A stretch of 64,000 bases of DNA from Algibacter marinivivus (GTDB taxonomy: Bacteria; Bacteroidota; Bacteroidia; Flavobacteriales; Flavobacteriaceae), in contig NZ_QFRI01000004.1 of the NCBI RefSeq assembly GCF_003143755.1, positions 1 to 64,000 of the forward strand. The letters run 5' to 3'. The notes under the pieces were generated by a model that saw only the letters and a program-made list of their open reading frames with translations, ran no database searches and was not told the DNA's origin. Shown in pieces: positions 1 to 64,000 of this stretch. Position 1 is the first letter of the stretch. Every line of letters begins with the position of its first letter. The position numbers were made by a program, and so were the translations under genes.

Positions 1-178
1 ACAACACTTACATTAGAAAATGACTCTTGGGGATACTTGCGGGAGCAATAGCAGTCGTTCGACTGCACTCAGGATAAATTTATAGCTTTTGGAGAGGCGA
101 GCATCGAACCTAAACTAGTAGCAGATAGCGCGGTTTTATTTTTCTTAAAAACTCGAACAATTAATTATTCATTAGAAA
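1..178. other. Non-coding leader of the window with a dispersed-repeat fragment
   Basis: No convincing coding frame is seen on either strand. Bases 57-75 (GTTCGACTGCACTCAGGAT) resemble, in inverted orientation, the CTGAGCGTAGTCGAA motif found at 32597-32626. The stretch may continue a feature lying before the window. Confidence 0.4.
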
Positions 179-180
179 CA

Positions 181-215
181 AAAAATCCCGTAAACATAAG
201 TTCCGGGATTTTTTT
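181..215 (-). terminator. Hairpin terminator after tRNA-Phe
   Basis: AATCCCG and CGGGATT form a 7-bp stem around a 13-base loop, and T-runs flank it on both strands. It lies directly downstream of the minus-strand tRNA-Phe and probably ends that transcript. Confidence 0.6.
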
Positions 216-216
216 G

Positions 217-289
217 TGGTGCCTCCAGGAATCGAACCAGGGACACAAGGATTTTCAGTCCTTTGCTCTACCAACTGAGCTAAGGCACC
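217..289 (-). tRNA. tRNA-Phe (GAA)
   Basis: The minus strand folds as a full cloverleaf. The acceptor stem starts GGTGCCT, the D-arm holds AGCTCAGTTGGTAGAGC, the anticodon loop is CTGAAAA with anticodon GAA, and the T-arm holds GGTTCGATTCC. The discriminator base is A and CCA is not encoded. It has its own promoter-like sequence and terminator, so it is probably transcribed alone. Confidence 0.95.
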
Positions 290-302
290 TCCTTAGCGGT
301 TG

Positions 303-333
303 CAAATATAGATTCATTTTTGTTATTCGCCAA
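303..333 (-). promoter_or_regulatory. Flavobacterial-type promoter of tRNA-Phe
   Basis: On the minus strand TTG (331-333) is followed after 20 bases by TATATTTG (303-310). This matches the Bacteroidota -33/-7 pattern TTG-N17..23-TAnnTTTG. The -7 box lies 13 bases before the mature tRNA 5' end. Confidence 0.65.
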
Positions 334-469
334 AATTAAATCATAAAAAATCATCAAAAAAAAGACTTTTATTTTAACAATCTTTATAGCAGTGGTTTAT
401 TAACAAATAATGTTAAATTGGAATATATATTCTATATGGTTTTATAAATTTACATTCTTTGGAAACGTT

Positions 470-1201
470 ATGAATTTAATTATAGATGTTGGAAATTCTT
501 ATGTAAAGCTTGCTGTTTATAAAAAAACTGAGCTTATAGATAAGGTTATTGTTTTACTTGCTGATGTTGTGGGAGTGGTAAGAACTTTAACAAAGAAATA
601 TAAAGGGGTAAATAGAGCAATTATTTCATCAGTTGGAAGGCTTGCAGAGAAGGATGTTGAGGCTATTTCGAAATGTATAGATTTAACTATATTAAATTCT
701 GAAACGAATTTGCCTTTCAAAAATCTTTATAAAACTCCCAAGACTTTAGGGGTTGATAGAATTGCTTTGGTTTGTGGTTCTATTAGACAATTTTCTGATA
801 AAAATGTACTTATTATTGATGCTGGAACTTGTGTGACTTATGATTTTATAAACTCGGATAATGAGTATTTAGGTGGTGCTATTTCTCCAGGTATTAGAAT
901 ACGGTACAAAGCGTTAAATAATTTAACTGCTAATTTACCGTTATTAGAGTCTGAAATGCCAAATGGAATTATTGGGAGATCTACTGATGAATCTATTCAT
1001 TCTGGCGTTATGTATGGTATTTTGAATGAAATTGATGGTGTAATAGAATTGTATAAACAGAAATATTCAGATTTAACAGTAATTTTAACAGGAGGTGATG
1101 CTAAATTCTTGTCAAAACAATTAAAAAGTAGCATATTTGCCAATCCTAATTTTCTATTAGAAGGATTAAACTTTATTTTACAATTTAACTCAAGCGAATG
1201 A
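470..1201 (+). CDS. coaX: Type III pantothenate kinase
   Basis: Phosphorylates pantothenate with ATP in the first step of coenzyme A synthesis, in the cytoplasm. The ASKHA-fold signatures are present: DVGNS at residues 6-10 (phosphate loop), GVDR at 94-97, DAGT at 117-120, then GGAISPG and TGGDA. The ATG at 470 is chosen because the protein then begins MNLIIDVGNS as in the family (243 residues, normal length); an in-frame ATG at 410 would add 20 unrelated residues. The stop overlaps the next start as ATGA, so it is probably co-translated with the outer-membrane protein gene. Confidence 0.93.
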   Translation: MNLIIDVGNSYVKLAVYKKTELIDKVIVLLADVVGVVRTLTKKYKGVNRAIISSVGRLAEKDVEAISKCIDLTILNSETNLPFKNLYKTPKTLGVDRIALVCGSIRQFSDKNVLIIDAGTCVTYDFINSDNEYLGGAISPGIRIRYKALNNLTANLPLLESEMPNGIIGRSTDESIHSGVMYGILNEIDGVIELYKQKYSDLTVILTGGDAKFLSKQLKSSIFANPNFLLEGLNFILQFNSSE

Positions 1202-2508
1202 TAAAAAAACTTGTATTAGTTTTTATTGCAACGATTGCGATTCACGGTTACGGACAGCAAGGAACCACATCTCCTTATTCTTTTTATGGTATTGGAAGTC
1301 TTAAATTTAAAGGTACTGTAGAGAATAGAAGTATGGGTGGTTTGAGTATTTATAATGACAGTATTCATGTTAATTTGCGAAACCCTGCTTCGTATGCTGG
1401 AGATAACTTAGCTATTTGGGGTAATGAAAGTAGACCTGTAAAGTTTGCTGTTGGTGGTAGTTATTCTAGTACCAATTTAAAAAGTAGCAATAGTAGTGGG
1501 GAAAAAGCTTCATCATCTACATTTGATTATTTAGCTGTAAATATCCCTATGGGAAGATTTGGTTTTGGCTTTGGTTTATTACCCTACACATCGGTTGGCT
1601 ATAAGCTTGAATCTATAAATAATGAAGGTAATATTGATAATCGATTTCAAGGAGAAGGAGGTCTTAATAAAGCTTTTTTTGGTTTTGGTTATAAACTGGC
1701 TAAAGGGTTAACCGCTGGAGTTGATTTTCAATATAATTTTGGAAATGTTCAAAATAGTATTGTTGATTTTCAATATTCTGATGGAATACCAACTCAATAT
1801 CAATCTCGTGAAAATAACAGATCTGATTTAAGTGGTTTGAATTTAAATTTTGGGCTGTCTTATAAATCTATGATAAGTGAAAAACTAGAACTAACTTCTA
1901 GTTTCGCTTATAGCCCTGAAAGTAATTTGACATCAAAAAATGAACGATCTGTTTCTACGATAACCATTAATTCTGCTGGTCAAGAGTTTGAAAGGAATAC
2001 TATTGCAACAGATTTAGAGCTTTTAGGTTTAAAAGAAACGGATTTAGTGCTACCCTCAAGATTATCATTTGGAGCTGGTATTGGAGAACCAAGGAAATGG
2101 TTTGTTGGGGCAGAGACTACTTTTTTAAAGACAAGTAAGTTTTCTAACGATTTGTTTAATAATGCCGATACAGTTTATGAAGATGCTTATTCTTTTTCGA
2201 TGGGAGGTTTCTATATCCCTCAATATAATTCATTTTCAAGTTACTGGAAACGAGTTGTTTATCGTGCAGGTTTTAGAACTGAACAAACAGGTTTAAATAT
2301 AAATAACGAGTCTATTAAAGAGTTTGGCATATCTTTTGGAGTAGGTATACCAGTTGGAGATGCAAGATTACTTTCGAATGCTAATTTAGGTTTTGAAATA
2401 GGACAAAGAGGAACTACAAATAGCAATTTAATACAGGAGAATTTTATTAATTTCCAATTAAGTTTATCTTTGAACGATAGATGGTTTCAGAAAAGGAAGT
2501 ATGACTAA
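1198..2508 (+). CDS. Putative outer-membrane beta-barrel protein
   Basis: 436 residues with an N-terminal signal peptide (MIKKLVLVFIATIAIHGYG, then QQG). Long runs of alternating hydrophobic and polar residues and many glycines and aromatics fit a transmembrane beta-barrel of the FadL/OmpP1-like type common in flavobacteria. The substrate is unknown. Its ATG overlaps the coaX stop, and it heads a series of exported-protein genes that includes LPS export factor LptC, so a role in outer-membrane biogenesis is possible but only inferred from context. Confidence 0.7.
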   Translation: MIKKLVLVFIATIAIHGYGQQGTTSPYSFYGIGSLKFKGTVENRSMGGLSIYNDSIHVNLRNPASYAGDNLAIWGNESRPVKFAVGGSYSSTNLKSSNSSGEKASSSTFDYLAVNIPMGRFGFGFGLLPYTSVGYKLESINNEGNIDNRFQGEGGLNKAFFGFGYKLAKGLTAGVDFQYNFGNVQNSIVDFQYSDGIPTQYQSRENNRSDLSGLNLNFGLSYKSMISEKLELTSSFAYSPESNLTSKNERSVSTITINSAGQEFERNTIATDLELLGLKETDLVLPSRLSFGAGIGEPRKWFVGAETTFLKTSKFSNDLFNNADTVYEDAYSFSMGGFYIPQYNSFSSYWKRVVYRAGFRTEQTGLNINNESIKEFGISFGVGIPVGDARLLSNANLGFEIGQRGTTNSNLIQENFINFQLSLSLNDRWFQKRKYD

Positions 2509-2526
2509 CAGAACAAAATTAATATC

Positions 2527-3909
2527 ATGAAAACAAAAATTACATTATTACTAGCTATTTTATTTATTGGGTTAAACTTAGGTTTTTCTCAACAAGATGA
2601 AGAGTGCATGACTAAGCTTTCTATATTCCACGAATATACTAAGGCAAAAAACTACGATGCAGCTTATGAGCCATGGATGGCAGTAAGAAACAAATGCCCA
2701 AAGTTTAACAATGCTATATATGTTGATGGAGAGAAAATTTTAAATCATAAAATTAAAAACTCAGCAGGAGCAGATAAGGTTGCTTTTATTAATGATTTGA
2801 TTTTATTATGGGATCAAAGAGGAGAGCATTTTGCAAGCAAAACTAAGAAAGGGGAATATGCTGCCAAAGCATGCCAATTAATGTATGATAATAGAAAAGA
2901 GTTAGGTAAAACAGATCAAGAATTATATGATTGTTTTGATGCTGCTTATAAATTAGATAAAGATACCTTTACAAATCCTAAAAGTTTATATACATATTTT
3001 TCTTTAATGGTAGATTTGTATGATGCAGGAAAAAAACCAGCAGCAGACTTGTTTAACAAGTATGATGATGTTGTTGAGAAAGTAGAAGATGAAGTTAAAA
3101 GTTTTTCTGAGAAATTGAATAAACTTATTGAGAAGGAAGATGCTGGAACTGCTTTAACTAAGAAGGAAGGAAAGTATAAAACATATTACGAGAGTTACTT
3201 AAAAGCTTACGACCAAATTTCTGGAAGTATAGATGGTAAATTAGGTGATAGAGCAAATTGTGAAAACTTAATTCCTTTATATCAAAAAGATTTTGAAGAG
3301 AATAAAAGTAATGCTGTTTGGTTACAAAGGGCTGCTGGAAAAATGTCTCAGAAAGAATGTACTGATGATCCATTATTCTTTAAATTAGTAAATGCTTATC
3401 ATAACATAAGTCCATCAGCAAATTCAGCATATTATTTAGGTCTTCTTAAAGATAAAGATGGAGATACTAACGGAGCTATTGCATTTTTTGAACAAGCAAT
3501 TGGATTAGAGACTGATAACTTTAAAAAGTCAAAGTTATATTATAAAATAGCATCTAAGTTAAAAGCTAGAGGAAGCTACGGCAAAGCAAGAAACTATTAC
3601 AGGCAAGCTTTAAAGCTTAATCCTTCTAATGGACGTCCTTATATAGCTATTGCATCAATGTATGCTAAAAGTGCAAATAGATGTGGTCAATCTAACTTTG
3701 ATAAGAGAGCTGTATATTGGTTAGCAGCATCTGAAGCAAGAAAAGCTGCTAGAGTTGATCCAACATTAAAAAAGGCTGCTGCGCAATCAGTTGCAAATTA
3801 TAATGCAAAAGCTCCTCAAAAATCTGAAATTTTTAGTTCAGGTAGAGCAGGACAGACTATTAAAATTGGTTGTTGGATTGGAGCATCAGTAACAGTGCCA
3901 AGTATTTAA
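2527..3909 (+). CDS. Exported tetratricopeptide-repeat protein
   Basis: 460 residues with a signal peptide (residues 1 to about 21, ending GFSQQ). TPR-like helical pairs are visible at about residues 290-380, for example the GDTNGAIAFFEQAI segment and the KARNYYRQALKLNP segment. TPR proteins act as protein-interaction scaffolds; this one is probably periplasmic. It lies 18 bases after the outer-membrane protein gene and its TAA shares one base with the lptC ATG (TAATG). The partner is unknown. Confidence 0.75.
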   Translation: MKTKITLLLAILFIGLNLGFSQQDEECMTKLSIFHEYTKAKNYDAAYEPWMAVRNKCPKFNNAIYVDGEKILNHKIKNSAGADKVAFINDLILLWDQRGEHFASKTKKGEYAAKACQLMYDNRKELGKTDQELYDCFDAAYKLDKDTFTNPKSLYTYFSLMVDLYDAGKKPAADLFNKYDDVVEKVEDEVKSFSEKLNKLIEKEDAGTALTKKEGKYKTYYESYLKAYDQISGSIDGKLGDRANCENLIPLYQKDFEENKSNAVWLQRAAGKMSQKECTDDPLFFKLVNAYHNISPSANSAYYLGLLKDKDGDTNGAIAFFEQAIGLETDNFKKSKLYYKIASKLKARGSYGKARNYYRQALKLNPSNGRPYIAIASMYAKSANRCGQSNFDKRAVYWLAASEARKAARVDPTLKKAAAQSVANYNAKAPQKSEIFSSGRAGQTIKIGCWIGASVTVPSI

Positions 3910-4463
3910 TGAGTAAAAAAGTTACATATAACATGTTAAACATAGTCACAATATTTATTGTGACTATGTTTTTTTCATGTAACGATAGTTTTAAACAAGT
4001 ACAAAAAATTGGCATTTCTGAAAACGAACCTATCGGAGTTGAATTTAATAGTAATATTAAGTATACTGATTCAGGTCGCGTTAGTGCAAACCTAATTAGT
4101 GCTAAAATGTTAGATTATTCTAACCGAGATTTTCCTTTTTATCAATTTATAGATGGTGTTACACTATACGTGTATGATAAAGAAAATAAGAAAAGTACAG
4201 TAGTAGCAGATAACGCATTTGTTTATAACAATACAGACTTGATTGACATGCAAGATAATGTTGTTATTACTACGCATGATAATAGAGTTTTAAAAACAGA
4301 TCAGTTGTTTTATGACCAAAGAAAAGAATGGTTTTCTACAAATAAAGCTGTAAGTTTTAAAACTGACCAAGATATTATAAATGGTAATGGTTTTGATTCA
4401 AATTCTAAATTTACAAATGCTGAAGTGCTTGAAGTAACAGGTATTATTACCCTAGAGGATTAA
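3909..4463 (+). CDS. lptC: LPS export ABC transporter periplasmic protein LptC
   Basis: 184 residues. The N-terminus MSKKVTYNMLNIVTIFIVTM followed by FFSC is a lipoprotein-type signal with the cysteine near residue 24. The rest is beta-rich, with repeats such as VVADNAFVYNNTDLIDMQDN and VLKTDQLFYD typical of the LptC/LptA fold. In Gram-negatives LptC links the LptBFG transporter to the periplasmic bridge that carries LPS outward. The ATG at 3909 overlapping the upstream stop is chosen; an in-frame TTG at 3870 would fuse 13 unrelated residues. The signal-peptide codons form a perfect terminator-like hairpin (3938-3975). Confidence 0.85.
   Translation: MSKKVTYNMLNIVTIFIVTMFFSCNDSFKQVQKIGISENEPIGVEFNSNIKYTDSGRVSANLISAKMLDYSNRDFPFYQFIDGVTLYVYDKENKKSTVVADNAFVYNNTDLIDMQDNVVITTHDNRVLKTDQLFYDQRKEWFSTNKAVSFKTDQDIINGNGFDSNSKFTNAEVLEVTGIITLED
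3938..3975 (+). terminator. Terminator-like perfect hairpin inside the lptC 5' coding region
   Basis: AAACATAGTCACAATA (3938-3953) and its exact reverse complement (3956-3971) form a 16-bp stem, and T continues to 3975. It begins 29 bases after the TPR-gene stop, yet lies within lptC codons 10-23. It could cut transcription between the TPR gene and lptC. Confidence 0.6.
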
Positions 4464-4525
4464 TCTTCTATAAAATAAAATCACCTTTCCCAATTTTAGT
4501 ATCTTTATCCTTTAAACATTTAATA

Positions 4526-4720
4526 ATGAAATATTCTAAGATTTTTCAATACGCATACATAGTTTTTGCAGTATTATTTATATATGATGGTATAGCTAAA
4601 TGGGGTAATGGTACAAATGGTGCCTACATTTCATTGGGGCTAGCTGCTTTAGCAATTTTCATGTATTTTTTTAGAAGGAAGTTTAGTAAAAAGTTTGAAA
4701 ACAGAGATAATTCTAAATAA
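4526..4720 (+). CDS. Small inner-membrane protein, function unknown
   Basis: 64 residues with two hydrophobic spans (about residues 9-24 and 31-48) and a basic tail RRKFSKKFENR. Its TAA is directly followed by the ATG of the CNNM-family gene, so the two are probably co-translated. Similar small proteins often precede CorC/CNNM-like genes in flavobacteria, but I cannot assign a function. Confidence 0.7.
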   Translation: MKYSKIFQYAYIVFAVLFIYDGIAKWGNGTNGAYISLGLAALAIFMYFFRRKFSKKFENRDNSK

Positions 4721-6010
4721 ATGAGCATTTATGTTATCATAATAATTGTATCATTAATTCTATCAGCCTTCTTTTCTGGAATGGAGATTGCCTATGTGTC
4801 TTCAAATAAAATTCATATTGAAATTGAAAAAAAACAAGATGGCATTCTTGCAAAAGCTTTAACTAAATTAACTGCTAAACCTTCTAAGTTTATAACCACA
4901 ATGCTTATTGGTAATAACATAGCATTGGTTATTTATGGGTTTTTTATGGGCGATTTATTAGTTAAATGGTTTCAATCTTTATTACCTACATCTTCCCCTT
5001 TTTTAGATTATTTGTTTACTGATTTAAGTTTGCTATCTCAAACTGTAGTTTCAACGTTCGTTATTTTAATTACTGCTGAGTTTTTGCCAAAAGTATTTTT
5101 TCAAATATATGCAAACACCTTAATCAAAGGATTAGCTATTCCAGCATATGTGTTTTACATGCTATTTACTTTTGTTTCAGATTTTGTAATCTGGATATCA
5201 GATTTTGTGTTGAAGGTGTTTTTTAAAACTGAAGGCGATCAAATTCAATTGGCATTTACTAAAGTAGAATTAGGTAATTATATTAGCGAACAAATGGAAT
5301 CTGTTGAAGAACAAGATGAAGTTGATAGCGAAATACAAATTTTTCAAAATGCTTTAGAGTTTTCAGAAGTAAAGGCAAGGGAAGTTATGATTCCACGTAC
5401 TGAAATTATTGCTGTTGATATAAATGATTCAATAAAATCATTAAATGCATTATTTACTGAAACTGGTAGGACTAAAATATTGGTTTATAAAGATACTATT
5501 GATGATATTTTAGGTTACGTTCATTCTTTTCAATTATTTAAAAAAACAAAAAGCATAAAAGCTATGATGGTGCCAGTTGAATTTGTTCCAGAAACTGTAC
5601 TTATTAAAGATGTGCTAAGTGTACTTACTAAAAAACGAAGAAGTATTGCTGTGGTTTTAGATGAATATGGTGGAACTTCGGGTATGATGACTGTTGAGGA
5701 TATTGTAGAGGAGCTTTTTGGAGAAATTGAGGATGAACACGATTCAGTTGATTTGGTAGAAGAGACTTTACAAAATGATATTTATAAATTTTCAGCGCGT
5801 TTAGAGGTTGATTATATTAACGAAACATATAAAATTAATCTTCCTAAGAGTGAAAACTATGAAACCCTTGGAGGACTTATTGTAAATCATACAGAAGAGA
5901 TTCCTGCTCAAAATGATATAGTACAAATTGAAACCTTTCAATTTACCATATTAGAAGTTTCTAATACTAAAATTGATATGGTTGAACTTAAAGTGTTAGA
6001 AGAAGATTAA
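4721..6010 (+). CDS. CNNM/CorC-family hemolysin-like membrane protein
   Basis: 429 residues. DUF21/CNNM membrane domain at about 1-190 with four hydrophobic segments, two CBS domains at about 215-335 (REVMIPRTEI, then VVLDEYGGTSGMMTVEDIVE), and a CorC/HlyC-type C-terminal domain at about 345-425. The family is linked to divalent cation (Mg/Co) efflux or homeostasis. The gliding protein GldE is a paralogue, but gldE is usually next to ssb and gldD, which are absent here, so I do not use that name. Confidence 0.85.
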   Translation: MSIYVIIIIVSLILSAFFSGMEIAYVSSNKIHIEIEKKQDGILAKALTKLTAKPSKFITTMLIGNNIALVIYGFFMGDLLVKWFQSLLPTSSPFLDYLFTDLSLLSQTVVSTFVILITAEFLPKVFFQIYANTLIKGLAIPAYVFYMLFTFVSDFVIWISDFVLKVFFKTEGDQIQLAFTKVELGNYISEQMESVEEQDEVDSEIQIFQNALEFSEVKAREVMIPRTEIIAVDINDSIKSLNALFTETGRTKILVYKDTIDDILGYVHSFQLFKKTKSIKAMMVPVEFVPETVLIKDVLSVLTKKRRSIAVVLDEYGGTSGMMTVEDIVEELFGEIEDEHDSVDLVEETLQNDIYKFSARLEVDYINETYKINLPKSENYETLGGLIVNHTEEIPAQNDIVQIETFQFTILEVSNTKIDMVELKVLEED

Positions 6011-6063
6011 AATACAGACTTCTACTTTTATTATTGAATAGAAAATGGTATTTTCGCGCACGA

Positions 6064-6071
6064 TATTTTTG
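6064..6071 (+). promoter_or_regulatory. Possible -7 box for the PpiD-like gene
   Basis: TATTTTTG matches TAnnTTTG and lies 73 bases before the ATG in a 133-base gap. The nearest TTG (6034-6036) is 27 bases upstream, outside the usual spacing, so support is weak. Confidence 0.3.
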
Positions 6072-6143
6072 TCAGTTCTAGTATAATTGACACCAACTTA
6101 ATAAGTAAATCCCAACATCGGGAAATAAAAATTTAATTTACAA

Positions 6144-8273
6144 ATGGCAGTTTTAAATAAGATAAGACAACGTTCACTATTCTTAATATTAATTATAGCA
6201 TTGGCGTTATTTTCTTTTGTATTAGCAGATTTATTCAAAAATAGTGATGCATTAACATCTAAGTCACAAAATATTGTTGCTACAATAAATGGAAAAGATA
6301 TTACTAGAGAAGATTTTTTACAAAAAGTAGAACAACTACAAAGACAAATGGGTCCTAATGCTACTAATACTCAGGTAATGAATAGAGTATGGGAACAAGA
6401 GGTAAGACAAGCTGTTATGCAAACTCAATTTGATGAGTTAGAAATTTCTGTTGAGAAAGATCAAATGAGGGATTTGCTTAAAACCTCTTTGGCTACTAAT
6501 CCAAATTTCTTGAATGAAGCTGGATTGTTTGATGAAAATAAAATGAACGAATATATAGCTAACTTAAAAGAAACATCACCTGCTGGTTATGAGAGTTGGG
6601 TTAATTATGAAAAACAAGTAGCTTCAACGGCTTTAAACCAAAACTATTTTAATATGGTTAAAGCTGGTTTAACAGGAACGCTTGCTGAAGGGAAATTAGA
6701 CCATGAGTTAGAAGGGAATAAAGTAGATATTAGGTATGTTCAAATACCTTTTTCTTCAATCCCTGATAGTATTGTTGAAGTTTCAAAATCAGATATATCT
6801 AGTTATATTAAAGAAAACGAGAATCAATATAAAGTTGATGCATCCAGAGATATTCGTTTTGTGGAGTTTAAAGAATTAGCATCAGTTGAAGACGAAAATG
6901 CTATTAAAGCTGATCTTCAAACTTACATTAACGGAAGATTAGTTGATGAAAGAGGAAGAAAAGATACTATTGTTGCTTTTTCTAAAGTAAAAAACAATGA
7001 AGAGTACATAAATTCAATTGCTGCTTCAGATATAAAATTTGATGAACGTTTTGTGTTTAAGTCAAGCTTACCAACAGAGTTTGCTGACGCTATTTATAAT
7101 TTAAATGAAGGTGAAGTTTATGGACCATACAAACATGATGGGGCATTTAAAGTAACTAAAGTAGTAGCAGTGAAGCAAATACCAGATTCTGCTAAAGTAA
7201 GACACATTTTAATTCCTTTTAAAGGTGCTCAAAGTGCTGGTCCTGATGTAGCGCAAACCGAAACTGAAGCTAAACAAACAGCTGATAGTTTATTAAGTAT
7301 ACTTAAAAGAAATCGTTCAAAATTTCCTGATTTTGTTAAGGAGTTTTCTTCAGATCAAGGTAGTATAGCTAAAGAAGGACGTTATGATTGGCACCCATAT
7401 AATACGATGGTACCTGAATTTAACGATTTTGAATTTGAAGGTAAAACGGGAGATTTAGGTGTTGTTAAAACAGTTTTTGGGTTTCATATTATAGAAGTTG
7501 AAGGGCAAAAAAATAAAACTAAAGCTGTTCAAGTAGGAACTATTTCAAGAAAAATTGAGCCATCTGAAAAAACTACTGATAAAGTTTTTAGAGATGCTTC
7601 AAACTTTGAAATTAATGCAGGAAAAGGAGATTTTGCGACACTTGCAACTGAAAATAAATATGCTTTAAGACCAGTTAATGGTATTAAGGCTTTAGATGAA
7701 AACATACCAGGTGTTGGAAATCAAAGACAAATTGTACGTTGGGCTTTTGAAGAAGATGCTGAAGTTGGAGATATTAAACGTTTTAATATACCTAACGGTT
7801 ATGTTATTGCACAATTAGTTGCTAAACACGAGGAAGGTTTAATGTCTGTTGATGATGCTACTGCTAAAGTGTTACCAATTATTAGAAAAGAAAAGAAAGC
7901 AGCACTTATTAAAGATAGAGTTACTGCTACTACTTTAAAAGATTTAGCGGCTGCTGAAAATACTAATGTAAGAGCAACATCTGGAATTAATATGAAAAAC
8001 CCAACCATTTCTGGTGCTGGAAGAGAACCTATGGTTGTTGGAGCTGCATTTGGACTTAATGAAGGAGAAACTTCAGGTTTGATAGAAGGCAACAAAGGCG
8101 TTTATATGGTTGAACTTACTAAGTTAACACCTGCAGTAGAGCTTGATAATTATCAAGGAGCTGCTAATAGAGTGGGACAACAAAAAACTGTTAATGTAGA
8201 GTCTAAATTATACAATGCTTTAAAAGAAGCTGCAGAAATTGAAGATAATAGAGCTTCTTCTCAAGTGCAGTAA
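6144..8273 (+). CDS. PpiD-like membrane-anchored peptidyl-prolyl isomerase/foldase
   Basis: 709 residues. One N-terminal transmembrane anchor (about residues 9-30, RSLFLILIIALALFSFVLA), then a SurA-N-like chaperone region (about 40-170), and a parvulin (rotamase) domain at about 350-455 (VRHILIPF ... GDLGVVKTVFGFHIIEVEG). This is the PpiD architecture: a periplasm-facing foldase at the exit of the secretion channel. Length is normal for Bacteroidota PpiD. It stands alone between a 133-base gap and a bidirectional terminator, but follows genes for other envelope proteins. Confidence 0.88.
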   Translation: MAVLNKIRQRSLFLILIIALALFSFVLADLFKNSDALTSKSQNIVATINGKDITREDFLQKVEQLQRQMGPNATNTQVMNRVWEQEVRQAVMQTQFDELEISVEKDQMRDLLKTSLATNPNFLNEAGLFDENKMNEYIANLKETSPAGYESWVNYEKQVASTALNQNYFNMVKAGLTGTLAEGKLDHELEGNKVDIRYVQIPFSSIPDSIVEVSKSDISSYIKENENQYKVDASRDIRFVEFKELASVEDENAIKADLQTYINGRLVDERGRKDTIVAFSKVKNNEEYINSIAASDIKFDERFVFKSSLPTEFADAIYNLNEGEVYGPYKHDGAFKVTKVVAVKQIPDSAKVRHILIPFKGAQSAGPDVAQTETEAKQTADSLLSILKRNRSKFPDFVKEFSSDQGSIAKEGRYDWHPYNTMVPEFNDFEFEGKTGDLGVVKTVFGFHIIEVEGQKNKTKAVQVGTISRKIEPSEKTTDKVFRDASNFEINAGKGDFATLATENKYALRPVNGIKALDENIPGVGNQRQIVRWAFEEDAEVGDIKRFNIPNGYVIAQLVAKHEEGLMSVDDATAKVLPIIRKEKKAALIKDRVTATTLKDLAAAENTNVRATSGINMKNPTISGAGREPMVVGAAFGLNEGETSGLIEGNKGVYMVELTKLTPAVELDNYQGAANRVGQQKTVNVESKLYNALKEAAEIEDNRASSQVQ

Positions 8274-8292
8274 ATTAATATAAAAAGTACAT

Positions 8293-8323
8293 AAAAAAGC
8301 CTCGAAATATTCGAGGCTTTTTT
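8293..8323. terminator. Bidirectional terminator between convergent genes
   Basis: AAAAAAGCCTCGAA and TTCGAGGCTTTTTT flank a short loop, with T-runs on both strands. It separates the PpiD-like gene (plus) from the GHMP kinase gene (minus), serving both. Confidence 0.85.
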
Positions 8324-8330
8324 ATGGCGT

Positions 8331-9245
8331 TTAAAGAAGCATCTTTGAATATGGTATTACGGTTTCATAACCTTTACCTTTAAAATATTCGCTTGGGTTA
8401 TTTTTTGAAGCAACCATAACAAAATCTCCTCCCCAAGCACCTAGACTTTTAATAGCACCATCAAAATCTTTAAATAAGATGTTCTTAACTGGTGGTTGTT
8501 TTGTTACCTTAGAAATAATGGTTTCATGTTGAGTCATTAAATTTTGAAAATGATCTAGATTTTTTGAACCAACCATTTCCAAGGTAATAGTGTTAATTTT
8601 TGCTATAGTCAATTGCACATTCTCTTTATTTTCTCTGTAGTGTTTTATGCCTTCACGACTATTTTGCTTTTTATTTAAATGAACAAAATATAGATGTTCT
8701 TTGAATGAGGGATTAAATTCTGCTGTTTTAACTATAGGTTTTTTATTGTCAATTTGATATGTGATGGGAGTGTTGTTTTGTGCACAGGCAATATCATAAC
8801 CACTTCCTCCAAAAGTTTTATCTAACAGTTTAAAAGCATTAATGTTTGCCCATTGTGCTATATTATTGATAAGTGTTGATGATGTACCTAATCCCCAATT
8901 TTTTGGAAATTCTAAATGAGTTTCAATTCTAAAACCAGAAGCATCATTTAAAAATTTAGGATTCAATGTTTTTACAGCATTAATAATCTGGATTAATCGT
9001 TTTGAAATATCATCTTGCTGGATGGTTTCAATTAATTCACCGTGATTTAATTCAAACTGTTTTTCAAACCAGACATTTTTAGTTTCATCAAAACTTTTCC
9101 AATATAATACATGTTCCTCAATAGGTTCAATAATTAAAGATTGTCCGAATTTTGTTGGAATAGTCAATGATAACGCGCCATCAAGCACAACATATTCTCC
9201 AGAGAGTAGCAGTTTTCCGTGGCTGTAAAAGGTTTTACTTTTCAC
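8331..9245 (-). CDS. GYDIA-type GHMP kinase
   Basis: 304 residues of the galactokinase/homoserine kinase/mevalonate kinase/phosphomevalonate kinase fold. The glycine-rich ATP loop reads NWGLGTSSTLINN, and the family-naming motif GGSGYDIACAQ follows. Near the C-terminus LGAWGGDFVMVAS is the usual third motif. It starts one base after the HMG-CoA reductase stop, so it is in one operon with a mevalonate-pathway enzyme. A mevalonate or phosphomevalonate kinase role is a reasonable inference, but the exact substrate is not shown by the sequence. Confidence 0.85.
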   Translation of the reverse strand: MKSKTFYSHGKLLLSGEYVVLDGALSLTIPTKFGQSLIIEPIEEHVLYWKSFDETKNVWFEKQFELNHGELIETIQQDDISKRLIQIINAVKTLNPKFLNDASGFRIETHLEFPKNWGLGTSSTLINNIAQWANINAFKLLDKTFGGSGYDIACAQNNTPITYQIDNKKPIVKTAEFNPSFKEHLYFVHLNKKQNSREGIKHYRENKENVQLTIAKINTITLEMVGSKNLDHFQNLMTQHETIISKVTKQPPVKNILFKDFDGAIKSLGAWGGDFVMVASKNNPSEYFKGKGYETVIPYSKMLL

Positions 9246-9246
9246 T

Positions 9247-10563
9247 TTAGACTCTGAGTTTGTTTAATGCTTCTATTACGGCACCATGTGTAACCGTGTT
9301 ATTTTTAAAGTGGTTGGTTAAAATATCCTTTTCAGAATCATTGGCTTCAAACTGATTTAGAATATTCATTAAGTGCATTTTCATATGTCCTTGCTGAATT
9401 CCTGTTGTTGTTAGTGAACGTAAAGCAGCAAAATTTTGAGCTAAACCAGCCACTGCTACTATTTGCATTAGCTCATTGGCTGAAGGTTTATGTAGTAGCT
9501 CCAACGATAATTTTACTAAAGGATGTAAGCCAGTAAGTCCACCAACCGTACCTAACGCTAAAGGAATTTCCATCCAGAAAGTAAATATTTCATTTTCAAC
9601 TTTAGCATGAGATAAACTGCTGTATTTACCGTGTCTTGAGGCATAAGCATGTACACCAGCTTCAATAGCCCTAAAATCGTTTCCAGTTGCTAAAACAACA
9701 GCGTCTATACCATTCATAATACCTTTATTATGCGTTACTGCTCTGTATGGTTCTACTTCAGCAATATTAACAGCTTGTATAAATTTGTTAGCAAAAGCTT
9801 TACCTGAAATAGTATTGTTTTCACTTAAATCTTCAACAGGACAGCTTACTTCAGCACGAACTAAACATTCTGGTACATAATTAGAAAGAATACTCATTAT
9901 AATATCAATCTGCTTTTCACTTTCAGAAAATAATTCAAAAGATAACGCTTCATTTTTAAACGTATTAGCAAATTGTTCTAGACAAGAATTTATAAAGTTA
10001 GCACCCATAGCATCTAATGTCTCAAAAGATGCATGTAGTTGATAATAATTATTTATGTCTGAAGTTTTATCTCTTAATTCAATATCAAGAATTCCACCAC
10101 CACGTTTTTTCATATTTTTTGTGATAGCTTCGGTATCTTCAATAAGTTTGAATTTTACCTTTTTGAAAAAAGAGTTTAATTTTTCAAAATCACCTTTGTA
10201 AATAAAATGTACTTGTCCAATTTTTATAGTAGAGATTACCTTTGTTTTAAACCCTCCTCTTTCTAGCCAAAATTTAGCAGCTTTACTAGCTGCAGCAACC
10301 ACTGAACTTTCCTCAATAGCCATAGGAATGGTATATAATCTATCGTTTATCAAAAAGTTTGGAGCTACACCAAGCGGTAAATAATAATTGGTTATAGTAT
10401 TTTCGATAAACTCGTCATGAAGTTGTTGAAGTTTATCATCCGTATTCCAATATTGCTTTAAAATGCGTTTTGCAGTTTCAGCTTCAGAAAAATACGTATC
10501 AACAATCCAATCAATTTTTTTTGATTTAGATAGTTTAGAAAAACCAGTAATAGATTTACTCAT
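9247..10563 (-). CDS. mvaA: Hydroxymethylglutaryl-CoA reductase, class II
   Basis: 438 residues. Interconverts HMG-CoA and mevalonate in isoprenoid synthesis. Motifs seen: DAMGANFINS, the HNKGIMNGIDAVVLATGND segment with the catalytic Lys and Asp, GTVGGLTGLHP, and GHMKMHLMNI containing the nucleotide-binding/catalytic His region. Lack of membrane segments and length around 430 put it in the soluble bacterial class II. Class II enzymes can be degradative, but the neighbouring GHMP kinase and known use of the mevalonate route in flavobacteria argue for a biosynthetic role. A TATCTTTG promoter box lies 20 bases before the ATG. Confidence 0.93.
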   Translation of the reverse strand: MSKSITGFSKLSKSKKIDWIVDTYFSEAETAKRILKQYWNTDDKLQQLHDEFIENTITNYYLPLGVAPNFLINDRLYTIPMAIEESSVVAAASKAAKFWLERGGFKTKVISTIKIGQVHFIYKGDFEKLNSFFKKVKFKLIEDTEAITKNMKKRGGGILDIELRDKTSDINNYYQLHASFETLDAMGANFINSCLEQFANTFKNEALSFELFSESEKQIDIIMSILSNYVPECLVRAEVSCPVEDLSENNTISGKAFANKFIQAVNIAEVEPYRAVTHNKGIMNGIDAVVLATGNDFRAIEAGVHAYASRHGKYSSLSHAKVENEIFTFWMEIPLALGTVGGLTGLHPLVKLSLELLHKPSANELMQIVAVAGLAQNFAALRSLTTTGIQQGHMKMHLMNILNQFEANDSEKDILTNHFKNNTVTHGAVIEALNKLRV

Positions 10564-10582
10564 ACTTTACAAATTTGCATTG

Positions 10583-10613
10583 CAAAGATAAGACTCTTGG
10601 TATGAATATTGAA
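10583..10613 (-). promoter_or_regulatory. Promoter of the mvaA-GHMP kinase operon
   Basis: On the minus strand TTC (10611-10613, one mismatch to TTG) is followed after 20 bases by an exact TATCTTTG (10583-10590). The -7 box ends 20 bases before the mvaA ATG, which implies a short leader. Confidence 0.5.
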
Positions 10614-10770
10614 TAACTACTTGAAAACCTGGGTTATTTAAGTGTTAATAAATACGGTTTTTTGCATAATTTTTAGTAAACTTGACATCATTTTATGAAA
10701 TAAATAGCCTTTTAAGCTAAATTCTCATAATTGACTAATATTTTACTTCTAAAACAGATTAAATAAATCT

Positions 10771-13005
10771 ATGAAACACATTATTTTACCCTTTTGCATT
10801 TGTCTTTTTATAACAACAATTTTATCAGCTCAAACTAAAGACATAACACTTGAAGATATTTGGAAAGATGGTTCGTTTAGAACTGAAAGGATGGATGCGT
10901 TACATTCCATGGCCAACGGACAGCAATACTCCGTTTTAAACTTTGATAGAGAATCAAGGAGTACTTCTATAGATATTTACGATTATAAAACTTTAAAAAA
11001 GGAAGCGACTATAGTTAATTCTGCTAATCTTGAGGAAATCCCTTATTTTACGGATTATACCTTTAGTAAAGATGAACAACTAGTAATATTGGCAACAAAT
11101 GAAAAAGCTATATATAGACGTTCTGCTTTAGGGAATTATTATGTTTACAATGTAAAAGAAGGATCTTTGGATTTAATTTCTGAAGATAAAATTCAAGAAC
11201 CTACATTTTCGCCTGATGGTAAGAAAGTTGCTTTTGCAAAAGAAAACAATCTTTATGTAAAAGATTTAAGTTCAGGTAAAATTACTCAAATCACTTCTGA
11301 TGGGGAAAAGAATAAGGTAATTAATGGTATTACAGATTGGGTTTACGAAGAAGAGTTTGGTTTTGTTCGTGCATTTGATTGGAATGCTGATAGTAATAAA
11401 ATTGCATTCATTCGTTTTGATGAAACTAATGTGCCTGAGTTCTCTATGGATGTTTATGGCTCTGAGCTTTATCAAACGCAACAAGTTTTTAAATATCCTA
11501 AAGCTGGTGAAGCAAATTCTTTAGTGTCTTTACATCTTTATGATTTAAGTTCAGATAAAACCAAAACGGTTAAAGTAGATAAAGCTTATGAAGACTTTTA
11601 TATACCTAGAATTAAATGGACTAATAATCCAGATATTTTGAGCGCGCAATATATGAACAGACATCAAAATGAATTAGATTTATGGATGATAAATGCTAAA
11701 GCTAATACTTCAAATTTAGTGTTAGAAGAAAAAGATAAAGCATATGTTGATGTAACTGATAATCTGACTTTTTTAGATGACAATAGCTTTATTTGGACTA
11801 GTGAGAAAGACGGTTATAATCACATCTATCATTATGATAAAAATGGAAATTTGATAAATCAAATAACTAAAGGTAACTGGGAAGTAACTAATTATTATGG
11901 TTATGATGATAAAAGTAATACCATTTTTTATCAGTCAGTTGAAAATGGTTCTATAAATAGAGATGTTTATTCTGTTAAATTAAACGGAAGAAATAAAAGT
12001 CGTCTTACTAAAAGTGAAGGTACTAATAATGCTTCCTTTAGTGCAGACTTCTCATTTTTTATAAACACATTTTCTAGCGCTACAACACCGCCAGAATACA
12101 CTTTAAATAGCTCTACTTCTGGAAATTTAATAAAGAGTATAAAAGATAATGATAAACTAGCTCAAAAATTATCTGAATATAAAACATCAAAAAAAGAATT
12201 CAGTACCATTACTATAAATGGGAATGATTTAAACATGTGGATGATAAAACCGGCTAATTTTGATGAATCTAAAGTATACCCTCTATTAATGTATCAATAT
12301 TCTGGACCAGGATCTCAGCAAGTTGCTAACAGATGGAATGGCGCAAACGATTATTGGTATCAGCATTTAGCTCAAGAGGGTTATATTGTTGCCTGTATTG
12401 ATGGTAGAGGAACAGGTTTAAAAGGTGCTGATTTTAAAAAAGTAACTCAAAATGAATTAGGAAAATACGAGGTTGAAGATCAAATTGCCGCTGCTGAACA
12501 ATTAGGTGAATTACCGTATATTGATGCCAGCAGAATTGGTATTTGGGGATGGAGTTACGGAGGCTTTATGAGTAGTAATTGCTTATTTAAAGGAAATGAT
12601 GTGTTTAAAATGGCAATAGCCGTTGCACCTGTGAGTAGCTGGCGTTTTTATGATACCATTTATACTGAGCGATACATGACAACACCACAAGAGAATGCAA
12701 GCGGATATGATGAAAATTCTCCGATAAACCATGTAGATAAATTAAAAGGCGATTTCCTTTTAGTACATGGTTCAGGAGACGATAACGTACATTTACAGAA
12801 TACGATGCGTTTAGCAGAAGCTTTAATTCAAGCGGATAAACAATTTGATTGGGCGGTTTATCCAGATAAAAACCATGGTATTTATGGAGGTAATACAAGA
12901 CTTCATTTATATAAAAAAATGACCAATTTTATTCATGAAACACTTGGGGATAAAATTCTAAAAGAAGAAGAAACTAAAGTGAATCAAGTTAAAATTAAAG
13001 GATAA
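10771..13005 (+). CDS. Dipeptidyl-peptidase IV-type serine peptidase (S9B)
   Basis: 744 residues. Removes N-terminal dipeptides (Xaa-Pro preferred in the family) from peptides, probably in the periplasm. Signal peptide 1-20 (ends ILSAQT), then an eight-bladed-propeller DPPIV N-domain (about 90-440), then an alpha/beta-hydrolase domain. Catalytic residues: Ser595 in GWSYGGF, Asp670 in GSGDDNVH, His702 in KNHGIYGG. The propeller DWVYEEEFG carries the double-Glu motif that binds the peptide amino terminus in DPPIV. Followed after 23 bases by two peptide transporters, consistent with peptide scavenging. Confidence 0.93.
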   Translation: MKHIILPFCICLFITTILSAQTKDITLEDIWKDGSFRTERMDALHSMANGQQYSVLNFDRESRSTSIDIYDYKTLKKEATIVNSANLEEIPYFTDYTFSKDEQLVILATNEKAIYRRSALGNYYVYNVKEGSLDLISEDKIQEPTFSPDGKKVAFAKENNLYVKDLSSGKITQITSDGEKNKVINGITDWVYEEEFGFVRAFDWNADSNKIAFIRFDETNVPEFSMDVYGSELYQTQQVFKYPKAGEANSLVSLHLYDLSSDKTKTVKVDKAYEDFYIPRIKWTNNPDILSAQYMNRHQNELDLWMINAKANTSNLVLEEKDKAYVDVTDNLTFLDDNSFIWTSEKDGYNHIYHYDKNGNLINQITKGNWEVTNYYGYDDKSNTIFYQSVENGSINRDVYSVKLNGRNKSRLTKSEGTNNASFSADFSFFINTFSSATTPPEYTLNSSTSGNLIKSIKDNDKLAQKLSEYKTSKKEFSTITINGNDLNMWMIKPANFDESKVYPLLMYQYSGPGSQQVANRWNGANDYWYQHLAQEGYIVACIDGRGTGLKGADFKKVTQNELGKYEVEDQIAAAEQLGELPYIDASRIGIWGWSYGGFMSSNCLFKGNDVFKMAIAVAPVSSWRFYDTIYTERYMTTPQENASGYDENSPINHVDKLKGDFLLVHGSGDDNVHLQNTMRLAEALIQADKQFDWAVYPDKNHGIYGGNTRLHLYKKMTNFIHETLGDKILKEEETKVNQVKIKG

Positions 13006-13028
13006 GAATACTAACCAAAACTAAATAT

Positions 13029-14609
13029 ATGGCTACTTCGGCATTAAAACCACATCAAAAAGAACTTTTCGGGCAACCAATAGGATTGTATATATTATTC
13101 CTTACAGAAATGTGGGAACGTTTTTCATACTATGGTATGCGTGCGTTATTAGTGTTATATATGACTACTCAAACAATTGGCGACGACCGAGGAGCTGGTT
13201 TAGGTTGGACAAACCAAGAAGCATTAGCACTTTATGGTTGGTATACTATGTTGGTTTATGTCATGTCAATTCCTGGAGGTATGATTGCTGATAAATTGAT
13301 TGGACAAAAGAAAGCAGTACTTATAGGAGCTATAGTGCTTTGTTTAGGTCATGGTGTTTTAGTGCTTACAGATATTTGGGCTTTTTACACTGGTCTTGGA
13401 TTAGTGATTTTAGGTGTAGGATTATTAAAACCTAATATTTCAACTATGGTTGGAGGTTTGTATAAACAAGGCGATATTAGAAGAGATAAAGGGTTTAGTA
13501 TCTTTTACATAGGGATAAATTTAGGGTCATTATTAGCAACCTTAACAGTAGGTTTAGTTGTTGCAGAATGGGGATGGCACGCTGGATTTGGTTTAGCTGG
13601 AGTAGTAATGGTTTTAGGACTAATAAATTATTTAGCTGGTCAAAAATACTTAAAAGGAGTTGGTGATTTTATCCCGAGTAAGAATGATGAAAACGAAGTG
13701 TCATATGGAAAATTATATTCAAAATTATTTAGTTCTCCTAAGCAATTGATATTTGCAGGAATTTTGCTAGTAGCTTCATTTATCGGTTGGTATTATATGG
13801 ATTGGAGTTATGGATTATTGTTTGTTTTTTTAACTGCAATCGCAGCATTGTTAATGATGATTTATAAAGAGCTAGATACTCAGGTTTACAAAGACCGTTT
13901 TTTAGTTCTGTTATTATCATTTATTATGGTTATCATCTTTTGGGGTGCTTTTGAACAAGCTGGAGGTTTAATGAATTTATACACAGAAACCAATACAAAT
14001 AGAATGCTATTTGGTTGGGAGGTTCCAACGGTAATGTTTCAAAGTTTAAATGCAGGTTTTATAATTATTTTTGCAACTATTATTGCTGGAATTTGGGCTA
14101 AACGAAAACTTAAAGGAAAAGAAGCGTCTTCTCTTTTTAAAATGGCAATAGGAATAATTATAATGGGGTTTGGTTTTCTGTTTATGGTATTTGCCGTAAA
14201 AGATTTTGAATCAAGTGGTCCTGTAATTGAAGGTATTTCAGGTTCAGGTTCTGCAATGTATTGGTTAGTACTAGCATATTTATTTCATACTATAGGTGAG
14301 CTTTGTATTTCTCCTGTAGCCTTATCTTTCATAACTAAATTGGCTCCAGTTAAATATGCATCTCTAATGATGGGAGTTTATTTTGCAGCTACAGGCTTAG
14401 GAAATAAAGTAGCTGGTATTGTTGGTGAATCCGCTTCAGAATTTGGAGAACTTACCATATTTTCTGGTATTGTAATATTCACTGTTATTATAGGAATATT
14501 ATTTATTGCCATTTTGAAGCCTTTAAAACGTTTGACACATGGTGCAGAGGAAAGTGAAAGGGTATTAAAAAATGAAGAAGCCGAAGGATTCGAATTAGCA
14601 GATAATTAA
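13029..14609 (+). CDS. Proton-dependent oligopeptide transporter (POT/PTR2), copy 1
   Basis: 526 residues with about 12-14 hydrophobic spans. The first helix carries the POT signature EMWERFSYYGMRALL (ExxER motif for proton coupling). FYIGINLGSLLA matches the PTR2 family signature, and IFWGAFEQAGG holds the conserved helix-7 motif. It takes up di- and tripeptides with protons across the inner membrane. It lies 23 bases after the dipeptidyl peptidase gene and is followed by its own terminator and a paralogue. Confidence 0.92.
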   Translation: MATSALKPHQKELFGQPIGLYILFLTEMWERFSYYGMRALLVLYMTTQTIGDDRGAGLGWTNQEALALYGWYTMLVYVMSIPGGMIADKLIGQKKAVLIGAIVLCLGHGVLVLTDIWAFYTGLGLVILGVGLLKPNISTMVGGLYKQGDIRRDKGFSIFYIGINLGSLLATLTVGLVVAEWGWHAGFGLAGVVMVLGLINYLAGQKYLKGVGDFIPSKNDENEVSYGKLYSKLFSSPKQLIFAGILLVASFIGWYYMDWSYGLLFVFLTAIAALLMMIYKELDTQVYKDRFLVLLLSFIMVIIFWGAFEQAGGLMNLYTETNTNRMLFGWEVPTVMFQSLNAGFIIIFATIIAGIWAKRKLKGKEASSLFKMAIGIIIMGFGFLFMVFAVKDFESSGPVIEGISGSGSAMYWLVLAYLFHTIGELCISPVALSFITKLAPVKYASLMMGVYFAATGLGNKVAGIVGESASEFGELTIFSGIVIFTVIIGILFIAILKPLKRLTHGAEESERVLKNEEAEGFELADN

Positions 14610-14626
14610 TTAGAATAAAAATAATT

Positions 14627-14657
14627 AAAGCCTTACATTTTTAATGTAAGGCTTTTT
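14627..14657 (+). terminator. Terminator between the two POT genes
   Basis: AAAGCCTTACAT and ATGTAAGGCTTT form a 12-bp stem with a TTTTA loop, and the right arm runs into TTTTT. Confidence 0.85.
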
Positions 14658-14677
14658 CAATTTCAAATAAATAAATT

Positions 14678-16225
14678 ATGAGTACATCTAGTTCCAATGA
14701 GTTTAGTTTATTAGGTCATAAACCTGCTTTGTTTGTATTATTCTTTACAGAGATGTGGGAGCGTTTTTCTTATTATGGAATGCGTGCTATTTTTGTTTTA
14801 TTCCTTGTAAAAAGTTGGGATTGGAGTAATGAAAGAGCTGTTGGATTATTAGCAATTTATACAAGTACAGTTTATTTAACTCCTTTACTTGGAGGTATTA
14901 TAGCTGATAAATTATTAGGATATCAAAAAGCAGTTGCTTTAGGGGCATTAGCAATGACGTTAGGTCACGCAGCAATGTCTTTAGAGACGGAAGCTACATT
15001 GTATATTGGAATAGGGTTATTAATAATTGGTAATGGTTTGTTTAAGCCTAATGTTACATCTATAGTTAGTGGTTTGTATGATAAATATCCTGATAGGAAA
15101 GATGGGGCTTATACTATTTTTTATATGGGTGTAAATGCAGGAGGCTTTCTTGGTGTTTTACTTTGTGGTTTTTTAGCAAGTAATCTGAGTTATTCTTGGG
15201 GATTTGGGTTAGCAGGAATTTTTATGTTTTTAGGAACTTTACAGTTTTGGTTTGGTAAAGAGATTTTTGAAAATGTTGGAAAACAACCTTCTGAAAAAGT
15301 AGATTTATCTGATGCTATTGAAAAAATTGGACCAAATATAAATGATGAAAAAACAGAAGAAAAAGTTCCTTCAAATGTTCAAAGAGATAGATATATTGTT
15401 GTTGGTCTTTTAGCGTTTTTTACAGTTTTCTTTTGGGCTGCATTTGAGCAGGCTAGTGGTTCAATGACTATTTTTGCAAGTGACTATACACAGCGAACTT
15501 TAGAAGGGAATGCAGCTACTATTTTTAAAATTGTAGATGTTTTAGTATCTACTGTTCCGTTGATAATCATTTCTTGGGTTTTATTTAAATTGTTTGGACA
15601 AACCTTTAAAAGAATTTCTCTTTCTAATATCATTCTAGGTATTAGTTTTTTAAGTATTTGGGCTATTGTGATTTGGAAATTAAGTATTATAATACTAAAA
15701 GAAAATGCAGAAATAGAAGCTTCTTGGTTTTTAATTTTAAATTCACTTTTTATAATTTTTTTAGCGCCATTATTCTCTAAATGGTGGGAAAGTAAATATA
15801 ACCCTTCTGCTGCTGTAAAATTTGGAATTGGAATGATTCTTCTTGGAATAGGATTTGCTGCTTTAGCTTATGGTTCAAGCTCAATTCCCCAAGGTGCAAA
15901 AACAGCTTCAGTAAGTTTAATATGGTTAATTATTGCATATTTATTTCATACTATGGGAGAATTGTGTGTTTCACCAGTAGGACTTTCATATGTTTCTAAA
16001 CTAGTGCCAGCAAAGAAAATTGGGATGATGTTTGGTGTTTGGTATTTGGTAAACTTTATTGGTAATCTTACTGCAGGTACTATTGGAAAATATATCGACA
16101 CTATTGTTGAACAATATTCAATGTCACATTTTTTTTTAATATTTACGGTCATTCCTGGTGCTGTTGGTTTAATCTTTTTAGTATTAAACCCATTAATAAA
16201 AAAGCTTATGCATGGTGTACGTTAA
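14678..16225 (+). CDS. Proton-dependent oligopeptide transporter (POT/PTR2), copy 2
   Basis: 515 residues, clearly paralogous to the preceding gene: EMWERFSYYGMRAIF in helix 1, FYMGVNAGGFLG, FFWAAFEQASG, and AYLFHTMGELCVSPVGL near the end. Divergence is substantial throughout, so this is an old duplication, possibly with different peptide preference. The strong hairpin between the copies suggests they are transcribed separately. No obvious TAnnTTTG box is seen in the 68-base gap. Confidence 0.92.
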   Translation: MSTSSSNEFSLLGHKPALFVLFFTEMWERFSYYGMRAIFVLFLVKSWDWSNERAVGLLAIYTSTVYLTPLLGGIIADKLLGYQKAVALGALAMTLGHAAMSLETEATLYIGIGLLIIGNGLFKPNVTSIVSGLYDKYPDRKDGAYTIFYMGVNAGGFLGVLLCGFLASNLSYSWGFGLAGIFMFLGTLQFWFGKEIFENVGKQPSEKVDLSDAIEKIGPNINDEKTEEKVPSNVQRDRYIVVGLLAFFTVFFWAAFEQASGSMTIFASDYTQRTLEGNAATIFKIVDVLVSTVPLIIISWVLFKLFGQTFKRISLSNIILGISFLSIWAIVIWKLSIIILKENAEIEASWFLILNSLFIIFLAPLFSKWWESKYNPSAAVKFGIGMILLGIGFAALAYGSSSIPQGAKTASVSLIWLIIAYLFHTMGELCVSPVGLSYVSKLVPAKKIGMMFGVWYLVNFIGNLTAGTIGKYIDTIVEQYSMSHFFLIFTVIPGAVGLIFLVLNPLIKKLMHGVR

Positions 16226-16250
16226 TCGAATAAAAAGTTAAAAAATATTG

Positions 16251-16278
16251 AAAAAGCACCTGTTTAGGTGCTTTTTTT
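16251..16278 (+). terminator. Terminator after the second POT gene
   Basis: AAAAAGCACC and GGTGCTTTTT pair around a TGTTTA loop and are followed by a T-run. Confidence 0.85.
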
Positions 16279-16313
16279 GTAAGTTCGGCATACGATTTGC
16301 AACTTAGTTGATT

Positions 16314-16862
16314 ATGAGAAAGACTATACTTTTAATATTTACATTAGTTTTTGTGAGTTTTAATGCTTCTGCACAAAAGATTAATTGGGTTACTTTTGAT
16401 GAAGCTATTGCTTTGCAAAAGAAGAACCCTAAAAAGATTATGGTAGATGTTTATACCAATTGGTGTGGACCATGTAAAATGCTAGATAAAAACACGTTTC
16501 AAAATAAAGATGTTGCCAATTATGTAAATGCTAATTATTATGCTGTAAAGTTTAATGGAGAAGGAGATGAAGTAGTTAATTATAATGGTAAAAAATTTTC
16601 CAACCCAAATTACAATCCTGCTTTAGCTAATAGAAGAAATTCGGCTCATGAATTATCACGTTATTTTCAAGTTAGATCTTATCCAACAATAATGTTTTTA
16701 GACGAAAAAGGGAATTTGATTTTTCCGTTAGTGGGTTATAAAAATGTTTCTCAAATGGAGTTGTATTTAAAAATGTTTAATGCAGATGAGCATAAAACAT
16801 TAGATACCCAAGAAAAATTTAACGAATATTACAATGCTTTTAAATCTGAATTTAAAGGTTAG
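16314..16862 (+). CDS. Exported thioredoxin-fold protein (CGPC)
   Basis: 182 residues. Signal peptide MRKTILLIFTLVFVSFNASA, then a thioredoxin domain with the canonical CGPC active site at residues 51-54 (TNWCGPCKML) and the cis-proline segment RSYPTIMFLD. It probably reduces or forms disulfides in the periplasm. The ATG at 16314 is used because it opens the signal peptide; a TTG two codons earlier is less likely. A second thioredoxin-fold gene follows after 16 bases. Confidence 0.88.
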   Translation: MRKTILLIFTLVFVSFNASAQKINWVTFDEAIALQKKNPKKIMVDVYTNWCGPCKMLDKNTFQNKDVANYVNANYYAVKFNGEGDEVVNYNGKKFSNPNYNPALANRRNSAHELSRYFQVRSYPTIMFLDEKGNLIFPLVGYKNVSQMELYLKMFNADEHKTLDTQEKFNEYYNAFKSEFKG

Positions 16863-16878
16863 TTTATAAAAATCACAC

Positions 16879-17349
16879 ATGAAAAAAATCATATTTGCAC
16901 TTATAATAACAACATTAATTTCGGCTAACTCATTTGCGCAAGAGAAAATGATTTGGCATACAGATATTAATGAAGCACTTGAAATAGCAGTAAAAGAGAA
17001 CAAGAAAGTGATGCTCTTTTTTACAGGTTCAGACTGGTGTGGTTGGTGTATCAAATTACAAAATGAAGTTTTTAAAACTTCAGATTTTGAAAAGTGGTCT
17101 AATGATTTAGTTTTGGTTGAACTAGATTTTCCTAGAAGAACTCCTCAAGATGAAACTATTAAAGCTCAAAATAGACAAATTCAAGCCATGTTTAAAGTTA
17201 GAGGTTATCCTTCAGTATATTTTGTAAATCCTGAAAAAATGCCAGACGGAAAAATGAATTTAAATAGTTTAGGGAAAACTGGTTATGTTAGAGGAGGAGC
17301 AAGTAAATGGCTAGAAGTAGCAGATAATATTGTCAAAAAAACAATATAA
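16879..17349 (+). CDS. Exported thioredoxin-fold protein (CGWC)
   Basis: 156 residues. Signal peptide to about residue 20 (NSFAQ), then a thioredoxin fold with FTGSDWCGWC, active-site CGWC at 54-57, and cis-proline segment VRGYPSVYFV. The SDWCGWC form is common in Bacteroidota exported thiol:disulfide proteins. It is probably co-transcribed with the CGPC paralogue just upstream. The redox partner is unknown. No terminator is visible before the convergent comEC gene. Confidence 0.86.
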   Translation: MKKIIFALIITTLISANSFAQEKMIWHTDINEALEIAVKENKKVMLFFTGSDWCGWCIKLQNEVFKTSDFEKWSNDLVLVELDFPRRTPQDETIKAQNRQIQAMFKVRGYPSVYFVNPEKMPDGKMNLNSLGKTGYVRGGASKWLEVADNIVKKTI

Positions 17350-17355
17350 AAAAGA

Positions 17356-19395
17356 TTAATAGTTTATAATAAAAGCGCCCTTTTTACTGGTTTGATGAAA
17401 AGGGATTTTTCTTTTTAAACATATAGTTTCCCACCTATTTATATGTGATTTGTAATTACTTCCATCAGCAATAATTTGTTTTGGTTTTAGCGAATCAATC
17501 AATCTGTTTAAGTTGATTTTAGGTGATTGTCTAAGCAGTATCATATCTGGTTTAAAAGAATTTATATTATAAATCCCAAGACTATCAATAACTAATATGC
17601 TTTTGTTGTTTAGTTTGTAGATTGAAGATAATGGTTGCTCTTCAATAGCTTTAATATCATTTCCAACTTTATAATCAGTAATTATTTTGTTTTTTGTTTT
17701 GGTAATACTGTCAAAATCATTGGAGACTATAATTTTGTTATTTGTCGTATTTCCTATTAAGCTATATCTGCTTTTATGGAATACTATAAACTCATTTTTT
17801 GGTTGACTATATTTAGTGTATAAAACTGCACCTTGTAAAACAAGTACCGAAATTAAAAACAGTCTTAAGTTTGAATAATTTCTTTTAAATAGAAGTCGAA
17901 AAAAAGATATAATTAGAAAATAAGAAACGATTACATATAGAATGCTAAAAGCGAGGTCTTTAAATAAAAAAGCTTCTTGTTTTGAAACCCAACCCACAAA
18001 ACTATTCATTCCGCTAATTACATAACCGAAACTATTTGCTAAAAATTGAGGGAGTATATTTAAAACAGCTAAAAGAATTACAAAAATACCTAAGCCTAGA
18101 ATTAACCCAAGAAATGGAATGATAACTAAATTTGATATAAAAAATAAACCAGGAAACTGATGGAAGTAATATAAACTTACAGGAATAATACCAAACTGTG
18201 CTGAAACGGTAATAGTAAATGTGTGCCAATAAAATTTAATGATTTTGTTTTTTGGTTTCCATAGATTGAATAAATAAGGGTCTATAATAACAATAGCAAA
18301 AACCGCTAAATAACTTAACTGAAAGCCTACATCAAATAAAAACAAAGGCTTAAAAAGAAGAATAACAAACATACTTATGGCTAACGTATTGAATATGTTT
18401 GTTGGTCTTTTTAGATTTAAGGCAATAGCTACAATACTGAACATAGTTACAGCTCTAGTTACAGAGGCAGATAATCCAGCTATTAAAGCAAAACTCCATA
18501 AGATGCTTACTAGTAGTATAGTTTTTATTAGTTTACCATGTTTAAACCGTTCTAAAGGTTTAAACATGAAACTTAATATGAGTAAAATAATACCAACATG
18601 TAACCCAGATACAGCAAGAATATGTATGGCTCCTGCATTAGTGTAACTGGTATAAACTTCTTCGCTGATATCTTGACGTTGCCCTAATAAAAGTGCGTTA
18701 ATTATAGCAATTTCGTCAGATTTAAAATGATATGGTTTTAGTTTTTTGTTGATATGTTGCCTAATATTATCGACAATTCCAAAAAGAGTTTTTGCTTTAT
18801 ATTTAGTAGTTAATAAGGCTTCGTTAGATGTGAAAAGTTGGTGGTAAATATATTTTTTCTCTAAGTAGTTTTTATAATCAAATTGATGCGGGTTTAATGG
18901 ATGTATTAGATTTTTAAAATCTGTTCTACTTATATAAATACCATCTACTTTTAAAGCAGGTTGTAAGGTGTCTTTTTGAATATTTAAAAGTGTTTTTCCT
19001 GTTACTTCTTTATCATTAATTTTTAAAAGATCAATAACATATTTATCATAATAATTACCTGGTTTTAGTACTTCTCTAATTCTGAATGCAATAGTTTTTA
19101 AGCTGTCTTTTTCAATAGAAATAATTTGAGTATAATGGTTTGAGAAGTTTTTTTGATTATGAAAACTAGTTGTTAGTATACCAATTGAAATCATTACTAA
19201 AAAAGTAGAAGCTCCAAACCAAATAGATTTTATAAATTGATTTTTAGCAATTAAATAAAAAACTAAAAGAGCTAATAAAAAGATACTGGTTAGTATGGTT
19301 GAGGTTTCTAGCGAACACTTGGATAAATACCCAATAATAATACCTAGAACAAGGCAAATGGTTAATTTAATTATAGTGAAATTGAGTAAGCGCAT
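17356..19395 (-). CDS. comEC: ComEC/Rec2-family DNA-uptake channel protein
   Basis: 679 residues. Three N-terminal membrane spans and an OB-like DUF4131 region (about 30-200), then the multi-spanning Competence domain (about 220-510, with ILAVSGLHVGIILL). ComEC forms the inner-membrane channel for transforming DNA. The C-terminal soluble part (about 525-679) lacks a recognisable metallo-beta-lactamase HxHxDH motif found in many ComEC proteins; it ends with the PKQIIADGSNY segment seen in Bacteroidota forms. The gene starts 23 bases before the upstream NlpC/P60 gene's end, in a minus-strand run with lpxB. Confidence 0.88.
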   Translation of the reverse strand: MRLLNFTIIKLTICLVLGIIIGYLSKCSLETSTILTSIFLLALLVFYLIAKNQFIKSIWFGASTFLVMISIGILTTSFHNQKNFSNHYTQIISIEKDSLKTIAFRIREVLKPGNYYDKYVIDLLKINDKEVTGKTLLNIQKDTLQPALKVDGIYISRTDFKNLIHPLNPHQFDYKNYLEKKYIYHQLFTSNEALLTTKYKAKTLFGIVDNIRQHINKKLKPYHFKSDEIAIINALLLGQRQDISEEVYTSYTNAGAIHILAVSGLHVGIILLILSFMFKPLERFKHGKLIKTILLVSILWSFALIAGLSASVTRAVTMFSIVAIALNLKRPTNIFNTLAISMFVILLFKPLFLFDVGFQLSYLAVFAIVIIDPYLFNLWKPKNKIIKFYWHTFTITVSAQFGIIPVSLYYFHQFPGLFFISNLVIIPFLGLILGLGIFVILLAVLNILPQFLANSFGYVISGMNSFVGWVSKQEAFLFKDLAFSILYVIVSYFLIISFFRLLFKRNYSNLRLFLISVLVLQGAVLYTKYSQPKNEFIVFHKSRYSLIGNTTNNKIIVSNDFDSITKTKNKIITDYKVGNDIKAIEEQPLSSIYKLNNKSILVIDSLGIYNINSFKPDMILLRQSPKINLNRLIDSLKPKQIIADGSNYKSHINRWETICLKRKIPFHQTSKKGAFIINY

Positions 19396-19418
19396 ACTTC
19401 TGAAAGATATAAAATATC

Positions 19419-19988
19419 TTATAAAATACGCCTTGCTTCATGGAATGCTTTTAGCCAATAGGTTTCGTTAAGTCCAGATACGATTACACCTTTGCTTGAA
19501 GTGGCATGAATAAACTTAATGTCATTATTCCGAATATCAACAATTAAGCCTACATGATTTATGGAGTTTCGTCTGTTTCCAGTTTTAAAAAACAACAAAT
19601 CACCTTTGTGTACATTTTTGAGTTTAATTCTATTTCCTTTTTTTGCCATATCTCTAGAAACCCTTGGTAATACAATACCATAAGATTTAAATGATTCGTA
19701 AATTAAACCAGAGCAATCCATTCCAGATATTGTTGTTCCTCCCCATTTGTAACGAACACCTTCAAATTGCTTTGCGTAATTAATGATAAAATCTGCTTTA
19801 GATTTTTTTGAATTCCCTTCTTCGTAAGGAGCTTTAATAATAGTTTTGTTTCTGGTTTCAGTAACTGTTTCTTTACTTTTTTTTGTTACAATTTTTGTAG
19901 AAGAGACTCTCTTTTTTTTAGCGTTTTTAGAAGATTTACAATTGCTAAAGCTAACAAGTAATAAAAGAATTATTAGAAATCGATTCAT
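19419..19988 (-). CDS. NlpC/P60 (C40) cell-wall peptidase lipoprotein
   Basis: 189 residues. Lipoprotein signal MNRFLIILLLLVSFSNC with the lipidated Cys17, a basic linker rich in Lys/Thr (18-60), then a C40 domain: Cys92 in GMDCSGLIYESF, His145 in NHVGLIVD, His161 in FIHATSSKG. It should cleave D-Glu to diamino-acid bonds in peptidoglycan stem peptides. The ATG at 19988 is chosen because it opens the lipoprotein signal and lies one base past the lpxB stop; an upstream ATG at 20009 would overlap lpxB and break the signal. Confidence 0.88.
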   Translation of the reverse strand: MNRFLIILLLLVSFSNCKSSKNAKKKRVSSTKIVTKKSKETVTETRNKTIIKAPYEEGNSKKSKADFIINYAKQFEGVRYKWGGTTISGMDCSGLIYESFKSYGIVLPRVSRDMAKKGNRIKLKNVHKGDLLFFKTGNRRNSINHVGLIVDIRNNDIKFIHATSSKGVIVSGLNETYWLKAFHEARRIL

Positions 19989-19989
19989 T

Positions 19990-21102
19990 TTAAGATATAA
20001 TAGACTCATAAATCAATTTAGCAGTTTTTTCACTTGCACCTTTCCCTCCTAAAGTTTTTTCTAATTCATAATAGTCTAGAAACAATTGTTTTCGAGTTTC
20101 AGGATTTAGTATGTTATCTAACTCTTGTTTTAAACGTTTTTTATTGAAGTTGTTTTGAATAAGCTCAGTAACTACCTCCTTATCCATAATAAGATTAACT
20201 AACGAAATATATTTTAAAGTTATTATACGTTTTGCAATTTGATAAGAAATAGTGCTGCCTTTGTAACAAACTACTTGAGGCACTTTAAATAAAGCGGTTT
20301 CTAAAGTTGCAGTTCCAGATGTTACCAATGCTGCCGAGGATATACTCAGCAAGTCGTAAGTTTTATTTGAAATAAATTTTATATCAAAAGACTTGATAAA
20401 AGTTTCATAAAAATTATAATCTTGACTTGGTGCACCAGCAATAACAAATTGATAGTCTGGATAATTTTCAACCAAACTTAGCATTACAGATAGTATTTTT
20501 GTTATTTCTTGTTTCCTACTTCCTGGAAGTAAAGCTATAATTGGTTTGTTTCCTAACTTATGTTCTTCTCTAAATTTAGATTCGTCAACTTGTTCTCTAT
20601 TTGCTATGGCATCAATTAAAGGGTGTCCAACAAAAGTAACCTCGTATCCATGCTTTTTGTAAAAAGGTTTTACAAATGGTAGAATAACATACATAGCATC
20701 AATATCTCGTTTTATAGCTTTAATTCTACTTGCTCTAGACGCCCATACTTGAGGTGAGATATAATAATTTGTTTTAAACCCTTCATGTTTTGCCCACTTT
20801 GCAATGCGGAGATTGAAACCAGAATTATCAATAAAAACAATAACATCAGGATTAAAATTTGAAATATCATTTTTACAGAAAGAAATATCTTTAAAAATTT
20901 TATTGAGGTTCATAATAACTTCAATAAAACCCATAAAAGCACGTTCTTTGTAATGCTTTACAAGTGCGCCTCCAGCTGCATGCATTAAATCTCCACCCCA
21001 AAATCTAATTTTGGCATTAGCATCAATTTTTTGTAATGCCATCATTAGGTTAGAGCCATGTAGATCGCCCGATGCTTCTCCTGCTACAATGTAGTACTTC
21101 AT
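19990..21102 (-). CDS. lpxB: Lipid-A-disaccharide synthase
   Basis: 370 residues. Joins UDP-2,3-diacylglucosamine and lipid X to form the lipid A disaccharide. N-terminal signature MKYYIVAGEASGDLHGSNLM, then FRFWGG-like IRFWGGDLM, HYISPQVWASR, LLPGSRKQEI, and SSAALVTSGTATLETALF, all diagnostic of LpxB (GT19). Length is normal. It is followed tightly by the NlpC/P60 lipoprotein and comEC genes. Confidence 0.95.
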   Translation of the reverse strand: MKYYIVAGEASGDLHGSNLMMALQKIDANAKIRFWGGDLMHAAGGALVKHYKERAFMGFIEVIMNLNKIFKDISFCKNDISNFNPDVIVFIDNSGFNLRIAKWAKHEGFKTNYYISPQVWASRASRIKAIKRDIDAMYVILPFVKPFYKKHGYEVTFVGHPLIDAIANREQVDESKFREEHKLGNKPIIALLPGSRKQEITKILSVMLSLVENYPDYQFVIAGAPSQDYNFYETFIKSFDIKFISNKTYDLLSISSAALVTSGTATLETALFKVPQVVCYKGSTISYQIAKRIITLKYISLVNLIMDKEVVTELIQNNFNKKRLKQELDNILNPETRKQLFLDYYELEKTLGGKGASEKTAKLIYESIIS

Positions 21103-21192
21103 TTTCTTGTTGTCAGGTTTAGCGCAGTAAAACCTTTCTATTCATTTTACTTAAAGTAAAAACCTCTCTACTACGCACGAGAGGGTGAAAAA

Positions 21193-21474
21193 TTAAAAGA
21201 GTTTAAAAATAAAAGTAAAAACAGCTATAAAAACAGTAATTAATAACACGCCTCTTGCACGATAATCTTGTTTTTTCCTGATAAAAATAAAAAAGGCTAT
21301 AAGGTTTAAAATAGCACCTAGGCTAATAAGCTTTCCAAGAAAACCTTCTTTGGCAGCTGCATCTATAACTACAGTGAAATCATCACCTTTGCCTAATAAA
21401 TTTGCTGCTAAAAATAAACCAATAGCGTTGGCTACTAAACCAACAAACATGCCTATAAAAATATCTTTTTTCAT
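21193..21474 (-). CDS. Small membrane protein between surE and lpxB
   Basis: 93 residues with three hydrophobic spans (about 4-22, 50-66, 75-92). KDIFIGMFVGLVANAIGLFLA at the start suggests an inner-membrane protein with no catalytic motif. It lies 21 bases after surE and 90 before lpxB on the same strand. Genes like it occur at this place in flavobacteria, but I cannot assign a function. Confidence 0.75.
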   Translation of the reverse strand: MKKDIFIGMFVGLVANAIGLFLAANLLGKGDDFTVVIDAAAKEGFLGKLISLGAILNLIAFFIFIRKKQDYRARGVLLITVFIAVFTFIFKLF

Positions 21475-21495
21475 GTACTCAGAACGTGTTAAATA

Positions 21496-22284
21496 TTATA
21501 AATCCCAACTGTTTAAATCTTTTATAAAGTGGTGTGCTGTTAAATCAAATTGTGAGGGAACTACAGAAACATAACCATTTTCAAGTGCCCATTCGTCAGT
21601 GTCTTCACCTCCATCTAAATTAACAAATTTCCCTGTAAGCCAATAGTAATCTTTCCCTTGAGGGGTTTTTCTTTTGTCAAACTCTTCTACCCAATTCGCT
21701 TTAGCTTGCCTGCATATTTTTATTCCTTTTATGTCTTCGGAAGAACTGTTAGGTATGTTAACATTCAAAACAATACCGTTTGGCAGTCCATTTTTTAAAA
21801 CATTTTCGGTAATTGATTTTATAAAAGGTTTTGAGGCTTCAAAATTAGCATTCCAACTATAATCCAACAAAGAAAAACCAATAGCAGGAATACCTTCAAT
21901 TCCAGCTTCAATTGCGGCACTCATAGTGCCAGAGTAAATAACATTTATTGATGCGTTTGAGCCGTGATTAATCCCAGAAACACAAAGATCTGGGGTTCTG
22001 TCAGACAGTTCTCTTATGGCCAGTTTTACGCAATCAGCAGGTGTTCCAGAACAACTAAACTCTTTTTGTGGGCCATCATCAAAATGAACCTCTTTTGAAT
22101 ATAATGTTGCATTTAAAGTTATAGCGTGCCCCATGCCACTTTGCGGACTATCTGGTGCAACAACAACAACATCACCTATGCTATTCATTACAGAAATTAA
22201 AGCTCTGATTCCCGGAGCATTAATGCCATCATCATTAGTTACAAGAATAAGTGGTTTTTTGCTCATATTATTGTTGAAATTCAT
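21496..22284 (-). CDS. surE: 5'/3'-nucleotidase SurE
   Basis: 262 residues. Removes phosphate from nucleoside monophosphates. The metal site VTNDDGINAPG is near the N-terminus, and SGTPADCVKLA and CVSGINHGSNAS are the other family motifs. An in-frame ATG at 22266 would begin MSKKPLILVTNDDG, closer to typical SurE starts, and may be the true one; the six extra residues MNFNNN are uninformative. Confidence 0.93.
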   Translation of the reverse strand: MNFNNNMSKKPLILVTNDDGINAPGIRALISVMNSIGDVVVVAPDSPQSGMGHAITLNATLYSKEVHFDDGPQKEFSCSGTPADCVKLAIRELSDRTPDLCVSGINHGSNASINVIYSGTMSAAIEAGIEGIPAIGFSLLDYSWNANFEASKPFIKSITENVLKNGLPNGIVLNVNIPNSSSEDIKGIKICRQAKANWVEEFDKRKTPQGKDYYWLTGKFVNLDGGEDTDEWALENGYVSVVPSQFDLTAHHFIKDLNSWDL

Positions 22285-22439
22285 CGCTAAAATACATAAT
22301 TCCGCTTGTAAACACTCAAATTCTTTGCTTTAACAAAAAATTAGTAGCAATTGGCAGTATTGGCATGGTTTTTTCTTTATTTTAGTGAAATAAATGCTGT
22401 GCTTATAAGAGGCAAAAAGATTAACACATGATTAATATT

Positions 22440-24581
22440 ATGAAAAAGAATTATAAAATACTATCGCTTATGCTATTACTAGCGTTTGCGTCTTGTAGTT
22501 TTACTTCAAACAAATTTAGTAACCCAGATAAAGATAAACTGCTAATTCAGATTATTACATTCGTAATTGAGCAAGGGCATTTTGATCCTATTGCTATGGA
22601 TGATGCTTTTTCTGAAGAATTGTTTTCAGATTTTGTTGAAGTTATGGATCCTGTAAAACGATATTTTTATGAGTCTGATTATAAAGATTTTGAAAAATAC
22701 AAGCATAGTATAGATGATCAGCTAAAAATAACAGATATTACTTTTTTTAATGTAGTTCATGAGCGTTTTGAGAAACGAATAGAAGAATCTAAAGAAATTT
22801 ATAAAGAAATACTTTCTAAACCTTTTGATTATACTATTGAAGAAAGTTTTGATACTAATTATGAAAACAGCGATTTTGTTAAGAATAAAAAAGGGATGAA
22901 AGAGCGCTGGAGGAAACAATTAAAGTTCTCTACAATTTCAAATTATGATGATATCTATGAAGAAGAAAAAAGAGCAAAAGAAAAAGACGCTTCTTATGAA
23001 ATGAAATCCAAAGATCAAATTGAAAAAGAAGCTCGAGAGGCTACTTTAAGATCTATAAATATTTATTTTGAAGATTATATTGATGATCAAAGACGCGAAG
23101 ATTGGTTTGCTGTATATGTAAATACAATTGTTGAAGAGTTTGATCCTCATACCTATTATTTAGCTCCAAAAGGGAAAGAAGATTTTGATACGCGTATGTC
23201 AGGTAAGTTGGAAGGAATTGGTGCAAGACTTCAAAAGCGAATGGATTACATAAAAGTAGTAGAGCTTATTTCTGGTGGTCCTGCTTGGAGAGGGAAAGAG
23301 CTTGAGGTTGAAGATCTTATTATAAAAGTAAAGCAAGAAGATGAAGAATTTCCAGTAGATATTGTTGGTATGCGTACTGATGATGCCATAAAATATATAA
23401 AAGGTCCAAAAGGAACCAAAGTAACACTTACGGTTAAAAAAGTTGATGGTACTATAAAAGATATTACTATTACAAGAGATATAGTTGAGGTTTTTGATAC
23501 CTATGCTAAATCTTCTGTTGTTGAAAAAGAAGGAAAAAAGTTCGGGGTTATAAATTTACCAGCTTTTTATGTTGATTTTGAAGACTATAAAAATATCAAT
23601 GCGGCAAAAGATGTTAAAAAAGAAATTGAAAGATTAAAAGATGAAGGTATGGAAGGTTTGGTGCTTGATTTAAGAAACAATGGAGGAGGATCTTTACCTA
23701 CAGTTGTAGATATGGCTGGTTTGTTTATTAAAGATGGCCCTATAGTTCAAGTGCGTTCTACGGATACACCTAAAGAAGTTTTAAAAGATAGAGATAAATC
23801 TATTTCTTGGGATGGTCCATTAGTTATTTTGGTCAATGAAATTTCAGCTTCTGCTTCAGAAATTATGGCTGCTGCAATGCAAGATTACAAGCGTGCTATA
23901 ATTATTGGAAGTAAGCAAACTTACGGTAAGGGTACTGTACAGAATGTTATCAATCTAAACAATATGCTTAGAAATAATACAAGTGGAGACATGGGAGCAT
24001 TAGCGCTAACAAGGCAGAAGTACTACAGGATAAATGGAGGTTCGGTCCAGTTAGAAGGTGTTAAGAGTGACATTAAAGTTCCAGGACGTTTTAGTTTTAT
24101 TGATGTTGGTGAGAAGGATAAAGAAAACCCTTTGCCTTATGATGAAATTGATGCTGCAGAATATACACCTTGGGAGTATTATTTTGATTATGATGCTACC
24201 ATAGAGAAAAGTAAACAGCGTATGAGTAATAATGAGCAATTAAAGCTTATAGAAGAAAATGCGAAATGGGTAAAAACTAAAATTGACGAGACTGTTTATT
24301 CTCTTAATTATAAGGATTATAAAGCTAAAATAGATGCAAATGAACTTGAGTCAAAAAAGTATGATGCTATTACTAAGTATAATACAAACTTAACTTTTGA
24401 TTCAACAACATATGAAAAAGAGCTTATAGCAAAAGATACTACAGATTTAGCAGAAAAGCGTAAGCGTTGGCATCAAAGCTTAAGTAAAGATGTATATATT
24501 GAAGAAGCTATTAATGTGCTTGAGGATTTGAAAACAGCTTATCCAATTAAAAAATTAGCTTCCACTTCTGTAAAGAATTAA
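22440..24581 (+). CDS. prc: Carboxy-terminal processing protease (Prc/Tsp, S41A), lipoprotein
   Basis: 713 residues. Degrades or trims envelope proteins from their C-termini. MKKNYKILSLMLLLAFASC is a lipoprotein signal, which favours the ATG at 22440 over the one at 22428. An N-terminal helical domain (about 25-230) is followed by a PDZ domain (about 240-350) and the S41 catalytic domain: Ser about 471 in SASASEIMAAAMQDY and Lys about 497 in YGKGT form the Ser/Lys dyad. A Prc-type C-terminal domain follows to 713. The permease gene starts 8 bases after the stop. Confidence 0.92.
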   Translation: MKKNYKILSLMLLLAFASCSFTSNKFSNPDKDKLLIQIITFVIEQGHFDPIAMDDAFSEELFSDFVEVMDPVKRYFYESDYKDFEKYKHSIDDQLKITDITFFNVVHERFEKRIEESKEIYKEILSKPFDYTIEESFDTNYENSDFVKNKKGMKERWRKQLKFSTISNYDDIYEEEKRAKEKDASYEMKSKDQIEKEAREATLRSINIYFEDYIDDQRREDWFAVYVNTIVEEFDPHTYYLAPKGKEDFDTRMSGKLEGIGARLQKRMDYIKVVELISGGPAWRGKELEVEDLIIKVKQEDEEFPVDIVGMRTDDAIKYIKGPKGTKVTLTVKKVDGTIKDITITRDIVEVFDTYAKSSVVEKEGKKFGVINLPAFYVDFEDYKNINAAKDVKKEIERLKDEGMEGLVLDLRNNGGGSLPTVVDMAGLFIKDGPIVQVRSTDTPKEVLKDRDKSISWDGPLVILVNEISASASEIMAAAMQDYKRAIIIGSKQTYGKGTVQNVINLNNMLRNNTSGDMGALALTRQKYYRINGGSVQLEGVKSDIKVPGRFSFIDVGEKDKENPLPYDEIDAAEYTPWEYYFDYDATIEKSKQRMSNNEQLKLIEENAKWVKTKIDETVYSLNYKDYKAKIDANELESKKYDAITKYNTNLTFDSTTYEKELIAKDTTDLAEKRKRWHQSLSKDVYIEEAINVLEDLKTAYPIKKLASTSVKN

Positions 24582-24589
24582 AAACGTAT

Positions 24590-25684
24590 ATGAGTCATAA
24601 ATCAAACTCATTAAAACAGTTGGCGCTCCAAAAGTTTAAAAAGAACTTTTGGGGCGTTTTTAGTTTCTTCTTTATCGTTTTAATTGGTTTTATTTCAATT
24701 TTTGCTTATGTTTTTGCTCCAGATGATTCGCAATATGCTAACCAAATGCATTTAGCAATTCATTCAAAAAAGCCTGGGTATAATGTTACTATGTTAACTA
24801 TGCCATCAAAGATCAAGGTAAAACAAAATAGTTTTGACAAATTATTTTTTGGTAGGAAAAACACAGATACAGAAATTCCAATTTCTGAATATGCAATTAA
24901 GGACGATGTTTTAGTGTATAAAGAATATGCTTCAGATGGATTAGAAGGAGCAGAAAAAACGGTTGAATTAAATATATTTCCAAATAATTCACCAAAGGAT
25001 TTTATTCAAGAGAAAACCTTTCTTTTCGGGACAGATAAATATGGTAGAGATTTATTAAGTCGTGTTTTAGTAGGCGCAAGAATTTCTTTTTTTATTGGTT
25101 TTGTGGCAGTACTTATATCCTTACTAATTGGTATTTTTATGGGAAGTGTATCTGGTTATTTTGGAGGGAAAGTAGATGCTGTGATTATGTGGATTATTAA
25201 TGTAACATGGTCAATTCCAACACTACTTCTTGTAATAGCAATTACATTGGCTTTGGGTAAAGGCTTTTGGCAAGTATTTATAGCTGTTGGTTTAACTATG
25301 TGGGTAGAAGTGGCTCGTGTTGTACGCGGACAAATAATAAGCACCAAAGAAATGCAATATGTTACCGCAGCTAGAGCGCTTGGATATAATGACTTTAGAA
25401 TTATTACCAAACATATTCTACCCAATATTATGGCGCCTGTTATTGTTATTTCCGCTGCTAATTTTGCAGCAGCCATTTTAATAGAAAGCGGATTGAGTTT
25501 TCTTGGTATTGGTGCACAACCACCAATGGCAAGTTGGGGAGCTATGATTAAAGATCATTACAATTATATAATTCTTGGTAAGCCCTATTTAGCTATTATT
25601 CCTGGACTATGTATAATGAGTTTGGTAATGGCCTTTATGTTGATTGGGAATGCTTTACGTGATGCTTTAGATGTAAAGAGTTAG
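24590..25684 (+). CDS. ABC transporter permease, DppC/OppC family
   Basis: 364 residues. An OppC-type N-terminal membrane anchor (about 18-45), a long periplasmic insert (about 50-145), FLFGTDKYGRDLLSRVLVGA leading into the transport domain, and five further spans with the EAA-like loop ARALGYNDFRIITKHILPN. It would pair with an OppB-type permease, ATPases and a binding protein, none of which are in this window, so substrate (peptide or nickel types are usual) is open. Codons 12-24 form a terminator-like hairpin. Confidence 0.88.
   Translation: MSHKSNSLKQLALQKFKKNFWGVFSFFFIVLIGFISIFAYVFAPDDSQYANQMHLAIHSKKPGYNVTMLTMPSKIKVKQNSFDKLFFGRKNTDTEIPISEYAIKDDVLVYKEYASDGLEGAEKTVELNIFPNNSPKDFIQEKTFLFGTDKYGRDLLSRVLVGARISFFIGFVAVLISLLIGIFMGSVSGYFGGKVDAVIMWIINVTWSIPTLLLVIAITLALGKGFWQVFIAVGLTMWVEVARVVRGQIISTKEMQYVTAARALGYNDFRIITKHILPNIMAPVIVISAANFAAAILIESGLSFLGIGAQPPMASWGAMIKDHYNYIILGKPYLAIIPGLCIMSLVMAFMLIGNALRDALDVKS
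24623..24661 (+). terminator. Terminator-like hairpin inside the ABC permease 5' coding region
   Basis: CGCTCCAAAAGTT (24624-24636) pairs with AACTTTTGGGGCG (24644-24656) over 13 bp with one T-G wobble, 7-base loop, then TTTTT. It sits 42 bases after the prc stop but within the permease reading frame. Confidence 0.55.
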
Positions 25685-25689
25685 TGTTT

Positions 25690-26295
25690 TTAATTCAACT
25701 CCATATTCTCATTCAATCCATCAATATACTTTAAGACATCATCTCTTCCAATGTCTTTTGATGATGAAGTTATAAAGTAATTAGGAACCTCTTCCCAAGT
25801 TTCTAAAAGAATAGTTTTGTAATCTTCAACATGGTTTTCAATGGCCTTTGGTCTTAATTTATCAGCTTTTGTGAAGATGATTGAAAAAGGAATGCCATTT
25901 TCTCCAAGCCATTGCATAAATTCTAAATCTATGGGTTGTGGTTTATGTCTAATATCTACTAAAACAAAAGCAGTAACTAATTGTTCACGTAAGCCAAAAT
26001 ATTGTGTTATGAATTTTTGAAATACTTTTTTTGAGCTTTTAGAAACACGAGCATAACCGTAACCTGGTAAATCTACTAAGTGCCAATTTTTATTAATTAA
26101 AAAATGGTTGATAAGCTGAGTTTTTCCGGGTCTTCCAGAAGTTTTGGCTAAACTTTTTCTACTGGTTAACATGTTTATTAAAGAAGATTTACCAACATTA
26201 CTTCTACCAATAAAAGCATATTCTGGTAATCTGCTTTTAGGGCATTTTTCAACATCAGAGTTGCTTACAACAAATTCGGCAGACTTAATTTTCAT
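25690..26295 (-). CDS. engB: Ribosome-biogenesis GTPase EngB/YsxC
   Basis: 201 residues. TRAFAC GTPase needed for late 50S assembly. G1 GRSNVGKSSLIN, G3 DLPGYG, G4 TKAD and G5 SSKD (SSS) are visible in the right order, and length is typical. It converges with the ABC permease gene with only five bases between stops and follows the alpha/beta hydrolase gene by 51 bases. Confidence 0.95.
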   Translation of the reverse strand: MKIKSAEFVVSNSDVEKCPKSRLPEYAFIGRSNVGKSSLINMLTSRKSLAKTSGRPGKTQLINHFLINKNWHLVDLPGYGYARVSKSSKKVFQKFITQYFGLREQLVTAFVLVDIRHKPQPIDLEFMQWLGENGIPFSIIFTKADKLRPKAIENHVEDYKTILLETWEEVPNYFITSSSKDIGRDDVLKYIDGLNENMELN

Positions 26296-26346
26296 GTTTT
26301 TGTAAATAGAGTTTTCTATTTGTAGTTTTTCTGTTTGGGATAGATT

Positions 26347-27111
26347 TTAAAACCCTCTTTTTTGCAACCAGGAATCTAGTATTTTGTTAAATTCATCAGG
26401 GTGCTCCATCATTGCAGCATGTCCGCATTTGTCAATCCAAAATAATTCAGAATCTGGTAATAATTCGTTAAACTCTACTGCAACTTCAGGTGGTGTAACA
26501 CCATCGTTTTTTCCCCAAATAATACAAGTTGGTGTGGTTAGAGTTGGTAAGTCTTTAGACATGTTGTGTCTAATGGCGCTTTTTGCAATAGCCAAAGTTT
26601 TAATAAGTTTATTACGATCATTTACAGTTTCGTAAACTTCATCTACAATTTCTTTTGTAGCAACTGCTGGATCGTAAAAAACATCTTGTGCTTTCTTTTT
26701 AATTACCTCATAGTCACTACGCTTAGTGTAACCACCTCCCATGGCGTTTTCATATAAGCCAGAACTTCCAGTAATAATAAGTGCTTTTACACTTTCAGGA
26801 AAAAGTTTTGTGTGGTAAAGACCAATGTGCCCGCCTAAAGAATTTCCAAGTAAAATAACTTCTTTAAAACCTTTAAATTCTATAAAATCATGTAAATACT
26901 TTGCGAAATGTTTTACGTTGGTTTTTATTAAAGACATATTATAAATAGGGAGTTCTGGGATAAGAACTTTGTAGCCTTTTTTGCTAAAAAAATCAGTAAC
27001 AGCATCAAAGTTACTTAAACCTCCCATAAGGCCATGTAGTACAATTATAGGTGTGCCTTCACCTGCTTCAATATAGCTGTAATTTTTTTCTTTTTTTAAA
27101 CGATGCGTCAT
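26347..27111 (-). CDS. Alpha/beta-fold hydrolase
   Basis: 254 residues from the ATG at 27111; another in-frame ATG lies at 27126. Fold markers: HGLMGGLSNFD (oxyanion region), LGNSLGGHIGLY with the nucleophile Ser, WGKNDGVTPPE with the acid Asp, and CGHAAMMEHPDEF with the His. The substrate is unknown; members include esterases, C-C hydrolases and thioesterases. It stands between engB and the divergent dcw cluster and has a TATATTTG box upstream. Confidence 0.88.
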   Translation of the reverse strand: MTHRLKKEKNYSYIEAGEGTPIIVLHGLMGGLSNFDAVTDFFSKKGYKVLIPELPIYNMSLIKTNVKHFAKYLHDFIEFKGFKEVILLGNSLGGHIGLYHTKLFPESVKALIITGSSGLYENAMGGGYTKRSDYEVIKKKAQDVFYDPAVATKEIVDEVYETVNDRNKLIKTLAIAKSAIRHNMSKDLPTLTTPTCIIWGKNDGVTPPEVAVEFNELLPDSELFWIDKCGHAAMMEHPDEFNKILDSWLQKRGF

Positions 27112-27140
27112 TAATCGGTTAGTCATTCATTCGTTAAAAA

Positions 27141-27148
27141 CAAATATA
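27141..27148 (-). promoter_or_regulatory. Possible -7 box of the hydrolase-engB transcript
   Basis: Minus-strand TATATTTG matches the Bacteroidota -7 consensus exactly and ends 15 to 30 bases before the candidate start codons. No TTG is seen at the expected distance. Confidence 0.4.
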
Positions 27149-27361
27149 AGTATTTCATTCATATTTCTACTATAATAATTGTTTTCAGCTTAAAAAGTGA
27201 TTTTTTTAATTGAAATTTTAAGATGTTAAACAAAAGAAAATATCAACAATTTAAATCTTTTCAAATTTAAAATTCTAATTCAAGATTTATTAGAGTTGGT
27301 GGGAGTTGTTCAATAAAAAAATCGGATTAAAAACAATCTTAATAGAATATTTATTAACAAA

Positions 27362-27386
27362 GTGGTATTTAGTGGTAGAATGTGGG
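27362..27386 (+). promoter_or_regulatory. MraZ operator boxes upstream of the dcw cluster
   Basis: Three direct repeats, GTGGT (27362), GTGGT (27372) and GTGGG (27382), are separated by 5-base spacers and so repeat every 10 bp. MraZ is known to bind tandem TGGGN boxes with 5-base spacers upstream of its own gene. The boxes take the place of a -33 element, just upstream of the -7 box at 27398, so MraZ autorepression by promoter occlusion is likely. Confidence 0.75.
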
Positions 27387-27397
27387 ATATTTTTCAA

Positions 27398-27405
27398 TAT
27401 ATTTG
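27398..27405 (+). promoter_or_regulatory. -7 promoter box of the dcw cluster
   Basis: TATATTTG is an exact TAnnTTTG match, 11 bases after the last MraZ box and 32 bases before the mraZ start. No TTG lies at -33; the MraZ boxes occupy that space. The remaining 27149-27361 gap holds nothing else I recognise. Confidence 0.55.
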
Positions 27406-27437
27406 AAACTTAAACGTTTAAAAGTCAGTAAATCACT

Positions 27438-27908
27438 TTGGATTTAATTACAGGGACATATGATTGTAAAGTTGATGCAAAAGGCAGATTAATGATGCCT
27501 GCTGCAATCAAAAAGCAACTTTCTGCGATTTTGCAAGATGGTTTTGTGTTGCGTCGTTCTGTGTTTCAAAAATGCCTAGAGCTTTATCCTATTGGAGAAT
27601 GGCAGGGTTTGATGAAGAAGATGAACAAACTGAATAAGTTTAAAAAGAAGAATAACGATTTTATCAGAAGGTTTACAGCAGGTGCTAAAATGGTTGAAGT
27701 TGATGTGAATGGTAGGTTGTTAATTCCAAAAGACCTTACTGTTTTTGCAGATATATCCAAAAATATTGTGGTGGCTTCAGCTATTAATATCATTGAGATT
27801 TGGGATAAAGATTTGTATGAGCAAGCTATTGATGATGCTACGGTTGATTTTGCTGATTTAGCAGAAGAAGTAATGGGACAAGATGATGACGACAATGGAG
27901 TATCATAA
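27438..27908 (+). CDS. mraZ: Division/cell wall cluster transcriptional regulator MraZ
   Basis: 156 residues with two SpoVT/AbrB-like MraZ repeats. The first has TYDCKVDAKGRLMMPAAIKK and the second VEVDVNGRLLIPKDL, each with the DxxGR DNA-contact signature. The start is TTG at 27438, because no ATG precedes the conserved ITGTYDCKVDAKGR region. It probably represses the dcw cluster through the three boxes at 27362-27386. Its 3' end overlaps rsmH. Confidence 0.93.
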   Translation: MDLITGTYDCKVDAKGRLMMPAAIKKQLSAILQDGFVLRRSVFQKCLELYPIGEWQGLMKKMNKLNKFKKKNNDFIRRFTAGAKMVEVDVNGRLLIPKDLTVFADISKNIVVASAINIIEIWDKDLYEQAIDDATVDFADLAEEVMGQDDDDNGVS

Positions 27909-28791
27909 TCCAGTACTTCTGAAAGAAACCGTAGATGGGCTAAATATTAATCCGGATGGTGTTTATGTAGATGTCACTTTTGGTGGTGGCGGACACAGTA
28001 AAGAAATATTAAAACGACTTGGGGATAAAGGAAAGCTTTTTGCTTTTGATCAAGATTTAGACGCTCTTAAAAATACAATTGATGATGATAGGTTTACGCT
28101 AATTCATGAGAATTTCAGATTTGTAAAGCGATTTTTGAGATTTCATGGCGTAAAGCAGGTTGATGGAGTTTTGGCAGATTTTGGTGTGTCATCACATCAA
28201 TTTGATGTTGCTGAACGTGGATTTTCTACACGTTTTGAGGCAGATTTGGATATGAGAATGAATCAAGAGAATGAACTATCTGCTTTTCATGTGGTTAATG
28301 AATATGAAGAAGAAAGGTTGAGGCAAGTCTTTTTGCAATATGGTGAGTTGAGAGCTGCTCCCGCGATGGCAAGATTAATTGTCGATTTTCGAAGAAGTGA
28401 ACCAATTATTACAAGTGAACAATTGAAAACGGTGTTGAGGAAATTTTTACCACCAAGGCATGAAAATAAAGTGTTAGCTCAAATTTATCAGGCTATTAGA
28501 ATAGAAGTCAACCAAGAAATTGAGGTTTTAAAAGAGTTTTTATTGCAAACTCCAGAAGTGTTAAAAGTTGGCGGAAGATTAAGTTTTATATCCTATCACT
28601 CTCTCGAAGATAGATTAGTGAAACGCTTTATAAGAAATGGAATGTTTGAAGGAGAGCCAGAGCGAGATATGTTTGGAAATTTTGAAGTACCACTAAAAAA
28701 AGTTAATGGATTAATTATTCCTTCCAAAGAAGAAATAAAAGTAAACAATAGAGCAAGAAGTGCAAAGCTTAGAATTGCAGAGAAACTATAA
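27895..28791 (+). CDS. rsmH: 16S rRNA (cytosine(1402)-N(4))-methyltransferase
   Basis: 298 residues. Methylates C1402 of 16S rRNA with S-adenosylmethionine. The family start MEYHNPVLLKETV supports the ATG at 27895; an in-frame ATG at 27883 is possible. VDVTFGGGGHSKEIL is the SAM loop; DGVLADFGVSSHQFD and ISYHSLEDRLVKRF are further RsmH motifs. It overlaps the mraZ end by 14 bases and abuts ftsL. Confidence 0.95.
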   Translation: MEYHNPVLLKETVDGLNINPDGVYVDVTFGGGGHSKEILKRLGDKGKLFAFDQDLDALKNTIDDDRFTLIHENFRFVKRFLRFHGVKQVDGVLADFGVSSHQFDVAERGFSTRFEADLDMRMNQENELSAFHVVNEYEEERLRQVFLQYGELRAAPAMARLIVDFRRSEPIITSEQLKTVLRKFLPPRHENKVLAQIYQAIRIEVNQEIEVLKEFLLQTPEVLKVGGRLSFISYHSLEDRLVKRFIRNGMFEGEPERDMFGNFEVPLKKVNGLIIPSKEEIKVNNRARSAKLRIAEKL

Positions 28792-29109
28792 ATGAAGAAA
28801 AATATCTATAACATATTAAAGGGTACTTTCTTGGTTAGTGATGATTCATTTAGAAACTGGCGATTTATCTTGTTCATTTCAGGGCTAGCTATAATAATGA
28901 TAGCAAGTTCGCATAGTGCTGATAAAAAAGTTTATGAAATAGCACGATTAAAGAATGAAGTTAAAGAGATGCGATCTGCTTTTGTTGATGGACGTTCTAA
29001 GCTTATGAGGCTTAAAATGGAATCGCATGTTATAACCGTAATGAAAGATAAGGGATTGGCGCCCTCAGTAATTCCGCCAAAAAAAATAAAAGTAAAATCA
29101 CAAAATTGA
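28792..29109 (+). CDS. ftsL: FtsL-like cell-division protein
   Basis: 105 residues with a cytoplasmic N-terminus, one membrane span (about 25-42, FILFISGLAIIMIASSH) and a coiled-coil-like stretch (about 45-75). Sequence identity to FtsL is always low, so the name rests on topology, size and position between rsmH and ftsI. FtsL joins FtsB and FtsQ to activate septal peptidoglycan synthesis. The ATG follows the rsmH TAA directly. Confidence 0.85.
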   Translation: MKKNIYNILKGTFLVSDDSFRNWRFILFISGLAIIMIASSHSADKKVYEIARLKNEVKEMRSAFVDGRSKLMRLKMESHVITVMKDKGLAPSVIPPKKIKVKSQN

Positions 29110-29119
29110 TAAAGTAGCC

Positions 29120-31135
29120 TTGGCCGTAAACGAAAAAAACATATTAAACCGTTTGTATTTTATAGCTGGATGTATGTTCATCTTCGGACTTGCCGTGGTT
29201 TTTAAGCTGTTAAGTATTCAGTTTCTTCAAGGTGATGTTTATCGAGCAAAAGCTACAGAACGAGTTGTTAAGAATGATACGATTCCTGCTAATAGAGGTA
29301 ATGTATATTCAGTAAACGGAAATTTGTTAGCAACATCAATCCCTAAATACGATATTCGTTTAGATGCTTTAACCTCTAAAGCCAAAACATTTGAAAAGTA
29401 TGTAAAGCCACTTTGTGATTCACTTTCAAAATATTCTGGCAAATCTTCAAATAAATTAGAAAAAGATATCAGACGTGCTCGTGCTAATAGAAATAGATAT
29501 TTCTTATTGGCTAGAAACATTGGCTATTCAGATTACATCCGATTAAGAAATTTTCCTTTATTAAATCTAGGTGCTTTTAAAGGCGGTTTGGTTGTTGAGC
29601 AAACTACAAAACGTGAGCATCCAATGGGGGGTATTGCGCAAAGAACTATTGGTTATGAGCGTATTGATGATAAAGGAAATGTAACGCGACCAGGAATTGA
29701 TGGCGCTTTTGGAGTGAAATATTTACGTGGTGTTGATGGACAGCGTATGAAGCAGCAAATTGGAAAAGGGCAATGGAAACCTTTGAGTGATGCTAATGAA
29801 ATTGAGCCACAAGATGGATATGATGTATATACTACGATTGATGTAAATATTCAAGATATAGCACATCATGCTCTGTTAGCACAATTAGAAAAATATAAAG
29901 CAGATCACGGTTGTGTTGTAGTTATGGAAACTAAAACTGGCGAAATTCGTGCTATTTCTAATTTGGGAAGGAATAAAAATGGTCACTATTACGAACGATT
30001 AAATTATGCTGTTGGTGAAAGTCATGAATCTGGTTCTACATTTAAATTAATGGCACTTGCAGCAGCTTTTGAAGATAAAGTGACAGATACAAGTGATGTA
30101 GTAGATACTGAGAGAGGGATTATAAGCTTCTACGGAAAAAAAGTACGTGATTCAAAGCACGGTGGTTATGGTAAGATTTCTGTTTCTAAAGCTTTTGAAG
30201 TCTCATCTAATACCGGAATTGTAAAAGTTATAGATCAGGCTTATAGAAAACAACCAGAAAAGTTTGTGGATAGGTTGTATGATATGAATTTGAATAATGA
30301 TTTGGATTTACCAATTATTGGAGAACCTAAACCTATTATTCCGGATCCAAGAGTTAAAAACGGACGTTGGAGTGGTATTGCATTGCAATGGATGGCTTAT
30401 GGTTATGGTGTGTCATTTACACCTCTACAAACACTCACTTTTTATAATGCTGTTGCTAACGATGGTGTTATGGTGAAGCCTAGGTTTTTAAAAGAAGTAA
30501 AAGAGTTTGATAAAGTCATAGAACCTTTTGAAAAGGAAGTGATAAACAATCAAATCTGCTCAAAAGAAACCATTTCAAAATTACAAGCATTACTTAAAAA
30601 TGTAGTTGAAAAGGAACATGGTACAGGCCATCGATTATATTCTAAAAACTTTTCTATGGCAGGTAAAACGGGGACTTGTCAAAAAGATTATCGTGACAAA
30701 GAAAAGTTGAATTATATCTCGTCGTTTGCTGGATACTTCCCAGTAGAGAATCCAAAATATTCATGTATTGTGGTTATTCATGAGCCTGATAAAAGTGTAG
30801 GATATTATGGAGCTGATGTTTCTGGACCCGTATTTAAAAGGGTGGCACAAAAGATTTTTACTGATACACCTATTGTTGACGAAGTTGAAACTTTAGAAGT
30901 GAAAATGGGTGCTGTAGAAGATGAATATCAACATTACTATAAAATGTCTCAGAAGTTTAAAACAATAATGCCAAATCTAGTTGGAATGCCAGCTATGGAT
31001 GCTTTAGCTTTTTTAGAGAATATGCAAGTAGATGTTAAAGTAAAATTAGATGGAAATGGTATTGTGAAATCTCAATCAGTAAACAAGAATACTAAACTTA
31101 AAAACAATCAAACCGTAGTTTTAAAAGCCTCATGA
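29120..31135 (+). CDS. ftsI: Penicillin-binding protein, division transpeptidase FtsI (PBP3)
   Basis: 671 residues. Cross-links septal peptidoglycan. N-terminal anchor (about 11-33), dimerisation domain, then transpeptidase with Ser306 and Lys309 in SGSTFK, the SSN motif in EVSSNTGIVK, and KTGT at 516-519. A PASTA domain closes the protein (about 610-671), which is typical of Bacteroidota division PBPs. The start codon is TTG at 29120, ten bases after the ftsL stop; no ATG lies before the conserved anchor. The stop overlaps murE (ATGA). Confidence 0.93.
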   Translation: MAVNEKNILNRLYFIAGCMFIFGLAVVFKLLSIQFLQGDVYRAKATERVVKNDTIPANRGNVYSVNGNLLATSIPKYDIRLDALTSKAKTFEKYVKPLCDSLSKYSGKSSNKLEKDIRRARANRNRYFLLARNIGYSDYIRLRNFPLLNLGAFKGGLVVEQTTKREHPMGGIAQRTIGYERIDDKGNVTRPGIDGAFGVKYLRGVDGQRMKQQIGKGQWKPLSDANEIEPQDGYDVYTTIDVNIQDIAHHALLAQLEKYKADHGCVVVMETKTGEIRAISNLGRNKNGHYYERLNYAVGESHESGSTFKLMALAAAFEDKVTDTSDVVDTERGIISFYGKKVRDSKHGGYGKISVSKAFEVSSNTGIVKVIDQAYRKQPEKFVDRLYDMNLNNDLDLPIIGEPKPIIPDPRVKNGRWSGIALQWMAYGYGVSFTPLQTLTFYNAVANDGVMVKPRFLKEVKEFDKVIEPFEKEVINNQICSKETISKLQALLKNVVEKEHGTGHRLYSKNFSMAGKTGTCQKDYRDKEKLNYISSFAGYFPVENPKYSCIVVIHEPDKSVGYYGADVSGPVFKRVAQKIFTDTPIVDEVETLEVKMGAVEDEYQHYYKMSQKFKTIMPNLVGMPAMDALAFLENMQVDVKVKLDGNGIVKSQSVNKNTKLKNNQTVVLKAS

Positions 31136-32595
31136 TTGTATTAAAAGACATATTATATAAGGTTACTTTAAATGCTGTAGTTGGTAGTACAAGCACAAAT
31201 GTGTATGCGGTTAATTTTGATTCTAGAAAAGTAAAAAAAGATCATTTATTTGTTGCTATTCGTGGTTTGATTTCAGATGGTCATGATTATATAGAAACAG
31301 CTATAAATAATGGAGCAACGAGTATAGTTTGCGAAAGTCTCCCAAAAAATTTGATAGATGGCGTTGCCTACGTTGAGGTTGATAACTCAAATAAAGCCTT
31401 GGCTATTATTGCTTCAAATTTTTATGAAAATCCATCAGAAAACTTAAGACTTGTTGGAGTTACTGGTACTAATGGAAAAACTACTGTAACGAGTTTATTG
31501 TATCAGTTATTTAAAAAGGCAGGTTATAAAGTTGGACTATTATCTACTGTGAAAATTATGGTAGATGAGACTGAATATAACGCAACACATACAACTCCAG
31601 ATTCACTTACAATTAATAAATATTTAAGAGAAATGAATGCTGAAGGTGTTGAGTTTTGCTTCATGGAAGTAAGTTCTCATGGTATACATCAATATAGAAC
31701 TGAAGGCTTGCATTTTGAGGGCGGAATTTTTACAAACCTTTCTCATGATCATTTAGATTATCATAAAACATTCGCAGAATATAGAGATGTCAAGAAGAAA
31801 TTCTTTGATGAGTTACCAAGACAGTCTTTTGCATTATCAAATGTTGATGATAAAAATGGTTTGGTAATGTTGCAAAATACGAATGCTAAAAAATACACTT
31901 ACGCTTTAAAACAATATGCTGATTATAAAACTCAAATTTTAGAGAATCAATTCGGTGGCTTATTGTTGAAGGTTAATGATAGTGAAGTCTGGACAAGACT
32001 TATTGGAAATTTCAATGCTTACAATGTGTTGGCTATTTATGCTACTGCGGAATTATTAGGTCTTGAAAAAGTTGAAATTCTTCGATTGATAAGCGATTTA
32101 GAGAATGTGAGTGGTCGTTTTCAATATGTTATTTCAGATGAAAAAATCACAGCTATTGTTGATTATGCTCATACACCTGATGCTTTAAAAAATGTTTTGG
32201 AAACAGTAAATAGTATCAGAACAAAGAATGAGGAACTTATTACAGTTGTGGGTTGTGGAGGAGATAGAGATAAAACAAAGCGTCCAAAGATGGGACATAT
32301 TGCTTCAGCTTTAAGTACCAAAGTGATTTTTACAAATGATAATCCGAGAAGTGAAAAACCACAAGATATTTTAAGTGAAATAGAGGCTGGTGTAGAGCCT
32401 CAAAACTTTAAAAAAATAGTAACCATAGAAGATAGGAAGCAGGCTATTAAAACAGCGTGCCAAATGGCGCAGCCTAATGATATCATTTTGATAGCTGGTA
32501 AGGGGCATGAAACCTATCAAGAAATAAATGGTGAGCGATTTGATTTTGATGATCTCAAAATAGTAAAGGAATTTTTAAAACAATTACAGAAATAA
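31132..32595 (+). CDS. murE: UDP-MurNAc-L-Ala-D-Glu:meso-diaminopimelate ligase
   Basis: 487 residues. Adds the third amino acid to the cytoplasmic peptidoglycan precursor. ATP loop GVTGTNGKTTVTSLL, central FTNLSHDHLDYH, and NDNPRSEKP, the DNPR signature of meso-diaminopimelate-adding enzymes. Start ATG overlaps the ftsI stop by four bases. A 44-base gap holding a dispersed repeat separates it from mraY. Confidence 0.96.
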   Translation: MIVLKDILYKVTLNAVVGSTSTNVYAVNFDSRKVKKDHLFVAIRGLISDGHDYIETAINNGATSIVCESLPKNLIDGVAYVEVDNSNKALAIIASNFYENPSENLRLVGVTGTNGKTTVTSLLYQLFKKAGYKVGLLSTVKIMVDETEYNATHTTPDSLTINKYLREMNAEGVEFCFMEVSSHGIHQYRTEGLHFEGGIFTNLSHDHLDYHKTFAEYRDVKKKFFDELPRQSFALSNVDDKNGLVMLQNTNAKKYTYALKQYADYKTQILENQFGGLLLKVNDSEVWTRLIGNFNAYNVLAIYATAELLGLEKVEILRLISDLENVSGRFQYVISDEKITAIVDYAHTPDALKNVLETVNSIRTKNEELITVVGCGGDRDKTKRPKMGHIASALSTKVIFTNDNPRSEKPQDILSEIEAGVEPQNFKKIVTIEDRKQAIKTACQMAQPNDIILIAGKGHETYQEINGERFDFDDLKIVKEFLKQLQK

Positions 32596-32596
32596 A

Positions 32597-32626
32597 TGTC
32601 ATTCTGAGCGTAGTCGAAGAATCTCA
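32597..32626 (+). repeat. Dispersed intergenic repeat in the murE-mraY gap
   Basis: The gap holds TGTCATTCTGAGCGTAGTCG followed by AAGAATCTCA, a motif that I know from many flavobacterial intergenic regions. A related inverted fragment is at 57-75. It lies within the otherwise tightly packed dcw cluster. Confidence 0.55.
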
Positions 32627-32639
32627 ACAATAAAATTAA

Positions 32640-33881
32640 ATGTTATACTACCTATTTGAATATTTAGAAAAGCAATTTCAGTTACCTGGAGCAACACTTT
32701 TTGGTTTTTTAACCTTTAGAGCTGCTTTGGCTATGATTCTGTCATTATTAATTTCTACTATTTACGGTAAACGAATCATTCGCTTTTTATTAAAACAGCA
32801 AGTAGGTGAGACAATTAGGGATCTAGGTTTAGATGGACAAAAAGAAAAGGCAGGTACACCAACTATGGGTGGTATCATAATCATTTTGGCAACCTTAATA
32901 CCTGTGTTGTTGTTAGCAAAGCTTGAAAATATATACATCATACTTTTAATAGTAACAACAGTTTGGATGGGAACAATTGGATTTATTGATGATTATATCA
33001 AAAAATTCAAAAATGATAAAGAAGGCTTAAAGGGAAGGTTTAAAGTTTTAGGACAAGTAGGTTTAGGTGTTATAGTAGGTGCAACTCTGTTTTTTCATCA
33101 AGATGTTACTATGAAAGAAAAGTTGCCAATTGAACAACAGCGCATTTTATTGGCTGAAAATCCTGATATAGAGGCATCAAAACTATTTGATGAAGAAGTT
33201 AAGTCAACTAAAACAACAATTCCTTTTGTAAAAGGTAATGAGTTTGATTATGCTAAAGTTATTACTTGGATAAGTCCTGAACTAGAGAAGTATGCTTGGA
33301 TTATTTTTATTTTGGCTTCCATCTTTATTATTACTGCTGTTTCTAATGGTGCAAATTTAACAGATGGTATAGATGGTTTGGCAGCGGGTACCTCTGCAAT
33401 TATTGTACTCACCTTAGGCATCTTCGCTTGGGTTTCGGGTAATATCATTTTTTCTGAATACTTGAACATTATGTATATCCCAAGAGTAGAAGAAATTACA
33501 ATTTACATAGCGGCTTTTGTAGGAGCACTTATTGGGTTTTTATGGTACAACACCTATCCAGCTCAGGTTTTTATGGGAGATACAGGAAGCTTAACTATTG
33601 GTGGCATTATAGCAGTAATAGCTATTGCAGTTCGTAAAGAATGGTTAATCCCAGTGTTGTGTGGAATCTTTTTAGCGGAAAACTTATCGGTGGTTATGCA
33701 GGTAAGTTGGTTTAAGTATACCAAGAAAAAATACGGTGCAGGGCGTCGCATATTTAAAATGTCGCCATTGCATCATCATTATCAAAAATCTGGATACCAC
33801 GAAAGTAAAATAGTCACGCGGTTTTGGATTGTAGGCATTTTACTCGCTATCCTTTCAATTGTAACGTTGAAAATTAGATAG
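32640..33881 (+). CDS. mraY: Phospho-N-acetylmuramoyl-pentapeptide transferase
   Basis: 413 residues, about ten membrane spans. Moves phospho-MurNAc-pentapeptide to undecaprenyl phosphate, making lipid I. Motifs: [49 protein letters not shown], and PLHHHYQ. It is longer than the 360-residue E. coli enzyme because of a hydrophilic insert at about residues 155-205 ([20 protein letters not shown]), as expected in this phylum. Confidence 0.96.
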
Positions 33882-35213
33882 ATGAAAAGGCTGGTTATTC
33901 TTGGTGGAGGAGAAAGTGGTGTTGGAACAGCGCTTTTAGGAAAGGCAAAAGGATATGATGTTTTTGTCTCAGATAAAGGAAAAATAAAAGAAAAGTACAA
34001 ACAAGTTCTTATACATAATGAGATTGAATGGGAAGATGAGACGCATACAGAATCTAAAATTCTAAATGCGGATATCGTCATAAAAAGCCCTGGGATTCCT
34101 GATAAAGTTGCTCTGGTAAAACAAATTCATGAAAAGGGAATATCTGTAGTTTCTGAAATAGAGTTTGCTTCAAAATTTACAGATGCAACTATTGTTGGAA
34201 TTACGGGAAGTAATGGAAAAACAACAACAGCAACATTAACGCATCATATTTTAAAACAAGAATTAAATGTTGGTTTAGCGGGTAATATAGGCGACAGTTT
34301 TGCAAAACAAATTTTGGAAGATGGTTTTGAAAACTATGTTCTTGAAATAAGCAGTTTTCAATTAGATGATATTGTTGATTTTAAACCAAACATTGCTGTT
34401 TTATTAAACATTACACCAGATCATTTAGATAGATATGATTATCAATTTGAAAATTATATCAACTCTAAATTCAGAATTGCTATGAATCAAACTAAAGATG
34501 ATTATTTGATTTATGATGCAGATGATGAAGTAATAATGAATCATTTAAAAAACAATCCAGTTCAATCCACATTATTGCCATTTTCATTAGAAAAAACTAT
34601 TGAAAGCGGTGCGTATTTAGACAACGATAATATTAGACTAACAATAAATAACAACGAAATTATTATGCCAACAGCAAACTTAACTTTAGAAGGAAAGCAC
34701 AACATTAAAAATGCCATGGCTGCCTCTACTGTGGCGCATTTACTTAAAATTAGAAAACAAACCATTAGAGAAAGTTTAGAGAACTTTCAAGGGGTTGAGC
34801 ATCGTTTAGAGCAAGTACTTAAAATTAATAAAGTACAATATATAAACGACTCAAAAGCCACTAATGTTAATGCCACATATTATGCTTTAGAAAGTATGGA
34901 TGCGCCAACCGTTTGGATTGTTGGAGGTGTTGATAAGGGAAATAATTATGAAGAGTTATTTCCGTTTATAAATGAAAAGGTGAAAGCAATCATTTGTCTT
35001 GGGGTTGATAATGAAAAGTTGATGAATAACTTTGGAAACATGGTTGATGTTATTATAGAAACTCAGTTTATGAGTGAAGCTGTGAAAATAGCATATAAAG
35101 TTGCTGAGTCTGGTGATAACGTATTGTTATCTCCTGCATGTGCCAGTTTCGATTTATTTGAAAACTACGAGGATAGAGGACGTCAATTTAAAGATGCTGT
35201 AAGAAATCTGTAA
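33882..35213 (+). CDS. murD: UDP-N-acetylmuramoyl-L-alanine:D-glutamate ligase
   Basis: 443 residues. Adds D-glutamate to UDP-MurNAc-L-Ala. N-terminal nucleotide-binding LGGGESGVGTALL, ATP loop GITGSNGKTTTATL, LLNITPDHLDRYD, and C-terminal WIVGGVDKGNNYEELFP. The start ATG follows the mraY TAG directly. Length and order of domains are normal. Confidence 0.96.
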   Translation: MKRLVILGGGESGVGTALLGKAKGYDVFVSDKGKIKEKYKQVLIHNEIEWEDETHTESKILNADIVIKSPGIPDKVALVKQIHEKGISVVSEIEFASKFTDATIVGITGSNGKTTTATLTHHILKQELNVGLAGNIGDSFAKQILEDGFENYVLEISSFQLDDIVDFKPNIAVLLNITPDHLDRYDYQFENYINSKFRIAMNQTKDDYLIYDADDEVIMNHLKNNPVQSTLLPFSLEKTIESGAYLDNDNIRLTINNNEIIMPTANLTLEGKHNIKNAMAASTVAHLLKIRKQTIRESLENFQGVEHRLEQVLKINKVQYINDSKATNVNATYYALESMDAPTVWIVGGVDKGNNYEELFPFINEKVKAIICLGVDNEKLMNNFGNMVDVIIETQFMSEAVKIAYKVAESGDNVLLSPACASFDLFENYEDRGRQFKDAVRNL

Positions 35214-35224
35214 AATTTTAGGAA

Positions 35225-36418
35225 GTGCAAAAGCTTTTCAAAAACATAAAAGGAGATAGGTTGATCTGGGCAATAGCTGCGTTATTGGCTATTCTGTCTT
35301 TTTTGCCTGTTTATAGTGCTGCAAGTAATTTGGCTTATAAAGGTGCTGGTAGTAGTACGTTTACTTTTTTTGTGAAGCATTTTGTGCATTTAGTTTTAGG
35401 TTTTGCTATTATTTATGGTGTACATAAAATTCCATATAGATATTTTAAAGGGTTGTCTTTAGTAATGATTCCTGTTGTTTTGGTGTTGTTATGTCTAACT
35501 ATTTTTCAAGGAAAAACTATTGATGGCGCTAATGCAAGTAGGTGGATTCAAATTCCTTTTGTTGGTATGTCTTTTCAAACATCAGCCTTAGCAGCTGTTG
35601 TTCTTATGGTTTATGTGGCTAGATATATGTCTAAAATTAAAGATGAAATTATAACGTTTAAAGGTTCTATTTTGCCACTTTGGATGCCAGTATTTTTAGT
35701 GCTTATTCTTATTTTGCCAGCCAATTTTTCAACTGCTGCTATTATCTTTTTAATGGTGGTTATGTTGGTGTTTTTAGGAGGTTATCCGTTGCGTTATTTA
35801 GCAGTTATTATTGGTTCTGGAATATTGGTTTTAACCTTGTTTATTCTAACAGCCAAAGCATTTCCTGATGCGATGCCAAATAGAGTGGATACGTGGATGG
35901 GTAGAATTGATAGTTTCACAAACCCAGGAGATTCTGATGCAGGTTATCAAATAGACAAAGCTAAAATTGCAATTGCTACAGGAGGTATACAAGGTGTTGG
36001 TCCTGGTAAAAGCATGCAAAAGAATTTTTTACCTCAATCTTCATCAGATTTCATTTTTGCAATTATCATTGAAGAATATGGATTGATTGGTGGTTTTGTA
36101 ATCATGACTTTATATTTGTGGTTTTTATTTCGAATAGTTATAGTAGCGCAAAAATCCGATACTATTTTTGGAAAGTTGTTGGTTTTAGGTGTTGGACTTC
36201 CAATAGTTTTTCAAGCTTTAATAAATATGGCAGTAGCCGTGGAGTTATTTCCAGTTACAGGGCAAACGTTGCCATTAATAAGTAGTGGGGGCACATCAAT
36301 TTGGATGACCTGTCTAGCTATTGGAATTATATTAAGCGTAAGTGCAAAACGAGAAGAAATTAAAGAAAAAGAAATAAGCGAAGAAAACCCATTAGAAATT
36401 TTATCAGAAGCAATTTAA
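35225..36418 (+). CDS. ftsW: SEDS-family peptidoglycan glycosyltransferase FtsW
   Basis: 397 residues with about ten membrane spans. Polymerises lipid II at the septum with FtsI. SEDS motifs: RWIQIPFVGMSFQTSALA, GVGPGKSMQKNFLPQSSSDF and LPLISSGGTS. The dcw position next to murG and ftsI supports FtsW rather than RodA. The start is GTG at 35225, 11 bases after murD. Confidence 0.92.
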   Translation: MQKLFKNIKGDRLIWAIAALLAILSFLPVYSAASNLAYKGAGSSTFTFFVKHFVHLVLGFAIIYGVHKIPYRYFKGLSLVMIPVVLVLLCLTIFQGKTIDGANASRWIQIPFVGMSFQTSALAAVVLMVYVARYMSKIKDEIITFKGSILPLWMPVFLVLILILPANFSTAAIIFLMVVMLVFLGGYPLRYLAVIIGSGILVLTLFILTAKAFPDAMPNRVDTWMGRIDSFTNPGDSDAGYQIDKAKIAIATGGIQGVGPGKSMQKNFLPQSSSDFIFAIIIEEYGLIGGFVIMTLYLWFLFRIVIVAQKSDTIFGKLLVLGVGLPIVFQALINMAVAVELFPVTGQTLPLISSGGTSIWMTCLAIGIILSVSAKREEIKEKEISEENPLEILSEAI

Positions 36419-37519
36419 ATGCGTAATTATAAAATCATATTATCTGGAGGCGGCACAGGAGGGCATATATATCCTGCTATTGCTATTGCAAACGAGTTAA
36501 AATCTCGTTTTCCAGATGCTGAATTTTTATTTGTTGGTGCAAAAGATAGAATGGAAATGGAGAAAGTGCCACAAGCTGGATATGATATAAAAGGCTTATG
36601 GATTTCTGGTGTACAACGAAAGTTAACTTTAAAAAACTTAAGCTTTCCTTTTAAACTAATTAGTAGTCTATGGAAAGCTCGTAAAATTATAAAAACGTTT
36701 AAACCTGATGTAGCTATAGGAACTGGTGGTTTTGCAAGCGGACCATTATTGCAAATGGCTAATTCGAATAATATTTCTTCGTTAATTCAAGAGCAGAATT
36801 CTTATCCAGGAATTACAAATAAACTATTATCAAAAAAAGCTCAAAAAATATGTGTGGCTTATGATGGTTTAGAACGATTTTTTCCAAAAGAAAAAATTAT
36901 TAAAACGGGTAATCCAGTACGTCAAGGCTTATTAAATATTGAAGATAAAACTGTTGAAGCAAAAAACTTTTTTGAATTAAAACATGGTAAGTATACGTTA
37001 TTGGTTATTGGAGGAAGTTTAGGGGCTAGAAGAGTTAATGAGTTAATTGAAAAAGAATTAGATTTTTTCGATACACAGAATATTCAAATCATTTGGCAAT
37101 GTGGTAAACTATACTATCAACAGTATAAAATTTATAATAACACAAAAGATGTTCAGGTATTCGAGTTTTTAAACAATATGGAGTTTGCCTATGCAGCGGC
37201 AGATATTGTGATTTCTAGAGCAGGAGCAAGTTCAGTATCAGAATTGTGTATAGTTGGGAAGCCAGTTATTTTTATTCCGTCTCCAAACGTAGCGGAAGAT
37301 CACCAAACTAAAAACGCCCTGTCTATTGTAAATGAAGATGCTGCTTTGATGATAAAAGAAGAAGATTTGGAAGCCGATTTTGAAAATAAGTTTTCACAGC
37401 TTGTAGCTTCAACTGAGAAACAAAATCAATTAAGCGAAAATATAAAGAAATTAGCATTGGTAAATGCTACAAAAGATATAGTAGATGAGGTTGAAAAACT
37501 TCTGAAAAACAACAAATGA
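36419..37519 (+). CDS. murG: Lipid II synthase (UDP-GlcNAc transferase) MurG
   Basis: 366 residues, GT28 family. Adds GlcNAc to lipid I on the inner face of the membrane. Donor/acceptor motifs: [58 protein letters not shown], and [19 protein letters not shown]. It starts directly after the ftsW stop and its stop overlaps murC by four bases. Confidence 0.96.
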
Positions 37520-38868
37520 ATTTAAACAACGTACATAATATTTATTTCATTGGTATTGGTGGTATTGGCATGAGTGCTTTGGCGCGTTACTTTCATGCGA
37601 ATAATAAGCAAGTTGTAGGTTATGATAAAACACAAACTGCAATCACAAATAGTTTAGTGGATTTAGGTGTTGAAATTCATTTTGAAGACTCAATAGATAA
37701 TATTAAAACTGAATATCAAAACCCTGAAAACACATTAGTTGTTTATACACCTGCAGTTCCAAAGAATCATAAAGAGTTGAATTATTTTAAGAATAATGGT
37801 TTTAAGGTTTTAAAGCGTTCTCAGGTTTTAGGATTGATTACTGAAAATACGTTTTGTTTGGCTGTTGCAGGAACACATGGGAAGACAACAACAACAAGTA
37901 TTCTTGGGCATTTAATGAATGAATGTGATGTGTCTGTAACTGCATTTTTAGGTGGAATAAGTGAAAATTATAATTCAAATTTAATTATGAATGGCACTGA
38001 AGTTTCGGTAGTTGAAGCGGATGAATTTGATCGCTCGTTTTTAACATTATCACCAGATTTAGCTTGTATAACTTCAATGGATGCAGATCATTTAGATATT
38101 TATGGAACTGCTTCAGAATTAAAGAAAACATTCGAAGATTTTTCAAGAAAAATAAAACCTAATGGCAAGTTGTTTGTTAGAAACGGACTACCATTAAAAG
38201 GAATCACTTATGGTATTGAAGACGATTCAGATTATTCAATTCATAATATAAAAATAGAAAACGGGACATATGTTTTTGATGTAAAAACACCAAAAATAGT
38301 ACTTGAAAATTTACAATTTAACCTACCTGGTAGACATAATTTGTCGAATGCATTAATAGCCTTGGCGATGGCTGTGGAATATGGTTGCCCACACCAGCAG
38401 CTCGCCAAAGCTTTAGCATCTTATAAAGGGGTTAAAAGACGATTTACATATCATATAAAAACAAACTCGTTTGTTTTTATTGATGATTATGCACACCATC
38501 CTGAAGAGATAAATGCAGTGCATCAGGCGGTTAGAGAAATGTATCCAAATAAGAAAGTCCTGGCTATTTTTCAGCCTCATTTGTATAGTAGAACCCAAGA
38601 TTTTGTAGACGATTTTGCAAAAAGTTTATCGCAATTTGATGAGTTGATGTTATTAGATATTTATCCAGCTAGAGAATTACCAATAGAAGGTGTTACTTCA
38701 TCATGGTTGCTTAATAAAATAAACAACAAAAACAAGCAGTTAGTTAGTAAAACAGAATTGCTATCTAAAATACACGAAAGTAACGCTCAAGTTATTTTAA
38801 CTATCGGTGCTGGAGATATAGGAGAGGAAGTAAAACATATTAAAAAAGAATTTAGTATTGCGAGTTAA
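37516..38868 (+). CDS. murC: UDP-N-acetylmuramate:L-alanine ligase
   Basis: 450 residues. First amino-acid-adding step of the muropeptide. N-terminal [20 protein letters not shown] loop [27 protein letters not shown] and [14 protein letters not shown]. Its 3' end overlaps the ftsQ start by 11 bases. Confidence 0.96.
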
Positions 38869-39577
38869 TTGGAGTTACATAAAAATGATTGTTTTGTTAG
38901 GCGTAGTGGTCTTTTTATTCGCTTTTGCATCATCTAGAAATGCTAATAGAGAAGTCTCAAAACCCAACGTAAAATTCATTGGTGAGAATAATTTTTTTAT
39001 AACTAATGAGACTGTTAGTAAATTGTTAATACAAAATTTTGGAGGTGTTAAAAACGTGCCTAAAGAAACTTTAGTTTTGAATGAATTAGAAAATGCCCTA
39101 AAATCTAATCCAATGATAAAAACTGCAGAAGTGTATGTTGCTGTAAACGGTACACTTAACGCAGAAATAGAACAGAAAACACCTATTGCGAGAGTTAGTA
39201 CAAATGCGTCTTATTACATTGACGACGAAGGTTCATATATGCCATTGTCTAAAAATTATTCCGCTAGAGTACCTTTAATTACTGGTTATGTTGAAAAAAA
39301 TAATTTAAAAAACGTCTATAAAATAGCGCGTAAGATTAAAGAAGATGAATTTTTAAAGAAACATGTTTTTGAAATTCATCAAGATATTAATAAACAGCTG
39401 TTTTTAAGACTTAGAAAATGTGATTTTATAGTGCAATTAGGAGATGAGAATTTTTTGAATAAGAAGATTAATAATCTAAAAGCATTTTATAAAAAAAATC
39501 AAAAAGATAAAACGCTGAATAATTACAGTAAAGTGAATTTACAGTTTGAGAACCAAGTAATATGTACCAAAATTTAG
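38858..39577 (+). CDS. ftsQ: Cell-division protein FtsQ
   Basis: 239 residues with a short cytoplasmic tail, one membrane span (about 7-24), then a periplasmic POTRA-like region (about 30-105) and the FtsQ beta domain. Low overall conservation is usual; position between murC and ftsA and the topology support the name. The start codon is TTG at 38858, within the murC end. FtsQ recruits FtsL/FtsB. Confidence 0.88.
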   Translation: MRVNWSYIKMIVLLGVVVFLFAFASSRNANREVSKPNVKFIGENNFFITNETVSKLLIQNFGGVKNVPKETLVLNELENALKSNPMIKTAEVYVAVNGTLNAEIEQKTPIARVSTNASYYIDDEGSYMPLSKNYSARVPLITGYVEKNNLKNVYKIARKIKEDEFLKKHVFEIHQDINKQLFLRLRKCDFIVQLGDENFLNKKINNLKAFYKKNQKDKTLNNYSKVNLQFENQVICTKI

Positions 39578-39580
39578 GCT

Positions 39581-40891
39581 ATGGAGCATAATTTATCAGT
39601 AGGATTAGACATAGGAACCACAAAGATTGTGGCAATGATTGGTCGTAAAAATGAATACGGCAAGGTTGAGATTTTAGGCATTGGTAAATCTAAAAGCCTA
39701 GGTGTACATCGTGGTGTAGTAAATAACATTACACAAACTATTCAATCTATTCAACAAGCTGTTCAAGAGGCAGAAGTTGCTGCAGATATGAAGATTGATG
39801 AGGTTACCGTTGGTATTGCAGGTCAGCACATTCGTAGTTTGCAACACAGTGATTATATAACAAGATCAAATTCTGAGACAGTTATTGATGAAGATGATAT
39901 TGATAGGTTAATAAACCAAGTTCATAAACTAGTGATGCTTCCTGGGGAAGAAATTATTCATGTTTTGCCTCAAGAATATAAAGTAGATGGGCAAGCTGAA
40001 ATAAAAGAACCAATAGGGATGTACGGAGGTCGTTTAGAAGCGAATTTCCATGTGGTTGTTGGGCAAGTATCGTCTATTAGGAATATTGGTAGATGTGTTC
40101 AAAGCTCAGGATTGAATTTAGAAGGTATCACATTAGAGCCTTTAGCATCTGCAAATGCGGTTTTAAGTCAAGAAGAGAAAGAGGCAGGTGTAGCTTTAAT
40201 TGATATTGGAGGTGGAACAACTGATCTAGCCATTTTTAGAGATGGTATTATCCGTCATACAGCAGTTATTCCTTTCGGAGGAAATGTAATTACTGAGGAT
40301 ATTAAAGAAGGATGTTCAATAATTGAAAAACAAGCAGAGTTATTAAAAATCAAATTTGGTTCTGCATGGCCAGGGGAAAATAAAGATAACGAAATTGTTT
40401 CTATTCCTGGATTAAGAGGAAGAGAGCCCAAAGAAATCACTTTAAAAAACCTGTCTAAAATTATTCATGCACGTGTTGTTGAAATTGTTGAGCAAGTATA
40501 TGTTGAAATTAAAAATTACGGACACGAAGAGCAAAAGAAAAAATTAATTGCAGGTATTGTTTTAACTGGTGGAGGAAGCCAATTGAAACATTTAAAGCAA
40601 TTAGTAGAGTATATAACTGGTATGGATACTAGAATAGGATATCCAAACGAACATTTAGCTGGTGATAGTGATGATGATATTACTAGTCCCTTATTTGCAA
40701 CAGCTGTTGGTTTGGTATTAGACGGATTAAAACGTCAAGAAAGAAAGAAAATTGAACAACAAGATGAGCAAGTTGTTGATGATGAAACACATGTAGAAGA
40801 AGAAATTAGAGAAAAACCTATCAAAGAAAGACGCTCATTCCTTGATAAGTTGACAGAGCGCGTTAAAGATTTTTTAGATAACGCAGAATGA
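39581..40891 (+). CDS. ftsA: Cell-division actin-like protein FtsA
   Basis: 436 residues. Tethers FtsZ filaments to the membrane. Actin-fold signatures: VGLDIGTTKIVAMIGRK (phosphate 1), GVALIDIGGGTTDLAIF (phosphate 2) and LTGGGSQLKHL (adenosine). The 1C domain is at about 80-165. The C-terminus ends RRSFLDKLTERVKDFLDNAE, an amphipathic membrane-targeting helix. It starts three bases after ftsQ. Confidence 0.95.
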   Translation: MEHNLSVGLDIGTTKIVAMIGRKNEYGKVEILGIGKSKSLGVHRGVVNNITQTIQSIQQAVQEAEVAADMKIDEVTVGIAGQHIRSLQHSDYITRSNSETVIDEDDIDRLINQVHKLVMLPGEEIIHVLPQEYKVDGQAEIKEPIGMYGGRLEANFHVVVGQVSSIRNIGRCVQSSGLNLEGITLEPLASANAVLSQEEKEAGVALIDIGGGTTDLAIFRDGIIRHTAVIPFGGNVITEDIKEGCSIIEKQAELLKIKFGSAWPGENKDNEIVSIPGLRGREPKEITLKNLSKIIHARVVEIVEQVYVEIKNYGHEEQKKKLIAGIVLTGGGSQLKHLKQLVEYITGMDTRIGYPNEHLAGDSDDDITSPLFATAVGLVLDGLKRQERKKIEQQDEQVVDDETHVEEEIREKPIKERRSFLDKLTERVKDFLDNAE

Positions 40892-40946
40892 TTAAATCCA
40901 TTGAATTAAAAATATTAAGTACAAAACCCCAATAAAATAGAATTTT

Positions 40947-42947
40947 ATGAGCAGCAAAAAAGAATTCGAAACAAGTATTTCATTTGATTTACCTAAAAAT
41001 CAATCAAATGTGATTAAAGTCATCGGTGTGGGTGGCGGTGGTAGTAATGCCATTAATCACATGTTTCAACAAGGGATTAAAGGTGTAGATTTTTACATTT
41101 GTAATACAGATGCACAGGCGCTTCAAAATAGTGGTGTTCCAAATAAAATACAATTAGGATTAAACTTAACTGAAGGGTTAGGAGCAGGAGCAAATCCAGA
41201 TATCGGAGAACAATCTGCTGTTGAAAGTTTTGATGATATATCTCAAATGCTAGATACCAACACTAAAATGGTATTTATTACTGCCGGAATGGGTGGTGGA
41301 ACAGGAACAGGTGCTGCTCCTATAATCGCTAAAATGGCTAAAGATTTAGACATTTTAACGGTTGGTATTGTAACTATGCCTTTTCAGTTTGAAGGGAGAA
41401 TGCGTATTGAGCAATCTCAAAAAGGAATTGAAAAATTAAGAAATGTAGTTGACTCATTAATTGTAATTAATAACAATAAACTTCGTGAAGTATACGGAAA
41501 TCTTGGTTTTAAGGCAGGATTTTCTAAAGCTGATGAGGTGTTATCTACCGCTGCTCGTGGTATAGCAGAAGTTATTACACATCACTACACACAAAATATT
41601 GATTTACGTGATGCAAAAACCGTATTAAGTAATAGTGGTACTGCTATTATGGGGTCTGCATTGGCATCAGGTCAAAATCGTGCACAAGACGCTATTCGTA
41701 AAGCACTTGATTCTCCGTTATTAAATGATAATAAAATTACAGGCGCTAAAAACGTATTATTATTAATTGTTTCTGGTGCTCAAGAAATAACGATTGATGA
41801 AATAGGAGAAATTAATGATCATATTCAAAATGAAGCAGGTCATGGAGCAAATATCATCATGGGTGTTGGAGAAGATGAAGCTTTAGAAGAATCAATTGCA
41901 GTTACAATTATTGCAACTGGCTTTAATGTTGAACAGCAAGATGAAATTTCTAATACAGAAACAAAAAAAGTGGTTCATTCTTTAAGTGAAGAACAAGATT
42001 TAGATGCTCACGAAAAAGAACCAGTAGTTATCGAACCTACAATTATTTTAGAAGAAAAGAAAGAAACACCAGTTGTTCGCCATACTTTAGAGATTGAAGA
42101 TGAGGAAGTAACTTTCGTTAAAAAAGATGAAGTTCAGCAAGTAGATGAAGTTGATGATGATTTCAAGTTAATCCCAACTTCAGAAATTATCAAGAATATT
42201 AATGTGGTTTATAATCAAGTTGACGCAAAAATTGAAGAAGTAACTAATAATGAAGAAGACGAAGATTTCATTATCAAGCCAGTAACTAGAATGGCTGCTG
42301 ATATTGAAGATGTTCAGGATATAGAAGTGATTTCAGATAATATTGAAGAAGAGCAACAAATTACATTAACTTTTGATTTACCATTATCAACACCAAGTGA
42401 AGAAGTTGTAGAAGAGAAAGAAGATATCATTTCTCATGATTTATTAGAAGATGTAAAAGATATTGCTGTAAATGATTATGTTGAGTTAATTACAGTTAAT
42501 GAAACTAATGAAGAAGGTGATATTCGTTATGCTTTAGATGATTATGTTGAGGTAGAGTCTTCAATAAACAAGGCACAACCTGTTTCAAACGAAATTTTAG
42601 AAGAAGTTGATGAAGAAGTGGTTTTTGAAAAAAAGGTAGTTGTAGAGCCATCAATAAATGAAGAAGAAACAGAAGAAATAGACCCAATGAATAGCCCTAT
42701 TTCTGAGTTATTGAAAGAAAGAGCAGAAGAGCGCAGACGTAAAATGAAAGATTTCAATTATAAATTCAATAACGCAAAAATTGATGACATTGAAAAAGTA
42801 CCAGCGTACAAGCGCCAGGGCGTAGATTTAGATGAAGCTAAACATTCATCAGAAAATGATTTATCAAGAACCAGTATTGGTTTAGATGATAATGATGATA
42901 TTCAATTAAGAAGCAATAACTCATTTTTACACGACAATGTAGACTAA
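40947..42947 (+). CDS. ftsZ: Cell-division GTPase FtsZ with a very long acidic linker
   Basis: 666 residues. Forms the Z ring. The GTPase domain (about 18-330) has IKVIGVGGGGSNAINHM, the tubulin loop GGGTGTGAAPIIAKMAK and the T7 loop near NNNKLR-containing segments. Residues about 335-600 form a linker rich in Glu, Asp and Val, several times longer than in E. coli FtsZ (383 residues total). The tail DDIQLRSNNSFLHDNVD takes the place of the C-terminal peptide that binds FtsA. Long linkers are known in flavobacterial FtsZ. Confidence 0.95.
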   Translation: MSSKKEFETSISFDLPKNQSNVIKVIGVGGGGSNAINHMFQQGIKGVDFYICNTDAQALQNSGVPNKIQLGLNLTEGLGAGANPDIGEQSAVESFDDISQMLDTNTKMVFITAGMGGGTGTGAAPIIAKMAKDLDILTVGIVTMPFQFEGRMRIEQSQKGIEKLRNVVDSLIVINNNKLREVYGNLGFKAGFSKADEVLSTAARGIAEVITHHYTQNIDLRDAKTVLSNSGTAIMGSALASGQNRAQDAIRKALDSPLLNDNKITGAKNVLLLIVSGAQEITIDEIGEINDHIQNEAGHGANIIMGVGEDEALEESIAVTIIATGFNVEQQDEISNTETKKVVHSLSEEQDLDAHEKEPVVIEPTIILEEKKETPVVRHTLEIEDEEVTFVKKDEVQQVDEVDDDFKLIPTSEIIKNINVVYNQVDAKIEEVTNNEEDEDFIIKPVTRMAADIEDVQDIEVISDNIEEEQQITLTFDLPLSTPSEEVVEEKEDIISHDLLEDVKDIAVNDYVELITVNETNEEGDIRYALDDYVEVESSINKAQPVSNEILEEVDEEVVFEKKVVVEPSINEEETEEIDPMNSPISELLKERAEERRRKMKDFNYKFNNAKIDDIEKVPAYKRQGVDLDEAKHSSENDLSRTSIGLDDNDDIQLRSNNSFLHDNVD

Positions 42948-42980
42948 TTCTTTTAAATTTAACTTAGTGTGTTATTTATT

Positions 42981-43017
42981 AACCCGAAGAGTTCCCTCAA
43001 CTTTTCGGGTTTTTTTA
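42981..43017 (+). terminator. Terminator of the dcw cluster
   Basis: AACCCGAAGAGTT and AACTTTTCGGGTT pair around CCCTC and run into TTTTTT, 33 bases after the ftsZ stop. It ends the mraZ-ftsZ transcript. Confidence 0.85.
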
Positions 43018-43020
43018 TTG

Positions 43021-43043
43021 TTATTCCTCCGAAGACAGGAATC
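43021..43043 (+). repeat. Dispersed repeat fragment before the yqeY-like gene
   Basis: TTATTCCTCCGAAGACAGGA then ATC resembles a widespread bacterial intergenic repeat of the form ATTCCTGCGAAGGCAGGAAT, which is a near palindrome. TATCTTCG at 43051-43058 just after it may act as a -7 box. Confidence 0.4.
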
Positions 43044-43081
43044 TATTTTTTATCTTCGCACTTCCTTCAAAACAATATATT

Positions 43082-43531
43082 ATGAGTTTACAACAAGATA
43101 TTATGACGGCTTTAAAAGCAGCTATGAAGTCAAAAGATCAAACGGCTTTAACGGCATTACGAGCAGTAAAGTCAGCCATTCTATTGGCTCAAACTGAAAG
43201 TGGCGCAAAAGAAGATTTAACAGAAGAACAAGAGCTTAAAATACTTCAAAAATTAGTTAAGCAACGTAAAGATAGTGCTGCTATTTTTTTGGAACAAGAT
43301 AGAAAGGATTTAGCCTTACCAGAAATTGATGAAGCAGAAGTAATTAGTCAGTTTTTACCAGAAGCATTAAGTGAAGAAGAGATTGAAAAAGTTGTTGTAG
43401 CCGTAATAGAGCAAACAGGAGCAGAAGGTATGAAAGATATGGGAAAAGTTATGGGTATGGTAAGTAAAGAACTTGCTGGACAAGCCGATGGAAAAACTAT
43501 TTCTAATATTGTAAAAGCAAAATTATCATAA
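43082..43531 (+). CDS. GatB/YqeY-domain protein
   Basis: 149 residues. The family is related to the tRNA-binding tail of GatB, subunit of the amidotransferase that makes Gln-tRNA or Asn-tRNA, but free-standing YqeY has no settled function. Signatures: ALRAVKSAILLAQTE at the N-terminus, EQELKILQKLVKQRKDSAAI, and the C-terminal GMKDMGKVMGMVSKELAGQA helix-hairpin. Length is typical. Confidence 0.92.
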   Translation: MSLQQDIMTALKAAMKSKDQTALTALRAVKSAILLAQTESGAKEDLTEEQELKILQKLVKQRKDSAAIFLEQDRKDLALPEIDEAEVISQFLPEALSEEEIEKVVVAVIEQTGAEGMKDMGKVMGMVSKELAGQADGKTISNIVKAKLS

Positions 43532-43559
43532 AATAATATATCTGCTTTACGCAGAAAAC

Positions 43560-43633
43560 GGCCCCGTGGCGCAACTGAATAGCGCATCAGATTTCGGCTC
43601 TGAGGGTTACAGGTTTGAATCCTGTCGGGGTCA
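43560..43633 (+). tRNA. tRNA-Arg (TCG)
   Basis: Cloverleaf with acceptor arms GGCCCCG and CGGGGTC (one G-T pair), D-stem GCGC/GCGC, anticodon stem TCAGA/TCTGA with loop TTTCGGC, so anticodon TCG, and T-arm ACAGGTTTGAATCCTGT. The discriminator is A and CCA is not encoded. The gene lies 28 bases after the yqeY-like gene. Confidence 0.93.
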
Positions 43634-43986
43634 CTACTTTTGACTAATAAAGTCTACAATAGTCCAATAAAAGACGTTAAACCTCGATATTTTCAGGTTT
43701 TTTGTTTTTTGGGATTAACCATTATATCCCATATTTACTAGCCCTATAATTAGCCCTTTTCGAAATGACACAATAATAATTTAACACACACTAGTGATCA
43801 AAAGTATGAGCGAAAATGTTATTTTTGGGAATCTTTAAAACAGAAATAAAAAATTACTTTTAAATAAAATAGAAGGTAATGATGAAAAATGAATGTTTTA
43901 TGATATTATAAAAGCATTGAGGAAGGAAAAGAACATTCTCATCAATTACTAGTTCTACTATAAATGCTTTAAGGCAACTAGCCATT
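43634..43986 (+). other. Non-coding gap after tRNA-Arg with a weak terminator and short repeats
   Basis: AAACCT (43679) and AGGTTT (43695) form a small hairpin followed by a T-rich run, a plausible tRNA terminator. TAGCCCT occurs twice, 12 bases apart (43739 and 43751). The rest has no convincing gene. The 3' end of a tRNA is a usual integration point, so the gap may hold a relic of a lost element, but no integrase or flanking duplicate of the tRNA end is visible. Confidence 0.4.
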
Positions 43987-46900
43987 ATGAAAACGATACA
44001 ACTATTAGGCTTATTATTAATTGCTTCCTTAGGTCTAAATGCACAAACATTTGCAGAAGTAAGTGCTATTTCAGGAATAGATCATATCTATGATCAAATT
44101 GGAACTTTGGGTGGTGGTTGTGTGTTTTTTGATTATGACAACGATGGTTGGGAAGACTTATATATTGTAGGTGGTAAATCAAGAGATGTATTGTATAGAA
44201 ATATGGCTAACGGAACTTTTGAAATTGTTCCAAATGCAGGATTTGATATAACAGATAATTTTTATACAACAGGTGTTGTAAGTGCAGATGTAAATAATGA
44301 TGGTTATAGAGATTTATTTATAACTACCTGGGGAGGGCGTAATGATGGAAGTAATTTAAAAAGAAATCTACTTTTTTTAAACAGTGGGAACGGTACTTTT
44401 ACAGAGTCAGGTTTAGTTGCAGGTATTACTGAGGTTAGTTTTTCTATGGGAGCATCAGTGTTAGACTATAATAAAGATGGTTTTTTGGATATTTATGTGG
44501 TTAATTATATAGAGAATCAGGATTTTTCGGAGGATGATCAAGGAAATGTAATGTTTAGTCATACTTGTTTTGAAAATTATTTTTACGAGAATAATGGTGA
44601 TGGAACATTTAGTGAAAAAGCACAAATATTAGGATTAGACAACACAGGATGTGCTTTGGCTGTAATGCCAACCGATTTTGATCTAGATCAAGATCAAGAT
44701 ATATATCTGGCAAATGATTTTGGAGCTTATATTGAACCCAATGCATTATATGCTAACAATTACCCACAAAGTTTATATAGTAATGTATCTCAATTGACAA
44801 GAACCGACATTGAAATATTCGCTATGGGCATTGCATATGCTGATATCGATAAGGATAATGATTTTGATTACTATCTTACAAATCTAGGAAGGAATGTGCT
44901 TCTAAGAAATAATGGGGACCAAACATTTACAGATGATAGTACATTAGCAAATGTTGAAAACACCTATGCACAAGACGGTGATGGAAGTGAGTTTCTTGCT
45001 ACAGGTTGGGGAACGGCTTTTTTAGATGTAAATAATGATACATGGCCAGATTTATTTGTTGCTAATGGAAAAATACCATCAGCAAATTCAATTTCAACGG
45101 GAGAGGACGACCCGAATAAACTTTATATTAATAATAATGGTATAACATTCACCGATATATCCTTCGAATCTGGAATTAATGATTCCAATAGAGGAAGAGG
45201 GATGGCGTATTGTGATTATGATAAAGATGGTGATTTAGATATTGTAGTTGTTGTGCAAACCCATTCGGCTGGTACGAATGCACGAACAACATTATACCAA
45301 AACCAATTAAACCCTGGTAGCGTTCAGGGTAAAAACTGGGTGCAATTTAAACTTGAAGGCGAATCAATTAACAAGGATGCAATTGGAGCAAAGGTGAAGC
45401 TTACAGTAAATGGGGAGCAACTAATTCAAGAAGTCCATGGTCAAGGGAGTCACTGTAGTCAACATTCATTGGTTGTACATTTTGGTTTAGCCGATAATGA
45501 GGTGATTGATAATATTGAGATTATTTGGTCTGATGATTATAGTCAAAATTTCGAGGATGTCACTCCTAATCAACGTTACTGGGTCAAGGAGGGGAATAAT
45601 CTTTCAACAGCAATTTATGGTTGTACAGACCCTAATTCTTGTAATTATAATCCAGCTGCAACTGTTGATGATGGTAGTTGCCAATACTTAGCACCTAATG
45701 ACATTTCAGGAAATACAGCGTCAGGGTTTTACAAAACAGAAACATACACTTACAATTCCCCTGCTGATTCACAAGTATCTTGGACAGCAGAAGGAGGTAA
45801 AATTATCAATGGTCAAGGCACAAACAGTATACAAATAACATGGGACTTTGTAGAACATGGAAGAGTCATTGCCTTAGAAAGTGGCAACTCTTGTTCTAAT
45901 AGTGAAGCAGAACTAATTGTAAATCTTCATATCAATAATTTATCAGAAGATACTTCTATTGCTAGGATATGGAACGAAGCATTGTTAGAGGCTATTCGTG
46001 GAGATTATGCAAGACCTACATTACATGCCAGAAACTTATTTCATACCTCAGTAGCCCTGTATGATGTTTGGGCCATTTTTGAAGGTACTAAGCCTTATTT
46101 AATAGGCAATGAAGTACATGGATTTACGAGTGATTTGGTTGAATTTGAACCAACTGAATCAATAGCTGCATCTAAAGAAAAAGCTATGAGTTATGCCGCT
46201 TATCGTTTACTTGTACATCGATTTGAAGATTCTCCAAGTGCAGATACATCTTTAGAACGCTTTAATCTAATCATGAAACAATTAGGCTATGATATTAGTA
46301 ATATTTCTATGGATTATCAATCAGGAGATGCCGCTGCTTTAGGAAATTATGTTGCACAAACTATTATTAATTATGGGTTTACCGATAACTCTAGAGAAAT
46401 AACAGGGTACGATAATGCCTTTTATCAACCAGTAAATCCAGCATTGGATTTAAATGGACCTGACGCCCTAACAGGTATCTTAGCATCTAGTAAATGGCAA
46501 CCATTAACCTTTAATACTTTTATTGATCAGAGTGGTAATTTAATAGAAGGCTCTACGCCAGAATTTTTGAGCCCTGAATGGGGAGCAGTACATCCTTTTG
46601 CCTTATCAGATTCAGATAAGGAAACTTTTAATGAAAATGGAAATGATTATACCGTATACCACAATCCAGAGGCACCACCACACTTAAGTGGAGCTAGTGC
46701 ATCTTCTAGAGAACAGTACAAATGGAACTTTGAATTGGTATCTTTATGGAGCTCTCATCTAGACCCTACAGATGGGGTGATGTGGGATATATCACCAAAG
46801 TCCATTGGAAATATAGATATTAACCTGTTTCCTAATTCATATGCCAATTACCATGATTTTTATAATGAGTTAGAAGGAGGTGATATCAGTTTAGGTCATG

Positions 46901-48051
46901 CTATAAATCCAGTAACAGGAAAAGCCTATGAAACCCAAATGGTGCCAAGAGCAGATTATGCAAGAGTATTGGCAGAGTTCTGGGCAGATGGTCCAGATTC
47001 AGAAACACCACCAGGACATTGGTTTACTATACTCAATTATGTAACAGATCATGAACTCTTTGAACGAAAGTTTAACGGACAAGGAGAAGAATTAAGTCCC
47101 TTAGAATGGGATGTAAAAGCCTATTTTATATTAGCAGGAGCCTTACATGATTCCGCGATAGCCGCATGGGGTATAAAAGGATGGCATGATTATATACGTC
47201 CTATTTCAGCGATACGATATATGTGTGAGCTAGGTCAAAGTACAGACAATAACTTGTCAAACTATAACCCTGAAGGCATAGAATTAAAAGTAGGCTATAT
47301 AGAAGTTGTTCAGGATGGAGATCCATTAAGTGGAATAAACAATGAGCATATTGGTAAAATAAAACTAAAGGCATGGAGAGGTCATAATTTTATAGACAAT
47401 GCCACAACCGATGTAGCTGGTGTAGGTTGGATCTTGGCAGAAAACTGGTGGCCTTACCAACGCCCGAGCTTTGTAACACCGCCTTTTGCAGGTTTTGTGT
47501 CAGGGCACTCAACTTTTTCTAGAGCAGCTGCAGAGGTAATGACTTTAATTACTGGAGATGAATTTTTTCCTGGAGGCATGGGAGAATTTGTAGCCAAAAA
47601 AGATGAGTTTTTGGTATTCGAAAAAGGCCCTTCAGTAGATGTAACCTTACAATGGGCAACCTATAGAGATGCTTCAGATCAAACGAGTTTATCGAGAATT
47701 TGGGGAGGTATTCACCCACCAGCTGATGACATTCCGGGAAGGCTCATAGGTAAACAAATTGGTATTGATGCTTATAATTTTGCCTTACCTTATTTTGAAA
47801 AAAGTAATACTTCTGATGACGAATTTGAGATTGTACTATACCCGAACCCTATTGAAGATAATCTCTATTTAAAAAATTTAAAGGGTACTAGTACGATACA
47901 GTTATACTCCATTAATGGACAACTTATATTCAATGACACAATTTCGGCAACATCAGGTAGCTTTGATTTAAAAGCATTAGCGCAAGGTGTTTATATTTTA
48001 AAAGTTACCAGTGGTTCTGAAAATGTAAATCAAATTCTGATTAAGCGATAG
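43987..48051 (+). CDS. T9SS-secreted FG-GAP/ASPIC-UnbV protein fused to a vanadium-haloperoxidase-like domain
   Basis: 1354 residues. Order seen: signal peptide (1-19, ends LGLNAQ); FG-GAP/VCBS beta-propeller repeats with DYDNDGWEDLYI, DVNNDGYRDLFI and DYDKDGDLDIVV calcium-type loops (about 25-430); ASPIC/UnbV domain (about 443-535); a Cys-rich CTDPNSCNYNPAATVDDGSC linker (about 544-566); an Ig-like domain; a PAP2/vanadium-haloperoxidase-like domain (about 655-1270); and a T9SS type A sorting domain (about 1285-1354, starting YPNPIEDNLYL). The vanadate-site pattern is present: Lys1064 and Arg1071 (KGWHDYIRP), SGHS at 1172-1175, Arg1237 and His1243 (SRIWGGIHPP). It should be secreted to the cell surface. 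Whether it oxidises halides or acts as a phosphatase is not decidable. The fusion is unusual. Confidence 0.88.
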   Translation: MKTIQLLGLLLIASLGLNAQTFAEVSAISGIDHIYDQIGTLGGGCVFFDYDNDGWEDLYIVGGKSRDVLYRNMANGTFEIVPNAGFDITDNFYTTGVVSADVNNDGYRDLFITTWGGRNDGSNLKRNLLFLNSGNGTFTESGLVAGITEVSFSMGASVLDYNKDGFLDIYVVNYIENQDFSEDDQGNVMFSHTCFENYFYENNGDGTFSEKAQILGLDNTGCALAVMPTDFDLDQDQDIYLANDFGAYIEPNALYANNYPQSLYSNVSQLTRTDIEIFAMGIAYADIDKDNDFDYYLTNLGRNVLLRNNGDQTFTDDSTLANVENTYAQDGDGSEFLATGWGTAFLDVNNDTWPDLFVANGKIPSANSISTGEDDPNKLYINNNGITFTDISFESGINDSNRGRGMAYCDYDKDGDLDIVVVVQTHSAGTNARTTLYQNQLNPGSVQGKNWVQFKLEGESINKDAIGAKVKLTVNGEQLIQEVHGQGSHCSQHSLVVHFGLADNEVIDNIEIIWSDDYSQNFEDVTPNQRYWVKEGNNLSTAIYGCTDPNSCNYNPAATVDDGSCQYLAPNDISGNTASGFYKTETYTYNSPADSQVSWTAEGGKIINGQGTNSIQITWDFVEHGRVIALESGNSCSNSEAELIVNLHINNLSEDTSIARIWNEALLEAIRGDYARPTLHARNLFHTSVALYDVWAIFEGTKPYLIGNEVHGFTSDLVEFEPTESIAASKEKAMSYAAYRLLVHRFEDSPSADTSLERFNLIMKQLGYDISNISMDYQSGDAAALGNYVAQTIINYGFTDNSREITGYDNAFYQPVNPALDLNGPDALTGILASSKWQPLTFNTFIDQSGNLIEGSTPEFLSPEWGAVHPFALSDSDKETFNENGNDYTVYHNPEAPPHLSGASASSREQYKWNFELVSLWSSHLDPTDGVMWDISPKSIGNIDINLFPNSYANYHDFYNELEGGDISLGHAINPVTGKAYETQMVPRADYARVLAEFWADGPDSETPPGHWFTILNYVTDHELFERKFNGQGEELSPLEWDVKAYFILAGALHDSAIAAWGIKGWHDYIRPISAIRYMCELGQSTDNNLSNYNPEGIELKVGYIEVVQDGDPLSGINNEHIGKIKLKAWRGHNFIDNATTDVAGVGWILAENWWPYQRPSFVTPPFAGFVSGHSTFSRAAAEVMTLITGDEFFPGGMGEFVAKKDEFLVFEKGPSVDVTLQWATYRDASDQTSLSRIWGGIHPPADDIPGRLIGKQIGIDAYNFALPYFEKSNTSDDEFEIVLYPNPIEDNLYLKNLKGTSTIQLYSINGQLIFNDTISATSGSFDLKALAQGVYILKVTSGSENVNQILIKR

Positions 48052-48215
48052 ATAGGTTTAAGTTTATTTAGCAAAACATATAATATTTTTTATAAAGTAG
48101 CTTCTTCAAGAATTGTGATTTTTCTGGGTACTAAATCTCCTATAATGACTTTTGTCATACATTATCTACTCTTGGTTTAGTAATTTTAAAAAACCAAACT
48201 AAAAGATATAATGTT

Positions 48216-48638
48216 ATGATACGAAAAGCACCTATTTCAATGATAATGACAGAAAATGTTATCACTTTAAATAAAACAGATAGCTTAGAAACTGCAGAGC
48301 AATTATTTAAGCAACATAAAATAAGGCATATTCCCGTAGTAAGTGATAATGTAATTATGGGTATGCTGAGTTATACTGATCTACTCAGATTAAGTTTTGC
48401 AGACATAACCAATAATGATGATAATCCTGCAGATGTAATGGTTTATAATATGTTTACTATTGATCAGGTTATGAAACGAAATATAGTCACTGTATCTTCA
48501 TCTAATTCAATAAAAGAAGTGGCCGAAATTTTAGCATCTAAAGAGTTCCATGCGCTTCCAGTAGTTGATAATAATTCGTTAACAGGAATTGTTACAACGA
48601 CTGACATGATAAAACATTTACTAAAAATTTTAAATTAA
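48216..48638 (+). CDS. Tandem CBS-domain protein, copy 1
   Basis: 140 residues made almost wholly of two CBS domains (about 5-60 and 75-135), each with the HIPVVSDNVIMGMLSYTDLL or HALPVVDNNSLTGIVTTTDM type strand-helix pattern. CBS pairs bind adenine nucleotides or related ligands and regulate partner proteins. No effector domain is fused. A paralogue lies 107 bases downstream. The partner is unknown. Confidence 0.9.
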   Translation: MIRKAPISMIMTENVITLNKTDSLETAEQLFKQHKIRHIPVVSDNVIMGMLSYTDLLRLSFADITNNDDNPADVMVYNMFTIDQVMKRNIVTVSSSNSIKEVAEILASKEFHALPVVDNNSLTGIVTTTDMIKHLLKILN

Positions 48639-48745
48639 TTTTTATTCTTAATACAGGTACTTATTAATACTTTTTAAGAGATATAAATCATATTATATTT
48701 TATAAATCTGAAGTAATTTTACTTTACAACTTAAATCAAAAAATT

Positions 48746-49165
48746 ATGAGACAGCGTATACCGGTTTCAACTATAATGACTAAAAATATTATAGGGTTAA
48801 CAAGATCAGATGATTTAGAAAGAGCTGAAATCCTTTTTAATAGATACAAGATAAAGCACTTACCTGTAGTTACAGGTGAGGTTATAATTGGAATGTTAAG
48901 TTATACAGATTTAATGCGTATTAGTTTTGCTGAAAGTCGAGATGAAGTAAGTAATTCAGTTGAATCAGTTGTTTATAATATGTTTAGCATAGAACAGGTT
49001 ATGTCTAAAGATGTTGTAGCAGTTACTAGTGAAACGACTATTAAAGAAGTTGCTCAAACTTTAGCCGACAGAGAGTTTCACGCATTACCAGTTTTAGAAA
49101 ATGGAATTTTAGTTGGTATAGTTACAACTACAGATTTATTAAACTATTTTATAAAACAGTTTTAA
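48746..49165 (+). CDS. Tandem CBS-domain protein, copy 2
   Basis: 139 residues, collinear with the upstream copy along its whole length (IPVSTIMTKNI against ISMIMTENV; YNMFSIEQVM against YNMFTIDQVM; EFHALPV in both). It arose by tandem duplication; the central loop is the most divergent. Its stop overlaps the convergent rpe stop by four bases. Confidence 0.9.
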   Translation: MRQRIPVSTIMTKNIIGLTRSDDLERAEILFNRYKIKHLPVVTGEVIIGMLSYTDLMRISFAESRDEVSNSVESVVYNMFSIEQVMSKDVVAVTSETTIKEVAQTLADREFHALPVLENGILVGIVTTTDLLNYFIKQF

Positions 49166-49824
49166 GAATTAGCTAAAGCTTTTAAGTCTTTTATAGTTTT
49201 TGGTTGGTCCGTACTTTTAAAAACATAACTACCAGCAACCAGAACATCAGCTCCAGCATCAATAAGTTGTTTTGCATTTTTATTAGTAACACCGCCATCA
49301 ATTTCAATTTTTGTAGATGCACCTTTACGATTAATTAAGTCTTTGAGTTGTTTTACTTTATTATAAGTGTTTTCAATAAAACTCTGACCTCCAAAACCAG
49401 GGTTAACACTCATAATGCAAACTAAATCAATATCATTAATTGTGTCTTCTAAAAGACTTATGTTTGTGTGCGGATTAAGAGCAACACCAGCTTTCATGCC
49501 TTCAGCTTTAATAGCTTGTAAGGTTCTATGTAAATGTGTGCAAGCCTCATAATGTACAGTTAAAACATCACTTCCTAGATCAGCAAATGTTTTTATATAT
49601 CTATCAGGATCAACAATCATTAAATGCACATCAATAGTCTTTTTCGCATGTTTAGTAATAGCATGTAAAACAGGCATTCCAAAAGAAATATTAGGCACAA
49701 AAACACCATCCATAATATCAATATGAAACCAATCAGCATCGCTATTGTTAACCATTTCTACATCGCGTTGCAGGTTAGCAAAATCAGCAGCTAAAATTGA
49801 TGGGGCAATTAGTTTAGAAGACAT
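49162..49824 (-). CDS. rpe: Ribulose-phosphate 3-epimerase
   Basis: 220 residues, TIM barrel. Interconverts ribulose 5-phosphate and xylulose 5-phosphate in the pentose phosphate pathway. Family motifs: IAPSILAADFANL, WFHIDIMDGVFVPNISFG (metal His and catalytic Asp), VHLMIVDPDRY, MSVNPGFGGQSFI and EIDGGVTNKNA. It is preceded by a TATCTTTG box and followed upstream by the rpoD terminator, so it is probably monocistronic. Confidence 0.96.
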   Translation of the reverse strand: MSSKLIAPSILAADFANLQRDVEMVNNSDADWFHIDIMDGVFVPNISFGMPVLHAITKHAKKTIDVHLMIVDPDRYIKTFADLGSDVLTVHYEACTHLHRTLQAIKAEGMKAGVALNPHTNISLLEDTINDIDLVCIMSVNPGFGGQSFIENTYNKVKQLKDLINRKGASTKIEIDGGVTNKNAKQLIDAGADVLVAGSYVFKSTDQPKTIKDLKALANS

Positions 49825-49841
49825 ATAAAAATTAATTTCGG

Positions 49842-49871
49842 CAAAGATACTAAAGTCTTTAGCTAAAGGAA
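49842..49871 (-). promoter_or_regulatory. Promoter of rpe
   Basis: Minus-strand TATCTTTG (49842-49849) matches TAnnTTTG and lies 17 bases before the rpe ATG. TTC (49869-49871), one mismatch to TTG, is 19 bases upstream. Confidence 0.5.
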
Positions 49872-49889
49872 AAGAATTTTAAAAATAGC

Positions 49890-49923
49890 GCAAAAATAAA
49901 CCCGCGGTAATCAGCCGCGGGTT
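49890..49923 (-). terminator. Terminator of rpoD
   Basis: AACCCGCGG and CCGCGGGTT form a 9-bp GC-rich stem with a 7-base loop, followed on the minus strand by TATTTTTG. It lies 76 bases after the rpoD stop. Confidence 0.8.
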
Positions 49924-49999
49924 CTTTCATCAATCAAAAAACGAACAGTTATGTTTGTAACTGTTGTTACTGTAATTTAGTCGTAATTTTTAACAATTA

Positions 50000-50863
50000 C
50001 TAACCTAAATATGTTTTTAATATTTTACTTCTAGACGTATGTTTTAATCTACGTATAGCTTTTTCTTTAATTTGTCTTACACGCTCTCTAGTTAAATCGA
50101 AAGTCTCACCAATCTCCTCTAAAGTCATTGGGTGTTGGTTTCCTAACCCAAAGTACAAACGAATAACATCAGCCTCACGAGGTGTTAATGTTTCCAAAGC
50201 ACGTTCAATTTCCGTACGTAAAGATTCATGTAATAATTCTTTATCAGGATTTGGAGACTCTCCAGAGTTTAATACATCGTATAAGTTAGAATCTTCACCC
50301 TCAACTAAAGGTGCATCCATACTTACGTGGCGTCCAGAATTTTTCATAGACTCCTTAACATCATTAATGGTCATGTCCAACTCCTTAGCTATTTCTTCAG
50401 CAGAAGGCGGGCGTTCATGACTTTGCTCTAAAAAGGCAAATGTTTTATTAATCTTGTTAATAGAACCAATCTTGTTTAATGGTAAACGTACAATACGCGA
50501 TTGTTCAGCTAAAGCTTGAAGAATCGATTGACGAATCCACCAAACAGCGTACGATATAAATTTAAAACCACGCGTTTCATCAAAACGTTGTGCAGCCTTA
50601 ATTAAACCTAAATTACCCTCATTAATTAAATCCGGTAAAGTAAGCCCTTGGTTTTGGTATTGTTTAGCAACAGATACAACGAAACGTAAATTAGCCTTCG
50701 TCAATTTCTCTAAAGCTATCTGATCACCAGCCTTAATACGTTGTGCTAATTCAACTTCTTCATCAGCTGTAATCAAATCAACCTTACCAATTTCCTGTAG
50801 ATATTTATCTAACGATGCAGTTTCTCTATTAGTAACCTGCTTCGTAATTTTAAGTTGTCTCAT
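50000..50863 (-). CDS. rpoD: Primary RNA polymerase sigma factor (RpoD/SigA, short Bacteroidota type)
   Basis: 287 residues, without the long region 1.1 and non-conserved insert of E. coli RpoD. Regions: 1.2 ([15 protein letters not shown]), 2 ([56 protein letters not shown]), 3 and 4 ([36 protein letters not shown]). This is the Bacteroidota housekeeping sigma factor that recognises the TTG/TAnnTTTG promoters seen in this window. Confidence 0.96.
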
Positions 50864-51192
50864 CTAATGTTTCCTGAATTTAATTGTGAATAAATAGGTC
50901 GTTCAATAGTTATACGTACAAATGTTACATTTTGTTACAAAAAAAGATTAAAATATTTCAATCTCTTGATTATTAGACACTAAAAACACATAAAAGTCAC
51001 ATGCACTTTAATTATTTGGGCATTACCCACAAGGGGTCGGGCTTTTTGTTACAAGTCCTCGCGCCTCTCCCGATAGCTATCGGGATCAGGCTGTGGGCTT
51101 TCCTCTGCAATCCCTAATGCGCTTAATGTTGTGGCTTATTCGCTTAAAAGATAGGTGTAAATAAAAATAGTAAAAAAAAATATGGTATTTCT
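50864..51192. other. Non-coding gap upstream of rpoD
   Basis: Contains the rpoD leader and promoter region (no exact TAnnTTTG box found), a dispersed repeat (51012-51120), and AT-rich sequence before the distal end of the cassette array. No gene is seen on either strand. Confidence 0.5.
51012..51120 (+). repeat. Dispersed intergenic repeat, copy A
   Basis: Begins TATTTGGGCATTACCCACAA, continues with GGGGTCGGGCTTT and ends GCAATCCCTAATGC. The same frame is found at 60821-60909 and, inverted, at 63527-63653. The middle is variable and here holds the hairpin TCCCGATAGCTATCGGGA. Confidence 0.75.
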
Positions 51193-51382
51193 GCAATAAT
51201 AAATTATGACTATTGTTGGCTTTTAGCTTTTATTATTGATATTATAATTCATTCCTATTTTGAGTTAGAATTCCTTAAAATTTGCAATTTTCGAAAAAAT
51301 AGTTTTTCTGAATTATCTTTATTAAAATTCAAAAAAAAAAAACGAAAATAGAACCAGCCTTTATTCAGGACGGGCCAATATT
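51193..51382 (-). other. Decayed distal end of the cassette array
   Basis: GCAATAATAAATTATGAC and GTTGGC (51193-51220) resemble the right half of the array palindromes (for example GCAATAAATTATATAC then GTTGGC). No matching left half is found. Between this and the last intact palindrome only short frames occur, including a run of 12 A. It may be the remnant of a further cassette. Confidence 0.35.
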
Positions 51383-51517
51383 GTTGCCAACGTGTTTGTA
51401 TATGGTTTGTTGCGTGGTTTAGCACGTAATTTAGCAAATAAAAACCGAATAGAAAATCCGCGAGGATTTTCGTAAGTAGGCTAGAACTAGCAATAAATTA
51501 TATACGGTGTTGGCAAC
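51383..51517 (-). repeat. attC-like site 1 (distal)
   Basis: Ends GTTGCCAAC and GTTGGCAAC. Inner stem GTATATGGTTTGTTGC with GCAATAAATTATATAC, 16 bp with three G-T pairs on the plus strand. A small hairpin GAAAATCC-GCGA-GGATTTTC lies in the middle. It serves the cassette holding genes at 51553 and 51859. Confidence 0.75.
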
Positions 51518-51552
51518 TGGCTTTTATTTATTCAGTTCAATTATTCTCTAAA

Positions 51553-51852
51553 TTAATTTAAAAATAGACTTGCTAAAATTGGCAAAATTCCAAAAATGAC
51601 AAGTCCAACTATTGAAGTCCAATATTGATAATTTTTCTTCTCTTTTTTTATGGTACTAAAAATTATAAAAATCAGACTCAATAAAAGTAAAACTGTTCCT
51701 AAAATTCCGAAATAAAATAAAACTTCTGCTGTGTTGTCTCCTTCATTAAATATACTGGTGTAGCTGATTGTTAGATAAAAGGAAATAATATTTATTACTA
51801 AAATCCAAATCATAAAATGGAATGCCCATTTTTTAAAATTTATGCTATTCAT
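51553..51852 (-). CDS. Cassette-borne small membrane protein
   Basis: 99 residues, three hydrophobic spans (about 10-28, 41-65, 77-97) and a basic loop TIKKEKKNYQYW. No known motif. It is the second gene of the last cassette, six bases after the lipoprotein gene, making this the only two-gene cassette in the array. It may act with that lipoprotein. Confidence 0.7.
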   Translation of the reverse strand: MNSINFKKWAFHFMIWILVINIISFYLTISYTSIFNEGDNTAEVLFYFGILGTVLLLLSLIFIIFSTIKKEKKNYQYWTSIVGLVIFGILPILASLFLN

Positions 51853-51858
51853 TTTAAG

Positions 51859-52425
51859 TTAGTTTTTCAGTTCGTTTTTATACAATTCCGCTATTTTATT
51901 TCTTTCGTTTTCGTTTTTTAAAATATTTTGAAGCCACATTTGTGGTTGGTCTGTTGCATTTCCATATTCTCTATCCTTATATTCTTTAAATTCCGAAAAT
52001 TCAAGCCAATTCTTGTTGTGAATATGCTGAAGTGAATAAACAGCCATTTCTCCGTTTGTTGCTCCAAAAAATGGGCAAGTATGCACTTTGGTTTTAGTTG
52101 TGTCAGAAAGCTTGGTTATAAGAAATTCAGTCAATTCCGTTTTGTCATTTTTCGCAAACTTTTCCCATTCTTTTTCACTAAAAACCATAGTGGGAATTTT
52201 TCTCTTTTTTTCTGTGACATATTGTGTTCCACCTAAACAGCCTCCTTTTTCAAAGACCATAAAATTCCACTGTTCAGCAATTGAATCGGTTTGTTGAATT
52301 TCGGGTTGGGAAAATTCTTTAGACAATTCAGCAGTTTCAATGCTCAATTCAGATTTTGACTCCGATTGATTTTTACAGGAAATCAAAGTTAAAATCAGAA
52401 GTAATATGTTTAATGCGTGTTTCAT
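51859..52425 (-). CDS. Cassette-borne lipoprotein, function unknown
   Basis: 188 residues. Signal MKHALNILLLILTLISC with a lipidated Cys17, then a polar Glu/Ser-rich linker and a folded domain with WNFMVFEKGGCLGGTQYVTE and VHTCPFFGATNGEMAVYSL. No family recognised. The ATG lies 18 bases from the cassette boundary at 52443, so the leader is very short. Confidence 0.75.
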   Translation of the reverse strand: MKHALNILLLILTLISCKNQSESKSELSIETAELSKEFSQPEIQQTDSIAEQWNFMVFEKGGCLGGTQYVTEKKRKIPTMVFSEKEWEKFAKNDKTELTEFLITKLSDTTKTKVHTCPFFGATNGEMAVYSLQHIHNKNWLEFSEFKEYKDREYGNATDQPQMWLQNILKNENERNKIAELYKNELKN

Positions 52426-52434
52426 TTTCAGCTT

Positions 52435-52572
52435 GTTGCCAACGGTTTTGTGTATGGTTAGTTGCGTGGTTAAGCAACTAAGTTAACAAACAAATCACAG
52501 ATAGAAAATTCCAGAGGAATTTTCGTAAGTCGGCAGTGACCAAGCAATTAATTATACACGTTGTTGGCAATA
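52435..52572 (-). repeat. attC-like site 2
   Basis: Left core GTTGCCAAC matches its own downstream cassette; right core GTTGGCAATA matches the left core of site 3. Stem GTGTATGGTTAGTTGC (52450-52465) with GCAATTAATTATACAC (52544-52559): 16 bp, three G-T pairs on plus. Internal loop 6 against 3 bases next to the core. Central hairpin GAAAATTCC/GGAATTTTC. Confidence 0.8.
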
Positions 52573-52576
52573 GTAT

Positions 52577-53164
52577 TTATTCTTTTAGAGTCGGTTCATA
52601 TGGAATTCCGAATAACCCATTTACTAAAGTAATTCCGAATTCTTTTTTTTGTTCAACTTTCGCATAGTCACTTTTATCCATAAATATTCCATCAACATTA
52701 TCATCGTAAGATTTTCCAGTAATTCTACCTCGAACTTCATATTTACCATCAGACTTGATAACCCAAGGTTCAGATGATATTAATTTTCCATTTTCACGAA
52801 ATGTCATTGTACTCATAACGAAATTTTTTTCCGTCGTTTCTGTTTTGGATATTCTATTCATTTTTAGAGTAACAGTTGTCAATAAACTAGATGACAAACT
52901 ATAAATCAAGTAACTCATTATTCCAATATATCCAAGATGTGAGATTCTAGACCAATTTCCTCCGTTATATTCCGATTTTTTGAAAACGAGTATTGAAGAA
53001 ATTATAATCGATAAAGCAATTGATATTGGCAAAAGAGTTTTCTGTAAATCCGAAATGTCAGTTGTCAAATAGAGTTCAGATTCCTTTGGTAAAAAATAAA
53101 AGGCTGAAGACAAAGACGTGACTAAAAATATAAGTCCAATTATTATTCGGGTTCGTTTTTTCAT
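52577..53164 (-). CDS. Cassette-borne membrane protein, function unknown
   Basis: 195 residues from the ATG at 53164. Three hydrophobic spans (about 6-24, 46-65, 75-98), then a soluble domain (about 105-195) with KYEVRGRITGKSYDDNVDGI. An in-frame start at 53206 is rejected because the added residues are encoded by attC-like site 3. No family recognised. Confidence 0.72.
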   Translation of the reverse strand: MKKRTRIIIGLIFLVTSLSSAFYFLPKESELYLTTDISDLQKTLLPISIALSIIISSILVFKKSEYNGGNWSRISHLGYIGIMSYLIYSLSSSLLTTVTLKMNRISKTETTEKNFVMSTMTFRENGKLISSEPWVIKSDGKYEVRGRITGKSYDDNVDGIFMDKSDYAKVEQKKEFGITLVNGLFGIPYEPTLKE

Positions 53165-53166
53165 AT

Positions 53167-53303
53167 TATTGCCAACGGTCTTGTGTATGATTAGTGGCGT
53201 GTTCAAGCACCTAATTTAGCAAATAAAAACCAAATAGAAAATCCGCGAGGATTTTCGTAAGTAGGCGAGAACTAGCCATTAATTATACACGTTGTTGTGC
53301 AAC
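53167..53303 (-). repeat. attC-like site 3
   Basis: Left core TATTGCCAAC, right core GTTGTGCAAC, which do not pair with each other but pair with the cores across the flanking cassettes. Stem GTGTATGATTAGTGGC (53183-53198) with GCCATTAATTATACAC (53275-53290): 16 bp, two G-T pairs. TGGC/GCCA replaces TTGC/GCAA of sites 1, 2 and 7, a compensatory change. Confidence 0.8.
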
Positions 53304-53308
53304 GTTTT

Positions 53309-53773
53309 TTAATCTCCACTCCAATCTGGATATCCTATTTGTCCCCAAAAATATCCACTGTCTTTATTGATAATATAAATAACAAATTGATGTTCCGTTT
53401 GTACAGTTTTCAAATATGTATTTTGATTCTTGGTAATCGGTTCAACATTTTCATTTATATAGGTTGATACACTTTCAATAAGCTGGTCATCTTCTGAACC
53501 ATATAATTTAAGAAGTTCGTTTTCTATTTCATCCGAATATTGATGCATTTCGTTTGTTGCAACGAATTCAAGTGCTGATTCTCGGTCAAATTTTAGGTGA
53601 AGCCATATTAGTCCTTCAAGGTCATCTTCACAATCCAATATTTCAACATTTTCAGGGAATTTTATCCCGCTTGAGTTTTCAAAGAAGTCAAATTCGCAAT
53701 AAGATTTTGTTTTTACATTTTTACAAGACATTAAAGAAATACCAAGTGCGAATACGAATATTAAATTCCGCAA
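53309..53773 (-). CDS. Cassette-borne lipoprotein, function unknown
   Basis: 154 residues if translation begins at TTG 53773, which gives a good lipoprotein signal (LRNLIFVFALGISLMSC, Cys at about 17). The open frame runs on to 53950, but those residues come from attC-like site 4 and are unlikely. The mature part is acidic, with CEFDFFENSSGIKFPENVEI and a C-terminal YFWGQIGYPDWSGD. No family recognised. The start is uncertain; an internal frameshift hiding an ATG is possible. Confidence 0.62.
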   Translation of the reverse strand: MRNLIFVFALGISLMSCKNVKTKSYCEFDFFENSSGIKFPENVEILDCEDDLEGLIWLHLKFDRESALEFVATNEMHQYSDEIENELLKLYGSEDDQLIESVSTYINENVEPITKNQNTYLKTVQTEHQFVIYIINKDSGYFWGQIGYPDWSGD

Positions 53774-53874
53774 CAGTTTAGCTCGACTTCCAAGTTCATT
53801 TTCATTTTTTAATTCAGCTCGTAAATTTGTATTCAGTTTACTCAATTCAGAAGTATTTTCGTTTTTTGGCAAAT

Positions 53875-54014
53875 GTTGCACAACGGTTACGTATAAGAAT
53901 AGTGCGGTTTTGTGTCCGAGGATTTTCCGCAGGAAAATCAGAGCGACCAAATACGCGCTAACCTTTAGATTTAGGAATAAATTTAAGCATTATTTTTATA
54001 CAATGTTGTGTGTA
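53875..54014 (-). repeat. attC-like site 4
   Basis: Cores GTTGCACAAC and GTTGTGTGTA. Stem GTATAAGAATAGTGC (53891-53905) with GCATTATTTTTATAC (53987-54001), 15 bp with two G-T pairs on plus. The sequence differs from sites 1-3 but the pairing is kept. The central hairpin is GATTTTCC-GCA-GGAAAATC and lies nearer the left arm; site 5 shares this layout. Confidence 0.78.
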
Positions 54015-54025
54015 CGTGCTTTATT

Positions 54026-54592
54026 TCAGTCACTTTTCTTAATAACGTTATACGGTAAAAGTTCGACAATAACTTTTCCGTTTTTGTCTTTTTTTATTAT
54101 TCTTTCAGGTTTTTTTTCTCCGTTTGTCAATATTCGTGCTTTATAAAACAATTCCATATTTCCATTTAAGAAACCATTTCCATATTCCGCTAATTCAGTT
54201 TTCGCTTTTTCCAAACTTGCTCTAAATTCACGCTTTTTTGGAAAGTCATAACCATTATATTTTTTATTCGGTTCAGACATTCTTTGAATATCAGATATTG
54301 ATATAGAATCCCATTCCGATTCAAAAAAGTCATCGCAATTTCCTTCTCCAAGTATTATGTCATAATTGTATGGATAATCAGTTGGGAAATCAGATGCAGT
54401 TATTTTTATATATTGTTCTTCTTTTCGCCAAATAATAGTCGTAAAGTACGTTTCAATTTTTTTACTATGTAATTGAAATTCGTTTTTTTCTACAAACGTT
54501 CCAACTGTTTCTAATGCAGATTTTGCAAACGAAATATGCTTCCTCGAAGGTTTTGAATTATCTCCAAATTTTAAAAAGTCAAATATTCCCAT
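54026..54592 (-). CDS. Cassette-borne cytosolic protein, function unknown
   Basis: 188 residues from MGIFDFLKFGDN at 54592. No signal peptide or membrane span; mixed polar composition, a TYFTTIIWRKEEQYIKITAS beta-rich part, and a Lys-rich end. No family recognised; size and style recall proteins of polymorphic-toxin immunity type, but nothing proves it. Residues upstream to 54616 are encoded by the site boundary and are excluded. Confidence 0.68.
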   Translation of the reverse strand: MGIFDFLKFGDNSKPSRKHISFAKSALETVGTFVEKNEFQLHSKKIETYFTTIIWRKEEQYIKITASDFPTDYPYNYDIILGEGNCDDFFESEWDSISISDIQRMSEPNKKYNGYDFPKKREFRASLEKAKTELAEYGNGFLNGNMELFYKARILTNGEKKPERIIKKDKNGKVIVELLPYNVIKKSD

Positions 54593-54607
54593 AATCTTGG
54601 TCAGCAT

Positions 54608-54746
54608 TACACACAACGGTTACGTATATGAAATGTTGCGTGTTTGTGTGCGAGGATTTTCCGAAGGAAAATCAGAAGCTAACAAACGAGCAACAAACTT
54701 TGGTTTAGGTAAAACTAGCAATTTTTTATATACTTTGTTGTGGCTA
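54608..54746 (-). repeat. attC-like site 5
   Basis: Cores TACACACAAC and GTTGTGGCTA. Stem GTATATGAAATGTTGC with GCAATTTTTTATATAC, 16 bp with two G-T pairs and a single mismatch in the A/T run. Central hairpin GATTTTCC-GAA-GGAAAATC. Confidence 0.76.
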
Positions 54747-54751
54747 GTTTT

Positions 54752-55237
54752 TTATATTTCACTTAATCCAATTAGGCTTAAAAATCCGACAAATGTAAAT
54801 GCAGTATCCAAAATATTCAATTTTCGGTCGTCTTTTGGTGAAAACCAAGCTGCAACCATAAATTCTTGTTTTGTGAAAACTAAACTTATTATTCTAAATA
54901 ATGTCAAAATGATTACAAGTCCGATTAATGTTTTGTCATAATTTGCATAAGAACCAACCGTTGAATTAAAATCCGAATTTCTTTTTAAGCCATTTAATAT
55001 ATACCATTGTATAAGTCCAATTCCGAACCAAATTAATGTAATTGACTTTTCTCTAAATCTTTGATAATACATCCAAAAAAGAGATATTGGTCCGCCGAAA
55101 GTCAAAACTAAAAGTAATGTATTAATAGTTTTTTGGGGAAAAATAGAGAATTTATAAAAAAAGCATATAAGTCCGCCGAACAGAATGTAAATTCCAATGT
55201 AAATTAAATCAATTATTTTCACTTTATTTCTGGTCAT
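54752..55237 (-). CDS. Cassette-borne multi-spanning membrane protein
   Basis: 161 residues from ATG 55237 with about five hydrophobic spans (first: IIDLIYIGIYILFGGLICFF). A GTG at 55252 is excluded because it lies in attC-like site 6. No motif recognised; small polytopic proteins are frequent cassette cargo. Confidence 0.68.
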   Translation of the reverse strand: MTRNKVKIIDLIYIGIYILFGGLICFFYKFSIFPQKTINTLLLVLTFGGPISLFWMYYQRFREKSITLIWFGIGLIQWYILNGLKRNSDFNSTVGSYANYDKTLIGLVIILTLFRIISLVFTKQEFMVAAWFSPKDDRKLNILDTAFTFVGFLSLIGLSEI

Positions 55238-55245
55238 TCTCAAAT

Positions 55246-55383
55246 TAGCCACAACGGTCTTGTGTATGATTAGTGGCGTGTTTAAGTACTAAAGTTAGCA
55301 AATAAATCACAAATAGAATATTCCGCAGGAATGTTCGTAAGCAAGCTAAAACTAGCCATTAATTATACGCGTTGTTGTGCAAC
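55246..55383 (-). repeat. attC-like site 6
   Basis: Cores TAGCCACAAC and GTTGTGCAAC. Stem GTGTATGATTAGTGGC with GCCATTAATTATACGC, 16 bp with two G-T pairs and one T-G pair. Central hairpin arms GAATATTCC and GGAATGTTC. Same TGGC/GCCA variant as site 3. Confidence 0.8.
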
Positions 55384-55387
55384 GTAT

Positions 55388-55909
55388 TTATATTTTCTTT
55401 ATAATCCAATTCGATATTTTTTCAATGCGGAATATTATAATTAGTGTCAAAATCGTTTTTAGAATATAATTCGCAATTGCAAAATCAGGTAATTCAATTT
55501 CTTCATTTCCATTCAGGCTCGAAATGAATTTTGAGCAGTAATCAATCAAGTCCGGAATTAGATAAATTAATTTCGCCAACCAAATAACTCCAACTGTCAA
55601 TAAAATCACTTTTGTCAGAGATTCAGCGTTCAGTTCCGTTTTTATTTCATTGTCCGTTTTTATTAGTTTTTTAGCAATCCATTCCGCTTTCAAGAATAGA
55701 AATATGGATACGACAATATTCGCTATTGTCAGAAATGTTCCAGTAAAATAGAATTTATCAATCGGTTCACTTAACAATTCGTCAAATCGAGCCATAGTTG
55801 CAGTTCCGTAAACAGAAAAAAAGTAAGAACCAAAATGGTCAAAAATTTTCGTCAGTAAAAATATTCCAGCAATTCTAATTATTAGAGCTGTTAAAATTCG
55901 GTTTGTCAT
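55388..55909 (-). CDS. Cassette-borne membrane protein, function unknown
   Basis: 173 residues from ATG 55909 (MTNRILTALIIRIAGIFLLT). About four hydrophobic spans, an acidic stretch NGNEEIELPDF and a basic end. Twenty-two residues upstream of this ATG (from 55975) are mostly site 7 sequence and are excluded. No family recognised. Confidence 0.7.
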   Translation of the reverse strand: MTNRILTALIIRIAGIFLLTKIFDHFGSYFFSVYGTATMARFDELLSEPIDKFYFTGTFLTIANIVVSIFLFLKAEWIAKKLIKTDNEIKTELNAESLTKVILLTVGVIWLAKLIYLIPDLIDYCSKFISSLNGNEEIELPDFAIANYILKTILTLIIIFRIEKISNWIIKKI

Positions 55910-55931
55910 TAACTTTCGGTTTTGGTCATAT

Positions 55932-56070
55932 GTTGCACAACGGTTTTGTGTATGGTTAGTTGCGTGGTTAAGCAACTAATTTAGCAAATAAATCACAGAT
56001 AGAATATTCCGCAGGAATGTTCGTAAGTCGGCAGTGACCTAGCAATTAATTATACACGGTGTTGCCACCA
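55932..56070 (-). repeat. attC-like site 7
   Basis: Cores GTTGCACAAC and GTTGCCACCA. Stem identical to site 2 (GTGTATGGTTAGTTGC with GCAATTAATTATACAC). Central hairpin as in site 6. It belongs to the transglutaminase cassette, whose start at 57040-57049 has the matching TGGTGGCAAC. Confidence 0.8.
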
Positions 56071-56076
56071 GTTATT

Positions 56077-57036
56077 TTATATTTTGAAGTTAATGACATT
56101 GTCGTGTTCAGTTTTATATAGTTGATCTCCTTGATTTTCAAATTTCACTATTTTAACTTTGAAATAAGCTGTTTTAGGAACTTGTTCTTTTCTAAATCGA
56201 AAATAAATTGTTCCATCTTGATTTATTACTTCAATGTTGTTTATTGGTTCAAAGTTCAAATTGTCACTACTCATTTTTAAACTCACAGACCATTTATTAT
56301 TCGGAAGGTTTTGAAATGTATAATAATAAAAATCTTTATCAGCCATCAGTTTAGGAACTTCTGTAAATCCAATCATAAACCAAATAGGTTTTATAAATTG
56401 AGATTTATTAAATTCCTCAAGAGATAAAGGTTCTTTTAAAAGTTGCCATTTACTGTCTTCTGGAAAATGTGTAATAATTGAATACTCAGGTTTTATGTCA
56501 AAATAAAATTCAGAGTATTCTTCTTTTTTAGAAGTTCCCCAAGTTGTATCTATTAAAATCCACTTATTGTTTAATTTAATTGCATTCCAACCGTGTCTAA
56601 AATTATCATCTTTTGTTAATTCAACGTAATGATTTCTTTCGTCTCGAATATGTCCGATTATTATTACTGCTTCAATGTCAATCTCATCCATAAACCACTT
56701 GAAAAGATTAGAATATCCAGCGCAAACTCCTTTTCTGTTTTCATAAACTTGATATTCGTCTTGTCGATTTGAGTATTCTTTTAATGAGATTTTTCCTTCA
56801 TTTTTTTCATTCAAAGATTTATGGTCATATTCTATATTTGAACTTGTCCAGTAATAAAAAAATCTTGCTAATTGTTCTTCTTCTTTTAGATGTTTCTTTG
56901 CATAATCTGTTAAATCCCACATATCAAGATTCAATTCATTCGTTTTTTCTACCAATGCCTTTATAGATTCCGTTTGAGAAATGACAGAATTCGCTATAAA
57001 CAATATGAAAAATGTAATGCAGAAAGTTCGTTTCAT
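56077..57036 (-). CDS. Cassette-borne exported transglutaminase-like protein
   Basis: 319 residues. Signal peptide 1-20 (MKRTFCITFFILFIANSVIS, then Q). The transglutaminase-like core has Cys105 in RKGVCAGYS, His148 in FRHGWNAIKL and Asp163 in LIDTTWG, the full catalytic triad. Such proteins act as peptidases or transglutaminases in the periplasm. The C-terminal third (about 215-319) is beta-rich and ends in VNFKI. It is the first cassette after the recombinase, so it would be the most recent insertion and best expressed by integron logic. The ATG at 57036 is 13 bases from the cassette boundary. Confidence 0.82.
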   Translation of the reverse strand: MKRTFCITFFILFIANSVISQTESIKALVEKTNELNLDMWDLTDYAKKHLKEEEQLARFFYYWTSSNIEYDHKSLNEKNEGKISLKEYSNRQDEYQVYENRKGVCAGYSNLFKWFMDEIDIEAVIIIGHIRDERNHYVELTKDDNFRHGWNAIKLNNKWILIDTTWGTSKKEEYSEFYFDIKPEYSIITHFPEDSKWQLLKEPLSLEEFNKSQFIKPIWFMIGFTEVPKLMADKDFYYYTFQNLPNNKWSVSLKMSSDNLNFEPINNIEVINQDGTIYFRFRKEQVPKTAYFKVKIVKFENQGDQLYKTEHDNVINFKI

Positions 57037-57039
57037 AAT

Positions 57040-57183
57040 TGGTGGCAACTTGTTTATATAAGTATGTTTATTCTTTTTATTAATCCTTTATGGGTAGCTA
57101 AGCTGAAGTTTTTAGATTTTTTATTCAGCTTATTTTTATTAAAACATAGAATATTTCATACAATATTTAAATCTAATACAATT
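57040..57183 (-). other. attI-like region between the recombinase and the first cassette
   Basis: TGGTGGCAAC (57040-57049) ends the first cassette's boundary pair, and beyond it the sequence leaves the attC pattern, as expected for a primary attachment site. The segment also holds the inverted pair TAAGCTGAA/TTCAGCTTA (about 57098-57131), which could be an accessory site or a weak terminator. No clear promoter for the cassettes is seen. Confidence 0.5.
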
Positions 57184-57681
57184 TTATAAATTATCAAAAG
57201 GGTTTTTTATATTTCGAATACTGGTTTCACTTACATGTGTGTAAATCATTGTAGTTTTAGGGTTACTATGCCCTAATAAAGTTTGTATGTATCTTATATC
57301 TGTTCCGTTTTCGAGTAAATGTGTAGCAAAACTATGGCGCAAAGTATGCAACGTAATAGGTTTGGTAATGTTGGCTTTCTTAGCTGCTTTTTTTAAAATA
57401 TTTTGTGCACTAGAAGCACTATACAAACCACCAGATTGTCCTTCAAATAGATAATCTTTTGGTTTATATGTTTTGTAGTATAAACGTAGTAATCCTAAAA
57501 ATTTTGGAGAAAGTAAAGTATATCTGTCCTTTTTACCTTTAGCAGATTTTATATGTATAAGCATACGTTTACTATCAATATCTGTAATTCTTAACTGTAA
57601 TGCTTCTCCAATGCGTAATCCAGAAGAATAAATTAAAGTAAGTAGAGTCCTATGCTTTAAATTTATAATGCTATCTAACAA
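57184..57681 (-). CDS. Recombinase catalytic half
   Basis: 165 residues from a TTG at 57681, or entered from the N-half by a -1 shift at 57747. It contains all catalytic residues of the tyrosine recombinase. Alone it would lack DNA core binding. Confidence 0.6.
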   Translation of the reverse strand: [165 protein letters not shown]

Positions 57682-57740
57682 GTTTTTTATTTCAGTATTA
57701 CTTAAAACTTCGGGTAGTTTTTTAGGTTTTTTTGGGCGCT

Positions 57741-58301
57741 CTATTGAAAATTTGATAACAACACACCTTTATAGTCTAAATATTTTTTAATACCATTAAT
57801 ACATTGATTTTGGTAAGAAATAGATTTATTAGGCCTTACTATAAAATCATAATTAAACTGCTCAATTAATCTTGTACTTACAGGGTTTTGTTTAAGTTGT
57901 GCATATCTTAAAAAGAATGAGGTTACTTCGAAATAAGTGTTTACTGTATTGGTGCTAAGTCGTTTTTGTTGCATCCATTTTTTAAATTTTTCTAATTCTT
58001 TTTGTTGAACTTCTAATAAAACAGGTAGTTTAAGAGTATTAATATCTTCTTTGTTTTTTTTCGTTTGTACTTTTTTTGATGCTAATGCACTATAATTTAC
58101 ATACCAATTTTTACGTCTTAATGCTTTATATAACTTTTGTTTATTTAAAAAGGTATTGGCTATATAAAATGTTTTATGTGTTTTACTCCAGCACACACCT
58201 TCAATAGCATTAATATAGTTTTTTGCATCAAGATTAAACTCAAAATTAATGGAAATAACGTGTTGATTTTTATGAATTAAAGGCAATAGTGTTATGACCA
58301 T
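57741..58301 (-). CDS. Recombinase N-terminal half
   Basis: 186 residues. N-terminal domain (about 15-70) and core-binding helices (about 95-180, with KFKKWMQQKRLSTNTVNTYF). It stops at TAG two codons after the slippery heptamer. Confidence 0.6.
   Translation of the reverse strand: MVITLLPLIHKNQHVISINFEFNLDAKNYINAIEGVCWSKTHKTFYIANTFLNKQKLYKALRRKNWYVNYSALASKKVQTKKNKEDINTLKLPVLLEVQQKELEKFKKWMQQKRLSTNTVNTYFEVTSFFLRYAQLKQNPVSTRLIEQFNYDFIVRPNKSISYQNQCINGIKKYLDYKGVLLSNFQ
57747..57753 (-). promoter_or_regulatory. In-phase -1 slippery heptamer A AAT TTT
   Basis: Read on the minus strand, codons TCA AAT TTT CAA TAG contain A AAT TTT in the X XXY YYZ phase. After a -1 slip the next codons are TCA ATA GAG CGC CCA (SIERP), exactly the frame of the catalytic half. 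Confidence 0.5.
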
Positions 58302-58340
58302 AAAATGATTTTAAAATGCTAATTTATATACAAATGTAAA

Positions 58341-58374
58341 TAAAAAAGCCTGTTTCAAATTTTGAAACAGGCTT
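58341..58374 (-). terminator. Terminator of pnp
   Basis: AAGCCTGTTTCAAA and TTTGAAACAGGCTT form a perfect stem; the minus strand continues with TTTTTTATTT. It separates pnp from the recombinase gene. Confidence 0.85.
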
Positions 58375-58400
58375 AAATAAATTATAGACTATAAAAGAAA

Positions 58401-60647
58401 TTAATCCTCTTTCTTATCTTCTCTAGGTCTTCTGTCATCACGACGGTTATCACGTCCACGATTATCTCTACCTCTGTTGTCACGTCCACGGTTGTTATCT
58501 CTTGGCGGTCTTTCAACATAACCTTCAGGTTTTGGTAAAATAGCTTTACGAGATACTTTTTCCTTACGCGTACGTTTGTCTATACCAAAGTATTTTACAT
58601 CAAATATATCACCCATGTTTACAACATCAGATACATTTTCAGTACGTTCCCATGCTAATTCACTTACGTGTAATAACACTTCGTTTCCTGGAGCTTCAAC
58701 ATATTCAACAACAGCACCAAAGTCAAGCATTTTGATTACTTTAACTTCATAAACGCTACCAACTTCAGGCTTAAATAATAAAGAATCTATTTTTGCCATA
58801 ACAGCATCAATACCTTTACTACCAACACCTAAAATTTCAACAATACCTTCTTCTGTAACAGGATCTTCGTTAATAACAATAGTTGTCTCAGTTTCTTTTT
58901 GCATTTCTTGAATTACTTTTCCACCAGGACCAATTAAAGCACCGATAAATTCGTTAGGAATACGTCTTGAAACCATAGTAGGCGCATGATCTTTAACTTC
59001 TGTATTAGGTGTTTCAATAGTTTCAGTAATCTTATCTAAAATATGTAAACGACCATCACGCGCTTGTTTTAAAGCATTTACAAGAATCTCATACGATAAT
59101 CCTTTTACTTTAATATCCATTTGGCAAGCAGTAATACCATCAGCAGTACCTGTAACTTTAAAGTCCATATCTCCTAAGTGATCTTCATCACCTAAAATAT
59201 CTGAAAGCACAGCGTATTTTCCAGAATCAGCATCGGAAATTAATCCCATAGCAATACCAGAAACTGGTTTCTTTAATTGTACACCAGCATCCATCATTGC
59301 CATTGTACCAGCACAAACTGTTGCCATAGAAGACGAACCGTTAGATTCTAAAATCTCAGACACTACACGTACAGTATATGGGCAATCTTCAGGAACCATA
59401 CCTTTTAAAGCACGTTGCGCTAAATTACCGTGTCCTACCTCACGACGAGATGTTCCACGAATAGGTCTAGCTTCACCTGTAGAAAAAGGAGGGAAGTTAT
59501 AGTGTAAATAGAAACGCTCTTCACCTTCGTAAGATGGCATATCTATTTGGTTGGCTTCTCTACTTGTACCTAAAGTAACTGTAGCTAATGCTTGAGTTTC
59601 CCCACGTGTAAATATTGAAGAACCATGAGTAGAAGGTAAATAATCAACCTCACACCAAATTGGTCTAATCTCATCCGTTTTACGTCCATCTAAACGTAAA
59701 CCTTCATTTAAAGTTAAATCTCTAACCGCTGCTTTTTCAGCTTTAGAGTAGTATTTTGAAATTAACCCACCAAAATCTTCTTGCTCTTCTTCAGAAAAAG
59801 ACGCTTTTATTTCTTCTTTAATTTCACCAAAAGCAGCGCTACGTTCATGTTTTGCAGAACCTGCTTGAGCTACAGCATATACTTTATCGTATGCCATATC
59901 ATGAATTTTCTTTGCTAAATCAGCATCTTCTCTTTCTGGCTCGTACTCACGTACTTCTTTTTTACCAAAAGCTTCAGCTAATTTTACCTGTGCAGCACAT
60001 TGTACTTTAATAGCTTCGTGTGCAAACTTAATCGCTTCTGTCATTTCTTCTTCAGAAATCTCATCCATTTCACCTTCAACCATCATAACAGAATCAGCAG
60101 AAGCACCAATCATCATATCGATGTCAGACTCTTCTAATTGTGCTCTAGTTGGATTGATAACAAATTCACCATTTACACGACCAACTCTAGCTTCAGAGAT
60201 TGGACACTCAAATGGAAAATCAGATAATTGAATAGCCGCCGAAGCTGCTAAACCTGCCATAGCATCTGGCATAACATCATCATCATGAGACATTAATTGA
60301 ATCATCACCTGAGTTTCAGAATGATAATCTTTTGGGAATAACGGACGTAAAACGCGGTCTACTAAACGCATCGTTAAAACCTCTCCGTCACTAGGTCTAG
60401 CTTCTCTCTTAAAGAAACCACCTGGGTAACGTCCTGCAGCAGCAAATTTCTCTCTGTAATCTACCGTTAATGGTAAAAAGTCAACATCTGCTTGTTTGTA
60501 ATTGGAAACAACTGTACATAATAACATACATTTTCCAGATTGCACAACAACGCTACCATGCGCTTGTTTTGCTAATTTTCCAGTTTCAATAGAAATTTCT
60601 CTACCGTCACCTAGGTCAATGACCTCTTTAAAAACTTTTGGAATCAT
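58401..60647 (-). CDS. pnp: Polyribonucleotide nucleotidyltransferase (PNPase)
   Basis: 748 residues. Degrades RNA from the 3' end using phosphate. Two RNase PH domains (about 10-230 and 320-560) with [11 protein letters not shown] and [18 protein letters not shown], followed by KH (about 565-625, [15 protein letters not shown]) and S1 (about 635-705) RNA-binding domains. The C-terminus is a repeated basic [20 protein letters not shown] tail, common in Bacteroidota PNPase. The ATG at 60647 (MIPKVFKEV) is preferred over 60668. It follows rpsO, the conserved rpsO-pnp order. Confidence 0.96.
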
Positions 60648-60820
60648 AAATTTTTTCTTGTAATTCAAGCATAAATATGCTCAAATCATGTTAAACAATG
60701 GTCGTTGTGTTGTGTGTAGTTGTTGTGTGTATGACCAATGAAAAACCTTTAGTCCCGAACTCGTTTCGGGATCTAGCTTCTTCTAATGCGTGGTTTAAAC
60801 TCCTACGCTCGAGTTATATT
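60648..60820. other. Non-coding gap, rpsO-pnp
   Basis: Upstream part of the 308-base gap between pnp and rpsO. It holds the hairpin TCCCGAACTCGTTTCGGGA (about 60752-60770) and no gene. No exact TAnnTTTG box for pnp was found. Confidence 0.4.
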
Positions 60821-60909
60821 ATTTTGGGCGTTACCCACAAGGGGTCGGGCTTTCACTACTCGCTCCTCCTAAGGTCGGGAGCTCAAACATGTCGTTCAAT
60901 CCCTAACGC
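60821..60909 (+). repeat. Dispersed intergenic repeat, copy B
   Basis: ATTTTGGGCGTTACCCACAA, GGGGTCGGGCTTTC, then ending TTCAATCCCTAACGC. Matches copy A (51012-51120) at both ends, with a different middle. Confidence 0.75.
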
Positions 60910-60940
60910 AAAAAACAAAAAACCACGCGAAAAGCGTGGT
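60908..60940 (-). terminator. Terminator of rpsO
   Basis: ACCACGC and GCGTGGT form a stem closed by a GAAAA-type loop; the minus strand goes on with TTTTTTGTTTTTTG. It is 16 bases after the rpsO stop. Confidence 0.8.
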
Positions 60941-60955
60941 CTTTTATTTTTTAGA

Positions 60956-61225
60956 TTATTTTCTTAATCCTAATTCTTTTACTATGGCACGGTATCTTAA
61001 GATATCCTTCTTAGTTAAATAGTCAAGTAAAGCACGACGCTTACCTACTAATTTTACTAAAGAACGCTCAGTATTATAATCTTTACGATTATTTTTTAAG
61101 TGCTCTGTTAAGTGATTAATTCTTGCTGTAAATAATGCAATTTGTCCTTCTGCAGAACCAGTATCTTTTGCACTTTTACCGTGTTTTTTGAAAAGTTTTT
61201 CTTTTCCTTTTTGATCTAAATACAT
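60956..61225 (-). CDS. rpsO: 30S ribosomal protein uS15
   Basis: 89 residues, the usual length. Binds 16S rRNA early in 30S assembly. Signature TGSAEGQIALFTARINHLTE and the LVGKRRALLDYL core. The ATG at 61225 (MYLDQKGKEKLF) is chosen because it gives the family length; an in-frame start at 61282 would add 19 residues. Confidence 0.97.
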   Translation of the reverse strand: MYLDQKGKEKLFKKHGKSAKDTGSAEGQIALFTARINHLTEHLKNNRKDYNTERSLVKLVGKRRALLDYLTKKDILRYRAIVKELGLRK

Positions 61226-61279
61226 GCTAATATTATTGTAAATGATTGTTATGTACACGAAAGTTTTTCTTTCGAGCGG

Positions 61280-61287
61280 CAAATATA
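61280..61287 (-). promoter_or_regulatory. Possible -7 box of rpsO
   Basis: Minus-strand TATATTTG, exact TAnnTTTG match, 54 bases before the rpsO ATG. No TTG at the expected distance. Confidence 0.45.
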
Positions 61288-61424
61288 GTACATTTTTGGT
61301 GTTCTGCTATTTTTTTTGTAACTTTTATTCCTAAATTACGGGTAATCAGTATTTTATAATTTGAAATTTTCTTTAGAGCTACTCTAAAATATTATTAAAA
61401 CTACTAACTTTTAATTTATGCCCC

Positions 61425-62534
61425 ATGAAAACATCATACCCACAAGGTAACTTCCCGGATACCTATGACTCCTTGGAAAAAATTTTTAATAATACTTACA
61501 ATGGCATTGCTATTCTAACTTTAGATGGTGATTGGATAAAAGTAAATGATAGTATTTGCGAATTATTTGGATATACAAGGCATGAGCTTTTTAACATGAA
61601 TATAGAAAACATTATCTACAGAGAAGATTTTGGGGTTCATGAAAAAAAATATGATAAATTAATGCAAGGAAAAATAGACAGATATCGCGTTCAGCAACGT
61701 TATTTTCATAAAGATGGTTCTATTATCTGGGTTTTAATTTCTGTTTCATTAATTAATAATAAAGATGGAACCCCAAGTAATATGATTTGGCAATTCTCAA
61801 ATGTAACAGGTCGAAAAAGAAATCAAGATAAGCTTAAAATGATGCTCAAAGTAGTGAGAGAACAAAATGATAGGTTGACTTCTTTTGCAAATATCGTAAC
61901 TCATAATTTACGCTCCCATTCAGGAAATTTATCTACACTTACAGATTTTTTAGAGGAGGATTTTAATTTATTGATTGAAAATGAAAATTTTGATTTATTA
62001 AAGAAAGCTGTTGGAAATTTGGAAGAAACTGTATCTCATTTAACCGAAATTGCTAAAATTAAAGAGGTAGATCAAAATCAAATTGAGGTATTAAATTTAT
62101 ATGATTATGTTGAAAAAGCAATATATAATATTACAGCTATTGCTAAAAATACAGGTACGACAATTGTAAATTATATAGATGAGGATTTGTGTGTTAAAGG
62201 GATTCCTGCATATTTAGATAGTATTATTTTAAATTTTTTAACAAATGCAATAAAGTATCGATCTGAAAAAAGATTACCAAAAATTAGATTAACAGCATCG
62301 GTTCAAGATGATTATGTTATTTTTAAAGTTGGAGATAACGGATTGGGAATTGATATGGAGAAATATGGTGATAAGCTTTTCCAGATGTATAATACCTTCC
62401 ATTCAAATGAAGATGCTATTGGTGTTGGACTCTTTATAACAAGAAATCATATTGAATCTTTAGGTGGTAAAGTAATTGTTAATAGTGAAGTTGGAGTTGG
62501 TAGTGAGTTTTCTATTTACTTAAAATGCGCCTAA
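61425..62534 (+). CDS. Orphan PAS-domain sensor histidine kinase
   Basis: 369 residues, no membrane span. PAS domain at about 14-130 (NNTYNGIAILTLDGDWIKVN and a HKDGSIIWVLISVSL PAC-like part), a dimerisation helix with His160 in THNLRSHSGNL, and a HATPase domain (about 255-369) with NFLTNAIKYRSEKRLPK, VGDNGLGIDMEKYG and GVGLFITRNHIESLGG. It is a cytoplasmic sensor. No response regulator gene is adjacent. The ligand is unknown; the light-sensing FMN cysteine is not evident. Confidence 0.9.
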   Translation: MKTSYPQGNFPDTYDSLEKIFNNTYNGIAILTLDGDWIKVNDSICELFGYTRHELFNMNIENIIYREDFGVHEKKYDKLMQGKIDRYRVQQRYFHKDGSIIWVLISVSLINNKDGTPSNMIWQFSNVTGRKRNQDKLKMMLKVVREQNDRLTSFANIVTHNLRSHSGNLSTLTDFLEEDFNLLIENENFDLLKKAVGNLEETVSHLTEIAKIKEVDQNQIEVLNLYDYVEKAIYNITAIAKNTGTTIVNYIDEDLCVKGIPAYLDSIILNFLTNAIKYRSEKRLPKIRLTASVQDDYVIFKVGDNGLGIDMEKYGDKLFQMYNTFHSNEDAIGVGLFITRNHIESLGGKVIVNSEVGVGSEFSIYLKCA

Positions 62535-62573
62535 AAAAACCGTATTAGTTTTAAAACTAATACGGTTTTTTTT
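62535..62573. terminator. Bidirectional terminator between histidine kinase and accD
   Basis: AAAAACCGTATTAGTTTT and AAAACTAATACGGTTTTT are perfect complements with A/T runs on both sides, serving both convergent genes. Confidence 0.88.
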
Positions 62574-62590
62574 AAATTTTACCTTAAATA

Positions 62591-63448
62591 TTAAGCTCTT
62601 AAAGGCTGATTTAATATTAAATCTAAATATTGATTGACTTTGTTTTTTAAATCTTTACGTAAGGTTATAAAATCTAAGAAACCATGTTCTAATAAAAACT
62701 CTGAAGTTTGAAAACCTTCAGGTAATTCTTTTCCTGTTGTATCTCTAACAATTCTTGGGCCCGCAAAGCCTATTAATGCTCCAGGTTCGCTAATATTAAT
62801 ATCACCTAACATAGCAAAAGAAGCTGTAGTACCTCCAGTTGTAGGATCTGTACATAAAGAAATATATGGTAAGCCTGCATCTGCTAATTGTGCTAATTTT
62901 ACTGATGTTTTGGCTAATTGCATTAAAGATAATGCTGCCTCCATCATACGTGCTCCACCAGATTTTGAAATAACCATTAAAGGTAATTTGTTTTTTAAAG
63001 CATAATCTGCAGCTCTAGCAATTTTTTCTCCAACAACACTTCCCATAGAACCACCAATAAATGAGAAATCCATACATGCAACTACTAAATTTTTGCCTTT
63101 AGATTTTCCAACAGCTGTTCTTACTGCGTCCTTTAACTTTGTTTTTGATTGAGCTGCTTTTAAGCGTTCAGGGTATTTTTTAGTATCCTCAAACTTAAGT
63201 GGATCTTTAGATTCTAAACTTGCATCCAACTCTTTGAATTTATTGTCGTCAAAAAGAATTTCAAAATATTCTTTACTTCCAATCCTTACATGGTAGCCGT
63301 CTTCAGGACTTACGTAAAAATTTTTCTCTAACTCTTCGGTATCAACAATTTTACCGGTTGGAGATTTATACCACAACCCTTTAGGTGTGTCTTTTTTCTC
63401 TTCCGTAGTTGTTGTTATTCCTTTTGTTTTTCTTTTAAACCAAGACAT
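62591..63448 (-). CDS. accD: Acetyl-CoA carboxylase carboxyltransferase subunit beta
   Basis: 285 residues. With AccA moves the carboxyl group from biotin to acetyl-CoA for fatty acid synthesis. Carboxyltransferase core: [50 protein letters not shown] and [14 protein letters not shown]. The N-terminal zinc-ribbon position of E. coli AccD (two CxxC pairs) reads [14 protein letters not shown] and [13 protein letters not shown] here, with no cysteines, so zinc binding there is lost. Confidence 0.95.
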
Positions 63449-63526
63449 AATGCTTAAAGATTTTAGTTTCCTTTAATTTATAAAGGCGAGGGTTAAATCT
63501 ATGTGTTTATTGTATTAACGCTAATT

Positions 63527-63653
63527 GCGTTAAGGATTGCAGCCGTTCGACTATTACTTAATAGTCTTAACCTTTTTGTTTTAGCAAAAAGATACAGCGG
63601 AAAGCCTGACGACAAAATTAAACCTTTTTTTAATTTTGTGGTAACGCCCAAAT
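63527..63653 (-). repeat. Dispersed intergenic repeat, copy C
   Basis: On the minus strand it reads TTTGGGCGTTACC, then a variable part, GTCAGGCTTTCCGCT, and ends CTGCAATCCTTAACGC. Same frame as copies A and B; inserts in its middle include ACAAAAAGGTTAAG-type hairpin sequence. It fills most of the 318-base gap 63449-63766, where no gene is seen. Confidence 0.7.
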
Positions 63654-63703
63654 GATTTTATTTACTTAGGTAATTGTAATCGCTTGTTTTTTAGATAAAT
63701 AAA

Positions 63704-63740
63704 CAAAAAAGGTCCTGTTGATTTACAGAACCTTTTTTTT
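63704..63740 (-). terminator. Terminator of fbaA
   Basis: AAAAAAGGTCCTGT and ACAGAACCTTTTTT pair (one mismatch) around TGATTT, 26 bases after the fbaA stop. Confidence 0.7.
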
Positions 63741-63766
63741 ATGATTGTAGTAAATTTACCTTAAAA

Positions 63767-64000
63767 TTATAAGGTGTTTACGTTGTTTAAGTCTTCGAAC
63801 GCCTTTTTTAAACGTGTTACAAAGGTTTTTTCTCCTTCTCGTAACCAAACTCTTGGGTCGTAGTACTTTTTGTTTGGTGCGTCATCTCCATCAGGATTAC
63901 CAATTTGAGATTTTAAATACTCTGATTTAGCACCCATATAATCTCTAATACCACTCATAAAAGCATATTGTAAATCGGTATCAATATTCATTTTAATTAC
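63767..64000 (-). CDS. fbaA: Class II fructose-bisphosphate aldolase, C-terminal part (cut by window end)
   Basis: The 3' 77 codons of a frame that continues past the window edge. VIKMNIDTDLQYAFMSGIRD carries the NIDTD motif that binds substrate in class II aldolases; KKYYDPRVWLREGEKTFVTR is the typical FbaA tail. Glycolysis/gluconeogenesis, zinc dependent. The catalytic metal ligands lie outside the window. Confidence 0.93.
   Translation of the reverse strand, partial: VIKMNIDTDLQYAFMSGIRDYMGAKSEYLKSQIGNPDGDDAPNKKYYDPRVWLREGEKTFVTRLKKAFEDLNNVNTL

Follow-up and report, generated by a model that had tools for sequence, protein, structure and literature searches.

The interval between pnp and rpoD of Algibacter marinivivus contains a series of genes separated by long palindromes, and it raises the question of whether these genes are mobile cassettes, by which recombinase they would be moved and how this arrangement is related to integrons. 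The window analyzed here is a stretch of 64,000 nucleotides (positions 1 to 64,000 of contig NZ_QFRI01000004.1, assembly GCF_003143755.1).

Organization of the locus

The array is located on the minus strand between pnp (58401-60668) and rpoD (50000-50863). An earlier note, made from the sequence alone, had described seven units with eight genes on one strand, seven related palindromes and an adjoining tyrosine recombinase. Inspection of the locus confirmed seven minus-strand units, with two genes in unit 51391-52442, and a recombinase split over two minus-strand open reading frames, 57741-58301 and 57184-57681. Read on this strand, the recombinase gene is followed by the seven cassettes with a hairpin site after each. 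The sites measure 125-128 bp from CAAC to GTTG and about 140 bp if the variable ends are counted. The features are as follows:

57741-58301, minus strand: 5' part of the recombinase gene, predicted N-terminal beta-beta-alpha-beta-beta-alpha domain (about 90 amino acids) and core-binding (SAM-like) domain, 97% identity to the sister species G007
near 57735-57745, minus strand: frameshift in the recombinase gene, from comparison with G007
57184-57681, minus strand: 3' part of the recombinase gene, tyrosine-recombinase catalytic domain (PF00589)
57047-57110, minus strand: attI-like insertion site, ...TATATAAACAAG^TT, end of the homology with the sister species
55941-57048, minus strand: cassette 1, transglutaminase-like protein (PF01841), ends GTTGCCACCA / TGGTGGCAAC
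55938-56064, minus strand: recombination site 7, part of cassette 1, folding strand plus
55255-55940, minus strand: cassette 2, membrane protein of 195 codons
55252-55377, minus strand: recombination site 6, hairpin
54617-55254, minus strand: cassette 3, membrane protein of 166 codons, with a lone copy of about 97% identity in genome G005
54614-54740, minus strand: recombination site 5, hairpin
53884-54616, minus strand: cassette 4, protein of 196 codons without family
53881-54008, minus strand: recombination site 4, hairpin
53176-53883, minus strand: cassette 5, putative lipoprotein without family
53173-53297, minus strand: recombination site 3, hairpin
52443-53175, minus strand: cassette 6, membrane protein without family
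52440-52566, minus strand: recombination site 2, hairpin
51391-52442, minus strand: cassette 7, two genes (51859-52425 and 51553-51852)
51388-51512, minus strand: recombination site 1, hairpin and end of the array

Most of the proteins encoded by the eight cassette genes of the window, the first of which is transglutaminase-like, could not be assigned to a Pfam family. Compared with the gene of G007, which has an intact frame of 375 codons, the recombinase gene of the window carries a one-base deletion and nearby substitutions. A programmed frameshift was judged unlikely, as the sister gene is open and differs in just this way. Because of the frameshift the recombinase copy of the window is probably inactive, and the array is therefore probably frozen unless another copy of the recombinase acts in trans.

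Cassette ends and exchange of whole units

On the plus strand every site of the window opens with CAAC and closes with GTTG, and the bases beyond vary from site to site. These variable bases match across a gene and not across a site: GTTGGCAA corresponds to TTGCCAAC and GTTGTGTGTA to TTACACACAAC, and the same is true for all seven cassettes of the window, including cassette 1, whose far end touches the recombinase. The earlier interpretation of the locus as a cassette system was supported. The comparison was extended to ten arrays comprising 209 sites, taken from the window and from eight further genomes. Of 196 cassettes in these arrays, 176 have ends that are complementary in 6 or more of 7 bases, whereas the ends of a single site agreed in a mean of 3.0 bases and random pairs in 2.6. 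The exceptions to end complementarity are mostly long gaps, which probably hide an undetected site in between. Since the ends are complementary across the gene and not across a single site, the crossover can be placed at G^TT, and we read this pattern as the signature of circles joined at this position.

In a set of 14 arrays, a sequence complementary to the end of the first cassette was present behind the recombinase in every case. It is an exact 10-mer in 12 of them, and in 12 of the 14 it is located 31-139 bp from the stop codon of the recombinase. An attI next to the recombinase gene, at which new cassettes enter, is a feature shared with integrons.

The earlier note had proposed a comparison of the rpoD-pnp interval between related strains, and cassette content indeed differs between sister species, contrary to the refuting observation named in the note, an unchanged cassette order with identical genes in related strains. 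In G007, pnp is 99% and the N-terminal part of the recombinase 97% identical to the window; the match (97-99%) extends up to ACAAG^TTGCCA, that is exactly to G^TT, and is followed by a different first cassette. The interval contains neither recombinase nor sites in five other species of the genus. G005 has a recombinase directly behind pnp which is only distantly related to that of the window. Cassette 3 of the window is found in this genome at a different location among other sites with about 97% identity, and the alignment is unrelated up to CGTT, near-identical over gene and site, and unrelated again after the next CGTT. In the complete genome G023 two arrays are present, and the 45 and 55 sites detected in them share a single orientation; one 435-bp cassette occurs there in 13 copies distributed over both arrays. 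Open reading frames run along the array direction in 156 cases and against it in 17. Taken together, these comparisons identify the units of the window as real mobile cassettes. Cassette units, crossover point, attI, turnover, the transfer of one cassette and strand polarity are documented by sequence comparison, without a recombination assay.

Structure of the hairpin sites

The seven sites of the window covary, with 92% of the cells paired and 9 double-change pairs, a level that was reached in none of 500 shuffles. Because of this base-pair covariation and the covariance-model matches in relatives described below, the array exceeds chance expectation. The fold was analyzed with 54 non-redundant sites. 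Read on the bottom strand, their L stem contains 718 Watson-Crick, 132 G.T and 2 A.C pairs; two of the G.T pairs are practically invariant, which could in part be due to contacts of a protein with double-stranded DNA. At the three positions next to the bulge (spacer columns) Watson-Crick pairs occupy just 3 of 162 cells, and in all 54 sites the spacer has 6 nt on one side and 3 nt on the other. Compensatory change amounted to 347 double-change cells, compared with 123 in shuffles. The window sites have a lower folding energy as plus-strand than as minus-strand DNA. In the consensus fold the L stem comprises 17 bp without a bulge, the asymmetry is confined to the 6x3 spacer, and a conserved extrahelical L-box base is absent from the fold of these 54 sites. 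The L box of attC contains conserved extrahelical bases, and the first of these, a G, sets the choice of the strand (PMC2727003). From these data we infer that the site is a strand-polarized bottom-strand hairpin with an attC-like layout of R box, unpaired spacer, L stem and variable end.

The assumption that the sites would not closely fit RYYYAAC/GTTRRRY was borne out: R' boxes fit in 16 and R'' boxes in 16 of the 209 sites, and both boxes together in 3. The local consensus of the R box is GTT-R-B-V-N, in which only GTT, AAC and the following R are kept. No Rfam family matched the sites. A covariance model of canonical attC sites was not built, as a pattern scan gave too few clean attC sites. 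That standard models miss these sites is inferred from the consensus test and from the published IntegronFinder 2.0 survey, which found a complete integron within Bacteroidetes proper only in Salinibacter ruber (PMC9024848), and not from runs of the tools.

Properties of the recombinase

The protein belongs to the simple tyrosine recombinases and carries an additional domain at its N-terminus. The predicted fold of this domain has a pLDDT of about 90; it has no match in Pfam, and a structure search with the domain alone gave nothing significant, the top matches being XPB and the HARP domains of SMARCAL1 (E 0.66-0.75). The model of the full protein (mean pLDDT 80, pTM 0.50) has XerA and VchIntIA (2a3v) as nearest solved structures.

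The spacing between KGxxDR and HxLRH is 58-59 in 86 of about 92 short recombinases and exactly 100 in 20 of 20 IntI proteins. The IntI-specific insertion of about 42 residues (helix I2, patch III), regarded as essential for the integron reaction, is absent from the recombinase, and the alignment of the recombinase to VchIntIA splits with about 43 residues missing. Four intact members scored 188-203 bits with the IntI model TIGR02249 (cut-off 265; IntI1 507) and 196-227 bits with the XerA model NF040815, where one of the four exceeded the cut-off of 220 bits. In the tree, IntI forms a single clade (SH-aLRT 100) separate from the array recombinases. One row of the tree labelled as IntI-like (L152) was a motif-matching artefact with a spacing of 307. 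The branching around the IntI clade is only moderately supported, so that it remains undecided whether IntI descended from or beside the array recombinases. Judged by these features the recombinase is not IntI.

The best match to the core and catalytic domains, in sequence and structure, is found among XerA-type recombinases (5hxy, 4a8e; NF040815), but the array recombinases add the N-terminal domain and an IntI-like C-terminal tail. XerA acts on the double-stranded dif site, and to our knowledge it is not associated with a cassette array.

Distribution in Bacteroidota

A covariance model of the seven window sites, as the earlier note had suggested, found matches in 40 of 60 relatives with E-values down to 1e-28. 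With a refined site model, matches were obtained in no fewer than 62 of the 395 genomes analyzed from the phylum; this is a lower bound, as few candidates per genome were scored. True IntI is present in 105 of the 395 genomes, and none above the cut-off was found in the genome of the window or among those members of its family that were sampled. In the genus, 10 of 10 genomes have recombinases that match the catalytic part. Among the 26 recombinase loci from public genomes with at least 1.5 kb of DNA downstream, 20 contain model sites downstream of the recombinase, without exception on the bottom strand. Even where model sites are missing, a locus can contain chained complementary cassettes, for example three in an Aquimarina. 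The discordant recombinase loci comprise 24 with a contig end only downstream and 1 with a contig end only upstream, as expected for a repeat-rich array after the recombinase. No recombinase was found at the head of array a of G023, and the recombinase of G010 is shorter and in the opposite orientation. The system has a wide distribution in Bacteroidota, and its arrays can exceed 50 cassettes.

The earlier note had named palindromes scattered singly across the genome, like a MITE family, as an observation that would refute a cassette system. Single copies do exist, with about 13 strong site matches outside the array in the genome of the window, yet they look like lone cassettes of an open frame followed by a site and not like bare repeats, and they resemble the single cassettes known from integron hosts. 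Six of the solitary copies have a downstream junction in common, close to Flavo-1 motifs. Three points had escaped the first reading of the window: the recombinase is no IntI, the fold is specific for one strand, and the distribution is broad.

The resistance gene tet(X) as a putative cassette

The recombinase search matched a gene annotated as 'xerD' or tpnF beside tet(X3) in Acinetobacter, whose product shows 60-68% identity to several array recombinases. Genes named 'xerD' lie beside tet(X3), tet(X5) and tet(X14), and at tet(X3) the order of recombinase, junction and gene is the same as in the arrays. Unlike the array recombinases, the 'xerD' product at tet(X3) is N-terminally truncated, with ISVsa3 upstream in the record examined.

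The tet(X) segment starts just before the gene with GTTATGTGCC in Acinetobacter (tet(X3)) and Empedobacter and with GTTATGGGCC in Bacteroides fragilis. The segment has the common end ...CG^TTA in Bacteroides, Empedobacter and Riemerella, and its 3' site opens with GGCACATAAC, which is exactly complementary to GTTATGTGCC. The flanks diverge outside G^TT. In Riemerella the 5' end differs, and the tet(X3) segment of Acinetobacter has a 3' site without a match to its 5' end. Because of the complementary ends, the common end and the flanks differing outside G^TT, this tigecycline-resistance gene looks like, and very probably is, a cassette of the Bacteroidota system. The origin of tet(X) has been traced to the Flavobacteriaceae (PMC7494873), and a paper from 2020 asked whether the neighbouring 'XerD' mobilizes the gene, its role being unknown there (PMC7473080). 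We found no mention of tet(X) as such a cassette in the open-access literature on this gene.

Discussion

We consider it highly probable that the locus represents an integron-like system, namely a chromosomal array of gene cassettes with a dedicated tyrosine recombinase, with the reservation that no recombination has been shown. In the proposed mechanism the dedicated recombinase, consisting of the N-terminal domain of about 90 amino acids and a XerA/IntI-type core, would insert cassettes at an attI 31-139 bp behind its own stop codon. The free cassette would be a circle with one or two genes and one site, and the bottom strand of this site would fold as single-stranded DNA into a hairpin whose R box bears GTT/AAC at its tip and is followed by an asymmetric spacer of 6x3 unpaired nt, an L stem of 17 bp carrying two fixed G.T wobbles and a variable top. 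With a crossover at G^TT in the R box, each cassette would keep its own complementary ends of 10 nt, and an integrated site would join the ends of two cassettes. Three points of this mechanism are inferences: catalysis of the exchange (attI x attC and attC x attC) by the array recombinase itself, a single-stranded substrate, and recognition of the folded site by the N-terminal domain in place of helix I2 of IntI. Counted against the integron-like reading were the frameshifted recombinase of the window, the headless array a of G023, the short and reversed recombinase of G010, the mismatch between 5' end and 3' site of the tet(X3) cassette in Acinetobacter and the possibility that the invariant G.T pairs in part reflect binding of a protein to double-stranded DNA.

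The closest rival is an ordinary chromosomal integron with a divergent IntI and divergent attC sites. Class 1 and sedentary chromosomal integrons share with the array the tandem same-strand cassettes with a site behind each gene, the crossover at G^TT, the attI at the recombinase, cassettes both solitary and arrayed, and bottom-strand sites with R box, unpaired spacer, L stem and variable loop. Both recombinases also have a (S/N)P(L/F)D C-terminal tail, VchIntIA is next to XerA the nearest solved structure, and model sites occur in some genomes with IntI, in G124 even adjoining it. However, the motif spacing differs from that of every IntI examined, the TIGR02249 scores stay below the cut-off, the IntI clade stands apart, and the genome of the window and the sampled family members lack an IntI above the cut-off. 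Unlike in integrons, the array recombinase lacks the IntI-specific insertion, carries the extra N-terminal domain and is transcribed in the direction of the cassettes; the R boxes lie outside RYYYAAC/GTTRRRY in nearly all sites (both boxes fit in 3 of 209), and the L stem has no single extrahelical base; the sites show instead a constant 6x3 asymmetry along with two fixed G.T wobbles. A canonical IntI integron is ruled out by the missing insertion, the family score and the tree, and the divergent form is in our view unlikely.

Alternatively, a different recombinase of the host, either XerC/XerD or one unrelated to them, might move the cassettes in trans, with the adjacent recombinase merely integrating the whole element. 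Arrays for which no adjacent recombinase was found, in G002, G019 and G023 (array a), would fit this explanation, as would the intact array beside the broken recombinase of the window. Against it, 12 of 14 arrays from different families have the attI and the first cassette next to the recombinase, and every genome of the genus has matches to the catalytic part; we give this explanation even less weight than a divergent integron. That the hairpins are a dispersed repeat (MITE, REP or terminator) which trails genes by chance, with a recombinase unrelated to them, could draw on the roughly 13 strong matches outside the array and the six copies with a common junction near Flavo-1 motifs. Such a repeat would carry its own ends, whereas the matching ends belong to the cassette and not to the hairpin; the solitary copies still combine open frame and site, and a complete genome contains same-strand arrays of 45 and 55 sites. 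The exchange of whole units bounded at G^TT already refutes this explanation, which we rejected as hardly conceivable.

We found no description of this cassette system of Bacteroidota in open-access full texts; subscription papers and preprints were outside the search. Bacteroidota are listed among the integron hosts in a review (PMC8618304), a Polaribacter phage has been reported to carry attC-like sites (PMC9892861), and an 'integron-like' recombinase subgroup in which the insertion is not fully conserved has been noted (PMC8138268). According to the current view, the recombination of cassettes as single strands originated from a tyrosine recombinase for double-stranded DNA through the acquisition of helix I2, and a lack of intermediates has been noted in that field (PMC7790495).

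The integron-like array of the window may thus belong to a second lineage, and on balance we favour this joint reading as a whole, if with limited confidence. In it, recombinases without I2 would recognize strand-polarized hairpins by other means, namely the N-terminal domain with its weak fold resemblance to the HARP/XPB domains, which bind DNA structures, the 6x3 spacer and the fixed G.T wobbles; the system would be widespread in Bacteroidota, overlooked by integron searches and the vehicle that mobilizes tet(X), and it would represent either the source of IntI or a parallel invention. A large group of recombinases without I2 at the head of bottom-strand-polarized arrays makes the gain of helix I2 a testable step. 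The arrays reveal an overlooked store of mobile genes in Bacteroidota and offer a testable answer to the question of how tet(X) moves.

tet(X) as a putative cassette

The tet(X) segments compared were:

L138:2967-4988 (NZ_CP104735.1), tet(X) segment
L286:2001-3340, tet(X) segment
L287:157-1490, tet(X) segment
L288:1131-2423, tet(X) segment

The shared segment is bounded by G^TT, and its flanks are not alike from species to species. An exact 10-nt complement of the tet(X) cassette start opens the 3' site, and tet(X3) is preceded by a truncated recombinase of the I2-less cassette-recombinase group. Judged from sequence alone, tet(X) looks like a cassette of the flavobacterial integron-like system.

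Cassettes and their sites in Bacteroidota

In two species of the genus, the recombinases behind pnp come from two different branches, and this position is possibly a hot spot:

57184-58401 of the window, recombinase behind pnp
G005:C10:200615-204135, recombinase behind pnp of the second species

In the complete genome G023 a 435-bp cassette is present in 13 copies distributed over two arrays (L084-L091).

Within the A. marinivivus genome, solitary sites were located at L015, L016, L018, L019, L020 and L029. The six solitary cassettes share the end junction CGTT|AAACGAA, and the Rfam Flavo-1 RNA motif lies near five of them. A hairpin resembling the cassette-site type precedes GTTAAACGAACNTC in all six genomic copies, and a sub-threshold Flavo-1 match (51031-51127) is located 260 bp behind the window's array.

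Site length differs between Bacteroidota orders. The sites of one plasmid array are far shorter, about 62 bp, similar in size to compact attC sites of integrons:

L137:9656-16868, Rufibacter tibetensis plasmid NZ_CP012644.1, array headed by a recombinase of the I2-less group

Seven sites and a 284-codon recombinase frame in opposite orientation (G010:C13, L101) are possibly a further variant of the cassette platform. In G124:C116 (L264) a true IntI adjoins, divergently arranged, a site matching the cassette-site model:

11148-11273, model site
12243-13250, IntI

This arrangement suggests that cassette overlap or exchange between IntI integrons and the I2-less cassette system is possible.
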